Positions 1 to 64,000 of a stretch of 64,000 bases of DNA are shown here, piece after piece; positions within the stretch are counted from its first letter, which is position 1; each line of letters opens with the position of its first letter. Below the pieces are notes generated by a model. That model was not told the origin of the DNA, did not search any database, and saw only the letters and a program-made list of their open reading frames with translations. The DNA is from Prorocentrum cordatum (Eukaryota > Sar > Dinophyceae > Prorocentrales > Prorocentraceae): the NCBI GenBank assembly GCA_963575745.1, contig CAUYUJ010015030.1, positions 165,001 through 229,000 of the forward strand, given 5' to 3'. The position numbers and the translations under genes are program-made.

Positions 1-612
1 GGAAACCTCGGCCGCCCGCGCAGGCTGACAAGGCATTGGGCAGCTCTCGCGCGCGCAGCCCATGCACCTCGTCCACCTGCCTTGCGACACGTACTTCTCG
101 TAGAAGTCAGCGGCTGCTTTCATGCCGAAATCGCGAGCGTCGAGCATGTACTCCTGCTTCCCTTTGAGGTAGCAGCAGACGCACAGGTGCTGCTTCGCCA
201 TGGGGTCCATCTTCTCAGCTTCAGCGGCCTCGTCATCAAGCGTACTCCATTCATGAATCGCCTCGTCTGCTGTGATCTGGCCAGAAAGCTTCCGCATCAG
301 TCGCTCGGGCCCCACTGGGTTGCCGAGGCCGAACAGAAAGGTCGAGAACGGTTGCATGACGCAGATTTTTGGCAATCGCTTCACTCTGGACAAGCATACG
401 CAGGCAGCAATCTGAGCTGTCATGGACGCCCTGCTGGACCAATGCTGCAGGTCAGCGAATGCCGCTTCCAACGTCGCCCCCTGGATCATGTGAGCGGTGG
501 AAGCGAAGTCGGGGAGAATCCAGAAGCCCGCGCGTCGAGCTTCGATGCCCGTGTGCTTGTTGACTTTCCAGGTCTTGGAAAGCACCCTACGGCACCCAAA
601 TTTCCCTCGTCC
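1..612 (-). CDS. Cysteine-rich protein exon, unknown, cut by window edge
   Basis: The minus strand has one stop-free frame from about 612 to base 1, in which base 357 starts the ATG of a readable stretch beginning MQPFSTFLFG. It reads as ordinary protein: a basic start (GRGKFGCRRVLSKTWKVNKH), then RRAGFWILPDF, a helical middle, and a C-terminal part with paired cysteines (HLCVCCYLKGKQEY, then RWTRCMGCARESC). The spacing of these pairs suggests a zinc-binding fold, which is inference. The frame has no stop before the window edge, so the 3' end is missing. The frame stays open above 612 but turns low-complexity there, so the upstream boundary (start codon or splice acceptor) is uncertain. I do not recognise the family. 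Confidence 0.6.
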
Positions 613-1073
613 CAAATGTGTGATGATGTGACATGATGTAGGATATGGAATGGTCACTATGATGAGGATGTCAATGGTGCACGGGTGACGCACCACCTGA
701 TCGATGTGAGGCACGATGACATGTAAATTCTGGGTTGGTCGATGCGTTGTTACATGACGTGTAGGATGTGAATAAATGATGATCCTGTAGGATGCTGTTG
801 CATGACACGCCAGGTGGCGTTGGCAGTCACGATCGAGAGACAGGGCACATGCCCAGGGCCGCGCCCCTTCTCTAAAGCAAAGAGTGGGAAGGCACAACAC
901 ACACTAACTCAACACAACCACTCTCAATGCGAGTGCGAATTGACCATCACCTAATACCCTATGTTCCAATACGTGTACTCGTTGCCTTTTGCGCAGCGTC
1001 CCAATGACGCACCACCCGTGATTCTCTCTCTCCCACCACGAACTCCATCCTCTTGTCAATGATCATATTGTGC
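613..1073. other. Spacer between two minus-strand genes
   Basis: No convincing gene. The sequence is rich in degenerate GATGTG, ATGATG and GTAGGAT words, a feature of decayed simple repeats. It separates the stop codon of the upstream pseudogene from the cysteine-rich exon, consistent with head-to-tail minus-strand genes. Confidence 0.5.
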
Positions 1074-1858
1074 TTATTGTGGCTCTCCCGACGATGAGGC
1101 TGCCGACATTGTTCCCCTCATGGTTTCCATCCTCTTGCCTAGCTCCATCTTGCGTTTCGCGTAGCCCACTGGAGGAGGCCAGGTGTACTCCAGCTTCTCT
1201 GGCATCTCGGGCATCTGAGCCTGCGAAGTGTTTACGCTGTCGTAGTCGGGCCACACCTCATAATCTTTCCATCCGTAGGCATGCCACGTCTCTGACTTGT
1301 TCTTGTCCCAGGCCGGGGTTTCCTCCCTCTAGAGCCTGCCGCCCGTCGCGGAGCTCTCTGCAGGATGCCACAACATCGAAGATCTCTTTGCGTTGGTCCT
1401 TAGCGATCTCCTCGCGACGCGCCACCCTCAGCTTGAACTCGATCTCCTTCGTGTTCTTCGTCTCGTCGGCTTGCGGCTTCATGTAATCTTTGGCCGATGG
1501 CCAGATGAGGGGGAGCTCCGACTGGTACTTCAACGTCCCGTGGGCCTCGATCAGCTTTCCCAGGCCTGCCGTGATTCCTTGGATCTGGTCCTCGATGGTA
1601 CGAATGTTCTCCGCTGCCATGTAGATCTCCTTTGACCATGGCGCTGCGAGTCAAGCACGTCGTCAGCTGCAGCTTGGAGGCCTTCAGGGTGTCCATCTGT
1701 GCCTCGAGTACCTTCAATATTTCTGTCGCCACCTCGCGGCTCCTCTGCATATTCGCCTCCTGCAGCTCGGTCACATAGCTTGCGTGCCCAATCACCTGGT
1801 CCCCCGATTGGCCTCGATACATCGGAGCGGCTTCTGATACTTCTGGAGGTGCAGACAT
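1074..1858 (-). pseudogene. Unknown helical protein gene with two frame breaks
   Basis: Reading 1858 to 1074, three frame segments join into one sensible protein. It starts MSAPPEVSEAAPMYRG and continues into a long helix (YVTELQEANMQRSREVATEI). At about 1630, where the frame reads AAAGGAG, removing one G would continue it into MAAENIRTIEDQIQG. A second break near 1340-1350 leads to the last part, containing WDKNKSETWHAYGWKDYEVW and ending SSSGEPQ with TAA at 1074-1076. The composition is acidic/basic with Trp and Tyr clusters near the end. The breaks could be indels or very short introns; with two in 785 bases, a decaying copy is more likely. Family not recognised. Confidence 0.55.
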
Positions 1859-2049
1859 CCCCAGCTTCGCGCGAACACCCGGAAGAAAGGAGGCACTTGG
1901 CGGTGTTGGGCCCACGCCTCCTTCGACCACCCGATGACAGGAGACCGCCCCGAACCGGGCTGGGCCCCCCTCTCGATCCTGGACGGAACGGCCAAGCTGC
2001 GCCCCCCCGGTCGTAGGTTCCATCGTGGCCGCGCACAACCTCCGAATCT
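1859..2049. other. Short spacer, no gene seen
   Basis: Open frames on both strands here are GC-driven and lack recognisable motifs. It lies between the pseudogene start and the 3' end of the first LINE relic. Confidence 0.4.
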
Positions 2050-2080
2050 TTACTGCTCGCCGTCGCTGCGCCCGTGGACC

Positions 2081-4767
2081 TCACCGCCAAAGGCGATTCC
2101 TGGCCAGGGCCCCGCAATGCAACATGTGACGGCCCTGCGCCCTAGAACTGCACGCTGACGGGCCAGGCGGCCGACTCCGTGAATCGCCTTGAACGGCCTC
2201 GCCTTCGCGCGGGCATTGCGCCCGCGAGCGCGCCCCCAAGAGGCCCGAATCGTTTCTGGATGCGTCTGGAAATCTCCTTCGACGACGAGACGAGACAAAC
2301 CTCATCGAAGATGTGTCGACACGGTGCACATCCGAGATAGCCTGTTGCAACTCCCAAGCGGCCTCGGGTAGATCAGGGCAGATGGCGCGGAACGGCCCAG
2401 TCGCACTGAGCCCCGCATTGTCGATGTAGGCATCACAGGACACACTCCTAAGGATAACATGCTATCGAATACGTCCAGGGCAATCGCCCTGATGAGGGCC
2501 GTCGCAAAACTACACCCAACTATGATGCCCACTCGGGCATGCATAGGACTGGCCACGACCCTCCGGGCACCGCAAACCTAGCGGCCCTGTGCCCAGACAG
2601 ACAGCTGCGTCGATGGCACCACAGGGCCAGAGCTTCAATGGAGATACGTTCGTTAATGGGGCCCCAGAGCAGGGCGCAGGCGCGGCCCGATTGACTGCGG
2701 GCTCTCTCCAGACGGGCAGCCTGTCTCCAAACCCCGTCGCTGGCCGATTCGCATTGGCCAGCGGCCCAAAAAACGCGCCAGTTGGCCGTCTAGCACTGCG
2801 CCGCGCAGCCGCGGCGGCCCTATCGGGCGGAAACCAGTCGAGGGCGCAGGGGCTCAGGTATCATCGCGATGATGACTGCGCGAAGTCGGGCAGGCAACAG
2901 CCCCGTCAACTTCATCAAAAAAGAGCAACCTCGAAAGGGCCGAAGGGCAACCTCGAAAGGGCCGACAAGGCCCCGTCCGACAGGGGCGCAAACTGGAGAA
3001 AATGGAAACCATCCAGCCCAGCCGCCGGCCGATGAGCGAAGGTCTTCGGAAACCTGCGGAACTCCCCGACGGGGGCGGGAGGGGGGGGGGGGGCACTCTC
3101 AACCCCAGCTTGCTTGACAGGCACTTCCAGCGCCCCCCATAGACCACTAAAACGGAGGGCCTCGTCGGCCAAGAAAGACTGCGGGTCGGGCGCCGCGCTG
3201 CCCGCGGAACTGAGCGCCTCGCAAGCCTTCCAAGCCTGCGGACCCCTCGTGAAAAAAAAAAAAAAAAAAAAAAAACCCACCCCTCCTTGATCCAGCGACT
3301 CCGTCAGCCAGTCCGACCAGTCCGCGAGGGCCTGCGCAATCGAAGAAGCCGAACACTCGTCGGCAAACACGGAAACCACATCCGCGAGATCACCGGGCCG
3401 ATCCTGCGCCATGCATGCCACCCGGAAATTCCCCCGTGGCAATCCGGGGCCAACGCGGCACCTCCGCCCTGGGTAACAGATCAGGGCGTGGGCATCGTCG
3501 CCGGGCCCAGCGCCAGGAATGGTCTTGCACGCGCCAAAAGGTTTCGGGCCGCATCTCCAGCCCGAGGCCAATCCGTGCGCTGACCGGCCCCTTTGACTCG
3601 CAAGCCAGCGCCGGGCGCGGAGCTGGGGGCGCCGAACGCAACCTCTGTCTTTCCCAGGGATCGGCCTCCAGTGGGTGATAGGCCCCTTGCCCTTCGACGC
3701 CCAAACAAGCCGTTCGGCCCCGAAAATCATCGCCAGCCCCCGCTCCCACCGGCCGGCCCAGGAGGCGCGCGCGCCTTGCTGAAGCTTGGAAGTCATGGCC
3801 ACGTCGTCGCCACGACGGGCCCCGATCCACGGGGGCGTCCATCTGCGACTCCACTCGATCGAATCGGAGAGGCGACGGCGGCGGCCCGAGCGGCGGCGCC
3901 GAGGGCATCGAATTCGGCTTCCTGAAGGCATGGCAGTGCAGCGTGACCATCGCAGCGTGGAACTTCAAACGCACAGGAATGTGATAGACAGAACAAAGCG
4001 CACCCCTCGATGACACTCCCACTGGCGGCCGTCGACACCCCCGGTGATAAGACGATATAGTCGCACTCCTTCCCGGCTCCAGTGTGACACGCGGATTCCC
4101 CCGCGCGCGTGGCCCAGCCGACGAGCGGGCCAAGGGAGCTCGACTCCGCGAGGGTGGGCGGTTCCACGACGCAGTCGCCTCCGACCAGGAAGTCCCTGCC
4201 GCGCGACGGCCATGCTTCGCATTTCGGGGCGCGCTCTTCGGCGGCAATGCCCCAGCGCGCCACCGCGGCCAAGCCAGACTCAGGAGGGTTGGCCCAAGGA
4301 TGTGCCGAGGCAGGATAGCCGCCCCAGCCGACAGGCCGCCTCCTGGGCCCACGGCCGCCGGGGCCCACAAACTCCTGCAACCGAGGTTCGCGCAGGAGGC
4401 AGCAGGAATGCCCAGGGCCCACTGGGAAACCAACATATTTTCCATAATCAGAATGACCTCAGCACTCGAGCTTGGAAGCCCGCCCTTCACCGAACCCCGG
4501 GAATTGGCGTTCGCGGAGGCGACGCCCAGGCCAAACGATTCGGCCTCTGGGAAGGGTGGAAGGGGCCAGGGGGGCCCTCAGCGGACGCGGACAGCCTAAA
4601 ACATAAGAATGGCACTTCATCTGTCCAGCGCGCCAGGATGCGGCGAGGTGGCTGCCATTGCGCTCTGAGGGAACCCTCATCACGTGGCGTTCCGAATGCA
4701 ATTCCGACACTGAGTCGGGCGCAGCGGGGGGGGAAGGGAAACGCCGGGCCAGTTCTCTGCCAGGCAT
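2081..4767 (-). pseudogene. LINE ORF2 relic: endonuclease, linker, reverse transcriptase
   Basis: Motifs in minus-strand order: GDCVVEP around 4157-4190 (the GDFN-type endonuclease box), then CHTGAGKECDYIVLSPGV; the linker FADECSASSIAQALADWSDW at 3.3-3.4 kb; PAAGLDGFHFLQFAPLSDGA at about 2975-3031, matching the 'K.A.GxDGxHP...LSD' start of LINE RT domains; GIIVGCSFATALIRAI at 2.5 kb; and AYIDNAGLSATG at about 2400-2440, the RT catalytic box with Asn in place of the second Asp. At least four frame changes separate these blocks. The domain order and motif set support a LINE; the clade assignment is not secure. It cannot encode an active enzyme as it stands. Confidence 0.72.
3252..3275 (+). repeat. 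A24 homopolymer inside the LINE frame
   Basis: Twenty-four A on plus (T24 on minus). LINE coding sequence in the same minus frame is readable on both sides (DWLTESLDQGG before, GPQAWKACEAL after), so this is a slipped homopolymer inside the element and not a poly(A) tail. Confidence 0.85.
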
Positions 4768-4809
4768 CTGACGTATCGCAACAGAAAAAAACGCGCAGGC
4801 GTGGAGCCT

Positions 4810-5930
4810 TCAGATCTCAGCAGATCCTGTCGAAGCGAGCACCCCCCATTTGAGCTCAGGACCTTCCCCGGGGAGCGGCCTGTTCAGGAGGGTCGCCAAC
4901 TCCTGCTGATTTGATATGGACGCGTTGGGCGCTGAGTTCAAGTTCGGCACGAACGCGATTTGCTGCCGCAGCGCCAGACACGGAAGCGGCCCCCTCGACC
5001 AAGTTGTCCACGGCGTCGCTGGGCATGTCCGACGCGGCGGCCCCTTTCGACACCTCCCCAAGCACCAATCTGTGCCGTGGCGCCGCTTGTCTGCGATACT
5101 CTTAGGGCACTGCTCATGTTCCTTCTTGACCGCTTCCGCTCTGGCCACGACGCTTTTGAAGACCAGCCTGGCTGCGTTAGACATGTGATCCTTGAACTGG
5201 GCGCGGCGCTTCTCGACCACCTCGATGTCCGCCTGCTCCAATTCGGCGTCGCCTGGGAGGTCGCTGAATAGGCCGCCGTCGTCGATGGTGATGCCCACCA
5301 GCTTGCCCGCCACGAGGTTTCGAAGAGACAGCGCAAGACCTGACGCCGCTGCAGCATGAGCGGGCTGCGCAGATGGGGAAACCTCACTGTGCAAATTGGA
5401 CAGATCACGTTGGAGAAATTCCTCCTTGCGAACACCTTCCACCCACCGATTGTACTTGGCCAACAGTGATTCCATCTAGCCGTCAATCTTCGTGATGTCC
5501 CGATGAAGGTCCGACAGTTGATCTTGAAGAGGCTTCGGGGCAGGCTTGGACTTCGCCGCGTGGGCGTCGATCTTGGACTGGTACGTTTTCCCGGTTTCGT
5601 CGTCCCCGTCACGCTTGGCGAGGGGGACCAGCATCTGCAGCTCGGTAGACCCCAGTGGGCCTGACACGCTCCCACCTGCAGCGCCAGCGCCTCCGTGGGC
5701 AGCGCCGCCGAGGGGAAGAGGACCTGCAGGGAGAGCTGGCCATGTGCCAGGCGCGACGGGGCCCGGAGCCAAATGCTGCCACGAGTGACGACACCATGCA
5801 CCGCGGGGATCGGGAGGGTGAGCAAGAGTAGGGGACTGCCGCTGAACGCCGCGGTGCCTACAGTAGGCTGCCATGACCCACGTTTTGCCACACCCACAAC
5901 ACACACACACGCAAACACCTCCAGTGCTCC
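4810..5930 (-). pseudogene. LINE ORF1-like relic with in-frame TAG and zinc-finger-like start
   Basis: The minus frame from about 5.93 kb begins with a cysteine cluster (VCVCCGCGKTWVMAAYCRHR), the kind of zinc knuckle seen at the start of dinoflagellate LINE ORF1 proteins. It then runs through a Pro/Gly-rich part to PLQDQLSDLHRDITKIDG, an in-frame TAG at 5476-5478, and immediately MESLLAKYNRWVEGVRKEEF in the same frame. A GITIDDGGLFSDLPGDAELE segment and a long charged helix follow. Past about 5.06 kb the frame changes twice. Its position upstream of the endonuclease and its make-up (zinc knuckle, coiled coil) match the plus-strand ORF1 at 35402-36475. Function by analogy: RNA-binding partner of ORF2. 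Confidence 0.55.
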
Positions 5931-5950
5931 TGCAGCCCACCGCCTGAACA

Positions 5951-7905
5951 GCCTCCGCCCTTGCCGCCGCCGTGCTGCGCCAGGTGCCGTGGCGAGGTGG
6001 GCTGCCGGGCCAGAGGGAGTCCCCTGGGCCTTTGCCGCCGCCGCCGTTGCCACAATGGCGCCACATGAAAGACCAGAAAGGTTCCGATCAAATTGGCCCG
6101 CTGACACCAGGTGCCATCTTGAATCGAGTGCCATCAAAGCTATAGAGCGCAACACGGCTGAAGGAGACGGAGCTGCAGGAAGCAGAGGGGGAGGGGGAAG
6201 GGGCGAGAGGAACGGGTGGAGCGGGAGGATGCGGAGGAGGCGGACGTGGAGGAGAGCAGGGGGTACGGATCGATGTCGAAGAGCGAAAGACTGACGACGA
6301 GGTTCGGCCAGAATGGCCCACTGCGTTCGCACAAACACCACCTGGTACGTGCCGCTGGCTGGCGCGGGCTGGGCTGTAACCATGTGCGGGTATCGAGCAA
6401 AGCAGGCGATTGACTTGCCGCAGGCAGGTGGATACCTGTTGTGCCCACTTCGCGGCACGGCATCCTCGCAATTGGGAGCCGAAACTCCCCAGACATTCGC
6501 CGATTTGTTTTTTTTCAATCCGCGGCCACAAAAATCACGCCCCCTTCCCCAGAGGTGGCTTCGTCCCGGAAACATTGTTGATGGGCCCTGGGCCCGACAA
6601 CGGGCCTCGGAGGCCGAAATCAATGAACTCTGCGTCTGCGTCTGCGGCTCAGCCCCAGGTGGAAGGGGGCGAGGTGCGTGTTCTTTACGACGACGGCGGC
6701 GACGGTTGACGCCGGTGGCGAGGACGACCCCCGACGACGTCGACGACGACGACGACGACGAGGACGAGGACGAGGACACCGACGACGACGACGATGACGA
6801 CGACGACGACGGCGACGACGACTACGTACGGCGACGCGGGGCGAGGCCGCCTGCGCAGCCGCCATCGCCGCCTCGTCGGGCGCGCCGCCCCACAGGAAGG
6901 ACACCGCGGCGCCAGTGCACGACGCCCTCACGCAGCCGCCCTGCGCAGCGCCGCCGCTGGCGCCGCCGTCGCCGTAGCACCCTCCAGCGACACCGCCGCC
7001 GCCGCCGTCTGCGACTCGCCGTCGGTGTCGCCGTCGGTGTCGGCGACTCGTCGTCGGTGCCGGCGTCGTCGTCGTCGGCATCGTCGGAGCCGGCGTCCGC
7101 GTTGTCGGCGTCGTCGGCGCTGTGGTCGTCACATTGAAATCTGGAGGGGTGGGCTGAAGAGGAGGATGGGGAGAAATTAATGTCCTCCTTCTCGCCCTCC
7201 TCATCCCCTCGAGACCCCCACCTCCTTTCCGCCCTCCCGTCCTCATACTCCTTGCTTCTCCTCTCCATCATCACGCCTACTGCTCCCTGCTCGTCCTCCT
7301 TCCTCCTCCTCCATCCTTCGTCACTATTCCTCCTCCCTCCTGCGTCCTCCTCCGCCCGCTTCCTTTCCCCTTTCCTCCTGCCCTTAGCATCCATCCTGAT
7401 ACATCACCCTAGCGACTCCTCCTCCGCCGCCTTTCCCCTCCTCATCCTGCGTCCTCCCCCTCCTCTTCCGCCTCTTCCTCTTCATCGTTTTCCATACTGG
7501 TGGCGGCACTCCTCCACCTCATAATCTTGCTCGTCCTTCATCACCCCCCCCCTCCTCCTGCGCTCCGCCTGCCCCCCGCGGTGGTGGCATGCTATAAGAG
7601 ATGGGGGGCATCCACCATGACATACTATTCTAAACGCAGCAACGGAGCGAGAGGGCAGAGAGGGCAGGAGCTCAGGCAAGGACGACGACAAAGTAAACCT
7701 CGTACAAGAAGTTATCAGATACGCTAGCACGATTCTTGGATTCTCCCAAACTCCATAAATGTACTCCTCCTCAGTTCAGCCTCAAACACTAGCACGATCT
7801 TTAGATTCCCCCAGCCGCTAAAGGATATATTCCTCCTCATACGCCTTCCACGCATATCTATCTAGAGCCAATTCCATCCAGTGAATACGACGAGGATAAT
7901 AGAAT
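5951..7905. repeat. Simple-sequence-rich block, no gene
   Basis: Contains a GGA-rich stretch near 6185-6260, a (GAC)n-type tract at about 6738-6835, CGG/CCG-rich DNA to 7.1 kb, and a long pyrimidine (CTC/CCT) tract at 7180-7570 on plus. Open frames here encode poly-Asp, poly-Arg or poly-Ser/Pro and are artefacts of the repeats. 7735-7905 holds a short duplicated phrase (ATTCTTGGATTCTCCC and a near copy) and nothing else. Confidence 0.7.
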
Positions 7906-9747
7906 CTAGTCAATTGATATTCCCAGACACATTGCCACGAAAACTTCTGAAAACCTTGTTTTTTCACCTTCTCTTTGTTCAGTTACAGCGTGTTGGTGAG
8001 AATTCCAGTTCAGAACATGACCCAGAATAGAATCAGGATTCAGATGAGCTTTACGTGCGATATGGCCAGCATACCTATGAAGACGACGCCATACTATTAC
8101 ATCTAGGTCCTGGATGTGTTCAGCAATCTTGATTTTCTTAATCTGCGACCTGACCGACCGAGAATACGATTCATCAGTTTCTTCTGGTAGACGAGGCCAG
8201 CGTATGTGTCGTGCAAATTGTTTTGTCTGAGCCGCACGCAAAGCCAGTGCCGCGCGTCGGCATATATTCCAGACTGGTGAACACCATAAGCACGAATATG
8301 ATACCGTACGGTGAATCAAGCGAAATCTAGATATACGAGTGCTTGACGGACTAGAAAGTAAGTGCTGAACAGATCCCACCACTGATGTAGCCGTGAGCGT
8401 TTTAGTGCGAACATCTTGGTCCAGTTGTCCACGAGGATTCATCCATATGCCAGTGATCTTCATCGCCTTATCATGCGGCATAATCTCAACAGCAGGCCAT
8501 ATTTTGGACCAGGGATGTTTTCCTTGGTAGTGTTCACCAAGAGCACGATACGATCTTCAGGAAGGCCCCAACCATAAAGAACAAGTGCTGCACGACATCT
8601 CTTCCATATATCACGCGCATCCACGATACTGTTGGCCAGCATGAACAGATTGTCACTCCAAACCAAAAAGGGAATAAACTTGAAATTGCACATTCTGCAC
8701 CACTTGGAATAACGATGACCACAGTAAGCAACATCCAGCAGCGCAATGCCAAGTCGATCTGCCACACACTTCTGCCATACTGGGTGTAGACAATCAGTAA
8801 GCACCGTTTTGAAGAAAGCCGGCCCCCAAGCAGACCCTTGTGGAACACCGCGAGTAATGGGTGACGTGGTAGCCGTGTCACCCACCAAGTGAACATTATA
8901 TCGAATAGAACGCAAGTGTCTGAGAAACCAAGCAGCGATAAAATCTGGTACTCCTCGCCTTTGAATGGATTGGAGCACGCGAAGATGGCATACAAAATCA
9001 AGAGCCTTAGGAATATCAGCAGAACCAGCAACAAAACCAAGTCCCCCTTTGCATACACTTCTGAGCCATCATCATAATAATGAACACCATGTCCATGACG
9101 CTGTGCCCTTCACGATAAGCAAATTGCCAGGGAGCGCTGTCATGAATCTTATCCTTGGTAGATTCTAGAATGGCGCCGCCCACCATCTTTGGAAGCACAG
9201 ACATAACCGCCAGCGGCCTTAGCAAGTTGAGCCAAGTGACCAAGCTCTCCTTCGGAACCAATGCCAAATCACACAAAGTCCGCTGGGCGTCCATGCGCGC
9301 AGCCGCAACATGCAGGGGACGATCAGCCAAGCACTGTCTCTTCTGCAACACGTCGTGGCTATGGTCGAGCTGAAGTCGGTGAGGCATAACAGTGCAGAAC
9401 TCACCACGAATATCACGATCAATAGCTTCTTTAAGTGTCCAAAATGGGTTCTCCACTTGCGTACCCTTCGACGGTAAAACAACTGACAAAGGGGCGTCAA
9501 GGACTTCTTCGTTCTCTGCGCACTCCAAGAGACAAGGGCAGCATCGAGCACAAGAGTGTTGTAAGCCAAGTGTGTGGGGGCTACATAAATCGTAGTGGTC
9601 AATAGCTTCATTTGCCAGAGAGTCTGCAACCTTGATGTCCTTTCGTTGCTCTTGCGGGGCCCCTTTGGGCCTCGGGAGGGGGGGGGGACGCCGCCGTTGC
9701 CTGCCTGGGGCTCGCTGCCAACGCACGCCTGCCAGCGTCAATGCCAC
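7906..9747 (-). pseudogene. LINE reverse transcriptase relic (second LINE)
   Basis: Three minus-strand segments join to an RT: RPLAVMSVLPKMVGGAIL, then APWQFAYREGHSVMDMVF (the 'Q.G.R.G.S..D' box), a break in a G run near 9048, GSADIPKALDFVCHLRVLQS (the 'D..KAFD.V.H' box with the first catalytic Asp), a GVPDFIAAW / TRGVPQGSAWGPAFF box near 8.83 kb, and VWSDNLFMLANS near 8645-8670 (catalytic box with Asn for the second Asp). The C-terminal third carries a Trp-rich 'WRRLHRYAGHIAR' segment typical of one LINE group. Two frame breaks and the altered catalytic box mark it as dead. Its sequence differs clearly from the LINE at 2-6 kb. Confidence 0.75.
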
Positions 9748-10129
9748 ATCGCCGTGGCGGTATAGCCAATCGGTGTGTTACTGTCAGCGAGATGGAGAAA
9801 TATCAAACCTTCGGGCAAAAACAGGAAGAGCAACATGCCGACGGGCTCCCAACGGCGGCGCGTCATTGATATTTGTTGTCCCCCCTAAGCTGGGCTCGCC
9901 TCGAAATCCTGGCCCCAGGCATAAGACGTGCTCGTCAAAGAGCAAGACGGAGACTTGCATCCACAGCAAACGTTGCTCAGGCCGCGGCCCCAGAAGCTGG
10001 AACAACACGACATATGATAACGTTCTGAAAGCTTTCCCGTGGACCCCCCCCCTTGCTACGCCACCTCCTCCGCCACCTCAACAGATCCCTCTGTGTCCTC
10101 CTCGCCATTACGAATGACTGCATCTCTGT
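9748..10129. other. Unassigned, no gene seen
   Basis: No motif or long credible frame on either strand. Contains a G10 run near 9677-9687 just before it and a short CCCCCCCC tract near 10041-10048. Confidence 0.4.
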
Positions 10130-10567
10130 ATGGAGGCACGAGGCGTGTGACGGGTCGGCCGACATGGGCGGGAAGGCGCATGTGGACGCACCCACCGGGG
10201 GCTGAGGTGCAGCCTATGCGGACACCAGACGTGTGAAGGGTCAGCCAAACTTGGGCGGTTACCGCATGCGGACGCTGCCACTGAGGCCTTCGGTGGAGCT
10301 CTTGATAAGTCCACGAAGCGTGTGGGGGGGGGTCTGCCGAAATGGGGCGGGCTCCACATGCGGACCCTGCCTTGGGGCCTTCGGTGGAGCTCCCGTGACC
10401 ACGAGAAATGCTGCAGATCTGTCAAAATGGGGAGAGTAGCGCATGCTGACCCTGCCAGTGAGGCCTTCGGTGCAGCTACATACGGAGTCACGAAACGTCG
10501 TACGAGGGGTGTGCCGAAATCGGGCGGGGACAGTACCCGGTTCATACCACTGAGGCCTTCCTGTGAC
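10130..10567. repeat. Degenerate tandem repeat, about 85-90 bp unit, about five copies
   Basis: Recurring landmarks appear in order in each unit: GCCGAAATGGGGCGG (or a close variant), GCATGCGGACCCTGCC, then GAGGCCTTCGGTGGAGCT, followed by a variable CACGAAGCGTGTG-like spacer. Units differ at many positions, so the array is old. Open frames over it on both strands follow the repeat and are not treated as genes. Confidence 0.75.
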
Positions 10568-10935
10568 GAGGGGCGCTGTCTCTTCAAAACGAGAACCCAA
10601 CAACGCAGGACAGTTGTGAAAAACTACAGGCGTCGAAGGTCTCTGGGACTGGAGACGCGCCCTGGGAGGGGTCGGGGAAGTGGCCGACTTCTGGGTGGGA
10701 GGGAGATGATCAGAGGTCTTCGAGAATACTCTGGAGGTGCTTTTGGAGGGAGGGTGCAGGCCTCACTTAACTTCGCGCATCGGGCGCCACGGGCGCTGAT
10801 CTTCGCGCCCTCGCGCCACCCCCTTGGGGAAAGGCAGCCGATCTGGCAATTTCTGGCCCAGACCGCGACACGCTACTATCCTCGAGCTTCCGCGGCAAAT
10901 CATGGGCGCCGGGTGAACCTTCTTAATTCCCGTCT
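10568..10935. other. Unassigned, no gene seen
   Basis: No recognisable coding or structural feature. Confidence 0.35.
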
Positions 10936-11066
10936 TTAGCGTCGATTACCGTCGATCACCGTCTGGAGTCGATAAGATAACGCCGATTTAGCGTCGGCTG
11001 GCGTCGATTAGCGTCGATTGAGCGTCGATGAGCGTCGATTTAGCGTCGATTAGCGTCGATTCGCAA
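10936..11066. repeat. Minisatellite of AGCGTCGATT-like units
   Basis: About ten to twelve interspersed copies of GCGTCGATT, with variants such as CCGTCGATCACC and GAGTCGATAAG. The unit length varies from 9 to 12 bases. Confidence 0.8.
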
Positions 11067-12336
11067 GAGCTGACAAGATGGTACAATACAGGAGGCTCAC
11101 ATGAGTTGCCACCGAAGCTGCTGGAAATTCCCGGAATGCTGCTCGAGACGAACGAAGAACACAAACCCATACCCACAGGGGGACGGACGGAAGGGGTTCA
11201 TGGGCGCGTGCTGTCGGACGAGGGCCCCCACTCGCATTGGGAGCCTGCCCCGAGGGTCCGACCGCCCGCACCCACACCCATAGCCAATTCTCCCCCCACC
11301 GGCCCCGCTCTTGGGCATACGGTATGGGGTACAGTCGGCCCGTATCATAAGGATGCGCGAAAGGATGCAAGGGCCTTGGACGCTCATGACGAAGCTTCCC
11401 GAGGCGCGGCCGACGAAAGTGGCCAAGGCTGGACCGAGGAGGCAAGGATGCAAGGGTACCCTTGCAAAGGTTGACCATCCTTACTATGCGGGCTGACTCT
11501 ATGGGTACACGTCGGTCGGAAGAAGTCGGAAAAAGCATGAAGTGAGTAGGCGCTAGAAGAAATTTTGGCGTCCGCCCGCCGCCTGAAGAGGAGGGACGAG
11601 AGAACACAACTCGACTCTCGAGGTAGGGAGGCGACTAAAAAAGGTCGGGATCTAACAATAAAACAAAAATCTACTTTCAACGACCAGCGTGTATGGGTGC
11701 AGTCGGACCGAGACCAGAAGAACACGAGACCCTTCGCCGGCCCAAACTGATGAACATTCGAGGATGGCCTCCCCCAAGATACACAAGAACACCCAACGAA
11801 CACGAAGAACATTAGGGCACCCTCCCCGAACCGACCTCGAGCTTCCACTCCGGCTCGGCTGTGTGTGTCCTTCGTCCGTCCATGTGATTGCTTCGGCAGT
11901 GTACGGTACGGGGTATAGAGATTGAGTTAGGTGGTATAGAGATTTAATTCAAATTAAAACCGTTCTCCCACTGCAGGAACACACTGCTGTAATAATAAAA
12001 TCGAGATTTATTCCTTATTAAAATCGACAAACGGCCGTTTAGTACGGGGCGGGGGCCCTGACGGCCACCTCCTCCCCCCCCCTTCGAAGGGGGGCAAGGA
12101 CGACCCGCGCCAGGGCCCGTGCAAGAAGCGCGCGGCCGCGGGCCGCGCCGCGCCGCGCGCCTGAGCCTCCGCGCCCCCGAGGGCGCTCTCGCTCAGCGCG
12201 TCGGCGAAGAGCGCCCGGCCCACCTCCCCCCCGCACACGCGGGCTCCTCGCCCGCGGCGAGCGATGGGGGGGGGGCAGTGCCTCCAACTCCACCTTCCAC
12301 ACACGCTTGTTGACACGGCCCCCGTGCAGGTCTCGA
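11067..12336. other. Unassigned stretch, no gene seen
   Basis: Mixed-composition DNA. Frames up to about 185 aa exist on the minus strand but show no motif or biased composition supporting them. 11930-12010 is locally AT-rich, and 12030-12250 is extremely GC-rich with CGCG runs. Confidence 0.35.
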
Positions 12337-12612
12337 CACCAGAGGGGGTGCGCAGGGGGTGGTCCCCGAACGCAGGATTGCGCATAAGCAGAGACATAAG
12401 ACTTAAATTAAGTATGTGGGGTCCCTCGGTAGGGACCACCTCCCAAGGATCGTTGTTGTCCTGGAGCGCATGGCGGCCCCGGGGCCAGGCGACGGCCCTT
12501 GAATGCCGAGCACTGCGAAAAAACGCAGTCCTCCCTCCTCCACCTCCACCTTCCACACCCTCCGACCTCCGCGGAAGGCGCGGGAGAAGTCGTCGAAACT
12601 CGCGGACGCCTC
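12337..12612 (-). repeat. Dispersed repeat copy 1 (inverted relative to copy at 22912-23112)
   Basis: In minus orientation this segment reads, in order, GGAGGACTGCGTTTTTTCGC, the CAGTGCTCGGC flank, GGGGCCGCCATGCGCTCCAG, and later a GACCACCCCCTGCGCACCCC block with the GTGTCGAG end. The same blocks occur in the same order on plus at 22912-23112. The core ACTGCG-A6-CGCAGT near 12509-12531 can fold into a perfect 6-bp stem. Confidence 0.7.
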
Positions 12613-13302
12613 ACGCGTTTCAGAGACGCCCACATAGATCAGATAGGGAAAGGAACGGAAGGTTAGGGCGGAAGGTCCAGAAGGATGGGGGGGTGAGAAG
12701 GAGGCCTTCGCAAAGGCGGCGGGACTTATCAGAAGCCCTCGCGCCTTCTGGAAAAAGTGCCCTGCGTCTTCGGGAGCACTTCGAAACTTCTCAGAAGGCC
12801 AGGGAACTTTGAGACAGCCTTCTCCTTCTAACTTCCCCTCTCGCCCGCAGCCGATTATGGTCCGGACGGTGTCACGGCAAAGAAGAAGGTAGAAATGAGG
12901 TCAGCGGGCCTGCGTCGGAATCGTCGTTGACATGGGCTCGGCGGCCCAGCTGAAGAGCAAACCTCGAAGACTTGTTTACCGTGGACCGCGGGCCTGACAT
13001 CGACGGACGGTGCGTTGACCTCGTTGCCCCGAAGGAACTATGAATATATCGGGGTCCTGTCGGGCGCGCCTGGTCCGTTTGTTGACGTTCCGTCGGTGCC
13101 TCATGGTAACCAATCGACGACCTCTTGGGTCCGTCGGGGGTTTGACCCTCCCCGTAATTATTCCGGACCTTCCGCCCTGGACCTTCCGCCCTTTTTTCGC
13201 GACGATCTATGCGGGAACCCTTGGCTCCCGTGAGGCTTCCACGAGTTTCGACGACTTCTCCGGCGCCTTCCGCGGAGGTCGGAGGGTGTGGACGGTGGTG
13301 GT
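12541..13302. repeat. Inverted-repeat pair of about 70 bp, 0.6 kb apart
   Basis: The arm at 12541-12612 is the reverse complement, with a few mismatches, of 13229-13302; shared words include GTTTCGACGACTTCTCC and CGCGGAGGTCGGAGGGTGTG. The loop is 12613-13228. The arms belong to a dispersed repeat found near both Penelope-like boundaries, so this may be two copies inserted in opposite orientation and not one element. Confidence 0.65.
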
Positions 13303-13398
13303 GGAGGTGGAAAGGTCGGAGGGTGTGGATGTGGGAGGTGGAGGGAGTGAGGGAAAAGGAGGAGGAGGGGGAGGAGGAGGAGGAGGAGGAGGAGGAAG

Positions 13399-13611
13399 GT
13401 CTAGGGAGCGGTGAAAGAGGGGCTGAACGGCGTTCGTTTCTCACCGAAGGGGGCTCGACTTGCGGCCCGCGTGGCTGCTGTGAGCACTGGTGGGCAGACA
13501 CGCGCTCGAGCCTACTTGGCAGCAGGCGCGCGCGACAGCGGAGAGGGGGGAAACAATATGGAATCAATGGAATGGAAGCTGAACTCGAGGGGGAGGGGGA
13601 GGAGGAGGAGG
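13399..13611. repeat. Direct repeat flanking the Penelope-like element, copy A
   Basis: About 95% identical over about 213 bp, in the same orientation, to 18867-19080. Starts GTCTAGGGAGCGGTGAAA, contains CTCGACTTGCGGCCCGCG and CAGCAGGCGCGCGCGACAG, and ends in a GGGGGAGGAGGAGG tract. It probably represents the pLTR-like ends, or a dispersed repeat that happens to flank it. Confidence 0.85.
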
Positions 13612-14187
13612 TGGACCCCAATCTCAGGGTGGAAGGTTGGCAACCTTGCATCCCTCACCGTGGGGGGGCGCCTCTCTCCACCTCGCACCTCGCCAAGCTC
13701 AACGAAAGACACGCTCGGCGGTCCAGATCACGGACCGTCGCAACCAGCTTGAAACGGCCTGCTCACTCTTCCCATCGTAGATGGACGTCTCCATGTCCAC
13801 CAGATCGAATATGAGCTGAGTAGCCTTAGCCTCGGAGCGGCGATTGAGGTTGATGGTCGACGACGCGCTCATCGAGGATGGAGTGCTGGCGGTGCATGGG
13901 CCATCCCAATCATCATTCAGGTACACCAATGGAAGAGGTATGGAAGATTCGTAGACCGCGAAACTGATGAACACGATACAAACCATGAGTATAAGCCGTG
14001 AGAAGAGAACACTCATGACGTACGGGAACGGAACTGCATGGGGAACTGTGCGGGGAACTGAAGGAAAATTATACTGATAGACAGGCGTGTGGGGCATGCC
14101 GAGTATAATCCACTTGAAGAGGGAGGAGAGGAAGTAGAAGAAAGAACACATACGCCCAGCCATTGAAATCGTAGTCGCCGTCGGTCG

Positions 14188-14760
14188 TCACACCGGGCCG
14201 TAGAGCAGATCCACCGTGCGGGCCGCCCGTAGCTTGTGGGTATTCGGGAGAGTCTGGCCTGCATCGACAGTGGCCAGCAGGTTCTTGACCCTCTCCTTGG
14301 TGTCGCCATCCTTGGCAATGCAATCAACGATGAAGGACGCGAGGGTCTCGCGCGCGTAGGTGGCGGGAACCTTCTCGTTGCCGACGATGCTCTGAAGCCG
14401 CGCTTTTCCAACTGGCGAGAGGCATTCCGCGGGGACCGCAGCCACTGGTCCGCCTGAAACCGGAGGCGGGAAAAACGTTGGACCAGGACTGCTCGCCGCT
14501 GGCGAACCCGCTGAAAGGGGGTGTCGGGATCGCGGTCGGCGGGAGCCCGTGGCCGCAAACCTTGGCCATGTGCCCGTCGAAAGTGGACTTCGTGGCCTCT
14601 GCAAGGACCCGACCTTGGGCCCGTAGCTGCTCCTCCGTCCTGAAATGGCGGCGCTCCACCAGGTAGTTGGCGAACTCGGGGTCCTCCTTCGCTAGGAAGC
14701 GCCTGCTGCGCGCGACGGCACGGGACTTGGCCTCCTCCTCGCTCGACTCCGCCGAAGGAC
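14188..14760 (-). pseudogene. C-terminal tail of the Penelope-like RT protein
   Basis: Continues the RT-type protein after a Ser/Asp/Arg-rich spacer. SAESSEEEAKSRAVARSRRF leads to ANYLVERRHFRTEEQLRA and, after one frame change near 14.47 kb, to ECLSPVGKARLQSIVGNEKV and the end HKLRAARTVDLLYGPV with a stop at 14188. The composition is helical and charged. I know of no enzymatic domain here. It is kept as a separate entry because the frame differs from the RT section. Confidence 0.5.
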
Positions 14761-14849
14761 CAGGACGATCCCTGTTGCGGTCTCGGCGATCGTCGCGATC
14801 GCCCTGACTGTCGCGGCCAGAAGGACGGCGGTCGCCCCAGCTGCGAGGC

Positions 14850-16340
14850 AAATCTCGGCGATCACCACGATCTCCTCCGAGGCCTCTGTTGTCGCTGAAA
14901 CCTTCGCCGCCGCCTCCACAAGGTGGGCCCATGGCTGGAGGCGCTGCCGGCGGGAGGAGACGGACCCAAGTGCGAAAGGTCCGTCGAGCCTCGCGAACCT
15001 CGAGGCTCCAGGGGCAGCGGTGGATGAGGGCACGAAGCAGCGGCAGAGGGTAGTGAAGTAGGAACATCTCGAGGATCAGTTCCAGGAGCCAATAGGAAGC
15101 CAGGAAAACGGAGAGCTTCATAGAGCGGGCACGGGAGAGGCGATTCGCGAAGAGGCTGTAGAGGCCAGCGAAACCACGAAGAAGAGCACCGACATAAGGT
15201 AGAACAATAGCACGTCGACGGGGAGCGGGCGCATCGCAGAGCCAAGCCCGATTGTCATTCTTCGGAATCACGATAATGATAGACCCAGCTGCAACCACTT
15301 CCAAATCCAACCAGGTAGCTGAAGAGAAAGAGAGTGACGAAGCCGTGGGGAGCTTTACGGAGTAGGTAGAATGTACGAAGAGTGCCGTGCATGAACGACA
15401 GAACGATGTGCTCATACCTAAGATGTCATCAACATATCGACGCATAGCGACATCAGGATGACCAGAATCAGATAGACAAGGGAATCCAGCCTGCACATAC
15501 CGATGCAAATCACTTTTAGCCTAAAACTCCTGCGAACACAATGACACACTGAGGCCCACGCCAGAGAGCACACCACGTATTGGAAGGCACTTTAGTTCAA
15601 ATATGATCCCAAATGCACTGACTAGCGAAATCCAGCAGTAGACCACTAGGGCACGGGAGATGTCGGAGACGGTGACGCGGTAATAGCTAGGGGGAACAGC
15701 CGTGGTAGACATCCGAACTGACTTGCTTGAGGGGTGTACGGATTTCCGTACGAGACAAGCCTCCGCGGGGGCACTCTCGGCGATCTGGGGTTTCCGAACT
15801 GACCAAGCCGATGATATTGCCTGTGAACTGCACTGCTCATATGCCTGATCCGCGTCACACGTGACAACGCTGATGTCTGACACCGGGCAGTCGCAGCGTT
15901 GACAGGATGAGTGGGGGGCCGCACGCAGCCGAAGACGAAGGGCAAGACTATCCTCTGCAGCGCGCCGTATGTCAGAGCATTCGTGACCTGCATCTGACCA
16001 GCTCAGAAAGCTCCGAGCTGCACGACCAAGGATGCGAAACCCGAGGGTCCCTGGCGCGCCGGCCGTGTCAACGACCCTCCTACAACAACGATGGGCAACT
16101 TTGTGACAAATCCTGCCCCCATCCTCCGCGAAACACTTCGACTTGGCGAGCGGGGGCGCAACAGGTGGGCGGGAGGAAGCGCGGGCGCGGGGCAACTGCG
16201 AGGGACCGCGAAGCCAGACAGGGAGTGCTGAGAAAGCTCGGGTCCAGGACCAGGTGCGCACATCCTCCTCGCTGAGGTCGGGCCAGTGCCTCCAGGCGGG
16301 ATCTTCTTAAACTGACTGGCGAAGGTAGCGTGCGAGGTCG
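14850..16340 (-). pseudogene. Penelope-like reverse transcriptase, one in-frame TAG
   Basis: In minus order: PAWRHWPDLSEEDVRTWSWT near 16.3 kb; VVTCDADQAYEQC around 15833-15872 (first catalytic Asp box); RGVLSGVGLSVSLCSQEF; an in-frame TAG at 15521-15523; DLHRYVQAGFPCLSDSG; then RRYVDDILGMS with YVDD at 15425-15436; and WLDLEV shortly after. The frame is the same on both sides of the TAG, so a single codon change, or suppression, separates the halves. A 'WLDL' box after YVDD is usual for Penelope-type RTs. The YVDD catalytic residues are intact. Confidence 0.7.
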
Positions 16341-17358
16341 GGCCCGTCCGCAAGCCAAACCCGATCCGCGTTTTTGTCATCTGCGATGATGACCCGCTCC
16401 TTGGCACAAGTAGTGGCAAGTGAGAGGGCCTGCTCGACCTCGGCCGACGCCCGAGGCGGCGCTGGGGCGGGGCAGAGTGCCTCGCCAGGAGAGGAGCTCG
16501 AAGTGGAACCGCAACATGACGGAGTAGGTGGTGATGGAGAGCGTCGTCGCGAGCATGCAGATGGAACCTCCTGAGGGCCTGAGTGCATCCGCTACAGAGC
16601 ACGGCGCAGCTGAACAGGATGAATGCCCAGACGTTGCCCCTAGGTATTGACAAGTGACGTACCCTCGCGAGGAAGGGTTTGAACATGCGGCCAGCGCGGA
16701 TGACGCCAGACCAGGAAGGCAAAACGGACCATCCGGCGGAGGAGGACAGGTACAACGGGAGGGAGCTGGCATCGTCTTTACCTTGTATGTGTGGCAAAAT
16801 GTCGGAACGTTTACCTTATCCTTCCATGTAGGCTGGCGTCCAATAGTATACCGTACACGAGGATCGACCCATCTCCTGGAGCCACCAATCTTAATGGAGC
16901 GGACCAACCGAGAAATCTCGCAACGAAACCATCGAGGATGACGCCCTCTGCGAAGCGCATGCGGGAGCACCAGAAGAGAACCACACGAATCCTAAGTATA
17001 TGTAATCGTTGAAGAAGAACGTCCAATACCTTGAAAGCGCGGAACACTCGGTTATGAGACTGTACGAGATCAGGGGCAAGAGTAGCTGCCCAGACCAAGA
17101 AAGAAGCCACCTGTTGAATGAGCCACCGCGGTGCACGAACGGGAGGGCGTGGTCGAGCAAGCCACGCCAGGAAAAGACCGATGCGACAACGATCCCAAAT
17201 CCATATAAAGGTCCAAGCTGACCCGTGTCTGCATAATGCTGTCGCAACTGGGCCCGATATAGAACAGAGAACGGAGCGCAGTCTGAGAGAACGCCAGGTA
17301 GTTGGTCAACCACAGCAGACGTCTTGACTGACGAGCGGTATGACGTGGCCTCACCTGG

Positions 17359-18866
17359 CTAGGAAAAGGGGAGCCATGGGGGCACAGGAATGTGAGAGGT
17401 CCGCATGCGTCTCCAACGTGGAGGGCGTCGACGAGGGGCACACCGAGACCGATGACCAGCCAACAGAGCGTTCCCTCGACGAGTCTTGCACTTGGTGTCC
17501 TGGGATATGTCTGTTTGGTTTCCTCGTGGTTGAAATCGTCGGATCATGAGCGCCTCATAATGGAAAGCCGCTGCCGACGTCGGGAAGAACAGCACTGGGA
17601 GGAACATGAGGTCGCCCAGGCTCTGCCTGTGAAACTGGCATCGTGGCCTTCTGCCGTCGCCGCAGGTAGGGCAGAGGGGGCAGCGCAAGTGCTCCGATGC
17701 GCGGCCTGCCGTACCAGTCACCCGCGCACGTCGGAGATTGGTCTTACCAGTGTATACGCCGACAGAATTGAACACTATGTAGACACACGAGGTGTACAGG
17801 GTCGAGCCGCGTTGGACGCAGGTGCGAGACGCTTGTTTTGCCCATTCCACAACCTGGCACGTAGAAGTCGGATGCATGCAATAGTGGAACCAAGCCCTTG
17901 GGAGAAGCCGTAAAACCTGGGATAACCATGAGGGTGCGGGTTGTCGATGCATCGCCCGACGAATTCTCGCCATAACTGAAACCATCAGGACATTCGTGAT
18001 CGCAGAGAAGAGATGCTGCCCTCGCAGTGGAGGTGCGAGGCTGGACCTGAAGAGGAAACCACCAAGATAGCGCAACAGGTAAGAGAGCGTAGAAAGCGAT
18101 GTCGCCGAACGAAGCTGAGCCCATATGAAGTCGACCAGCGCCTCAGACCGCTTCGCGGGCGTCGTCGTAGTCGGGGATGAGGGGGATGGCTCGATGAAGC
18201 GCCCCGCAACGGCCACACCTTCAGCGCAAACGGTTGGGCGAGGAAATTCGAAACGTACTGGGTGGAGGCCTGCATCGGCTGCGAAGGCGGGGCTCGGGCA
18301 TTGGAGGAGGAGTAGTCGGAGAAACGCGGATGTTCGTCCAGTAGAGGCTAGCAACCCCAGCAGTCGTCTTGACGGGTGAGCTCGGCTATGGCGTCGCTGA
18401 GTGAGGAGTCTGGAGACGAATGCTCGCGCCTCCGTGGTGAGAGCGGCGTGCGTGGGAGCCCAGCGCTCTCGGATGTCGGCGTTCGTAGAAGATGAGGGTC
18501 CCAGCTCAGCGCAACACTCTCGGATGGTGTCGAGGGAGTGCGCATCCGAAAGATACCCAATGACTGCTGACGATCCAACTGAAGGCGATGGTACAGGTGG
18601 CCAGTCCATGATGTCCAGAAAATACGAAACCTGTCGTCGCCGTAAACGAACGTGCCTATGTTGCTGTAGATCTCCCCAATCAGCAGCAAGTGCTCCATTA
18701 AGCTGTCGAGTAACTGAATGTGTAATATGGAGTGGACTGCACCACCAGAGGATAGGTGTCGCCACTGAGACAGTGCCTGAGCCGCCGACCGACGGAAAAG
18801 CAGTACCGAGAATCCGCGTAAACACCGTTGGCAGGGCAGCCCGGATCGTGAGCGGTGACGTGGAGG
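17359..18866 (-). pseudogene. N-terminal region of Penelope-like protein with GIY-YIG nuclease
   Basis: A single long minus frame from 18866. It opens with a repeat-derived start, then about 370 residues of Ser/Ala/Arg-rich sequence (e.g. DWPPVPSPSVGSSAVIGYLS). It then reads CVYIVFNSVGVYTGKTNLRR and ASEHLRCPLCPTCGDGRRPR, at about 17.85-17.65 kb. 'VYI....GVYTGKT...R...H' fits the GIY-YIG core (Tyr, Gly-Val-Tyr, Arg, His), and the Cys pair could bind metal. LFFPTSAAAFHYEALMIRRF, with the expected Glu, follows. Stop near 17.36 kb. Downstream pieces to 16.9 kb in other frames look like continuation with frameshifts. The nuclease would nick DNA to prime reverse transcription. Confidence 0.65.
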
Positions 18867-19080
18867 GTCTAGGGAGCGGTGAAAAAGGGGCTGAACGGCG
18901 TTCGTTTCTCACCGAAGGGGGCTCGACTTGCGGCCCGCGAGGCTGCTGCGAGCACCGGTGGGCAGCCACGCGCTCGAGCCTACCCGGCAGCAGGCGCGCG
19001 CGACAGCGGAGAGGGGGGAAATCAAAATGGAACCAATGGAATGGAAGCTGAACTCGAGGGGGAGGGGGAGGAGGAGGAGG
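18867..19080. repeat. Direct repeat flanking the Penelope-like element, copy B
   Basis: Mate of 13399-13611 in the same orientation. About ten differences and one small indel separate the copies, mostly single transitions. Confidence 0.85.
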
Positions 19081-19869
19081 AGGGGGAGAAAGAGGAGGAG
19101 GTGGTGGTGGTGGTACTCAGCATCTGGTCGAGTCTGCAATGATTATCCCATTACATGTAACCGCTGTGCGCATAGTGAGGGCAGATCCCCTCGCGAAGCT
19201 CTAAAGTCGGCACTCCCGTCGCGACAAGATTTCTAATCGGGGAACACCTTAGAAACCGTCAGGGTCGAGAAGCCTAACGAAATCATCCCAGATAGTGCGC
19301 AGTGGCACTGGGCCCCGAGAGTGAGAAGTTAAAACGTCTCAGCTCGCACGCACACGCACACGCACACACAGCGCACACGGAGCGAGGGAGAAGGAAAGGG
19401 AGACACAACACCACAGGAGGGGGGCGAGAAGAAACAGGAAGGCGGAGGCAGGCGGAGAAACGCCGCAAAGATCTAGTAAAGGCCCCAGCTCTTAAGTCTG
19501 GCCTCTACCACGACCTTTCCCTTTGCCCTTGGGGGCCTACGCTTTGGCTGAATTGCAGGGGGGGGCCAGGCACCCACAACTGAACTCTACCCCGTTCAGA
19601 GGTGCACTGCCTAGGTCCTCCATTCACTAGAGCACTCACCAGGCCTGACGGGTGGCTACTACTGCCACCAGCTGACCTCAGAACACCACGGGGCCTCGAG
19701 CCTACTACTTCTTGTATTTGCCCCCCTTCAGCAGTCTGGTCAGGGAATTATGGAGCTTCCTCTCGGACCCCCCTCGCGGCGGCGGGCCTAGCTTCGGCTC
19801 GGGCCCCATCTTCGCGCGACTCTCGTTGATCAACACGTTGGGCGACTCCCCGATGAGCACGAATGCGTA
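19081..19869. other. Spacer with GGT/GGA and CA repeats
   Basis: GGA and GGT simple repeats at 19081-19115 and a CA/GCACAC tract at 19343-19380. The end of the LINE linker degenerates into this stretch near 19.75-19.87 kb. No separate gene. Confidence 0.5.
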
Positions 19870-21140
19870 AATCTAGAACGAATGACGAACTTTGGAAGCT
19901 GTCGATATGTGCATACTGAAACTGCTCCCTGGCTTTGCGAAGGTCCATGGTCAATCTCCACAGTTGCTGCTGCAGACATGTGATCTCCGCCATCTGCGCC
20001 TCAGAACCAGAGAATCTCATATTTTCTCGCAAAATAGCACGTTGCCTCACCAGGTCCCGTCGTTGTTGCCGAGCCAGTCGATAGTTCTGGTTCTCCTCTG
20101 AGTATTTTTGAAAATAACCAAGAGCCATTTGTTGAACTTCACTCACCAAATGCTGCCAAGCCTCGTCGGGTGCAACCAATGCTTCATACTGCTTCCATCG
20201 CAAGAAAGACTGGCAGCAGTAATCCTCCACTTCTGTAAGAAATCGCTCACACCAAAGCCCATCGACCATACCTCGAACAGAGGTACCATGGTTCCACTGA
20301 ATACAGGGGTGCACGTCCACCCCGGGAACAATCAGCAATATATCTGGCGCGCACTTGGAGTTGTCGACCTCGCTTGTTCAAGAACCACGACTCCATTGAG
20401 ATTGTCACGCATGCTCGCGAACCGCCCAGATAATCAATGCGAGAACTCGAAGCTCGCCCGTAAGAGGTGCCCCGGCCGCCCATGAAGGTGCTAGCACGAC
20501 GCATGTTGTAGTTCTCCATTACATCTCTCATCTGCGTCATACAATAATGCTTCTGTTGCACAACATTGGGTGCAGGTACCCCCGCATAGTCATTAATATC
20601 CCCGCCCAAGACAATCAAACACCAATTAGGTTGAAGCCGACAACCTTGGTCCATCCAAACTAGCATCTGCATCGCCATCATCTTAAACGTGAGCCTTTCC
20701 TTTGCCACCTGCGGTCGAACTGGGAAATAAGCAACAAACAGCAGCATATGAAATCGGCCTGATCGTATTTCCATCGCTCCTAATTGTCTTTGTAGGCCTG
20801 CGGGCGGTGGATGAATCTGTGCAATATGGCAAAGACGAAAAAAACGTCGTCGAAGTCGAGGCCCCTTTCCATATCCCCAATTCAGAATGTGCGCATGCGT
20901 GTCAGAGATGCTCGTACACTGCCCATATGTGTGACGCCGTCGTAACCGGGTGCCCATGAGAAGGACAAAATCTTTAGTCTGATATGCTTCATCGATTTCC
21001 ACTGCTCTACCGCTCTGCACAAGGGACGCGACATTGAACACAATGAAGAAGAGATGTGCATGCATGGCGGCGGGCCGCGCGCCGCGACGGGGAGTGCCTA
21101 GATGGAAGGGAAGGTAGGCGCTGGGTAGGGGAGAACACAC
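19748..21140 (-). pseudogene. LINE endonuclease plus linker (third LINE), one frameshift
   Basis: Minus frame from about 21.12 kb: FFIVFNVASLVQSGRAVEID (the 'N..SL' start of APE nucleases), KDFVLLMGTRLRRRHTYGQ (normally ETR/ETH; here GTR), RFHMLLFVAYFPVRP, CLIVLGGDINDYAG with the GD.N box at about 20585-20612, and SSSRIDYLGG at about 20423-20452. A frame change near 20.33 kb leads to PGVDVHPCIQWNH and a long charged linker (NYRLARQQRRDLVRQRAILR) that normally precedes RT. No RT follows directly. The active-site Glu-to-Gly change suggests loss of nuclease activity. Confidence 0.7.
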
Positions 21141-21552
21141 ATCCCTGAGGCCGCGCAGGGTGTGTAAAGGGACCTGCGCCAGGGCGGCTAAGAGGAGGAG
21201 GAGGAGGAGGAGGAGGGGGAGGAGGAGGAGGAGGAGGAGGAGGAGGAGGAGAACGAAACGAACGAACGACTCTGCAGAGGCGTGTCAGCTGTCCTGCGTG
21301 CTACGCGGAGACTGAAACAATACAATATTATTGATTCGTGGCTAACTCGCTTCTAGAGGGCGCTGTGACAAGAAGAACTCCCATCACGCGTGGCATTAGA
21401 TGCACTCTCGCTCCCACCCACCCCCTACCTCGGCTGGATGGCCCAATGCTTTAAAGGCGGGGCACGGCCGTAGGGTCGGGGCTAAAACTGGGGAAAAGGA
21501 AAATCAAAAGGACATACCGTGCAAGGAGGAGAAGGAGGAGAAAGGCAGGCAA
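21141..21552. repeat. GGA microsatellite and spacer
   Basis: (GGA)n interrupted by GGG at about 21192-21250. The rest has no feature. Confidence 0.6.
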
Positions 21553-22698
21553 TCACGGGACCATTCGCTGCCTAGCCATGGTCACCTCAACAGCCCACTC
21601 GTCGAAGATCTCCTGAAGTAGACGGCGCCCTCCTCGCAATCGATACCGCTGAGAGGCCCAACTCTGATAGGCATACTGCGGGTCCCAGACCACCAGACGC
21701 CTATCTTCTCCGCGATCCACCGGCAGACCAGGAGGGCCCAAGGCAGCACGTCCCACGACGTTGCTCCACGTAGAAGTCTCCAAGCTCCGAACAGACAAAC
21801 ACCAATGCCAGAACGTGGTCATTGACGCCCTCTCCTCTTCGTCGAGCTTCGGCACCCGACGTGGCGCTTGAGGTAGCTGCTCGCGACAAGGCCCACGGAG
21901 CTCAGCATCGCCAGGCAGGGGCACCCGACTGAGCTCGCGTGGGGCAGCGGGAAGAAGATCAGCATCCCCAGGTAGATGCCCACGACGAAGCACTTGAGGC
22001 CCAGGACGAGGTTCATCTTCAGGAAACGGCTCTCGTCGAAGTTCAGCAGCAGGGAGAAACCCACGGCGATGCCCATCATCCTCAGGTCGATGCTCTCGGC
22101 CTCGCTCTTGGGGCGCCCCGTCATCAGGAAGGTGCTCTCGACAGGACCTACGAATCTCAGCATCACCAGGAAGGCGCGCACGACAGAGCTCACGAGGTGC
22201 ATGAGGCTCGCAACGAAGTTCATCATCAGGAGGCTGCTCACGACGCGACTCGGCTTCAGGAAGAACCGCGCTTCGATGTCCTCTATCATCAGGTGAATGA
22301 TCACGACCACTCGCATGCTGCGCCGCCTCCTCAGGAAAAGCAGCAGGTAGAGACTCCCGTCCGCGCTCACGAATCGCACCATCCTCAGGTAGCTGCCCGC
22401 GACAGTGCCCACGAAGCTCACCATCGCCAGGAAGGCGCACACGACTGGGCTCCCGAGGGGCATCAGGAAGATGACCACCATCCTCAGGTAGATGCTGGCG
22501 CCGAGGCACAGGAGGCTCGCGTCGAAGTTCATCATCAGGAAACTGCTCACGACGAAACTCGGCTTCGGGAAGGAGCGCACGAAGGCGAAGATAGGTACGT
22601 CGTCGAAGCCACCGTCGCCGACGAGTTCGAGAGATTGCGAGTCCAGGGGGGCGAGGACGGCCGCCGTCCGCGAGACGCTCGGCAGCCGCATCCATCAT
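21553..22698 (-). CDS. Repeat-encoded protein with unique C-terminus, possible LINE ORF1
   Basis: A 381-codon minus frame. About 270 residues are a degenerate tandem repeat built on words such as LPGDAELRG, REQLPDD and PDDELRRE. The last 90 residues are unique and protein-like (MTTFWHWCLSVRSLETSTW, WASQRYRLRGGRRLLQEIF), ending at 21553. The repeat is also open in the other two minus frames and on plus, so openness alone is weak evidence; the unique tail is what supports this frame. It lies directly upstream of the LINE endonuclease on the same strand, the place of ORF1, hence the tentative call. GTG/ATG start not resolved. Confidence 0.4.
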   Translation of the reverse strand: MMDAAAERLADGGRPRPPGLAISRTRRRRWLRRRTYLRLRALLPEAEFRREQFPDDELRREPPVPRRQHLPEDGGHLPDAPREPSRVRLPGDGELRGHCRGQLPEDGAIRERGRESLPAAFPEEAAQHASGRDHSPDDRGHRSAVLPEAESRREQPPDDELRCEPHAPRELCRARLPGDAEIRRSCREHLPDDGAPQERGREHRPEDDGHRRGFLPAAELRREPFPEDEPRPGPQVLRRGHLPGDADLLPAAPRELSRVPLPGDAELRGPCREQLPQAPRRVPKLDEEERASMTTFWHWCLSVRSLETSTWSNVVGRAALGPPGLPVDRGEDRRLVVWDPQYAYQSWASQRYRLRGGRRLLQEIFDEWAVEVTMARQRMVP

Positions 22699-22911
22699 CC
22701 GCGGGGGGGGAGGCGGAGAGGGAAATGTAGGGTACAGTAAGCAGGAGATGCCCCGAGGTGGGTGGGAGAAGGCTTCAGGCGAAGGGGTCTGACCTCCAAG
22801 TCATCGGAGCAGGCAGCCCCGCCAAACCTCAGGCCTGAGCAGAAGGGGCTTAGGAGGAGGAGGAGGAGGAGGAGGAGGAGGAGGAGGAGGAGGAGGAGGA
22901 GGAGGAGGGTG
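22699..22911. repeat. GGA microsatellite at divergent zone
   Basis: Uninterrupted (GGA)n at about 22853-22906. The flanks have no gene. Confidence 0.8.
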
Positions 22912-23112
22912 TGGGCGGTGGTGGAGGGAGGACTGCGCTTTTTCGCCGTGCTCGGCCTGCGGGGGCCCTCGCCTCGCCCCGGGGCCGCCATGCGCTCCAA
23001 GACACAGAAGATCTCCCCTACGACAAATGGCCACGCCTGCTATGCCCTGCGCCATGGCCAGCATAGACGCCGCGCTCGGGGACCACCCCCTGCGCACCCC
23101 CTATGGTGTCGA
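22912..23112 (+). repeat. Dispersed repeat copy 2
   Basis: Colinear inverted copy of the 12337-12612 repeat: GGAGGACTGCGCTTTTTCGC, then CCCCGGGGCCGCCATGCGCT, then GACCACCCCCTGCGCACCCC. Confidence 0.7.
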
Positions 23113-23225
23113 GTAAGCGCCACGCCTGCTATGCCCTGCGCCACGGCCCGCATAGACGCCGCGCTCGGGGGCCACACCCTGCGCACCCCCTATGGTGTCG
23201 AGAAAGTGCCAAGCCTGCCGTGCAG
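23031..23225. repeat. 89-bp tandem repeat, about 2.2 copies
   Basis: Units begin CCACGCCTGCTATGCCCTGC at 23031 and 23120, and a diverged third at 23209; each ends CCCCCTATGGTGTCGAG. The period is exactly 89 between the three starts. Confidence 0.85.
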
Positions 23226-24680
23226 TGTGAATGCTACACGCACGTCTTGTGTATGGCATATCATGTGTATGTGGATGATGCGTGTGCGACCGTATCGGGA
23301 CGTGTGCCTCACATGTGTGCCCAGTATGTAGCGCATACGTGTGCGGAGGGATCGGGACGTGTACCTCATGTGTGTGCCCAGTATGTACGCATACGTCGTG
23401 TGTGTTTGTTGCGTGTGTGTGTGTGTCTGTGTGTGTCTGTGTGTGCGTGAGGAGAGGGAGGTGGGTGGAAGACGCGGGTGCGACGCGGCAGAAAAGAAAA
23501 CCATAACCCCACGAAACATGTGGGGGGAAAAACACAACATCGAAAGTCCGGGGCGCAGGAGCGACGATGAGGGGATGTCGCGGGAGCTTCCTCCTCCCCT
23601 TCCTCCCTGCAGGTGTCCCTGCCTCGGATCCCCCACCTCCCCTCTCCTTTCCTGTTTTCCTTCCCTCCACCCGTCGCGATGCCGCCGTGGAACACAACAA
23701 AATCTTCCTTACCCCGAACCCCCACTCATCCTTCTCCATCCCCACCTCGTCCTCCTCGTCATTGTCGTCGTCCTCCTCCTCTTTCCCATTCTCCTCCTCC
23801 TCCTCCACCTCCTCCTCCTCCGCCTCTTCCGCCCCTCAAGAGCGGGCCGGGCGTTCCGAACCAGACTTCCGCACCTTGTATGATCCTGACACTTGAATTT
23901 TTCAACAATTTCACGGATGGAGCCTCACATGTGGGTCACGAACCAGAAGTGAGGTTTATGCACAATGCCCGGATGTCAGGGCACACTGGTCACATTGACT
24001 CGCTGTCTGAAGTCCCAGGAGTAATTCTTTGGCACGACGCAAAGGTAACAATGATTCGCTACGGTGAAGTCCCAAGAATGGTGTACCAACGCTTGCACTT
24101 CCCAACGGGGCACTTCCCGCTGTGAAAATCAATCCTTGCGGGGGCCTTTGAAGAGGGAACTTGTGGCGGGAGAGTGGGTGGCAATATCGCTGATGAGTTT
24201 CGGGTTTACACTGGATCTCCTCCTCCTCCTCCGAATCCCCCGTCCTCCCCCGTTTCTACCCTCTCTTCCTCCCCCTCTCCCCCGCCTGCTTGACCTCCAC
24301 CTCCACCCTCGGAGGGGAGTGAGGGGAGGAGAAAGAGGCTAGGGGGAGAAATTTGGAGGAGCAGGGGGAGGCAAGCCTTCCCCCCACGCGATCCCTTCTG
24401 ACCCTGTGATCCAACGCTTGGAGGAAAGAAAAAACAGATGTTGTGCGTCATTCTCCTCGGCGTCGGGAAGCCACTTCTAGACCCCAAAGACAGTCGACGA
24501 GCGACTGTAGCAAGATGACAAGCCGGCACAGGGGCACGGGAGAAGGGTCGGGACTCCTGAGCGCCCTGTATTGCAGTAACCAAGACATAGGAAATCTGGT
24601 CCTGCGCCTGCCCCAGCAGGGCCTCGCCAGACTCCGAAAACCGGCCTCCGGATCCCTCCCAGGGTCCATCCTCACTGTTT
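23226..24680. other. Gene-poor zone: TG-rich tract, pyrimidine tracts
   Basis: 23226-23450 is GTGTGT/ATGTGTG-rich with a diverged direct duplication of CGTATCGGGACGTGTGCCTC. 23575-23840 is a CTC/CCT pyrimidine tract on plus. 23880-24180 has balanced composition, and 24215-24330 is pyrimidine-rich again. No credible gene. Confidence 0.5.
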
Positions 24681-24858
24681 CTGATGGGCTTGTTTTCCAC
24701 CACCACCACCATGAGCTGGAGGGGGGGGGTCCTCCTCCCCCTCTTCTTCCTCCTCCTCCTCCTCCTCCTCAACCTCCTCCTCCTCATCCTCCACCTCCTT
24801 CCCCCCCTTCAACTTATGATGGTGGTGGTGGTGGAAAACAGGCCCATCACTTTCTTCG
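24681..24858. repeat. Fold-back: inverted ends around a CTC microsatellite
   Basis: Left arm at 24683-24720 (GATGGGCTTGTTTTCCACCA onward) and right arm at 24817-24858 (ending TGGAAAACAGGCCCATCAC) are reverse complements with few mismatches; a CTC microsatellite fills the loop. Size and form fit a MITE-like or slipped fold-back insertion. Confidence 0.7.
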
Positions 24859-26116
24859 AGCAACGTCCGGTCTTGGCCGCGAAGGGGAGCCCCCGCAAAC
24901 CACAGAAGACCCGAGAATGCCTCTCGATGCGCCGCCGCCGCGTCGAGGCGGCGCGAGCCTGCCACAGGCCCGTGGGAGGTCCTGTTCGGGGGCCCCCCGG
25001 AGGCCTCCCCGTGTGCCTCCACAGCCCAAAAGGGGTCGATCGATCGATCGAGAACCCATGGGTCCATCGATCGATCGAGAACCCTCGGCGGATAGGCGTC
25101 TCGCTGCGGCTGTACCCAGGCCCTCCACGGCGACAGCACAAGCGAAAACCGACACCGACCGAAAAATCAAATGGGCAGCAGGCAGCCTGGGAAAGGAGCA
25201 ACGACGCAGCAACGACACGAGAACTGGAGGGGCCCAGGGACACACATACATACACACACACAAATACACACAAATCCCAGGATTCCAGATCGTTTCGCAC
25301 GTTTCCTTGATCTTCGTCTTCCTTGCAACTTCTCATGAGTTCTTATATTTCTGGGGCATTGACGATGAATTGCATCTGTGCGCAATCTTTCCCCCCCTCC
25401 CCCCGAGCAACACCCGACCGAACGCAGCCAACTGCAGCGCAGCCGATCAGACAGGCACCCTCAGGGCTCCTGCTGTGGCCCCGCCCAGGCTTCGTGGCGG
25501 ATGCGGCGGGTCGTGCCGTCACGACTTCGGCAGTGATGTCTGACGCCTCGCGGATCACTCGACCCTGAGCCGTCGGGGCCTCCCGAGAGCAGAGATCGCT
25601 ATGAATCGGCCGATTCTGGGCCACCGCCGGCGCTCACCCCTGAACGCCCGCGGCAGGGTCCCGGATATGCGCCGACATGATGTTTCCAATCCGCGGCCCC
25701 AGGGGCGCCGACCTCTTCCCTGGCCGCGGCGGCAGTGGGGCAAAGAAGTACATCAACTGACACAGTGTGTGTAGGTATTCCTCCGCGCACTCTCCGCCCC
25801 ATGCCTCCTCCAACTGAGCAGAAGCGTAAATTTTCTGCAGCGCCTCCTATGCATGTTTCCCACGAAGGATCGCCAATCGCGCTTCCTTCTGCCTCGAGGG
25901 CCGAAATCCAAGAGCACCGCTCCAATTGGAAGAAGCATATCTCTGGACATCTGGCAGATTGCGCTCTATATTGGCAGATTCTGGGCCATGGCGGCGTTCG
26001 ACCTTGAAGGCTCGCGCTGGAGCTGGCTGCCGCTGTGAGGGTCTCGAACCATCAACCAGATCGACTGGTCGGCTTGGAGGGCTCTGCGTATAGACGCCCC
26101 GGCTGGAACGCTGGGC
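24859..26116. other. Spacer before the retroelement, no gene seen
   Basis: 25034-25085 has a GATCGATC palindromic cluster present twice (GATCGATCGATCGAGAACCC at both places). 25244-25275 is a CACA tract. A phrase (GGCCGATTCTGGGCC / GGCAGATTCTGGGCC) is repeated at 25607 and 25974. No coding signal. Confidence 0.4.
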
Positions 26117-26249
26117 TACGCGTTTTTAAACACACTTTTACACACCCCCTGTAAACGTTCAGATAGCCGCCTCAACTGCTAATTAGGAGGAGGAGTAGCG
26201 CAGTCTCTCTCGTGTTTGTCCCTCCTCCCCTGGCGCAAAGTTTCGGCTC
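26117..26249 (+). repeat. Split direct repeat A1
   Basis: Starts TACGCGTTTTTAAACACACT and ends CAAAGTTTCGGCTC. Identical to A2 (33470-33602) apart from GCTAATTAGG versus GCAAATTAGG and CGTGTTTG versus CGTGCTTG. Confidence 0.93.
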
Positions 26250-26522
26250 GAGGCGTGGGTTTCGCGGGCGAGGCCCGCACTCGAGCCTTCAGAGAGGGGT
26301 AGCTTCCAGCCCCCGCTCGCCCCGAGCCCGCCAGGCTCGGGCGCCGACACGACGCCGGCCATCGGGCGCCCCGGCTGGCTGCTGGTGACCGCACTCGCCC
26401 TCTGCGAGCTGGACGGGCTGCTGGAGGTCTTCGGCGGGCGCCAGCAGGAGGCCGAGGAGATCCTCATCGAGCCCCTCGACCTCGGAGGAGGCGCCGAGTG
26501 GCGAGGGGCGCCAGCGGGATTC

Positions 26523-28226
26523 ATGGCGCCGTGGAGCAGGTGGAACCGCGTCTACGTCCAGGCGCAAGGGAGGAACACGGGGGTGGTGATGCTGCTGGTC
26601 AGTCGTGTCGGTCCAGGGACCTCGTTGGTTTGGACCGCGATCGACCCCGCGAAGCGGGTGCAGATCATCAACTTGCGGGACAAGGCGAGGATGCTGCCGC
26701 GCCCGAAGAAGGGAGTGACCTGGACCGAGCACCCAGGGCTGAATGAGAAGGAGAGAGAGCAGGCGATCATAGCCGCGGAGCGGCTCATTGTGCGACATGA
26801 GCTGGGACAGGCTGGTGCTGAGAGTGCCAAGGCGAACCAGACGAAGGGCAAGAAAGCGAGCTCGAAGGCCAAGGTGGCGTCCTGGTTCGGCAAGGGCCTC
26901 GTGACCACCGTGGTGACGGCGTGGGCCCACAAGACGTGGGGTGGTGCTGCAGCGGTGTTCTTTGTGGGCTGGAGGTTGTGGCGTTGGCTACATCTCGGGT
27001 CCTTCTTCGCCGCAGGATACCACACCGTCTCGGCGGGGATGCAGGCGATCGAGGACCTGGACAACTTCCGCGAGTTCCTGGGGGAGCTGTACGAATCGGG
27101 CGACCTCGAGCTGTGCGCGGCATACCTGGGCTGCGTGCTCATCGTGATCTACGGGATCTGGACATACGGATGCTCGTGCCGAAAGGAGGTCGACTCGGAC
27201 AGCGACTCGGGCTCGGACTCGGACGGCGGGTCGGTGCACGCCGGCGATGACGTGAGCGACGTGAGTGGCGACGAGCGGGACACCAAGACCCTGTTCGCGG
27301 AGTTGGCTCGCGGTCAGTCTGACTTGGCCGACGCTGTGGGCATGCTGAAGTCGAGGCTGGATGTCGGGGGCGGAGCGGGAGTAGGACCTGCCTGCGGCAG
27401 TGGGGCTCTGGCGTCGGAGCCAGGCCCGCCTCCCCCGCCCCCTGCGGGACCGCCGCCGTCCAGAGGAGACGACCCCAGCTCGGCCGAGGTGGATGCGTTC
27501 ATCAAGAAGCTGACGGAGCACGAGGAGCTGGTGCAGCGGGACTCGGGCTTGAGCACCCGAGCGCAGGCAGGGTCGCCCACGCCGAGCTCGAGTGCCGCGT
27601 CCTGGGAGAAGGTTGGAGACCTGGGCGAGCTCGATGGCCCCCTGAAGGACCAGATCGTGCAGCTGAAGGAGGAGTCGAAGAACCCAAAGGAGAGCTTGCT
27701 GGCGACGTTGGAGAAGTATCGCCGTGTGGCGGGTTCCCCCGTGGGGGGGATCAGGGCCCGCGTGGCTCCGACAGTGCTGGCGAGGCTCTACAAGGGCGGA
27801 CGGAGCGCACGCGTGGAGACGCAGGAGTGGCTCCGCTCGAAGGAGCTGCAGGGCGCGGGCATCGCGCAGGAGCTGAACATGCTGGCTCTTGTCCTGGACA
27901 GGATGATGAGCCAGGGGCAGTACGACGAGCTGATCAACTCGCAGGCCGCGGAGGTGACCTGCCTGCGCCTGTACTCGATCTGGAAGGCCTACGAGCGGGT
28001 GCAGTGCAAGAGCGACTGGCAGAGGCCCAAGGCGCAGCACGGCGGCAAGTGGCGCTCCAAGGTCGACTGGAGTCTGGCGGAGGAGTACCTGCGCCTCGAC
28101 GGGGACCCCAACAGCGAGAACAGGGGGGCCGATGACGAGGTCCTGGAGAAGCTCAGGCGGCGGGCGATCCTCAGCAAGCACCTGGGTGAGGTGCGCTCGG
28201 GGCAGCCTGCCGGCGAGGACGAATAG
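26523..28226 (+). CDS. ORF1, Gag-like protein with predicted membrane segments
   Basis: 567 codons from the first ATG. The frame is open upstream to a GTG at 26385, but ATG at 26523 is the safer start. The order is a basic N-terminal half (KRVQIINLRDKARMLPRPKK); a Lys/Ala/Gly stretch; a hydrophobic segment around residues 139-160 (GAAAVFFVGWRLWRW); a second at about 197-217 (LCAAYLGCVLIVIYGIW); an acidic Asp/Ser tract (SDSDSGSDSDGG); a Pro/Gly linker; then a charged helical C-terminal half. No CCHC knuckle is seen. Its place as first ORF of the element argues for a nucleocapsid role. Two likely membrane-spanning helices are unusual for Gag. Stop TAG at 28224-28226, before ORF2. Confidence 0.8.
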   Translation: MAPWSRWNRVYVQAQGRNTGVVMLLVSRVGPGTSLVWTAIDPAKRVQIINLRDKARMLPRPKKGVTWTEHPGLNEKEREQAIIAAERLIVRHELGQAGAESAKANQTKGKKASSKAKVASWFGKGLVTTVVTAWAHKTWGGAAAVFFVGWRLWRWLHLGSFFAAGYHTVSAGMQAIEDLDNFREFLGELYESGDLELCAAYLGCVLIVIYGIWTYGCSCRKEVDSDSDSGSDSDGGSVHAGDDVSDVSGDERDTKTLFAELARGQSDLADAVGMLKSRLDVGGGAGVGPACGSGALASEPGPPPPPPAGPPPSRGDDPSSAEVDAFIKKLTEHEELVQRDSGLSTRAQAGSPTPSSSAASWEKVGDLGELDGPLKDQIVQLKEESKNPKESLLATLEKYRRVAGSPVGGIRARVAPTVLARLYKGGRSARVETQEWLRSKELQGAGIAQELNMLALVLDRMMSQGQYDELINSQAAEVTCLRLYSIWKAYERVQCKSDWQRPKAQHGGKWRSKVDWSLAEEYLRLDGDPNSENRGADDEVLEKLRRRAILSKHLGEVRSGQPAGEDE

Positions 28227-28509
28227 GTTGCGGCCGGAGCTATCGTGGTGTGCTCTGGCCAAGGCCTGAGGGGTCAATCCCCTCTACCACGGCCGCGGCG
28301 GCGAGCCGCTTTCGTGCCGAGCTTCTTGCTGGACACGTCTTTCGGGTGGTGGTGCTACATCGGGCTGGTGAGCTTCCTGACGATCGGCTGTGGGGTCTTC
28401 CACGGCGGCGTCGGAGCGTCGAGGCCTTTCTTGTACTTGGGGCCTCGCGCCGTTCTGTGGCGAGCAGGTTTTCCCGTACGTCGGAGCGCAGGTCGCTCGG
28501 TGGTCCCAG

Positions 28510-31500
28510 ATGCCTACTGGGGAAAAGGATTTGAGAGAGAGGGATCCCTTGAGGAGTCTGCCTGGGCTCCCATTCCCACTACAGTCGAGGAGGTCGAGTT
28601 CGGGCCTGTCCGAGAAGGAGCTGAGGACAACCTGGCAGCGGACTTCGAGGACGATAGCGGCGATCAGGAGTATGGCGACGGGCTGTTCGAATGGTTGGAT
28701 ACATCCATCGAGCCTGACGGACAAGCAGACGTGCCAGACGGACTGGAGTGCGAGTACGCCGCTACAGAAAAGACTGGTGACGGAAGCCTGGGACCTTCAC
28801 GCCGCGAGGGCGAAGTGGGGGACCATCAACGACGGCAGGGCGGCATTGAGCCGCTTGGCAGGAGGAAGCCCGACAGAGTACTTTGCAAAGGGAGCGAGGC
28901 CTACGACGTCTACGGCATCGAAGGCTTCAACGCAGTTGAGGAAGGGCGACCTGTGCCCTCTGAGAGCGGAGCAGGTGTCTCTCCCAGCGCCGGGGACCCG
29001 GAGTTTGGAGGTGGCGGCGATCTCGAGTCTCGCTGGGCGGTACCTCGCAGAGGCCGGCCAGCTGATGATCAAGGGCTCGGGGGAAGTCGACTGGGAGAAG
29101 TACGAGGCGACAAAGAGCTACTCGGACCCGGCGTGGCGGAGCAAGAAGGAGCGCTTGGCACTTGCCCTGCGGATGGCGCAGGCTGGAATGATAACATATG
29201 TGACGAGGGTACGGGAACATGTCGGGCTGTTCACGGTGGCGAAGGACTTCGACCCCAAGACTGGTGGCATTGTGAAGTCGCGGCTGATCTGGGACTGCCG
29301 AAGAGTCAACCTGCTCTTCGTGGATCCCCCGTGGGTGCCTTTGGGCAGTCCCGCGGGCCTCGCGCTCCTAGAGCTGGACGAGGCGGTGCTGCGTGGACGG
29401 CGGCTCTTCTCCTTCCAGGGCGACGTACCGGACTGGTTCTATCGGTTGCACTGGGGTTCGTTTTTGGCGGAGTATTTTGTGGTGGAGGATGTCTCGCCGC
29501 AGGAGCTGTACCAGCACGGGATGGAGCAGGGTGTGGCTTTGCCGAAGCCGCGCGAGGAGGACGTTGGCATTGGGGCTTCGAGTTTGGTCATGGGCTCGGC
29601 GTGGGCGGTGTTCTTGGCCCACAGCTGCCTGGAGGCAAGCTTCGAGTCCCTGAAGGCCCCCAGCTTGACTTACGGCAAGCCCACCCCGTCTTTTGGCCTA
29701 TCGGAGGAGGAGGCGATCAGGTTCCTGCTGATGTTGTACATCGACGACTACATCGGCTTCACCCTCGAGGGCGAGGACGGCGAGCAGAAGATCCTGGAGG
29801 ACAAGGAGATGATCAAGGAGCTTCTGAACGGCAAGGGGCTCGCGGTGCACAAGGAGGCCTGGGGCGAAGGGATGGAGAACGGCCTGGGCCTGTGCATCGC
29901 CGCCACGAGGCCCTACACGCTGAGGATCCAGCCGAAGAAGATGGAGCAGGTCGTGCTGGCTACCGAGGCGGCGGTGTTGGAAGTGGCTCTCAGACCTTCG
30001 GCGGTGGCTTCTCTGGTCGGGCACTGGACCTGGACCATGATGGTCTTCCGCCCCTCGTTTGCGATCCTGGACGCGACCTACAGGTGGCTGAGGGAGTTCG
30101 ACGAGGAGGAGAGTGCTGTGCCGCATCGCTTGCCCGAAGAGGTCAGGAGCGAGTTGCGGGCCGTCGCGTCCCTCTCGGTCTACATGGAGTCGAACCTGGA
30201 GATGGGCTGGTGGCCGAGAGCGTACATGACGGATGCGTCCAACGAAGGCTTCGGTGCCCTGGCCTGCGACTGCACGGAGGAGGACGTCCGACGAGAAGCT
30301 GCCCGTGGAGATGGGGGAGCCTGGGGACCCCTGGCCGAGCAGATCTACACCGAGATCGAGCGAGCGCAGGAGGCGATCGGCGAGGAGGAGGACCTCCCGG
30401 CCGCTCCCACTACGGGGCGACCTGGGGTGTTGGAGCTCTTCGCTGGGAGCTCTCGCTTGCTGGAGGCGATCAGGGAGATGACCGACTCGTGGGGCGAGGC
30501 CTGGGACATCCAGCGGGGCGTGGAGTTCGACGTACTGGTCACAGAGAACTTGGAGCTGTTGTTACGGAGAGTGAGGACTGGCTGGTTCTGGTGGGTGCAT
30601 GTTGCCCCCCCGTGCGCGACGTTTTCGAGAGCAAGGCAGCCGCCGCTGAGGTCGAGCGATCACCCGTGGGGGCTGCCGGACTGCACGGAGACGGACCAGG
30701 CCAAGATAGACGAAGGGAACGCTTTGGCTTTGATAGCAGTAGAGGTGGTCAAGATCTGCCTACGCCTTGGCATTGGATTCACCCTCGAGAACCCCAGGAC
30801 CAGCATGATATGGGCGTTCGCGCCAATGACCGCGCTCTTGGATCTCGAGGGGGTGTTCCGTGTGGAGGTGGATTACTGCATGTATGGCGAAGAATGGAGG
30901 AAGCCAACTACGTTCATCACCAACGTGAAGAAGATGGCGACGCTACAGCGGGTGTGCTTGTGCCCCGCAAGCCGATGCAGTCGGACTGGCCGTGCTCACC
31001 GAGAACTACGAGGACGATCACCAGGTGGGCTACGGTGGACTCAGGTGGCATGTGCTTACCCGCTGGAGTTGTGCAGGGCATACGCGTCCACTCTGCAGGA
31101 GCTCGAGCCGCACTGGGACTCGATACCAGCGGGGGCCCGGCTTCGTCTGCAGGGCGACCGCGGGCGCGTCGTGCGAGCGACTGGGCCGGCCCTGCCTCTG
31201 CTGGGCCATTGGCTGGAGAAGAAGTGGCACGTGCTGTTTCAGGGACGGTGGTCTCACGCAGAGCACAACAATGTCTTGGAGCTGCGTACGGTGGTGGCGG
31301 TGCTCCGACACCTCAGTCGCACGTCCCAGAGCTGGAATCACCGCGTGCTGTTCTTCACCGACTCGTTGGTGAGCCTAGGCGTCCTCAAGAAGGGGCGCTC
31401 GTCTGCCAAGGACCTCTTGCACCTGGCGAGGATCGGCGGCATCATCCAGATGGTTTGCAGGATCCGCGGGTATTTCAGGTGGGTGCCGAGCGAGCTCAAC

Positions 31501-31647
31501 CTGGCAGACGGCCCCTCGAGAGGTCAAGGCATACGCGCGGCGGAGGACACCGTGGCGGGCCACGTGGGCCGTGGGGTGCCGAAGGAGCTACTTCAGCGGC
31601 TGCAAGATCGGGCCCGACGAGGACCGCTTGGAGCTTCGCATTTGTGA
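28510..31647 (+). CDS. ORF2, reverse transcriptase-RNase H with nested cytosine methyltransferase
   Basis: 1045 codons from ATG 28510; the frame is open upstream to a GTG at 28390, and a frameshift link from ORF1 cannot be excluded. RT: LIWDCRRVNLLFVDPPWVP, SFQGDVPDWFYRLHW, then LYIDDYIGFT with YIDD at residues 410-413. RNase H: YMTDASNEGFGA (Asp 575), NNVLELRTVVAVL (Glu 924), FFTDSLVSLG (Asp 951), ELNLADGPSR (Asp 1000). Between Asp 575 and Glu 924 lies a C5-cytosine methyltransferase-like domain: VLELFAGSSRLL (motif I, Phe 644), APPCATFSRAR (motif IV, catalytic Cys 702), TLENPRTSMIW (motif VI, Glu 760), CMYGEEWRKPTTF and CAYPLELCRAYA near its end. Stop TGA at 31645-31647 overlaps the ORF3 start. 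Confidence 0.9.
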   Translation: MPTGEKDLRERDPLRSLPGLPFPLQSRRSSSGLSEKELRTTWQRTSRTIAAIRSMATGCSNGWIHPSSLTDKQTCQTDWSASTPLQKRLVTEAWDLHAARAKWGTINDGRAALSRLAGGSPTEYFAKGARPTTSTASKASTQLRKGDLCPLRAEQVSLPAPGTRSLEVAAISSLAGRYLAEAGQLMIKGSGEVDWEKYEATKSYSDPAWRSKKERLALALRMAQAGMITYVTRVREHVGLFTVAKDFDPKTGGIVKSRLIWDCRRVNLLFVDPPWVPLGSPAGLALLELDEAVLRGRRLFSFQGDVPDWFYRLHWGSFLAEYFVVEDVSPQELYQHGMEQGVALPKPREEDVGIGASSLVMGSAWAVFLAHSCLEASFESLKAPSLTYGKPTPSFGLSEEEAIRFLLMLYIDDYIGFTLEGEDGEQKILEDKEMIKELLNGKGLAVHKEAWGEGMENGLGLCIAATRPYTLRIQPKKMEQVVLATEAAVLEVALRPSAVASLVGHWTWTMMVFRPSFAILDATYRWLREFDEEESAVPHRLPEEVRSELRAVASLSVYMESNLEMGWWPRAYMTDASNEGFGALACDCTEEDVRREAARGDGGAWGPLAEQIYTEIERAQEAIGEEEDLPAAPTTGRPGVLELFAGSSRLLEAIREMTDSWGEAWDIQRGVEFDVLVTENLELLLRRVRTGWFWWVHVAPPCATFSRARQPPLRSSDHPWGLPDCTETDQAKIDEGNALALIAVEVVKICLRLGIGFTLENPRTSMIWAFAPMTALLDLEGVFRVEVDYCMYGEEWRKPTTFITNVKKMATLQRVCLCPASRCSRTGRAHRELRGRSPGGLRWTQVACAYPLELCRAYASTLQELEPHWDSIPAGARLRLQGDRGRVVRATGPALPLLGHWLEKKWHVLFQGRWSHAEHNNVLELRTVVAVLRHLSRTSQSWNHRVLFFTDSLVSLGVLKKGRSSAKDLLHLARIGGIIQMVCRIRGYFRWVPSELNLADGPSRGQGIRAAEDTVAGHVGRGVPKELLQRLQDRARRGPLGASHL

Positions 31648-32861
31648 TGGCCATGAGCGGGCTGACGCTGTGCGAAGCGATGCCGCGGCGTGGGGTGGAC
31701 GGCCCCGCTACGACCTCTGCAAAGCCCCCCCCTCTGGCTAAGAGGGGCGCTCGGGCCTGGGAGCAGGCCCCGAGTGACAAGCTGCACCACAATGTGAGGC
31801 TTGTGGTGCACGCAGTGGACGACGCCACGAATCAGATCTACGAGAAGGAAGTGAGGACCTTCCTCCTAGACGTGAAGCGGCACGGGCTCCCCTTCTCCAC
31901 TTACGAGGAAAGGGATGCGGCGCTTGGCGGGTACATATCGGACATGTGCTACGTGATGCAGTTGCCCTTCGGCAAGGCGTCGGCGTTGTTCAATGGTTTC
32001 ATGCACATCTTCGAGGACCACCGCAATCGGCTCCCCGTCGCGGCCAGGGCGCTCAAGTCCTGGTCTAGGATGGGCTTCCAGAAGGAGGGGGCGCCGGTGC
32101 CTTTCGAAGCGGTGGGGTGCGTGATCTACGACCTCTTTGAGCACGGCCAGCTGTACGAGGGGGCCGCGGTGCTGCTGCAGCTGGACGGCTGGCTGAGGGA
32201 GCAGGACTGGGGCCTCCTCAGGAAGACGGACGTGGCGGTGGGCCCCGACGGGGAGGTCGGGCTCACCTTGGGCCGCAGAGAGCGGGGCGAGAAGGTGAAG
32301 ACGGGAGCGAACCAGGGTGTAGTGGTCTCGTGGGAGGTGACGAAGGCCATCCTACGGGCGATTGGCAAGGGCGCGGCACCACGGGACCTCCTCTTCCCGA
32401 TCTCGCAGGACAAGTACAGGAAGACGTGGAGGCAGGCGTTCGACAGGGCGGGCCTGGCGGACTTCGGCCCCCCGCACTCGCTGAGGCACGCGGGGGCAGC
32501 GGCCTACATCGCCGCTGGCGGCTCGCTGGAAGCGGCGCGCCGGAAGGGCCGCTGGCAGACCACGTCGGCCCTTCAGCGCTACACGAAAGTGCACGTGCTG
32601 ATCGAGCAGCGGGCGCGGCTCACCCCCGCGCAGCTTGAGCGGGGGAGGGCCTTCTGGCGCAGGCCCGCCCAGCAGATCTCAGAGGCCATCTACCGTTCCG
32701 ACGCTGTGATGGCCCCGCTGGCGCGGGACATGGTGCACGAGCTCGGGGCAGCAAAGAACGACGAGGTCGTGCTGCCGCAGCTGGAGAGTATGGCGGACGG
32801 AGGCGCGGAGCCCACCAGCCGCCCATCCACTGCTGGCCGTAGCAGGGCCAGACGGCAATGA
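31647..32861 (+). CDS. ORF3, tyrosine recombinase
   Basis: 404 codons. The ATG at 31647-31649 shares its A with the ORF2 stop (TGATG), which suggests translation by termination-reinitiation. It has a disordered N-terminal 45 residues, a helical core-binding part (LLDVKRHGLPFSTYEERDAA), then the catalytic domain: LREQDWGLLRKTDV (Arg 184), PHSLRHAGAAAY (His 277, Arg 280, His 281), KGRWQTTSALQRYTK (Trp 303 in the His/Trp position, Tyr 312 nucleophile). This complete R-H-R-W-Y set is that of phage-integrase-type recombinases, which in this element class insert the circular cDNA. The chain continues about 90 residues past the Tyr. The gene is intact. Confidence 0.92.
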   Translation: MAMSGLTLCEAMPRRGVDGPATTSAKPPPLAKRGARAWEQAPSDKLHHNVRLVVHAVDDATNQIYEKEVRTFLLDVKRHGLPFSTYEERDAALGGYISDMCYVMQLPFGKASALFNGFMHIFEDHRNRLPVAARALKSWSRMGFQKEGAPVPFEAVGCVIYDLFEHGQLYEGAAVLLQLDGWLREQDWGLLRKTDVAVGPDGEVGLTLGRRERGEKVKTGANQGVVVSWEVTKAILRAIGKGAAPRDLLFPISQDKYRKTWRQAFDRAGLADFGPPHSLRHAGAAAYIAAGGSLEAARRKGRWQTTSALQRYTKVHVLIEQRARLTPAQLERGRAFWRRPAQQISEAIYRSDAVMAPLARDMVHELGAAKNDEVVLPQLESMADGGAEPTSRPSTAGRSRARRQ

Positions 32862-33147
32862 GCAGGCTGATGCAGCCCCCACTCCCATTTCAGGCCCCGC
32901 CTTTTGCGGGGGCCATATCTTTTGATATGAATGCAGGAGCCTCGAGTTTTGGGCGCGTGCACCCTGTCCTCCTCTTGTCCTCCTTGAACATGTGATAGAT
33001 CTGGGGAAAATATAAAGCAGGTTTTTTGGTGGGTGAGAGCGACACAAGTTATCTCCCTTTCCCCCCCTCCCGAATGTGTGCCGCGCTCGAGTCTAGCTGT
33101 GGCTGGAAGCGTGAAGGCACAAGTGCCAGTCTAGTGATGACGGGACT
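32862..33147 (+). other. 3' untranslated part of the retroelement
   Basis: Between the recombinase stop and B1. Contains GGCCCCGCCTTTTGCGGGGGCC near 32893-32914, which can fold into a GC stem. No ORF of note. Confidence 0.6.
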
Positions 33148-33469
33148 GGGGGTTTCGCCGCGAGGCTTTTTGGCCCGACCGTGGGCCGAGGCACGGTCAG
33201 GTACCTCTCGGCCTTTTATGTTTCGGGCCTCACACGGGGCCCCGCCGCTGCGAACAGATACTTTCGGAGGGTGCCCCCTCCTCTCGAGCCGCTCGCTGTC
33301 CTTGTCTCTCCCGCTGCTGCGTCGGATATTCTGTGGGGCCTCTTTTGATTAGGGTTGTCGCTCTACCCCCGCCTGCCCCCAGCACTCTAAAATCAAGATT
33401 TTATGGTATAGGCACGCTCCGAGTTAACATACATTCAAGCCTGGCTCTCGAGTGTGGGTGCTGTGTAAA
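33148..33469 (+). repeat. Split direct repeat B1
   Basis: Starts GGGGGTTTCGCCGCGAGGCT and ends GGTGCTGTGTAAA, abutting A2. Matches B2 at 33637-33965 except for a single-base change (GAACAGATAC versus GAACTGATAC) and a 7-bp length difference after GCTCGCTGTCC. Confidence 0.93.
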
Positions 33470-33602
33470 TACGCGTTTTTAAACACACTTTTACACACCC
33501 CCTGTAAACGTTCAGATAGCCGCCTCAACTGCAAATTAGGAGGAGGAGTAGCGCAGTCTCTCTCGTGCTTGTCCCTCCTCCCCTGGCGCAAAGTTTCGGC
33601 TC
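33470..33602 (+). repeat. Split direct repeat A2
   Basis: Second copy of A1, directly joined to B1. The B1/A2 junction GTGTAAA-TACGCG is what circular joining of the element ends would give. Confidence 0.93.
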
Positions 33603-33636
33603 CCAACCCTGCCCACCCTTGGGCTTGTATGAGCTC

Positions 33637-33965
33637 GGGGGTTTCGCCGCGAGGCTTTTTGGCCCGACCGTGGGCCGAGGCACGGTCAGGTACCTCTCGG
33701 CCTTTTATGTTTCGGGCCTCACACGGGGCCCCGCCGCTGCGAACTGATACTTTCGGAGGGTGCCCCCTCCTCTCGAGCCGCTCGCTGTCCTGTGGGGTTT
33801 TCTCTCCCGCTGCTGCGTCGGATATTCTGTGGGGCCTCTTTTGATTAGGGTTGTCGCTCTACCCCCGCCTGCCCCCAGCACTCTAAAATCAAGATTTTAT
33901 GGTATAGGCACGCTCCGAGTTAACATACATTCAAGCCTGGCTCTCGAGTGTGGGTGCTGTGTAAA
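33637..33965 (+). repeat. Split direct repeat B2, right end of the element
   Basis: Second copy of B1. After its final GTGTAAA the sequence changes to CGTCTATAAACC, setting the right boundary. Confidence 0.92.
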
Positions 33966-34410
33966 CGTCTATAAACCGAACTCCTTCTCCGAGTTCCTTG
34001 GCTCCTTGGCCGACCAAACGACGTGATGTATCAGCCATATCCCAGACCGCGAGACCCGTCCCGTACTTCCTTGCAGCACCGCGTGCCCGAACACAAAAAC
34101 GGACGAGTCCGATCCAGCACGGACCGTCCTGGAAACTGAGAACAAATGCGCCATCTTGACCAGACTCTGCCCCAAAGACCCTCTGCCGTGGACGCGCCTT
34201 CGAAACCCCGGGAACCCAGGAGGCCCCCGGGCCCTGGGGGGAAGGGGCCCTGAGATCCGACAGCATAAACAAAATGAGGCATCGGAAGAGTCACGAACGT
34301 AGCCCCAGACCCCATCTTTCGACCCAGTCGGTGTGTGTAAATAGCCCTTCGACGCGGGGCCCGCCAGGGGCCGCCTGCGTCGTCTCAAGATCCCGATCAA
34401 CCAAAACCGC
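33966..34410. other. Spacer, no gene seen
   Basis: Minus frames to 147 aa exist but show no motif. Ordinary composition. Confidence 0.4.
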
Positions 34411-34540
34411 AAGGTTCAAGGTTCAAGGTCAAGGTCAAGGTTCAAGGTTCAAGGTTCAAGGTTCAAGCTTCAAGGTTCGAGGTTCAAGGTTCAAGGTCAA
34501 GGTACAAGGTTAAAAGTCAAGGTTCGAGGTCAAGATTCGA
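34411..34540. repeat. AAGGTTC / AAGGTC minisatellite
   Basis: About 18 tandem units of AAGGTTC mixed with AAGGTC, decaying at both edges. Confidence 0.9.
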
Positions 34541-35204
34541 ATTACAACCTGCGCCTTTTGTTCGAGCCAGATCGCTCTGTGAGGGTCCCGGGGCCCGAAG
34601 CCGGGCGAACACACCCGCAACTGCGGGGCTCTCCTTTTGTGAGAGAGGTGGGCGTGGAAAGACCAGAGCTCGGACTGCTACTCGAGAAGCTATATCTGGA
34701 AACCAAGCATCAGCCTGCAACTACAGCAGCTGAGTCGAAAGGTGTGTTGACTACTTGTAAGGACCTGGGGAGCTTCAGTCCGCGGATGAGATTTCCCCCT
34801 CTGCGCCTGTCCGCAAGGCAGGTCGGCCCCACCCACGGGCGGCCGATCCTGCGCTGTACACGACCTTCCCCGCCGCGGCGCGCGCCTTTGGGCGCGGCCT
34901 TGCGCCACTGGCGCGCAGCACGGGCACCTCTGCGTGACCAGCGCCCGTGACGGGGATCGGCGAGGCCAGGCGGAGGCCCACCGATGGGTGCTCGGAGCTG
35001 ACGGTGGCAGGGTCTGATCCAAACGCAATCGCACCTCTCGTCGTCGTCCTCCTCCTCCTCCTTCTCCTCTTCCTTCTCCTCCTCTACTTTTTCCTGCTCT
35101 CCCTCGCCCCTCATCTTCTGATCCTCGTCTCCTTTCTCCTCCTCCTCCTCCTCCTCTTCCTCCTCCTCCTCCTCCTCATCCTACTCTCCCTGCTCCTCCT
35201 CGCT
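34541..35204. other. Spacer ending in a CTC microsatellite
   Basis: 34541-35035 holds no recognised gene. 35040-35204 is a CTC/CTTCTC pyrimidine tract ending directly at the spliced-leader relic. Confidence 0.5.
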
Positions 35205-35224
35205 CCCTAGCCACGTTGGCTCAA
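35205..35224 (+). other. Spliced-leader relic (dinoflagellate SL) before LINE ORF1
   Basis: CCCTAGCCACGTTGGCTCAA matches the 3' twenty bases of the dinoflagellate spliced leader (CCGTAGCCA, TTT, TGGCTCAA) at 17 of 20 positions without gaps. It sits about 180 bp upstream of the ORF1 start on the same strand, as a reverse-transcribed trans-spliced mRNA would place it. Confidence 0.75.
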
Positions 35225-35401
35225 AGTGCTTGCATTGGGAGGCTGCGCGCTTCCGTGCCGAACTGGCAGCCGCTATTCCGCAGCATTGCCAGGACTGTCC
35301 AGTCCAACATCTTCTCGCGCCAGCTGGTCCGCCCCATCTTGGTGCCTGGCCCCCGCTGCCCGCGGGTGCTCAGTTCATTTCACGACACCTCAATCGCAGC
35401 G

Positions 35402-36475
35402 ATGTCCCGCCGAGATGGCTGGCGCGATGGGGGCAAGCCCTGGCCCCGTCAGCAGTACCAGGAGCCGTGCCAGCACTGCAGGACCCGCTGGAACTTCAAG
35501 AATAACCACTGGTGCTTGCAGCGCGCGGGCCCGCTGGTGTTCACCCCAGCGGCGGATCGCCGTCCACGTCGGCAGTGGGCGTTTGGGTCGACGTCGGTCC
35601 TGGACTCGCCGTTCCACGAGCGGCCTGCCGCTGGATCGCCTTTCGTCGACCCCACGCCTGCGGATGCGGCCGTTGCGGCTGCCGCTGGCAAGGGCAAGGG
35701 CCGCGGCGGCAAGGAAGGCCCTCCACCGCCGCGTGGGCAGCCCAAAGCCAAGGCCAGCGCCGCGGCAAGTGGTGTCGACAGGCGCCCGTGGGTCGACCAC
35801 CATCGCTGGCGCCCGCGTGGAGGTGCGGCGGGGGCGTCCGAGCCCGCGGACCCTCCAGCGACGCTTCGGTCCAAGCTCGGCGACGAGGGCGCGGAGGAGC
35901 TGGCGCGGGCGCAGGCCCTCCTCGAGGAAGCCGAGGCTCCGTCGCCCGCGGCTCCTCGGCAGTCCCTCCTTGAGGAGGGCGTCTCGGCCAAGGGCTGCGC
36001 CTATCGTCGGGCCACGGCGCGGCTCGAGCGCTGCTCCCAGAAGGTGCTGGAGGGTGAGGCCCGGCTGCAGGAAGCCCGCGAGGCCGAAGACCAGGCGGTC
36101 AAAGCGGCCTTGGAGGCCAAGCGCTCCTGGGAGGAGGCGTGCGCGAAGCAGCTGCCGCCCGCTGCGCCGCCGTCACCCCCCCCTGCAGGCACCTCGTCGC
36201 TCAACCTGTCCACGCTCCTCGGCACCGACAGTGAGATGGAGGGGCTCACCATCGACGGCCCGATGTTCTGCGCCGACGGCCACGAGCTCGACCCTGCCGA
36301 GCTGCGCGAATGGGGGCGCGTCAAGGCCAACCTTGCGGCCGGCATCAAAGCGGAGATCGCCATGGTGCTCGAATCCACCGCCGAGAACATCGCCGCCCTG
36401 AGAGGAAGCCAAGCAGACCTCCTTGCGGATACAGGCCCAGCGCAGACGCGCTGCTGCGGCTGCTGGCGCTGCTGA
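35402..36475 (+). CDS. LINE ORF1-like protein with zinc knuckle and coiled coil
   Basis: 357 codons from ATG 35402, about 180 bp downstream of the SL relic. It starts MSRRDGWRDGGKPWPRQQYQ, followed by CQHCRTRWNFKNNHWC, a C-x2-C...C knuckle of the type found in dinoflagellate LINE ORF1. Then come a Pro/Ala/Gly-rich linker, a long charged helix (RATARLERCSQKVLEGEARL, EAEDQAVKAALEAKRSWEEA), and a C-terminal part (LSTLLGTDSEMEGL, then ENIAALRG). Near 36455 the frame leaves the expected one: frame 36423-36677 continues with an Ala/Pro tail, so the natural C-terminus may be there and the annotated stop may follow a small indel. Likely role: RNA binding for the LINE. Confidence 0.6.
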   Translation: MSRRDGWRDGGKPWPRQQYQEPCQHCRTRWNFKNNHWCLQRAGPLVFTPAADRRPRRQWAFGSTSVLDSPFHERPAAGSPFVDPTPADAAVAAAAGKGKGRGGKEGPPPPRGQPKAKASAAASGVDRRPWVDHHRWRPRGGAAGASEPADPPATLRSKLGDEGAEELARAQALLEEAEAPSPAAPRQSLLEEGVSAKGCAYRRATARLERCSQKVLEGEARLQEAREAEDQAVKAALEAKRSWEEACAKQLPPAAPPSPPPAGTSSLNLSTLLGTDSEMEGLTIDGPMFCADGHELDPAELREWGRVKANLAAGIKAEIAMVLESTAENIAALRGSQADLLADTGPAQTRCCGCWRC

Positions 36476-36673
36476 CGGCGGCGCCAGCGCTGCTGCTCAG
36501 CCTGGCGACGAAGCCACTGCCGAGCCCCGCGGCGGCGATGGCGGCGCCCCTGCAGCCGTCGCCGCCGTCCAGCCGCGGACGGCGCGCGGCCAAGGCAGCA
36601 GTGGACGCTTCGCGCGCTCTGGCTGGACAAGGGCTTTAGAAGCACTCGCTACGACAACTATGGTGACATTTTC

Positions 36674-37309
36674 ATGAGCTTAGATGAAGATCGCGCGTTC
36701 GACCCCTACGAGTACACCAGCAGCCTCACCAAGTTCACGTACGACGGGCAGCCTCTGCCCCATTGCGGAGACATTTGTCTGACGGCCGCCGAGGGGGCCA
36801 GCTTCCACCTTCGAGTTCAGCCCCTCGGCAGGGTACGCCAGCTACAGTATCGGGATCCCCAGCGCAGGACGGCGAATGACCATCGCGACTCGCTCGAGCG
36901 ACGGTTGCGCTCGTTCAGGGCCCGATGGATCCCTGATGCCAGTGTTGCTAACGATGCTGCAGATGCTGATTGGAAGCGGCGCTGCGCCACTTCTGTGACC
37001 AGCATCTTGGCTCACCCAGCCCTTCGGCCGTTAGCCGAGGAGGCTGCAGTGGCAGCAGGCCACGGAAACACCGTGATGGCGGCTCTGGACATGACCACCC
37101 GCATTTGCGAGCGCGCTTGGCGCGCCAGGCGCAATCAGAGGGCGCGCTACCTGCAGATGCTTCGTGACTTGGAGCCCGAAGACTACGGCGCCTGGCAGGA
37201 AGAGCTGCTGCGTCAGGCCGCCAGCTGCAAGGAGGCCAAGGAGACCCTGGACACTCTTGCGCCGCAGCGGCGTCCACAGGGCGACTGCGCAATGGTGCTC
37301 CCTTTTTGA
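36674..37309 (+). CDS. Unknown basic helical protein in LINE-like unit
   Basis: 211 codons, starting MSLDEDRAFDPYEY. It has an Arg-rich helical middle (RRTANDHRDSLERRLRSFRA), a segment WKRRCATSVTSILAHPALRP, and AWRARRNQRARYLQMLRDLE near the end. No domain recognised. Codon use resembles the neighbouring ORF1. It lies between ORF1 and the endonuclease part on the same strand, so it could be part of the same retroelement or of a host gene it captured. Confidence 0.5.
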   Translation: MSLDEDRAFDPYEYTSSLTKFTYDGQPLPHCGDICLTAAEGASFHLRVQPLGRVRQLQYRDPQRRTANDHRDSLERRLRSFRARWIPDASVANDAADADWKRRCATSVTSILAHPALRPLAEEAAVAAGHGNTVMAALDMTTRICERAWRARRNQRARYLQMLRDLEPEDYGAWQEELLRQAASCKEAKETLDTLAPQRRPQGDCAMVLPF

Positions 37310-37446
37310 GGGCGGCCTTATCTTGCAGGCGTTGGCAACGCGAGCTGTCCGGCGAGTTCGTACCCTTCCTCGTCTCTGGGCGGAGGGCGCAGGGATTCAG
37401 CTCCTGATCGTCGGAGCCCTCCGCCCACAAGAACTTCAGGCCAAAC

Positions 37447-37677
37447 ATGTTCTGCTTCAGCGACGTTGAGCACGAGCATTGCCACGTGTGGGTCGCACGT
37501 GAGGTCTGGGTCGAGTTCGGCCAGTACCGCGATGAGTTCCACCTGTGCTTCGGTTGCCGCGGGTGGATCGCAAATTGAGTCTGTCTCGGCCAGACCTGCG
37601 AGGACTTCCACGGGTACTTCGATTTCGCAAGCGGCTACTCAGGATGCGGCTTCAGTGCTTGTGGTCGAGGTTTCCTC
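37447..37677 (+). pseudogene. Short Cys/His-rich segment split by a stop
   Basis: ATG 37447 opens MFCFSDVEHEHCHVWV and DEFHLCFGCRGWIAN, then TGA at 37576-37578; the same frame continues VCLGQTCEDFHGYF until TAA near 37680. Together C-x2-C and C-x4-C pairs would make a zinc-binding segment like that in the small gene at 42828-43426 (CWQCGKH...VCVGKTCQEH). Read through the stop, it looks like a broken exon of that kind. Confidence 0.45.
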
Positions 37678-37978
37678 TGCTAAGGCAGGGCTGGGCGATG
37701 CCGACCACGGCCCCTTCGACGATCTGGAGCACATGCTGGAGGCAGCCGCAGGTGACGGGCTCGTCGAGGATGTTCGCGTGCCTGGCGCGGTGTTGGAGGA
37801 TTCGGCAGTCCTAAAGTCCGCGGGCCCTCTGTGTGCCGCGAACCCCTGTTTGGGGGCTGCCGTCGGCGCGAAGCGCGGGAAGCGCGCCGCTGCTGGCGGG
37901 GCGGCAGGAGGGCAGCTCTCCGAGCACCCTGAACCCCCCCCCCCCCGTGGCAGGCACAGCCGCGGGCACGCCCCATGT

Positions 37979-38039
37979 GCACTGGGCCCTCCTCCTCCTC
38001 CTCCTCCTCCTCCTCCTCCTCCTCCTCCTCCTCCTCCGC
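37979..38039. repeat. (CTC)n microsatellite
   Basis: About 18 CTC/CCT units inside the open frame of the LINE-like unit, giving a run of Pro in that frame. Confidence 0.9.
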
Positions 38040-38048
38040 GCCGCCCAT

Positions 38049-38342
38049 TACTTCCCCAAATGGCCAGGGATGTCTCTCCCGTGGGCTGGGGACAACGGCA
38101 TTTCAGATGGCGTCTTCGGCTACTTCCCCAGATGGCCAGGGAGGTCTCCCCTGGGCTGGGGACAACGGCAGGTCGGATGGCGGTTTCGGCTACTTCCCCA
38201 AATGGCCAGGGACGCTTCTCCCCTGGGTTGGGGGCAACGGCAGGTCGGATGTATTCCCCAGATGGCGAGGGATGTGTCTTCCCTGAGCTGGGGACAACGG
38301 CAGGTCGAATGGTGGCGTCGGCTACTTCCCCAGATGCCCATG
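38049..38342 (+). repeat. About 72-bp tandem repeat, four copies
   Basis: Each unit starts CTTCCCCAGATGGCCAGGGA (or AAATGG), then CCCTGGGCTGGGGACAACGG and CAGGTCGGATGGCGG. Unit lengths are 61-72 bp. It is inserted in the frame that leads to the endonuclease and stays open in more than one frame. Confidence 0.85.
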
Positions 38343-38400
38343 GACGCGAATGGGTTTCAATTTCGCTGCTGTTACACACCAAGCACAGGCTTTCTGCCCG

Positions 38401-39742
38401 ACCGGATATAGTAGCCCCGCTCCCTGCTGACGATGGCTCCCAATATTTTCCTTATGGAAAAGTTTCCGAATGGGGTCCGCAGGTCTGCAAGTTCCTCAAC
38501 GACACCTCCTTCACTACGGTGTGTTTTGTCGAGATGCATCTGCTGCAGTCAGAGTTCCCCGACGGCGTCGGCCAAACTTTCGACGCAGACGGCTGGGGGG
38601 CGGCCCGCGCGGGCAGCAAGCCCACGGGCAAGTGTGGCCCGCTTGGCGGAGAGCCAGTCGCAGTTCGGAAGCACTTAGCGCCCACGAGTTCCCAGGGCAT
38701 TCGCCAGGCTGCAGTTGGGCACGGCGAGACCAATCCGCGCCGAGGGTGTGCGTCCATGGAGTTGAATCTCAGTAGCGGCAATGCGGATATTGTGTCTCTC
38801 TACCTTTTGCCAGGCTTAGCTACTGCAGGGCACGCACTGTCCATGTTGATCAGCTTGGGAGCTTTTCTGCCGGCTCTAGCGGACCCCTGGATAGTTGCCG
38901 GAGATTGGAATCTGGAGCCGTCTGCACGTCTTCGCTCCGGGTGGCCAGCTAAGCTACAGGGCGGACTGATCTGCCTTGACGCGAAGGCCACTTGCGATAA
39001 AGCGGCTCCGGGATCGTTGATCGATAACGCGCTGGTCAAGCAAGGAACGGCTGATAGGCGCCGCATCCGTGGCTTCGCCTCGGTGCCATGGAAGACGCGC
39101 GTCGCCCTGCAGGTGGGCGCGCTTGGGTCCAAACGGTGGTGGCATCAGCGGCTCGCCACATATCCAGCCTTCCCGAACATCAGCAGGCCCAAGATGAAGG
39201 CTGATCCAAGCAGCAACGCGCCCATTAAGAAGCAGGAGGCGCTCGCCCGCAGACGCGCCAAATTTCCTGCCGAACTCCAGGCTGAATTTGACGTGCTCCA
39301 CCAGCCTGCCCGGCCTGAGCCATCCGACGACCTTCCCGTTGCATTTCGCATTCCAGAGGAGACTTGGCCAGGGGGCGATGCGCCCACCCCACCACTCGGT
39401 GACGTGTCCAGGCGCACTCTGCATCAACATTTCCTGGGCGATATCAATGTCTCAGGTTCGGCGCATCTCGCGTCATGCTGCAGCCAGTGGTCACCGAGGT
39501 TGAGATGGCCTTCAGCATTCGAGCAGGGGGATTTCGAACCCTTGAAAGGGCCAGCCCCTGGGCTCAAGCGGCAGCTCTCCCAGGCCGCCCCAGGCCGCGC
39601 TCGCCTCGCGGACCCAGTCGGGGAGCAGCGGGGCACCGTCCACACCGTGGTCCTCCGCAGTCCCGCTGGCAAAGCATGGTCGAGATTCCAAGCCGCTGCC
39701 ATATTGCCCGCAGCAGCTCCAGCGACACGCTGGACACTTTGA
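38401..39742 (+). CDS. APE-type endonuclease domain, LINE-like, C-terminal part of long frame
   Basis: The plus frame is open from 37466; only the part from about 38401 is protein-like. Motifs: FTTVCFVEMHLLQSEFPD (the 'ETH' box, here EMH), IVSLYLLPGLATAGH, DPWIVAGDWNLEPSARL with the GD.N box at 38899-38920, PGSLIDNALVKQG at about 39008-39046, and VPWKTRVALQVGAL where SDH or TH-type residues are usual. This is the exonuclease-endonuclease-phosphatase fold used by LINEs to nick target DNA. No reverse transcriptase follows before the minisatellite at 40.1 kb, so the unit is truncated or is a nuclease-only relative. Upstream sequence in the same frame is repeat-derived. Confidence 0.6.
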
Positions 39743-40095
39743 GAACGAGGGGTCGGCGGATTATTTGGGGGTAGACCGCCATGGTGAGCGACATCGCTGG
39801 CTTTGTTGGGCGCCGATCATATCCTCGGCAAATCGCGATGAGCTCGACCACCTCGTGCATCTCACCGAGCGCCTCGCCCACCGCGCGCAGGCGCGCCCCC
39901 TCGTCGAAAGGGGGGGCATCAATTCACGAAGTGGGCGCTGGAGCAGTGGCGCCGGCATCCGGGTCGACTGCCAGCGTGGGCTCGCGACCCCAAGTCAGTG
40001 GCCCACGAGAGCTCCTGCTAAAGGCGGGCCATTGCTGACCTCGCGGGTTTCACGGGCGACGGGCCGACGTAGCCGGGGTATATGACTATTTTACC
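39743..40095. other. Spacer, weak coding signal only
   Basis: A plus frame (ANRDELDHLVHLTERLAHRA at about 39.83-39.89 kb) is protein-like and may be decayed LINE linker, but it cannot be joined to the endonuclease frame without a break. Confidence 0.35.
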
Positions 40096-40396
40096 GTGCC
40101 CGGGCGCGTGCCCGGGTGCCCGGGTGCGTGCCCGGGCGCGTGTCCGGGTGTCCGCGTGTCCGGGTGCCCGGGTGTCCGGGCGTCCGGGCGCCCGGGTGTC
40201 CGGGTGTCCGGGCGTCCGGGTGTCCGGGTGTCCGGGTGTCCGGGTGTCCGGGTGCCGGGGTGCCCGGCTGTCCGGGTGTCCGGGGGTGCCCGGCTGTCTG
40301 GGTGTCCGGGTGTCCGGGTGTCCAGGTGCCCGGGTGTCCGGGTGCCCGGGCGTCCGGGTGTCCGGGTGTCCGGGTGTCCGGGTGTCCGGGCCTTGA
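40096..40396 (+). repeat. TCCGGGTG octamer minisatellite, block 1
   Basis: About 37 tandem octamers of TCCGGGTG with CCCGGGTG and TCCGGGCG variants. Open in all frames; no gene is called in it. Confidence 0.95.
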
Positions 40397-40434
40397 GACT
40401 CCAAGGTCGATCTATAGTGCGGGGTCGAACTATA
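40392..40434 (+). repeat. Inverted-repeat arm, left (mate 49695-49737)
   Basis: Begins CTTGAGACTCCAAGGTCGAT and continues TATAGTGCGGGGTCGAACTATA. Reverse complement of 49695-49737 with one mismatch in 43. Further GGTCGA...TATAG words follow at 40420-40475. Confidence 0.88.
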
Positions 40435-40672
40435 GATCGACCTGGCACTTTCCTCGGGTCGCACTATAGTCCAACCCATGATTTTTGGCCAGGTCGTACT
40501 TTTCTTCGCTCGCGCATTGTTAAGGATCCCCTGAGTGAGGGGGCATGCGTCCCCTGAGCGAGGGGCATCGGCTGAATCACATTGCGCGCATGTTACAACA
40601 TCCCGCAGCTGCGAAGGCTCGAGGGCACATAGCGCTACTCTTGCTTGCGCGCACTGGGGGTGGGCAACGGCC

Positions 40673-42072
40673 AAGGGCAAGACGGAGGTGAAGATACGGG
40701 CTTCTTCTGTGACAGAGGAACAGTTGAAGCCGCTCGTGAAACAGCACGTTGATCTCATCGAAAAATGCCAACTGCAAGGGGGCATAGATGACTTCATGAA
40801 GAACAACATGCCGTTTCTCTTGCCGCTTGCGCAGCTCACCACACGCGTCAAATGGAAGAACCTCCAGGACGTCGTGTTGAAGCAGAAGCCGAACATGCAC
40901 CAGGAAGAGTGTAGGCGTTTCTGCCAGGAGGTGGCCAACGCTTTCAGCCATGTTTGCAACAAGTTCTACATCGCCAAGACGGGGGGGAAGCTGGAGGCGC
41001 ACACAAAAATGCTTGGGGTGGCAATGGGGCTGCAGCCTGGCAGGGCAAGCCCAAGCACAGGAGAGAGCAAAAAACGCGCCGACAGCAGCTCCGACATAGA
41101 GATGAACCCTCCAAAATCTTCCACGGCCGCCGCGTCGTCCAGCGCAGATGGGGGCAGCAGGCGCAATGTCATCAAGAACGCCTTCGGCATCAGCCCGCCT
41201 CCGAAACCGGCAGGGAAGAAACAGAAGGTTGCCACGTGGAGCCCGATGGTGGTGTTCTCGTCGCAGGAGGACGTCGAGCTCGCTGACCCGCCCGCCGCGG
41301 CCCCGAAGGAGGATCGGAGGGGGCGGGCAGGGTGGGGGGGGGAGGGGAGCAGTTTTGATTTTTCACGGCGTAACCGAACCCCTTCGGGAGGGGAGCTCGG
41401 GAGGGGCAAGTGAGAGACCCGCCCCAGGATCCCCTGGCCACGTATTTCGATTTCAACTCCGAGCCGATGTGCATGGTGATGAAGTTCGCAGACAGGGAGG
41501 AGCGGGGAACACTGACGAAAGGAGGCGATGGTTTCTTGGATGCCGTGTTTCCCGACGGCAGGACGGAGAAGACGGAGCAGCCCAACGCCCTCCTGGCAGC
41601 AAGAGCGGCAGCCGCGCAGGCGAAGGCGAAAGCGTGCAAAAAAGGGAAGCCAGCAGGACATGTAGTGGCAAAGAAGCCTGCAATGAGAAAGCCCAGTGCA
41701 GCCGCCGCGAACACGGAGACGGACCAGGACGATGAGGGGGAGGAGGAAGAGCAGCTGGAACCCGATGAGCCCGTGGATGCTGCAGATGAGCCCTCGGTCG
41801 GCGCTGGGCCCCCCGCTGGCCGCGCCGACCGCGGGTGCAGCGTGATGTACTACAAGAGGGACCACTCTATCGGGTTGAAGCGGACGCACGGTGAGAAGAA
41901 CCAGTTTGTGAGTTTCGGCGGGAAAAAGTACAAGGACACCTTGGACGAGGCCACGCTCAGGGAGATCGGCGCAGAGCTGAAGAAGGCCTTGGTCGACGGC
42001 ACCGTGGCTGACACCAAGGAAGCTGCTAAGGCGGAGGCTGAGCGCTTAGTGGCACAGCGCTTGGGCGACTAA
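40673..42072 (+). CDS. Two-exon dinoflagellate-type gene, unknown function
   Basis: Exon 1 (about 40673-41312) encodes TEVKIRASSVTEEQLKPLVK, a helical part with WKNLQDVVLKQKPNMHQEEC, and a Ser/Pro-rich basic tail (PPPKPAGKKQKVATWSPMVV). Exon 2 starts at 41428 after CCGCCCCAG, in phase: DPLATYFDFNSEPMCMVMKF, an Ala/Lys stretch, an acidic tract, then CSVMYYKRDHSIGLKRTHGE and QFVSFGGKKYKDTLDEATLR, ending AERLVAQRLGD at 42072. The MYYK...SFGGK segment is of a type I associate with multicopy dinoflagellate proteins; I cannot name a function. The intron lacks a clear GT donor (GA or GC donors are known in dinoflagellates) and carries a CCCCTTCGGGAGGGG hairpin. The start codon is not resolved. Confidence 0.6.
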
Positions 42073-42827
42073 TCGCATCCATCCTCATCATCGCATCCAT
42101 CATCATCATCATCCTTACCGTCTTCATCGCCATTGCCATCGCCATACCCGTTGGCAGAGCGCCCTCTCCAGTGCTAGACGACACCCCCTCATCGCAGGGG
42201 CGCCCCTCCGTGAGGGGACCGCGCGATGGATTGGCGAGTGATGGAACCCCTTAAGAGGGGAACCCCTTAAGAGGGGCTTCAGCACACTCGCGATAAGACA
42301 GGGCAACGGCCCCCTCCGAGAGGGGACCCCTCGGGGAGGGGATCAAAGGTGCGGCAGTCTGCTTACTCATTATGTGTATGGCATTGCGTTTCCTCCTCGT
42401 TCCATCCCTCTCCCATTTGCTTTCATGTTCTTCATCCGCAACCGTTCGACAGAGCTGACGCCCGGCGCGCTTGGGGGCCAGCCCCCCGCCCCGAGCTCGC
42501 GGCCATGCGGGCGCTCATCGCGTGCCTCTCGGCGCTCCAGGCCGCGCGGAAGCAGAATGCAAGGGGGGAGTTGGGGCAGGATGAGGAGAAAAGTAAGAGT
42601 GACGGCCACTTGTTTGGCCATCTGGGCGATAAAAAATCAATCCAGCAGCCGAGTTTTAGACCCACCTTTTTTAGCAAAAAAAGGGGGGTCTAAAATTGGA
42701 CGAATTCCTATGAAATTCCATTGCATTCACCCCCCCGAAGGGCCTCCCACGAGGCCCCCAGATTTTAGCCTTTTGAGTCTGACTAAAAACTTTCGGCCGC
42801 AACCGTTCTGGACCCCAGGCTTCCGGC
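42073..42827. other. Spacer dense in CCCCT...AGGGG hairpins
   Basis: Palindromes at 42184-42202, 42204-42221, 42247-42261, 42263-42276, 42311-42325 and 42327-42341 (e.g. CCCCTTAAGAGGGG twice). A CATCAT tract at 42075-42115. 42654-42695 forms a 19-bp stem (TTTTAGACCC... with ...GGGTCTAAAA, one mismatch). A possible small exon near 42460-42620 (AAMRALIACLSALQAARKQN) is too weak to call. Confidence 0.6.
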
Positions 42828-43426
42828 ATGATGATGTCGGGCGGCTGCGGCGGCGGGCTGCCTCCAGAAGGCGGTGGCGGCGGCAAGCGGCCTCGCGAGG
42901 AGCTGGGGGTACACGTGGTTAAGGCGCCCCTTCCTGAGGGGATCCGTTTACAGAGAAGGGGATCCGTTTACAGAGACCCCTGCCAGAGGGGATTTATCGA
43001 TAGAACCTCCCCTTCCTGAGGGGATTCATTCACAGAGACCCGTGACCCTTCCTGAAGGGATTGATTTACAGAGACACCCTGCAGGACGGGCACGCGCCTG
43101 TCTTTGAGGTCGACGACGACGACAGCGAGGCGGAGGAGGAATTCATGCTGGACTTCCAGGACCACAGGAAGCGGTACACCCGCTCGTCCCACCGCTTGTG
43201 GCTTCGCAAGATGAACTGCAAGAAGTGTTGGCAGTGCGGCAAACACACCTTCTTCTCGGTGTGCGTTGGCAAGACGTGCCAGGAACACCACGCGACCCAG
43301 TGGTTCCACGAGCACGGCGACCGCGACCGCAACGGGAGGAGGTGGAGGGGCGGCAAGAGCGAGGTCGCCAGAGCCAGGCAACGCAAGGGTGCAAGTGGTG
43401 GGGAGGGGGGAACCCTCAAACATTGA
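42828..43426 (+). CDS. Small two-exon gene, putative zinc-binding protein
   Basis: Exon 1 from ATG 42828: MMMSGGCGGGLPPEGGGGGK, then RPREELG. Exon 2 starts at 43085 after CACCCTGCAG: DGHAPVFEVDDDDSEAEEEF, RSSHRLWLRKMNCKKCWQCG, KHTFFSVCVGKTCQEHHATQ, then an Arg-rich tail, with TGA at 43424-43426. In-phase GT donors exist at 42909, 42915 and 42918; with 42918 the protein is 143 aa and the intron 167 bp. Paired cysteines (C-x2-C, C-x2-C, C-x4-C) with His suggest a zinc ribbon; the function is unknown. The intron holds five repeats of a CCCTTCCTGAAGGGATT.. TTTACAGAGA unit. Likely nuclear (Arg/Lys-rich tail), which is inference. Confidence 0.6.
42926..43075 (+). repeat. Hairpin-bearing tandem repeat inside intron
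   Basis: About five units of a 28-36-bp phrase: CCCCTTCCTGAGGGGATCCG then TTTACAGAGA, with variants (CCCCTGCCAGAGGGG, CCCTTCCTGAAGGG). Each unit holds a short palindrome around a 3-6-base loop. Confidence 0.85.
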
Positions 43427-43691
43427 GGAATGAAGTTATGTCGGTTTGATGTTTTGATTTTCTCAATGTTTATCCTGGTCAGTTTTCTGCGCCTGCCAGG
43501 CACTGGCAGCGGAGGTGCGATACCAGGGAGGCGGTCTTGGTCGGCCTGCTGCAGGACCGCACCCCCCCCCTCTGCCCCGCGCTGCCAAGAAGGGAGGGCC
43601 CCTGTTTGAGGGGATAAACGAGGGGGGACCGAATAAACGCAAGAAGAGGCCCCTCTCATGGGGGTGAGCTTACTTCGTCGTTCCCCGACAG
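43427..43691. other. Spacer or intron with hairpins, possible upstream exon
   Basis: 43501-43560 can be read HWQRRCDTREAVLVGLLQDR, protein-like and possibly an exon of the next gene. 43600-43665 has CCCCTGTTTGAGGGG and CCCCTCTCATGGGGG hairpins and ends CCCCGACAG at the acceptor of the next exon. Confidence 0.4.
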
Positions 43692-44627
43692 GAGCAGCAG
43701 AACGAAACAGCAGCGCAGCCGCCGCCCCCGCAGGGGGGGCCAACGCCACCGATCGGCCCGCCACCCGCAGCACTGTTAGCAGCAGCAGCGGCTGGACACC
43801 CCGCAGCAGCAGCAGCAGCAGCAGCACCGCCCGCAGCAGCAGCAGCAGCAGCGGCAGCACCTGCCGAAGCAATGCAGGTTGACGGATCCGACGACGGAGC
43901 CCGAGAGGGGGAGGAAGAAGAGGAGGATGAGGGCGAGGAGGAAGAGGGCATGGAGGAGGAAGCGGAGTCAGAGGAGCCTGATGAGCTGATGAGGCTAGAG
44001 GAAGAGCACGCAAGGCAGCATCGGAGGCTCTTGCGGGCATTGAATCGCACGGAGGCGGCGCAGAGGTGCGTCGAAAGGCACAAAGAGCGCCTTCGGCAGG
44101 AGCAGGAGCGCAGGGCAGAGCAGGAGATCATCCGCCTGAGGCGGGCGCAACAACAGCAGAGGGACGCCGCGCTGAGGCGGGAGGCAGAGGCCCGCCTGGA
44201 GCTGCAGAGGGCAGCAGAGGCCGCCGAAGCGCAGGCGAGGACGAGGCTGCTGGCTGCCGAAGCGGCCGCACGGAGGGCGGAAGAGGCGGCCAAGGCTGCC
44301 AAGGATGCGGAGGACGCAGCGCGGGCCAAGGAGGAAGCGGAGCAGAAACAGAAACGAGAGGCAGAGGAGCGGCAGGCGGCAGAGACGGCAGCGCCAGAAG
44401 CGGCAACACCAGAGCAGCCAGAGACGGGCGCAGCAACGGCGGACGCAGCCAGGGCGGACGCGGAGAACGCAGACAACAAAAAGAAGGACCCCAAAGCAAA
44501 AAAAAGGCCCCGCGCGGACCAGGCGGGGGGCAGACCCTCGAAAGGAGGGAGGGGCGACAAAGACAAGGACAAGGACACTGAGAAGGACAAGGGCAAGCGC
44601 CCGAAGGCGACCTCTAAGAGGGGCTAG
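43692..44627 (+). CDS. Coiled-coil, low-complexity nuclear-type protein exon
   Basis: Exon from 43692 after CCCCGACAG; an internal ATG at 43872 gives a 251-aa alternative. It starts EQQNETAAQPPPPQGGPTPP, then poly-Ala from a GCA repeat, then MQVDGSDDGAREGEEEEEDE and a long acidic tract, a continuous charged coiled coil of about 150 residues (LRRAQQQQRDAALRREAEAR, ARRAEEAAKAAKDAEDAARA), and a Lys-rich end (KDKDKDTEKDKGKRPKATSK) with stop at 44627. Very strong helix propensity. No catalytic motif. Possibly the 3' exon of a larger gene. Lysine-rich ends like this often direct nuclear import (inference). Confidence 0.55.
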   Translation, partial: EQQNETAAQPPPPQGGPTPPIGPPPAALLAAAAAGHPAAAAAAAAPPAAAAAAAAAPAEAMQVDGSDDGAREGEEEEEDEGEEEEGMEEEAESEEPDELMRLEEEHARQHRRLLRALNRTEAAQRCVERHKERLRQEQERRAEQEIIRLRRAQQQQRDAALRREAEARLELQRAAEAAEAQARTRLLAAEAAARRAEEAAKAAKDAEDAARAKEEAEQKQKREAEERQAAETAAPEAATPEQPETGAATADAARADAENADNKKKDPKAKKRPRADQAGGRPSKGGRGDKDKDKDTEKDKGKRPKATSKRG

Positions 44628-45930
44628 GACCGCTTCTCCATCCTCCTGGTCACTCTTCCTCCTGCTCCTGCTTGTCGCCCGCCCTCCTCCGTGTCCATAT
44701 CCCTCTTGCTTCTGCTCTTCCTCCTTGTCAATCTTCCTCCTGCACCCCCGTCCGCCCCAGGACGGCGCGCCCTGAGCCGCGGGGCGACCGCGTCGGCGAC
44801 GGCGCCGACATCCATATACATTTGCGCGGCCTCTCGCGCCAGAATAGAGGCGGTACGGGTTAAGGGGGCTCTGATTGACTGTGGCCCCTTCATTGCAGGG
44901 GCGCGCGCGGCTGCCCCTGGCAGAGGGGACGGGCGATCACGAAACCGATTATCTTAAGGGGAAATTCTCTTTGGAGAATTCTCTTAAGAGAATTCTCTTA
45001 AGAGAATTCTCTTAAGAGAATTCTCCTAAGAGAATTCTCTTAAGAGAATTGTGTGGATGTCTCAGGCAAAACCAACAATTCTCTTAAGAGAATTCTCTTA
45101 AGAGAATTCTCCTAAGAGAATTCTCTTAAGAGAATCTCTCTCAAGGTCGCTTGCAGTGCACCCCCCCTCGCTGCATGGGGGCCAGACGAGTCCCGCTGAG
45201 GGGCGAAACGCCCCTGGCTGAGGGTGGGGGGGGGAGGGGGCGGGGCTGGACCGTATCTGACGGGCCCCCTAGGGGGGTTTGGGGGCGCGGTGTTCCTGAT
45301 TGAGGGGGGGCCCTGAAACATCTTTGACGGGCCCCTTGCGGAGGGGCACCGCCGTCCTTTACTGAGGGTGAGCCCCTTTAATGAGGGGGGGCAGTGTGAG
45401 CAGGGGCAGCAGGGGGGAGCAGTAGCATTGCATCACGGGTGAGTCGTTCGGGCCCCTGTGCTTGCCTGCCGCGCAAAGCAATCCAGAGAGGGGGGCGCCC
45501 CTTTTTGAGGGGGCGCGCGCCCCTTACTGAGGGGGAGGCCCTGGCACATCCCCTCCCCCTCCCCGCCTCACCGCTGATGAGGTAGCACCCCTTCTCTTCG
45601 AGGGGGAGGAGGCGACCGCGTGGGTTGCGAGCCCCTTCGAGGGGGGAGAAACGAACCCCTGGCTGAGGGGAAGGCTCGACGATACTGAAATGTACCACCA
45701 CACACGCCACACCCACAGCACCACACCACACCCACACGCACCACTGAAGTGCGCGGGGAAGGCCCCCGACGATCTACTTGCCATTCGCAGGCGTTTCGGC
45801 TGCCGCAGGGCATTTCGATTTTGCTGCTGTATCCCAAATTTCAGGGGTCAGTCCCGCGGCAGCCATGCCCGCCCCAGGAGTAGTCTCTCCTCTGCTCCTG
45901 CTGGGCACTCTCCTCACACCGTTGTGCAGC
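44628..45930. other. Spacer of hairpins and self-complementary repeats
   Basis: Pyrimidine-rich 44635-44760; CCCCTT...AGGGG-type hairpins at 44885, 44913, 45198-45240, 45260-45280, 45330-45350, 45383-45395, 45494-45535, 45586-45605, 45631-45645 and 45655-45675; the AATTCTCTTAAGAG array at 44964-45135; a CACAC/CCACAC tract at 45690-45745. The frame upstream of 45931 is open to 45778 but repeat-like. Confidence 0.6.
44964..45135. repeat. Self-complementary 14-mer array in two blocks
   Basis: Units of AATTCTCTTAAGAG, itself made of two nested palindromes (GAATTC and CTCTTAAGAG), repeated about six times at 44973-45050 and about four times at 45076-45135, separated by about 25 unique bases. The two blocks are reverse complements as well as copies of each other. 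Confidence 0.95.
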
Positions 45931-47205
45931 ATGGCGCCGAAGAAGAAGATCGAGGGCCAGGGCGCACCAGCGGCGAAGAAGTCGAAGGCGGCCCCGAAGG
46001 GGCACGGGCTCGACAAGCAGGAGGCCGACAAGATGAGGGCGTGGCTCAAGTACCAGTCGGAGAAGAAGGACGGCAGCGGGAAACCTACGAGCACAGCAGA
46101 ATCCGCCAGAGCAGCCCAGGCGCTTTGGAACGGGATGAAGGACCCAGCCGATCGGAAGCGTTTCTTGCAGACCTTCGCGAGTGACAAGGATAAGACACTT
46201 GACTGGTTGGCCACCTTCGAAGAGAGATGCACGAATGAAGAGGTGCACACGCGCTCTGCCAAGAAAGGGTACCGGAATGTATCGCAGGCACTGGCCCTCA
46301 AGAACCTCACCATCAAAGACTTTGCGAACATCCAGGAAGCCACTGCCTTCGTGCAGGAATGGTGGGAGGAGAACAGCGAAGAGCATGGCACCAAAGAAGA
46401 ATTCCCCATCAAGGAAGATGTCAAGGACAGGCCTCTGTGGAAGGAGTGGTACTTCGTCGAGCGCAACATGGGCGATGACCAGCTGGTGACGAAGGACTCG
46501 CGCACCTTCAAGGGGACGTCCAACCTGAAGAACCTGAAGCAACTCGAAGCTGCAGGCATCAGGATGGCCGAGCTCCCGTCGTCCAGCGCTTCGGGGTCGG
46601 GTGGGGGCGGCGAGGTGAAGATCGAGAATCCGCACTGGCCAGAGATCGTGAGTAAGAAGGACGAGATCGCGCGCCGTCCTCGGCAGCCGCCCCCTGCCCT
46701 TCCATCTCTGGTGCTCTGCCAGACCCCTCCCAGAGGGGGGCCCTCTCCCCCGCCACGCCCCCGCCGCCCCTCCTGGAGGGGATGGCGATAGAAACTGGTT
46801 CGTATCCGTTCTGTCGTGCGTTGTTTGCGTTGAAAAGCATGTCGGCGCATTGCTTGTTTATGATCCCTACCAAGGCAAATGCTGGTCAAGTATCAGAAGG
46901 AGCTGAAGTTCCTAAAGCACACGAAGAATCAGTTGCTCGCGAAGGCTGGGGATCAGGATCAGAAGGACCGTCAGAGCTTCCAGAACTGGGCCGATGAGTG
47001 CAAGAAGTGCGTGGACAATGCGGACCAGCACGAGACGGCGATGGAGGTTCTGATTGCGAAAATTGAGGGCGCTGATTCTGTCGGCAAGGACACGGACATG
47101 TACGATAAGCTGAAGAATGAGGTCCAGGCCGCCTACAACACACACGAGCACATGTACGAGGGCATTCAGCTCTCGGTCAAGCGCTTCAAGAAGTTCCTCA
47201 ATTGA
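45931..47205 (+). CDS. Two-exon dinoflagellate-type gene, unknown helical protein
   Basis: Exon 1 from ATG 45931: MAPKKKIEGQGAPAAKKSKA (nuclear-signal-like start), then KMRAWLKYQSEKKDGSGKPT, WNGMKDPADRKRFLQTFASD, DWLATFEERCTNEE and FVQEWWEENSEEHGTKEEFP, to about 46647. A strong donor-like GTGAGTAAG follows at 46648. Exon 2 begins about 46875 after CTACCAAG and reads QMLVKYQKELKFLKHTKNQL, NWADECKKCVDNADQHETAM, ending VKRFKKFLN at 47205. For the frames to join, two bases (GT) of the donor region must stay in the exon, i.e. a GA-AG intron starting GAGTAAG; GA donors are reported in dinoflagellates. The intron has two hairpins (CCCCTCCCAGAGGGG, CCCCTCCTGGAGGGG). Confidence 0.62.
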
Positions 47206-47571
47206 GCTGCGGCCCTACATCTACATCTACATATCAGTATTTACATGCATATATGCAGTAGGGTTTGAGATGCTCTGCCTCGCCCGACGACGCGCATGCA
47301 GCGCTGCCTTTCCGACGCCCGTGGGAAAACGAGAACTTGCCGCTTCCTCTGCCAGGGGTGCCCCTTCGTGAGGGGCCGCGTGTTTCTGGGTTTGCCAGTA
47401 AAGAAGCCCCCCTCATCGCAGGGGCGTGGGGGGAGGGGGGGGCGGGGGGGAGGGGGGCTTGGTATCATCAGGAGGGGAGTAGCAGGAGGGGAGGGGCATG
47501 AAAGGGATTGAAGGAGGGCGCGGAGGAGGGGCGCGGGAAAGGGCAAGGGCCCCTTGCCTCAGCCGCGCATG
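47206..47571. other. Spacer with hairpins
   Basis: CATCTACATCTACAT tract at 47216-47232; CCCCTTCGTGAGGGG at 47362-47376; CCCCCTCATCGCAGGGG at 47407-47423; G-rich 47425-47530. Confidence 0.5.
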
Positions 47572-47596
47572 TCCGTAGCCACTGCAGTGGCTCAAG
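47572..47596 (+). other. Spliced-leader relic with CTGCAG in place of TTT
   Basis: TCCGTAGCCA then CTGCAG then TGGCTCAAG. The outer 10 and 9 bases are identical to the dinoflagellate spliced leader; its central TTT is replaced by CTGCAG. It lies 40 bp upstream of the ATG at 47636 on the same strand. Confidence 0.85.
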
Positions 47597-47635
47597 GCCG
47601 CCGCGCTCGCGCCTGTCTCCCGCGGGCCCCGCGGG

Positions 47636-49509
47636 ATGCTTTCCAGGCGGCGGTTGCCTTATGACAGGTTGGGCTTGCCGCCGGAGAGGCGGCTGAGAGC
47701 GAACGTGCAGGACCTGATAAGCAGCAACGTGGTCAGCGGGCAGCGCGGCGCTCAGCTGATCAATGACTGCGTCTCTGCATCTGCGACAGGTCTCTCCGAC
47801 CTGCACACTACGGAGTCAACGTCGGGCATGAAAAACGCTGCCAGGAAGTTCAGGCGGGATTTCTTCAGGAAAGGGTGGCCTCCGCTCTATCACTGCCAGG
47901 TGAGGGGCTGGGACCCCAAGTCTGAAACAGAACAACTGATGGACTTAGCGATGATGCTTCCTCACGAAATACTTCATCAACTTCATCATTTTGGCGAGCG
48001 GAGCGTGCTACTGGAGACGTCGAGTCTCGACGGCGTGTCTCTGCGCCACGTGCAAAGAGCCAGGGCGGAGAGTGGTTGCAACGACCTGGTGGCCCTGGGC
48101 GTGTGGCAGGACGGGGTCCCTTGCTTTTGGGACCGATCGATGAGCGCAGAGATCATCAGCCTCATGTTGCCAGGGGCTGCGGGGCGCTGGAAAAACCTGC
48201 GGGTCCCAATCACAGCGTTCCTCAAAGAGCACGTGGGCCCCAACACATTTGATGATGTTTTTGCAGTGGTGCAGTGGAGCTTTGTTCACTTGGCTGCGAA
48301 GCGCTGGCCGGCGGCACGGCGCGACGGCTCTCCCTTCGGCGCGCAGGACGCCTGGAGGAAGCGCCGACAAGTGGCCGATGCAACCCTACCAATTGGCGGA
48401 GTGCTTTGCCAGATCAAAGGGGACTGGAAGATGATGAAGGAGGTGCTCAAGCTACCTGGCTGGCAAGATGACGAAGTATGCTTCCTGTGCAACATCAAGA
48501 AGGACGAGGCCATGGGAGCGCAACACATCAGGGGAGGAAGGAAATCCCCTCTGGGAGGGGGTGCGTCGTCGTCGTTTTGCGGCCCCTTCCAGGGGGGGTG
48601 GAGGAGGAGGGGGAGGAGGGGTGGAGGAGGAGGAGGAGGAGGAGGAGGAGTGTTTTTGGCTACTCCCCGCAGGTGAAATCGCAGACTGGGAGAGACGCGC
48701 CGTGGAGAACGCACCGACGCACATGGCCAGAAGTCCTTGCGAAGATTATCGTTTCAGGCGAGCAGGTGTGCCCTCTCTTCCAAGTGCCGTATGCGAACGA
48801 AAAGTTGCTGAAGCTAGATTGGTTACACGTTGTTGATCTTGGAGTAGCGGCTGACTTCATAGGGGGTTTGCTATGGTATCTTGTAACGCACAAAAAGGTG
48901 GCTGGAACTACCCAGAAAGGCCGCGTCTCCACACTACATGGTCATTTGATGGCGTTCTACGACAGGCAGCCGCCAGGTGAGAAGACCAGCCGCCTATCGA
49001 GACTGACGCGGGGCGTTGTGAAAGGAAAAAAAGCAACGACGGCTAAGATGAGGTGCGGCGCGGGGATGCTCAGGCACATGGTTCCATGGGCATTGGAGAT
49101 GGCGGAGGCTTTCCTTGATAGGAGGAATGGCGTCGACGAGCGGGCAGCTGTAGAATCGTCCATTCACGCAGGGATGAAAAGCTTATGTCGGTGTTACGAG
49201 GCACTCTCTGACAATCACCCATTTGCTGTGGACATTCTTAGAGAGCATTCGAGTAAGTTTGCCACGCAGACGGCCGCTTTGCAAGACGCGCTTCCTGCCC
49301 ATTTTAAAGTGAAGCCTAAAATGCACATGTTTCTGGAGCTGTGCATGGGCGGCGGTGAACCAGCGAAGCACTGGAACTATAGGGATGAGGATTTCGGTGG
49401 ATCTGTAGCTGCATTTGGCCGAAGGAGGGGCCAAAGGAGGTCCATGAGAGCGTTTTCGGTGGCATGCATCTCTAAGTTCTGCGGCCAGCCGATTGTGCGC
49501 ATGCTTTGA
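47636..49509 (+). CDS. Two-exon transposase-like gene of dinoflagellate multicopy type
   Basis: Exon 1 from ATG 47636: MLSRRRLPYDRLGLPPERRL, then NDLVALGVWQDGVPCFWDRS, WKNLRVPITAFLKEHVG, and IKGDWKMMKEVLKLPG followed by EVCFLCNIKKDEA (paired Cys). Exon 2 from 48673 after TACTCCCCGCAG, in phase: DAPWRTHRRTWPEVLAKIIV, KLLKLDWLHVVDLGVAADFI, then KVKPKMHMFLELCMGGG and KHWNYRDEDFGGSVAAFG, ending PIVRML at 49509. The series 'QDG.P..WD', 'GDW...C..C', 'DWLH..DLG' and 'K.H...EL...RDEDF' parallels that of the minus-strand ORF at 56085-58181, suggesting a shared DDE/CACTA-Plavaka-like transposase ancestry (inference). The SL relic upstream shows that an mRNA copy was inserted here. Confidence 0.62.
48511..48672 (+). 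other. Inferred intron with two hairpins and a GGA tract
   Basis: Between the coding exons: CCCCTCTGGGAGGGGG at 48545-48560, CCCCTTCCAGGGGGG at 48582-48596, then a GGAGGAGG microsatellite and TTTTTGGCTACTCCCCGCAG. The donor is unclear (no GT at the exon edge; GACGAG or GGAGCG are the in-phase choices). Confidence 0.5.
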
Positions 49510-49694
49510 AAAGAACGCTTCTGTGTGTATCGTTGTCATTCATTGCTGTCGGCTCAAATATATGTTGGACCCCTCCCAGTGGGGTGAGCGCGAGCATGGG
49601 CGCTGAAGCCCCGTTTGCCCCAAAACGGCGGGTCGAACTATTTTCGGCGCGCCCGAACTATAGATCGACCCGCAGAAAAGTATAACCCCCGCAT
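49510..49694. other. Spacer with GGTCGA/CTATAG words
   Basis: GGTCGAACTATTTTCGG at 49631, CGAACTATAGATCGACCCGC at 49652, and a CCCCTCCCAGTGGGG hairpin at 49570-49584. These words repeat those beside the left arm at 40392-40475. Confidence 0.6.
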
Positions 49695-49737
49695 TATAGT
49701 TCGACCCCGCACTGTAGATCGACCTTGGAGTCTCAAG
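49695..49737 (-). repeat. Inverted-repeat arm, right (mate 40392-40434)
   Basis: Reads TATAGTTCGACCCCGCACTG, then TAGATCGACCTTGGAGTCTC, AAG. Reverse complement of the left arm with one mismatch, and directly followed by the second octamer array. Confidence 0.88.
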
Positions 49738-50705
49738 GGGTGTCCAGGCGTCCGGGTGTCCGGGTGTCCGGATGTCCGGGTGCCCGGGTGCCCGGGCGTC
49801 CCTGTGCACGGGTGTCGGGCGTCCGGTTGTCCGGGTGTCCGGGCGTCTGGGCTTCCGGGTGTCTGGGTGTCTGCGCGTCCGGGTGTCCGGGTGTCCGGGT
49901 GTCGGGGTGCCCGGGTGTCGTGGTGCCCAGGCGTCCGGGTGTCCGGGTGTCCGGGTGTCCGGGCGTCCGGGTGTCCGGGTGTCCGGGTGTCCGGGTGTCC
50001 GGGTGCCCGGGGTGTCCGGGTGCCCGGGTGTCCAAGTGTCCGGGTGCTGGGGTGCCCGGGTGCCCGGGTGTCCGGGTGTCTGGGTGTCCGGGTGTCCTGG
50101 TGTCCGGCGGGTGTCCGGGTGTCCGGGTGCCCGGGTGTCCTGGTGTCCGGGCGTCAGGGCGTCCGGGCGTCCAGGCGTCCGGGTGCCCAGGTGCCCGGGT
50201 GTCTGGGTGCCCGGGTGTCCGGGCGTCGGGGAGTCCGGGTGTCCGGGTGCCAGTGCCCGGGTGTCCGGGTGCCCGGGTGCCCGGGTGTCCGGGTGTCCGG
50301 GTGTGTGTGGTGTGTCCGGGGTCCGGGTGCCTGGGTGTCCGGGTGCCCGGGTGTCCGGGTGTCCGGTGTCCGGGTGTGCGGGTGTCCGGGTGTCCGGGCG
50401 TCCGGGTGTCCGGGTGCCCGGGTGCCCGGGTGCCTGGGTGTCCGGGTGCCCGGGTGTCCGGGTGTCCGGGTGTCCGGGTGTCCGGGTGTCCGGGTGCCCG
50501 GGTGCCTGGGTGTCCGGGTGTCCGGGTGTCCGGGTGTCCGGGTGTCCCGGTGCTCGGGTGTCCATGTGTCCGGGTGTCCGGGTGTCCGGGTGCCCGGGTG
50601 TCCGGGTGCCCGGGTGTCCGGGTGCCTGGGTGTCCAGGCGCCCGGGTGTCTGGGTGTCCGGGTGTCCGGGTGCCCGGGCGTCTGGGTGTCCACGTGTCCG
50701 GGCGC
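49738..50705 (+). repeat. TCCGGGTG octamer minisatellite, block 2
   Basis: About 120 units of TCCGGGTG, CCCGGGTG, TCCGGGCG and rarer variants. The 8-base unit without stops keeps all frames open on both strands; the 300-400-codon frames with Pro-Asp-Thr-Arg repeats are artefacts. Confidence 0.96.
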
Positions 50706-50858
50706 CCTGTTGCGAGGGCGTTCAGGCTCCCTGATGCCCCAATGCGAAAGTGCATGTAGGCCCGGTTACAAACATGATCGACCCACGATCCCGGAAAGGA
50801 ATATAGAAATGTAAGGCATGGCAACGTTTGAAAGACACCTGATTGGGCGACGGGCAAA

Positions 50859-51742
50859 TGCAATGCTTAATGTATCGATTTTGATGTACCGTGCCGAGAG
50901 CTGTGCTGTGCTGCGCTGTGCTGAACTGCGATGTGCCATGCCGCGATTGTGCTCTATAGCGTTGTTGATCGAGTCCTCCTTTGCATCCGAATCCTGACCG
51001 AACTGATCTGGATCTTAAGCTCGAGCTGCCTCAGCACATAGTAGCTGCCTCAGAGCTAATTGACAGGGGAACATGCCAGGAGGACGCGCCGCGGAACGTC
51101 CCAAGGGACGCGCCAGGCGACGTGCCAAGGGACGTGCCACGAAGACGCACCGCGGGACGTGCCGAGGGGACGCGCTACGGAACGTGCCAATGGACGTGCC
51201 AATGGACGTGCCAGGAGACGCGCCGCGCGACGTGCCAGGGGGACTCGCCACGGGACGCGCCACGGAACGTGCCGAAGTTGCAATGCTGAGTGTATCGATC
51301 TTGATGTACCGTGCCGTGGGCTGTGCTGTGCTGCGCTGTGCTGAACTGCGACGTGCCATGCCGCGATTGTGCTCTATAGCGTTCTGGATCGAGTCCTCCT
51401 TTGCACACGAGTCCTGACCGAACCGACCTAGATCTTAAGCTCGAGCGGCCTCAGCACGTAGTAGCTGCCCCAGAGTTAATGGACAGGGGGACATGCCAGG
51501 AGGACGCGCCGCGGAACGTCCCAAGGGACGCGCCAGGCGACGTGCCAAGGGACGTGCCATGGGCACGCACCGCGGGACGTGCCAAGGGGACGCGCTACGG
51601 AACGAGCCAATGGACGTGCACCGCGCGACGTGCCAGGGGGACTCGCCACGGGACGCTCCGCGGAACGTGCCAGGCAACGTGCCAGGCTGCAATACTAAGG
51701 GTATCGATATTGATGTACCGTGCCGAGGGCTGTGCTGTGCCT
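50859..51742. repeat. About 410-420-bp tandem repeat, 2.1 copies
   Basis: Unit starts TGCAATGCTTAATGTATCGA-like at 50859, 51279 and 51688 (the third cut off after about 55 bp). Each unit has GTGCTGTGCTGCGCTGTGCT, a CTCGAGC..CCTCAGCACAT.GTAGCT phrase, and an inner minisatellite of GGGACGTGCCA / GGGACGCGCCA units. Confidence 0.93.
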
Positions 51743-52120
51743 GGGCGACCTGGACACGTGAAAACACGAGTTTCGCTCAAGAAGACGTTCTCAGCACATC
51801 CTCATGCTAGACATCCGCCTGGACAACCTGGACACGCGCAAACAAGCGTCTCGATCGAGACTTCCTCGACACCGCCTCATGCAAGCCTCTGCTTCGAGAC
51901 ATCCTCAACAAATCCTCATGCTAGACACCCGTCTGGGCAACCTGGAGGCGTGAAACTAAGCGTCTCGCTCGAAACATCCTCAAAACCTGGGCACGTGAAA
52001 ACAAGCATTTCACCTGAGAGATCCTCTGAATTCAGGTCCCCAGGAGAGCACAATCTATAATACAAAACAAGCGTTTCGCTCGAGACATCCTCAACAAATT
52101 CTGAAAATCAAGCGTTTCGC
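51743..52120. repeat. Diverged repeat of AAGCGTYTCGCTCGAGACATCCTCA phrase
   Basis: Five to six copies of a phrase combining AAGCGTTTCGCTCGAGACAT with CCTCA, interleaved with TCATGCTAGACACCCGTCTG and CAACCTGGACACG. No gene. Confidence 0.75.
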
Positions 52121-52312
52121 TAAGGACATCCTCAATTTTTAATTCGCCGGCCCTACGCGACCTCGTTATTTATCGCACAAGAAATTCGCCGGCCCTACAG
52201 CCGTCAAAACCGGGGGGAAACCAACTAAAAGAGAACCCTGGGCTCAGGCCCTTTCCGGGAAAAATTAGTATAGAACACCAGAGAAAAGAAACAATCATAC
52301 TTGTTGTTGCTA
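52121..52312. other. Short unique spacer
   Basis: AATTCGCCGGCCCTAC occurs twice (52140 and 52183). Nothing else seen. Confidence 0.5.
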
Positions 52313-53135
52313 TTGGGCTATAAGGCTATTGAGCTATGGGGTTGTATCGCAACATGGAAACATGGCTAAGTGTAGGGATATAGGGCTATTGTGCCATCGG
52401 GCTATAGGGATATTTGGCTATAGGGCTATAAGGTCTATAAAGCTATAGGGCTGTAAGGCCATAGGGCTAACGGGCTGTAGGTCTATGGGGGTATAGGGCC
52501 ATAGGGTTCTATGGCTAAATGGCTATAGCGCTATTTGCCTATGGGGCTATAGGACTCTAGCGCTATATGGCTAAAAGGTTATAGGGCTATCGAGCTATAG
52601 GGCTATGGGGCTGTAGGGCTAGGGCTATAGGGCTATAGGGTTGTAGGACTATGGGGCTATGGGGCTATAGGGCTATATGGTATAGGGCTATAGGGCTATA
52701 CGGCTATAGGGCTATGGAGCTATAGGGCTAATGGGCTGTAGGGCTGTAGGGCTATAGGGCTGTAGAGGTATAGGGCTGTGGGGCTCTAGGGATATAGGGC
52801 TATGGGGCAACAGGGCTGGCGGGCTATAGGGCTATAGGGCTACATAACTATAGGGCTATAAGGCTATAGGGCTAGAGGGCTATAGGGCTACAGGGCTATA
52901 GGGCTATACGGGCAAAGGGCTATAGGGCTACAGGGCTATCGGGTTATAAGCCTTTATGGGCTATTGTGCTATATGGCTATAGGGATATCGTGCTATATGG
53001 CTGTAGGGCTATAAGGCTATAGGGCTATAAGGCTTGAGGGCTTTTGGACTATAGGGCGATAGGGCTATAGGGCTAGAAGGCTATAGGGCTATCGGGCTGA
53101 TTGGCTATTTGGCTATTGGGCTTATGGGCAAATTG
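52313..53135. repeat. AGGGCTAT octamer minisatellite
   Basis: About 95 units of AGGGCTAT with AAGGCTAT, GGGGCTAT and AGGGCTGT variants; frequent TAG/TAT leaves no open frame. Confidence 0.95.
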
Positions 53136-53425
53136 GCCTAATGGGACCACTTGAGCTAATTGGATTGATGGGGCTATATGGCTATGGGGCTATAGGGCAC
53201 CCCCGGGCATCTGGGCCCGGCCACCGAAATCGGCGGCCCGGTTCACCTAACCATAGGAATCCGCTGGGACCCCTGCGGAGGCAAGCTCTGATTGCGGAAT
53301 ATGTATACACGTATGAACGTAAACATGTGTATGTATGTATATATAGGTACACGTAGAGATACAGTGCAAGCCAAGACCGGGACGCTATGCTAGGCCACGA
53401 CCGGAACAAATTCTGGAAAGATTGA
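53136..53425. other. Spacer, no gene seen
   Basis: Unique sequence with ATGTATGTATATAT at 53330-53345. Two near copies of AAGACCGGGACGCTATGCTA / CACGACCGGAACAAATTCTG. Confidence 0.4.
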
Positions 53426-54540
53426 GAGGATGTCGTCTCAGGCGAATGTGGCTGGGCCACCAGGGGGCAGGACATCATCGAGGTCAGAATTGTGAGGATG
53501 TCTCTGGCGAACATGGTTAAACCACCTCAGCTCAGGGCGTCTTGAAACCCAGAGTTGCGAGGATGTCTCATGAAGGAGTGGCCTGACCACCTGCTGAGGG
53601 CTTCTCGGAACCCAGAGTTGCGACGGGTCTCAAGCGAGAGAAGCCGAACCACCACGGAACAGGGCATATCCGAGATCAGAGTTGCAAGGATGTCTCAGGC
53701 GACAGTGGACGGACCACCTAAACTCAGGGCATCTCGGAACCGAGACTTGCGAGGATGTCTCAGGCTAAAGTGGCCGGACCTCCATGGGGCAGGACATCAT
53801 GAAGGTCAGTGTTGTGAGGATGTCTCTGGCGAAAACAATTAAACCAGCTCAGCCCAGGGCGTCTCAAAACCCAAAGTTGCGAGGATGTTTCAAGCGAAAG
53901 TGGCCAGGCCACCATGGGGCAGGGCGTCTTCAAGGTCAGAGTTGCGACGATGTCTGAGGCGACAGTGGCCTGACCACCTGCTCAGGGCATCTCGGAATCC
54001 AGAGTTGCGAGGGTCTCAGGCTAGACAGGCCGAGCCACCATGGGGGAGAGCATATCCGAGATCAGAGTTGCGAGAATGTCTCTGGCGACAGTGGCCTGAC
54101 CACCTGAGCCCAAAGCATATCGGAATCGAGACTTGCGAGGATGTCTCAGGCGACAGTGGCCGGACCGCCATGGGGCAGGAGATCTCTGAGGTCAGAGTTG
54201 CGAGGATGTCTCTGGCGGAAATGGTCTGACCACCTCAGCTCAGGGCGTCTCGGAACCCAGAGTTGCGAGGATGTCTCCGGCGAAAGTGGCCGAAACACCA
54301 TGGGGCAGGGCATCTCCGAGGTCAGAGTTGCGACGATGTCTCAGGCGACATTGGCCAGATCACCTCATGTCAAAGCATATCGGACTCCAGAGCGCCGACG
54401 ATGTCTCACGCGGAGCCAGCCGAAACACTTCGAGACCCGCATTTGCGAACCCAGAGTGGCGAGGATGTCCGAGGCGAGGGTGCCCAGATCATCTCAAGTC
54501 GCGACATCTCTGAACCCAGACTTCCGAGGATGTCTCACGC
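53426..54540 (+). repeat. Higher-order tandem repeat of two alternating unit types
   Basis: About 20 units of 50-60 bp. All share AGAGTTGCGAGGATGTCTCA and GGCGACAGTGGCC. One type continues CCACCATGGGGCAGGGCATC then TCCGAGGTC; the other CCACCTGCTCAGGGC then TCTCGGAACCC. They alternate over long stretches, giving a period near 110 bp. Plus frames run through the array but follow the repeat. Confidence 0.9.
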
Positions 54541-54868
54541 GAAACGGGCCTCCTCCTCCTCATCCTCCTCCTCCTCCTGCTCCTCGCCCTCGCCTTCTCC
54601 CTGGATGCTGTTCGCCGGCATGCAGCCCGAGATGCGGGTTGCGAACGCCTGCTGCTCCCCGTCCTCCTCCATGTCCTCCTCCCACTCCTCCTCCTCCCCC
54701 GCCGCCCTCCCCTTGCGTCAAATTCCACCCCCGGCTCCTCGCTCCTCCTCCTCCTCCTCCTCCTCCTCCTCCTCCTCCTCCTTCTCCTCATCATCATGAT
54801 CATCATCATCATCATCATCCTTCGCAGGCCGAGCCGAGGCGAGCCGAGGCGGCCGGCGGGCCGGCCGA

Positions 54869-54921
<53 letters not shown>

Positions 54922-54924
54922 CGG

Positions 54925-55000
<76 letters not shown>

Positions 55001-55186
55001 GCGCCGGCGGCGGCAGCGGAGGGAGAACAGCAGGACGAAATCGAATGGTTCGCACACTATCTAAAAAATGCCGGACTGCCGGAGGTCTCCGGAAGTCCCC
55101 ACAAGTCCCTGGGCACCTTCGGAACGCTCTGAAGCCCAGCGGGGGCCCAAAACATTCAGAAACCTGACATCCTCGAAGACGACGAG

Positions 55187-55231
<45 letters not shown>

Positions 55232-55340
55232 GACGAGGACGAGGACGACGACGACGACGACGACGACGACGTCGCGACGGCGGCGGCGGTGGCGGCGGCG
55301 GTGGCGGCGGCGGCGACGACGACGTTGTTTTCGCGGCGGG
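54541..55340. repeat. CTC, ATC and GAC trinucleotide arrays
   Basis: CTC/TCC at 54549-54800, ATCATC at 54788-54822, (GAC)n at 54868-54985, GGCGGC to 55015, (GAC)n again at 55175-55268, GGCGGC at 55275-55315. A unique 150-bp phrase separates the two GAC arrays. Confidence 0.95.
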
Positions 55341-56084
55341 AGTGCTGCTCCACTGCCCGGACTACTACGAGTGGTGTTTAAAGTGGTACTACTCGTGCTG
55401 ATACCATTGCTATACTCAATGACGGGGATCGAAACCGACAGTATTTCTCTCATGGCGCCGCCTTCCTCTTCAGACCTTTGTCTCGCCGTGGATTATCCGC
55501 CTCCGCGCCCCGAAGCGCGAGACCTTAGGTATTCGGGCTTAGCCCGCCTGTGTTTCGCGCGAGGTACTGAGATGATTGTTGGGCTTGTTAAGTAGTTCGG
55601 GTGGTTCCTATCGGGTTCTATTGTGGTTAGCCCACTTCTACTAACCAACTTAGGAAAAGGTTGGGATAACTGGTTTGGAAGTGGTTCGGAAGTGATTCTG
55701 AACCCACTTAGCTTAAGTAGGCTAACCTACTTAGGGGGCTTCCCCCTAAGTCCGCTAAGTAGGTTACGAAGCCCAGCGTAAGTAGGTTAGGTGCCTCAGT
55801 CTGAGCAGGAAGGGAGAAGGAGAAGGAGGTGGAGGAGGCCCAGGAAAAAGGAGGATGTAGCGCTGAAATCCTGACACATCGTTGACTTTTGTCCAGGATC
55901 CATCGGTAAAAACCTTTTTTTCCTGCAGCGCCCCACGCTACATCAAGCAGCATGCGTAGAAAATTCAAGCAACGCCCAGCTCTGAAGAGGCAAGTGCCTT
56001 CCGAAATCCTCCTCCTCGATTTCCTCCTCCTCCTACTGCTCCTCAACCTCCTCCCCATCATTCCTTACGCACCTGCCCCCTCAG
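55341..56084. other. Spacer with a palindromic cluster
   Basis: No gene called. 55625-55800 carries repeated CTAAGTAGGTTA / TAACCTACTTAG words, including a perfect hairpin at 55729-55751 (ACTTAGGGGG, CTT, CCCCCTAAGT) enclosed by a second inverted pair. 55990-56055 is a CTC tract directly past the transposase stop. Confidence 0.55.
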
Positions 56085-58181
56085 TCAAGTACGTCTAGAG
56101 TGCCTGAGCCGCAATTTCGGCGGGAAGAGAACTTCAGAAATCTGCCCCTCATCTGAAATCTCAGAAATACACGGCTCCAGCAAAAACTCCGTGCTCATCA
56201 GTGTTGGCACGTTTTCTACAACGCAACGGGCGACATTGTCCGCCATGCTAAGAACCTTCCACGGCGAAACGCAAGACAACATTCGACCATTCACCCTAGA
56301 ATGGAAGTACAATTGCCCGAATCCCACAGAGCCGCTCTCATTGCAAAAAGCAACCGTGTCGCCCATTTGGACGATTCGGCTGTGGACAAACGCGCTTTTT
56401 GATGTCATCACCTCGCAATCTTTCGTCAGAAATATGTCCGACGCAATGGCTGCCCTCATCTTTTTCGAAGCGGGGCGAGGTTCCAAGAGATCGAGCCCAA
56501 CGATTTGCACCCTGAGGTCAAACAAATGTTGAAGGGTTGCGTCCTCCATCAAACCATCTTCATAAGACGTGGTGTTGAATCTCAAATTTGCCATCCGTTT
56601 CAATACTCGGTGCTTCCTCTCCATGAGGAAGCAACTTATCAAAACACGGTGCCGAAGAAATGACGATGGTAAATGTGTAACCCAATGATTTTTACACTTC
56701 CATAAAGATGTCCCGTATGTGTTCTGATGTGCGGCGAGGTGGGATATGATAACTTCGCCAAGCTCGTCGGCGCGCACAAGACCAGAGTTAATTATAGAAA
56801 GAAGCTCTAAAACTCTGCACAGCAGCTTCATGCTGTTGGCAGCATCACCCGCGACACCTAAGGGGAGCACGATCGAATCGATGAACCTCTCAAGGACTGG
56901 GGCTGCACTCAGAAGTTCTGAAGCTGTCCCTTTCGGCGTGTGATTTTTATTACCAGCGCAAATCTTACCCCCACCAGCGTATCCACCAGGCCACTTCCAT
57001 TTTTGGAGAAACTCGTGAAAAGCTTTGCCGCCTGCTGGTGTCTTCTTGAGTTCCTGAGTCAAGAACTGGGTTATTTCATGATCCATGATGCCGTCGACTA
57101 CATAGCAATGCATCCAGTCCCATGACCAGGCGTGTACGATATCGAACGGCAGGTCCTCGCATGCCAGCAAACCCTTCTCAACGTAGTTGTAACCGAACAA
57201 CGTCTCAAGCTCCTGGAGTCCTGTCTTGTCGTTGGCCTCCTTGAGCTTGCGAAGGCGCCTCTGGATACCACGGATAGAACCCAGTGTGTGGAGCTTGAAC
57301 TTGCTCACGTCTAGTTCTGCAGAGCTGCACAGGAAACCGCTACGATCTGGTAAAAACGATGAGTTCACCCCGACTACATTCTGGCAGAGTGCGCACACTT
57401 TGTGTCCGCCTGACCCCTTGCACTCCGTCATGAATTTGAATGCTCGTTCGTCTTGAACGAGTATCTCCACGTTGCCTGTGATCAATCGGCAACTGTTGTC
57501 CCCAGGGATGGTAAATGCGATGCCGTTCTTCAGATCGTGGCCGTGGGGTGCGCCAAAGAACAACTTGAGAGCGCGAAGGGTCAGCTGGCTGAGACCCCCT
57601 TCCAATCTATTGACTGCGGTGCTCCTAACCCCGACCAAGGTGAACCATGTCAACTCGTTCGATAACGCAGGAAAGTCAAAGCCTAAAATCGACCAGTAGA
57701 TGGCCTGGAGTTTGCGACTGTTGTGATCCGCCAGGGGGTTCCCTGGGGTCACCTCGTCGCTATATATAATCAACTTCAAAACATTCCCAGTCTTCTGCAC
57801 AGTGTCGCGAAACAAATCTCGAAAATACGTGGACTCCTGGCAAGCGACCTCCAACCACGCGAACGGGTGTTGCCAGGTTACTTTTACAGGTTTCCCAGAA
57901 GCTGCCTCAATATACTCATCTACAAGCAAGGGCCCGAAGGATGAAGAACGTCGCGCTGCTGTGCGCCTGGCTGATCTCTGAGCGGATGTACTGAACGCAT
58001 CTGGCAAATCTTCCTCGTGGAGCTGATGCAACAGCTTGGAAAGTGCACTGCATGAGATATGTGCACGCCTGCCTAAGGTGACGAGGCACGCTTTCTTGCG
58101 AGGTGGCTCGGGCATCTCGCAGCCTGAGAGAAAATGGCTATGGACAACGCAAGCGCTCAAACGCCCCTGGGCCGAACTCAT
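56085..58181 (-). CDS. Intact transposase-like protein, CACTA/Plavaka-like
   Basis: 698 codons from ATG 58181 (a GTG at 58202 would add 7; the third Met, at 58115, is also plausible: MPEPPRKKACLVTLGRRAHI). No break. Motifs: LKLIIYSDEVTPGNPLADH (Asp/Glu near the 'iyxDe.tPgN' box typical of Plavaka/CACTA transposases), LTWFTLVGVRST, GNVEILVQDERAFKFMTECK, HKVCALCQNVVG (Cys pair), FDIVHAWSWDWMHCYVVDGI, and NHWVTHLPSSFLRHRVLISC with FLMERKHRVLKRM (the 'H.P.....C..ER.h...K' box). The same motif series appears in the gene at 47636-49509. Long intact minus-strand ORF without introns. Terminal inverted repeats were not found. The family call is inference from motif order; function would be cut-and-paste transposition or a domesticated derivative. 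Confidence 0.75.
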   Translation of the reverse strand: MSSAQGRLSACVVHSHFLSGCEMPEPPRKKACLVTLGRRAHISCSALSKLLHQLHEEDLPDAFSTSAQRSARRTAARRSSSFGPLLVDEYIEAASGKPVKVTWQHPFAWLEVACQESTYFRDLFRDTVQKTGNVLKLIIYSDEVTPGNPLADHNSRKLQAIYWSILGFDFPALSNELTWFTLVGVRSTAVNRLEGGLSQLTLRALKLFFGAPHGHDLKNGIAFTIPGDNSCRLITGNVEILVQDERAFKFMTECKGSGGHKVCALCQNVVGVNSSFLPDRSGFLCSSAELDVSKFKLHTLGSIRGIQRRLRKLKEANDKTGLQELETLFGYNYVEKGLLACEDLPFDIVHAWSWDWMHCYVVDGIMDHEITQFLTQELKKTPAGGKAFHEFLQKWKWPGGYAGGGKICAGNKNHTPKGTASELLSAAPVLERFIDSIVLPLGVAGDAANSMKLLCRVLELLSIINSGLVRADELGEVIISHLAAHQNTYGTSLWKCKNHWVTHLPSSFLRHRVLISCFLMERKHRVLKRMANLRFNTTSYEDGLMEDATLQHLFDLRVQIVGLDLLEPRPASKKMRAAIASDIFLTKDCEVMTSKSAFVHSRIVQMGDTVAFCNESGSVGFGQLYFHSRVNGRMLSCVSPWKVLSMADNVARCVVENVPTLMSTEFLLEPCISEISDEGQISEVLFPPKLRLRHSRRT

Positions 58182-58445
58182 TCCACACGCGCCGACGCGC
58201 ACATAACACGAAACCCAACATCAATCGGAGGAGGTGGCCCACGACACACATCGCAAAATATAGTGGGCGCAGTTGTTTGGTATTGTCCCCCCAGTCTTGT
58301 TTTGATGTTTTTCCTACTGTGTTCGCGCTTCGTCTGCCAACTTGTTTTTTATGTTCAGTATCTTTTCCGATTGGTAAAGTGTTCATAATGTCCAGGGTAA
58401 GCGTGGGGATGTTGTGTTGGGGAAATGTATTCGGTTGAGGGCGTC

Positions 58446-58471
58446 TTTTTTTTTTTTTTTTTTTTTTTTTT
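58446..58471 (+). repeat. T26 homopolymer
   Basis: Twenty-six T on plus. It lies 5' of the minus-strand transposase, so it is not its poly(A) tail. It may be the tail of a small minus-strand insertion. Confidence 0.9.
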
Positions 58472-58481
58472 ATGAACGGCC

Positions 58482-58565
58482 TGAGCATCCAGAATGTCCT
58501 CCGAGTTTGATTTCCACTTGAAACGACTTGGGCATCCAGAAGGTCCTCTGATATTGATTCCCATT
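58482..58565. repeat. 47-bp direct duplication
   Basis: GGGCATCCAGAAGGTCCTCT and the near copy TGAGCATCCAGAATGTCCTC, each followed by GA.TTTGATTTCCA / GATATTGATTCCCA. Confidence 0.75.
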
Positions 58566-58950
58566 ACTTGGAATCTACTGCCATTCGGGGAACAGCTTCA
58601 AATACGGGAGAGGGGCAGGAGGAGGAGGCTATAGAGGAGGCGTCGAGGAGGAGGAGGAGGAGGTGGTTTGGAGGAGGACGAGGAATGATATTGGACGGAG
58701 GACTGTTGCAATCTCATGCAAGCAATCTTGCTGACAACGTGCTCGGTGTGTCTGGTAGGGGAGGCCGAATGGCAGAGAAGCGGCGTGCAATCTCACAGAT
58801 TGCACCTACAGTGGCCAAGCCGATCACGCAAACACCCAGCAATGCGAGATATGGCATGTCTGGCAGGATAACAACGACCCCGCGCAATTCAAATAATGGC
58901 CCCCCTGACCGAATTTAGTACAGGACACACGGGAAAACTCTAGCATCAAA

Positions 58951-60856
58951 CTATTTCGAATGCTGATTGTAAAAAGCAGAGGCCGCTTGATACGCCTCCT
59001 TTGCAACACCAACAACGGCCGTCTCATTCATGCCAAGGCCGCGAGCAAGCGTTTTTACTTGCCCGTAGATGCGAGAGGCGAAAGCGTTGCGGGTCCTGCC
59101 TTTGATGTCAGCCTTGGTCAGGAGCTGCGTGTAATTGACCGCGTGCTTCTTGCCTGGCGGAAAGGGCAAACAAAAAAGGAACGGAGGATTGATGCATGGA
59201 TAGGCGATGGTGGACAGGAGAGCGATCGGATGAGGAAAGCAGGATGGAGGACAACAGGGGGGAGAGTAGACAATGCGGGGCCACGATCACAGAATGATCA
59301 GGGTTGTGATCCCACCCCCATCCATGCCCGCCCCCTCTGTCCCTTTCGACATTCCATTGCACACTTGCACATCACTCCTTCCCATTCCTACCCTCACGCC
59401 TCATCCTCCACCCCTCCCTCAAAGCCATCGCGAGTCTACCGTCGCTGCCGCACAAAGAAACTAAAGAAGAGCATGCGTGCTGGGGCTGGCCTGCTGGCGT
59501 TGCCACAGCGGTCTTGCTCGTGGTGGCCTTCGCGGGCTTCCGCATGACAAGCTTCTGGGAGGCCGCGGGGCGCTTCATGCCGTTCGCCGTCTTCGACGTC
59601 TTGCCGTTCGCGGCTTCCCTCATCTTTGCCTCCAGCTCCGCGGCCTCGTCACCGTCGCCGTCATCGGCAGCAGCTGGTGGAATTGGAGCGAGCGGTGGTA
59701 CCACATGGGGAGGCGATGGTACCACAGGGGGCGGTACTATCGCCAGCTGTGTCGGCGACCCCGTTGGGAGGGCGTCAGTCGTCTGCGAGTCGCTGAGGTA
59801 AGCTGCTCCGCCAGCCCCAGCATCAGGCGCCGCACCTGGGATAGCCAGTGCCAGGTGCCCCCCTGCGGCCGACGAGGCTGCGCCAGCGCCCAATCCAAGT
59901 GCACCCGCTCCACCAGGCAGCGCCCCGCGCCTTGGACGCAAGTCCGTCAGGTTGATGCCCGCGTCGCTACGGTCGGCATGACGCTGAAGACCTGGGACCA
60001 TTTGCATCAGACCTGTCATGGTATGCTGGGCGATCTGGGCGATGACGGACTGTGGGTCCAATCCTTGCAGCAGCTCCGCCTGGGTGAGCTGCGACTGGGT
60101 GCGCTGAGGCTTGTTGCCGAAGGACGAGTGTGACTTCCTGTGCCCGAGCATGTCGACTGCAGTCTCGTACTCCTCCAGGTCGATCCCAATGCTCGTATCC
60201 ACGGGGGAGTCGTGGTACGCGTGATGCATAAGGTCCGCTGAGAATGCACTCGGCCCGTCAGGGAAGAGGGTCATGTGTGGGAACGGTTGCTTGTTCCGCT
60301 TATCCATATGTTTGATCTGCTCCTTGATGGAGAGCATCACCCTGCGCTTGCTCTCAGCTGAGAGTTGCGCCATCTCCGAGCGCATGGCCGTCATGAGGAC
60401 GATCGCACCAGCCCTTTTTATGGTCTCCTCGTTCGGGCAAGAAATACCAATGCGAAACATCCGCACCGCGACACACTGGGACTTCACACCGACGGCCAGC
60501 TCGGGGTTGTTCAAGATCCGCCAGTCGTTCTCACTGAGGAAATTGATGAGTTTGGGGCACGCCTGTTGGGCCCGTGGCCCCGTGGCGTCACGGGGCTGCG
60601 TCGACGATGCTTCGCTGAGCGCAGTGGCGAGTGTCATCTTCTGCATGTCCGTCCAGGGCCCAGCAGTGGTAAGGTTGGTCAGCGAAGTCGCATCGGCCAA
60701 CGTCAGGCCATGGGTCTGGCGGATCGTGGTTGTCAAGGCTGACACTTGAGCGGTCAGCACGGAATCCCTCGGTAACCCCGCGGCTGATTGTGCTTCCACG
60801 AACTGAGTGCGAGCATGGATGGCAGCAGTCAGGGTGTCAAGTGGGCTCGCAGCCAT
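58951..60856 (-). CDS. Two-exon dinoflagellate-type gene, unknown
   Basis: Exon 1 from ATG 60856: MAASPLDTLTAAIHARTQFV, LINFLSENDWRILNNPELAV, RRVMLSIKEQIKHMDKRNKQ, PFPHMTLFPDGPSAFSADLM, a Gln/Leu helix (QSQLTQAELLQGLDPQSVIA), a Gly/Ala/Pro-rich linker, and KLVMRKPAKATTSK, to about 59475. Exon 2 from 59153 after CCCTTTCCGCCAG: KKHAVNYTQLLTKADIKGRT, RNAFASRIYGQVKTLARGLG, ending SAFYNQHSK with stop at 58951. The acceptor has a clear pyrimidine tract; the donor is not fixed (a GC donor fits the phase). The ATG lies 55 bp below a decayed SL relic. The 544-codon frame upstream of 60856 is not needed. Function unknown; the protein looks soluble and partly disordered. Confidence 0.62.
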
Positions 60857-60910
60857 TGGCGGGTTGAGCAAAGACTGAATGCTGACAAAGTGGTGCGATT
60901 CACAACGTGA

Positions 60911-60930
60911 CTTGGCACAAATAGCTGCGG
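60911..60930 (-). other. Decayed spliced-leader relic
   Basis: On minus: CCGCAGCTATTTGTGCCAAG, 16 of 21 aligned positions equal to the spliced leader with one gap. Weak on its own, but it sits 55 bp upstream of the ATG on the right strand, as in the better relics. Confidence 0.5.
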
Positions 60931-61260
60931 TTGCAAGCAAGACTGACGCCGAATTGTCGGTCGATATCGAAGCTGACACATGTAAAATCCTCCTCATCCG
61001 TCTCATCCTCGGTCCTCACCGCCAGCCTTCTCCACCCACATCGTCGTCCTACTCTTACTCATCCTCTCCCCCCCGTCCTCTTTCCTGTTGGCCCCCCGTC
61101 CTCATCGCCGCTCGCTCACGCCTTACATTCCCTCCGTTTCGCCACATCCTCACCCCCTCGTCTCTCTCAACTTCCTCCCCATGCTCATCTCTCCTGCCTC
61201 GGGAGTTGCGCTAAGTCGGGGATGGGCAGGCAGACGAACGCCACAGAGCCTCTCGCGCCA
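60931..61260. other. Spacer, pyrimidine-rich
   Basis: CTC/TCC-rich on plus at 61020-61200. No gene. Confidence 0.45.
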
Positions 61261-61489
61261 AAAGTTACCGAGTCTCTGCTCAGGGGTTGGGCACTTTTGC
61301 CAAATCCGAGGGTATAGATTGACCGAGTCCCTGCTCAGGGACTCGGTCAATTTCTCTCTCGATGTTTCCTAAGCTTTTTACCGAACCCCTGGCCAGGGAC
61401 TCGGTCAATCTTTACTGGGGGAGTGGGGCAAAAGCTACTGGGAGATTTGGCAAAAGTGCCCAACCCCTGAGCAGAGACTCGGTAACTTT
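61261..61489. mobile_element. Fold-back (MITE-like) element with perfect 46-bp inverted ends
   Basis: The left arm 61261-61306 is an exact reverse complement of 61444-61489 (46 of 46). The 137-bp middle holds another perfect hairpin at 61318-61351 (16-bp arms, 2-base loop, ATTGACCGAGTCCCTG) and a third imperfect one at 61382-61411 (ACCGAACCCCTGG / CCAGGGACTCGGTC). All share the core ACCGAGTC.CTG.. CAGGG. No ORF. No clear target-site duplication at the edges (flanks CGCGCC and GGCTCT). Confidence 0.9.
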
Positions 61490-62184
61490 GGCTCTCACAC
61501 GCCATGCGCCCGCTTGAGCTGTGCGCTCCAGCCCGCGGGCCTCAACGTCGAAGCGAGTTCAACCTGATGCTACCCGTGTGGCGGTGGTGGTGTCTACGAC
61601 TATGTCAGTTTCCGCCAGCTCTCTCTCTCTCTCTCTCTCTCTGCATATGGAAGGGTGCGAGGCAAACGAGGAGAAGGATATTGATGAGGAAGATGTGGTA
61701 ACGTAAGGGAATGTAGTACATTTGTCACGAGCCGCATTGACGACGTGGAGCATCGGGTTAAACAACAAGCGGGCCTCCGAGAGGTCACCCCCCTCGCTCC
61801 CACGGATTTCGGGGTACCGATTTAAGTGTTTTTTTCGTATCTTGAACTCCTCTTCTGCTCATCGTTTGCGTTTCCCTGTCAATGCACCTATTTGTTGTTG
61901 TTCGTCATTATTGTTTCCCGCTGCCTATCTCACACAACCTCCTCGGTGATGGTGATGTCTGCTTGATATCTGGTCTATCGGATGTGCTCTGAAATGTCAT
62001 GCCAAATTGGTGCGATGTGGCTGTGTGGCAAGCACGTGTGCACCTACGTGCTATGGAAACACGGCACGTCCTGCATCCACCAGGATGCTGTGGAAACTCC
62101 CCAAAGCCTGTGTATACTAGAAACCACGGTCGCTATACATGCACTGGATGACATCACGAAGCGACGGCAAAGCAGCGTTGCATA
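61490..62184. other. Spacer, no gene seen
   Basis: A (CT)n tract at about 61620-61642. Otherwise unremarkable; locally less GC-rich (61800-62150). Confidence 0.45.
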
Positions 62185-62892
62185 TCATTGCTCAGGGCGC
62201 TCATCCTCCTCTGGATCAGAGTGGTGCTGCAGGTACCACTCCTCCAAGACCCTCGCGATCCTGTCGCACCGCTCTTGGAGCGATCCGCCAGGTTTGACCC
62301 TCATGGACTTCGTGTGCCAGGTCTCCGTATCCCTCGAGAAGAAACGCGTGGACAATGCGTTTTTCGACCTCGACCATTTCACGTGCGGCAGACTCACATT
62401 GGGATCAACTGCGTCCTGCTGCTCAGAGTTCGGGACGTACGGCTGCGTACGGAGCAAGGCCAGCGCCTCAGGGGTCATCTCGATGCTCAGCTTGGCACGC
62501 GTGATGGCATTCGTCATGACGAGCACTTGTTCAGTCCGATCGGCAGCCGTCTCCACGGTAAGGGTCACGGTCTGAGCAATCTCGTCGTGCATCTCTTTCC
62601 TGGGGCGCTTAGGCAAACGGGTGACAAGCTCAATGTCAGGGTCACCCAAGGCAGCAAGTTGCTCATTTGCCTTCCAGATCATCAACTTGTCTGTAGCAGC
62701 ATTCCGCTTCTGAACGAGATGATCGAGCATGGTGGTGTTGTGCTCCAAGTAGTTGAGAACACCCGTATCCGTGCGATCGATGCTCACGAACGTGCGACCA
62801 TCCACGTCGAAGGGCTCCGCGAGCCAAGCTGTCCGAATGGGCGCTTCGGGATCAGCGGTGATCGCCACAATGCCTTGCCTGATGGACGCCAT
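62185..62892 (-). CDS. Intronless 235-aa protein, retroposed gene behind SL relic
   Basis: ATG at 62890-62892 (MASIRQGIVAITADPEAPIR), 47 bp downstream of the SL relic on minus. That relic makes this start much more likely than the upstream frame extension to 63222, which crosses the relic. Body: TAWLAEPFDVDGRTFVSIDR, NYLEHNTTMLDHLVQKRNAA, KPRPRKE-like basic patch (LPKRPRKEMHDEIAQ), IEMTPEALALLRTQPYVPNS, then a C-terminal domain NVSLPHVKWSRSKNALSTRF and ETWHTKSMRVKPGG...EWYLQHH. The 'P.VKW....L..R.......W....M.V' domain looks like a small DNA-binding fold, but I cannot name it. No frame break and no intron, as expected for a reverse-transcribed mRNA. Confidence 0.68.
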   Translation of the reverse strand: MASIRQGIVAITADPEAPIRTAWLAEPFDVDGRTFVSIDRTDTGVLNYLEHNTTMLDHLVQKRNAATDKLMIWKANEQLAALGDPDIELVTRLPKRPRKEMHDEIAQTVTLTVETAADRTEQVLVMTNAITRAKLSIEMTPEALALLRTQPYVPNSEQQDAVDPNVSLPHVKWSRSKNALSTRFFSRDTETWHTKSMRVKPGGSLQERCDRIARVLEEWYLQHHSDPEEDERPEQ

Positions 62893-62938
62893 GCTAGCGT
62901 CGTACAAGCGATGTGTACCAGGAAACGAATTCAATCTG

Positions 62939-62960
62939 CTTGAGCCCAAATGGCTACGGA
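62939..62960 (-). other. Near-perfect spliced-leader relic
   Basis: On minus: TCCGTAGCCATTT, then GGGCTCAAG; it differs from the 22-base dinoflagellate spliced leader at one position (T to G). It lies 47 bp upstream of the ATG of the minus-strand gene at 62185-62892. Confidence 0.93.
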
Positions 62961-63810
62961 TCAAGGCGATGCTGATGGGGATGTATTGAGTGGAACGGGG
63001 TTTCGGACCCCATCCGAGGCTTATGGGCCCCCCAACATACCAAAACGGTGAAGGTGCAAACACTGTCGATGCGCGTGTTCTCGCTCCCGCCTCCCCCTCC
63101 TCCTCCTCATCCTCCTCCGCGTGCTCCCCATCGTCGGTTTCTTCCCTTTGATCGTTCATCATGTTCTTGCTCGGTCTGTTCCTCCTGATCCTCCCCCGCA
63201 TCCTGTTCCCCCGTCCCTCCACCCCTGTGCAACATTAGTTGCGCCACATGAGCGGGCTCCGAGGTGCCGCGCAGAAAGACATCTCTGCCCCCCCCTCTCG
63301 ATGAAGGTAGCGAACGGGGGGGGGGCATTGTGGCGGATTAAAGGGGAGCGGAGGAGTAGGATGCCGAGGAGAAGGACGAGGAGGATAAGGAGAGGGAGAG
63401 AGATGAGGAGGGGGAGGAGGAGGATGAGGAGGAGGAGGCGGAGGGGGAGGAGGATGAGGAGGAGGAGGAGGAGGAGGAATGATGGTATACACCGATGGGA
63501 CGCCGAGGAGGACCAGGAAGACACCTTAGATTTGCAACACCAGCGCTGCTACTCACAGCTGTATGTAGGCCAGCACCTATCCGCATATGCTAGCACGCAT
63601 TGAAAGCTTGCCCGTGGCTGCCAATCCCCTGCTCGAAACGTGTGTGTTTGCAATGTTGGTGCGTGTTTCCTTCCACTTACTCGGCAGGACGGAAAGGCCA
63701 TCGATGAAATCGCGTGGTGGGCAAACCCCCTCACCTCACGCAACGATGTGCCACGCCCCCGCGAACGAACACTGAAGCGCAGTGTTGTGGGGATTGGCGC
63801 AAAATGCAAC
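62961..63810. other. Spacer with simple repeats
   Basis: CTCCTC at 63090-63120 and 63180-63215, G9 near 63317, a GGA/GAGGAG tract at 63350-63478. Open frames across them are repeat-derived. Confidence 0.55.
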
Positions 63811-63999
63811 CTACTTCCTGGCCTTTTTCTTGGGCACGCTGGCACTCTGGCTGGACTCAGCCCGTTTCGCGTCGGCCACTTCTGATTTGTACAACGGGGT
63901 GCCGACGTGCAAAACCTTAGAGTTAACGAGAGCTGGGACGTGCCAGGTGAAATCAGAAGCGTCGAGAGCTGACTTCTCGGTCCAGCTACTGACATCGCA
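63811..63999 (-). CDS. 3' terminal exon of an unknown gene, cut by window edge
   Basis: The minus frame is open from the right edge: CDVSSWTEKSALDASDFTWH, VPALVNSKVLHVGTPLYKSE, VADAKRAESSQSASVPKKKA, RK, then TAG at 63811-63813. The sequence is protein-like, and PKKKARK at the end is a classical nuclear-signal form. The 5' part lies outside the window. Not recognised beyond that. Same strand as the next two genes, so it is probably the upstream member of a head-to-tail row. Confidence 0.6.
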   Translation of the reverse strand, partial: CDVSSWTEKSALDASDFTWHVPALVNSKVLHVGTPLYKSEVADAKRAESSQSASVPKKKARK

Positions 64000-64000
64000 A

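Follow-up and report, generated by a model that had tools for sequence, protein, structure and literature searches.

Cytosine methyltransferases carried by retrotransposons are already known from dinoflagellates, as the initial annotation of the present locus had stated. De Mendoza et al. (2018) described enzymes of the Dnmt3 type in the Pol of dinoflagellate DIRS elements, and the Dnmt3 domains of these SymbioDIRS elements gave de novo CG methylation in yeast (PMC5890265). According to the text of the same paper, the DNMT was not required for activity and DNMT-bearing DIRS elements had no CG depletion. Domain orders varied, and nesting is absent from that text. The enzyme otherwise described for DIRS elements is Dam-like (PMC5890265), and in DIRS1 it follows RNase H in the domain series RT, RNase H, MT (PMC3266345). 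DIRS1 and PAT elements combine a tyrosine recombinase, RT, RNase H and a methyltransferase, PAT elements with split direct repeats (PMC3266345, PMC4157794), while Ngaro elements are without methyltransferase (PMC4157794).

The element of Prorocentrum cordatum presented here has much in common with these systems. Like SymbioDIRS-Dnmt3, as the text of PMC5890265 describes it, it is a DIRS-class dinoflagellate element with A-coding-B-A-B repeats and a methyltransferase in the Pol ORF, and the enzymatic parts of DIRS1 and PAT are all represented. However, its methyltransferase lies inside RNase H, not after it as in DIRS1, and is of C5 type instead of Dam-like; unlike Ngaro, the element does have one. 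The freely available literature text searched gave no description of a methyltransferase nested in RNase H, which justifies the doubt voiced in the annotation as to any earlier report. Three things appear to be new, the placement of the enzyme within RNase H, the recurrence of this arrangement, and a methyltransferase family missed by PF00145.

Structure and classification of the element

The window, i.e., the whole stretch of 64,000 nucleotides analysed, contains the element listed in Table 1. No other Pol, RT, RNase H or methyltransferase sequences were found in the rest of the window when open frames of at least 120 aa were searched with our own profiles.

Table 1. Features of the element, in window positions.
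Feature	Position	Strand	Remarks
Whole element	26117..33965	+	7849 bp; ends TACGCG...TGTAAA; limits common to related copies in the same genome
Split direct repeat A1	26117..26249	+	98% to 33470-33602
ORF1	26199..28226	+	open frame of 675 aa; first ATG 26523; putative gag role, from its position
ORF2 (Pol)	28510..31647	+	from first ATG; open frame starts 28381, 1088 residues
Reverse transcriptase region	29056..30180	+	YIDD at 29737; profile built in this analysis
RNase H first part (beta1-beta2)	30178..30300	+	catalytic Asp codon 30232-30234
Nested C5-methyltransferase domain	30424..31101	+	profile match residues 682-907; fold match
Methyltransferase motif codons	30613-30615; 30787-30789	+	Cys of PPC; Glu of ENP
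RNase H second part (beta3 to last helix)	31195..31533	+	Glu 31279-31281, Asp 31360-31362, Asp 31507-31509
ORF3 tyrosine recombinase	31680..32861	+	PF00589 E 3.8e-8, 33.7 bits, cut-off 27.1
Split direct repeat B1	33148..33469	+	matches 33637-33965
Split direct repeat A2	33470..33602	+	pairs with A1
Split direct repeat B2	33637..33965	+	pairs with B1

ORF1 gave no match in a Pfam search. ORF3 carries the recombinase motifs HSLRH (32475), GRW (32547) and RY (32577). The repeats follow the order A1, ORFs, B1, A2, B2, i.e., they are split direct repeats, the arrangement by which PAT is defined in the text of PMC4157794. At the border of B1 and A2 the end of the element is joined to its start, resembling the junction of a circle. 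No target-site duplication was seen by eye in the flanks of the element copies compared. By its sequence, with RT and RNase H, a tyrosine recombinase and A1-B1-A2-B2 repeats, the element is a PAT-type tyrosine-recombinase retroelement of the DIRS group. Since its methyltransferase is of C5 type and placed inside RNase H, not Dam-like, the wording that it works like a PAT element fits better than plain membership.

Some further properties were observed. In the copy L023 another A repeat is found directly 3' of the element (8166-8401), again as an end-to-start junction, giving a tandem or recombined appearance. The element is GC-rich, and the frame of the recombinase runs for 1544 codons without a stop (28227-32861, +), spanning all of ORF2. 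On both sides, at 22000-25100 and 34400-35230 of the window, the element is flanked by CCT/GGA-rich low-complexity tracts and AAGGTTC-type repeats.

A methyltransferase within the RNase H domain

Both the D-E-D-D site (D618, E967, D994 and D1043 of ORF2) and the type 1 fold of RNase H are present. D618 lies in the first part of the domain and E967 follows 349 residues later, at the coordinates given in the initial annotation; D994 and D1043, after the insert, supply the further acids. The C5 motifs LFAGSS, PPC and ENP that the annotation had read in this gap, and a later KPT motif, are all found between D618 and E967, the key residues being P744, C745, E803, N804 and P805. In the predicted structure two complete folds are nested, the methyltransferase being continuous between the separated pieces of RNase H. 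As the annotation had supposed, the insertion is in a surface loop: the beta2-beta3 hairpin carries the methyltransferase fold and RNase H is otherwise complete. A complete RNase H elsewhere in ORF2, named there as one case against nesting, was looked for by profile and no second one was found. Based on this model, a C5-type methyltransferase fold almost certainly sits in the beta2-beta3 hairpin of RNase H.

Pfam was of little help for the RT, which had no match in the window ORF and was matched in only seven of the 16 members of set A3 at E up to 1. Chance motifs or a broken frame were rejected as the origin of the pattern; when the insert was shuffled 100,000 times, the combined motif order was never met. 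An assembly artefact or a unique chimera was likewise rejected on the basis of 41 full-length loci, the window's own included, at 95-100% identity.

Relationships of the nested enzyme

The predicted structure and the fold match identify a C5-cytosine methyltransferase fold, and motif IV PC and motif VI EN are both present (PPC and ENP in 21/21 copies). Structural relatives were taken from the Foldseek list and a re-alignment of that same list, so that families besides those listed may also be related. Sequence searches gave far less. The nested domain had no match to PF00145 at E up to 10, and the Pfam, NCBIfam and PDB-sequence searches gave no usable match; one of the PDB searches returned two matches only (E 0.13 and 1.5) and the other none. 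Weak matches were obtained with DNA-methyltransferase families of PHROGs (phrog_2882, E 3.1e-5; phrog_757, E 0.011).

Relatives of the nested enzyme were encoded at nine loci on viral contigs (L045-L053) in a pattern search based on A3; the corresponding methyltransferase pattern search with A5 found none on viral contigs. All four viral sequences scanned, of the nine found, passed PF00145 (28.3-35.7 bits, cut-off 22). The five of nine that were aligned are 24-26% identical to the nested enzyme and share its motif run, LFAG, PPC, ENP and YCxYGxxWxKPT, as well as a C/H-containing tail and a similar length; they differ in being stand-alone frames and, where scanned, PF00145-positive. Four phage records were recovered by tblastn (E 5e-3 to 5e-2). 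Membership in the C5 family follows from the fold together with the bridge over these PF00145-positive viral relatives, and by sequence the nested enzyme appears to be near the compact C5-methyltransferases of phages. The stand-alone relatives P0024-P0032 have EQP (ENR in P0030) replacing ENP; their frames are short and mostly on short contigs.

One may ask whether the element is simply the published SymbioDIRS-Dnmt3 in another species. Class and repeat arrangement are the same, and there too a cytosine methyltransferase resides inside Pol (text of PMC5890265). However, the published domains were found via PF00145 and belong to the Dnmt3 clade, while the enzyme described here is PF00145-negative, compact, phage-like and nested, so that the two are set apart by description. 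In addition, 123 PF00145 loci of the same genome were scored among 3,990 candidates, and none lay within 5 kb of the 104 listed Pol loci, a part of which were inspected for nesting. We regard this identity as highly improbable.

The choice of substrate is a separate matter, as the C5 fold by itself is no guide to DNA versus RNA. An enzyme acting on RNA (that of the element, a tRNA primer or other host RNA), like the Dnmt2 branch of C5-methyltransferases, would suit a protein that handles RNA-DNA hybrids, and one Foldseek row (rank 13) is 3qv2 EhMeth, which we take to be a Dnmt2-type enzyme. Against this, PHROGs gives the name DNA methyltransferase to the closest relatives by profile (phrog_2882), and the remaining fold-match rows, RNase H and RT aside, are titled likewise; these are names and titles and involve no substrate test. 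An RNA substrate seems quite unlikely to us, and the methyltransferase is probably active on DNA.

Copies in the genome and in related proteins

The genome searched comprised 4.13 Gb in 21,875 contigs. With the window ORF as a query, 42 loci were scored out of 20,459 first-look candidates, 41 being the full-length loci mentioned above and one further locus being in two pieces. No stop interrupts 26 of the 41, and the other 15 have one or two TAG codons. All 16 in-frame stops in these 15 ORF2 copies are TAG, with no TAA or TGA; in L017, the one stop-bearing copy inspected, TAG is at residue 1010. The search with P0003 led to 43 scored loci out of 20,514 candidates, all 40-41% identical over most of their length, 39 of them without a stop and six being loci already among the window-ORF matches.

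The nesting recurs beyond the window. Sixteen further loci of the same genome (L029-L044), from about three other subfamilies and many of them near-identical, have RT, RNase H part 1, methyltransferase and RNase H part 2 in this order, with the sole exception of L035, where a stop precedes RNase H part 2. As they were found with nested-type queries, these loci are uninformative on the frequency of other arrangements in the genome. Nesting was also seen in relatives down to about 27% identity. In a hand-read table of 62 proteins (61 found plus that of the window), all three pieces were nested in 15 and nine were partial and compatible with nesting; the methyltransferase came after RNase H in 13 and before it in three, stood without the other pieces in 15, matched weakly in one (P0015) and gave no match in six. 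In relatives with another order the enzyme follows RNase H or precedes RT. The count is less reliable for gene models with missing stretches, among them P0035-P0038, P0040 and P0053. The two RNase H parts were 20-101 residues apart where the enzyme is absent or elsewhere, versus 214-378 where it is inside; P0011 has a gap of 289 residues and no methyltransferase match.

Two observations concern individual records. A methyltransferase of this kind precedes the RNase H part in P0010 and in P0060 and P0061 (Symbiodinium sp. CCMP2592), apparently in another retroelement class. Four public models named P. cordatum (P0035, P0036, P0037 and P0040) skip the PPC stretch, probably due to introns predicted over an intronless Pol, and the enzyme would thereby be hidden from annotation.

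Phylogeny

The first tree was built from RT and RNase H part 2 for the 33 rows having both pieces and enough RT. Sixteen nested rows, two degenerate rows and P0054 formed one group (support 99/99), while the nested P0049 was placed among rows with the methyltransferase after RNase H. A single clade of all 17 nested rows was rejected (AU p 2e-5), which leaves two readings, at least two origins of nesting within the sample or an exchange of parts between elements. The branch of P0049 is long, and RNase H part 1 matched in it only at E 6e-3. These sequences suggest more than one origin of nesting.

The second tree, of the methyltransferase (44 rows after removal of some near-copies and short rows), was broadly like the first, with a nested group of 14 (90/94) and a C-terminal group of 10 (94/87). 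Its deep branches were weak, and P0049, P0050/L037 and P0013 fell outside the main nested group.

P0054 has no methyltransferase domain and a short loop in its place, and might represent the empty site before insertion. However, it falls within the nested group in the RT tree, and loss is weakly favoured; holding it outside the nested rows gave a borderline AU p of 0.042, for a group named after the tree had been seen.

Conservation and selection

The four RNase H acids and the five methyltransferase key residues are intact in all 21 copies compared, and T843 of the KPT region varies in one. These copies are the top protein scorers, hence biased to intact ones with pN lowered, and gave pN/pS values of 0.28 and 0.26 in the methyltransferase and RT, respectively, and of 0.08 and 0.135 in the two parts of RNase H. 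Not all of them are independent, since L021 and L022 share the right flank. Between L041 and L029, members of two subfamilies and 75% alike in RT, the methyltransferase had a dN/dS of 0.179, against 0.184 in RT; the values for L037 and L043 were 0.091 and 0.179. L029 and L034 have almost no synonymous change, with a methyltransferase dN/dS of 0.34 and the other domains undefined. For other families, the identities in methyltransferase and RT were 66 and 69% (P0001), 43 and 39% (P0003) and 39 and 31% (P0005). Judged by these substitution patterns, purifying selection acts on the methyltransferase as on RT, and RNase H is under purifying selection as well. A methyltransferase Ka/Ks similar to that of RT is also given for SymbioDIRS-Dnmt3 in the text of PMC5890265.

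Conservation bears on the view that the methyltransferase fold is mainly structural and serves RNase H as a clamp or spacer, with catalysis secondary. P0011 and P0015 fit such a role, retaining an insert of 289-295 residues in the same place with both PPC and ENP gone, so catalysis is not always required. The P0015 insert has a weak profile match (E 5e-3; hhalign P 0.0011, probability at most 20%), and its predicted model (mean pLDDT 68.9, insert about 60-80) keeps the strand-helix order, which is suggestive only, since the input alignment itself contained nested methyltransferases. The existence of P0054 with its short loop is also counted in favour. On the other side are the retention of PPC and ENP in every one of the 21 copies, the RT-like dN/dS of the methyltransferase, and an alignment of 25 sequences in which PPC/ENP is kept in all rows with letters there, bar N804 (H in P0050, Q in four stand-alone rows). 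We consider a mainly structural role unlikely.

Possible function

As a whole, the reading we find reasonably likely is that of a PAT-type element whose Pol carries, in the RNase H hairpin, a methyltransferase that marks the element's own cDNA. Carried by the very domain that removes the RNA strand of the hybrid, the methyltransferase would methylate the new cDNA, or its circular form, ahead of integration by the recombinase, so that a new copy would arrive pre-marked. Given that the Dnmt3 domains of SymbioDIRS methylate CG in yeast, such activity is plausible in kind. That own cDNA is the main target is the likeliest role, and we propose it tentatively, at somewhat under even chances. The initial annotation had named methylation of own cDNA or a shaping of host methylation as what the insertion allows, and is partly supported, namely in the anatomy, its recurrence and the selection on it. 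Counting against our reading are the inserts of P0011 and P0015 that have lost PPC and ENP, the missing domain of P0054, and the statements in PMC5890265 on a dispensable DNMT and undepleted CG.

Composition counts, if anything, against a simple form of self-methylation. CpG o/e was 0.90 in the element and 0.93 and 0.88 in the flanks; CpG was not depleted in the element, nor did the 21 ORF2 copies have a C/T excess specific to CpG. C/T polymorphism per site in these copies was 0.101 at CpG, 0.093 at CpC, 0.105 at CpT and low, 0.044, at CpA. Transversions were highest at CpG (0.056 versus 0.014-0.036), and transversions are not an expected product of deamination. The missing CpG footprint neither supports nor excludes self-methylation.

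The enzyme could instead act in trans and target the host genome or rival elements, shifting silencing in favour of the element. Effects on host methylomes are suggested in the text of PMC5890265, and many copies could supply enough enzyme (42 loci were scored out of the 20,459 first-look candidates). However, integration into RNase H argues for action at the site of cDNA synthesis, and action in trans appears very unlikely as the main role.

Significance

It is surprising to find the catalytic residues of one enzyme separated by another, complete enzyme. With the nested arrangement intact in several subfamilies, RNase H evidently tolerates a whole domain in its beta2-beta3 hairpin. As the family is undetected by PF00145, surveys of eukaryotic DNA methyltransferases based on PF00145 likely miss it. 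Marking of own cDNA by retrotransposons was suggested, not demonstrated, in the text of the 2018 work (PMC5890265), and the nested element offers a direct route to asking whether retrotransposons mark their own cDNA epigenetically. A broader and rather doubtful generalization is that the beta2-beta3 hairpin of RNase H may be a recurrent docking site for a DNA-modifying enzyme in retroelements, where one composite fold would combine RNA removal with marking of nascent cDNA, having arisen at least twice and decayed to a retained non-catalytic module in one branch. If that were true, epigenetic marking would be coupled to reverse transcription.
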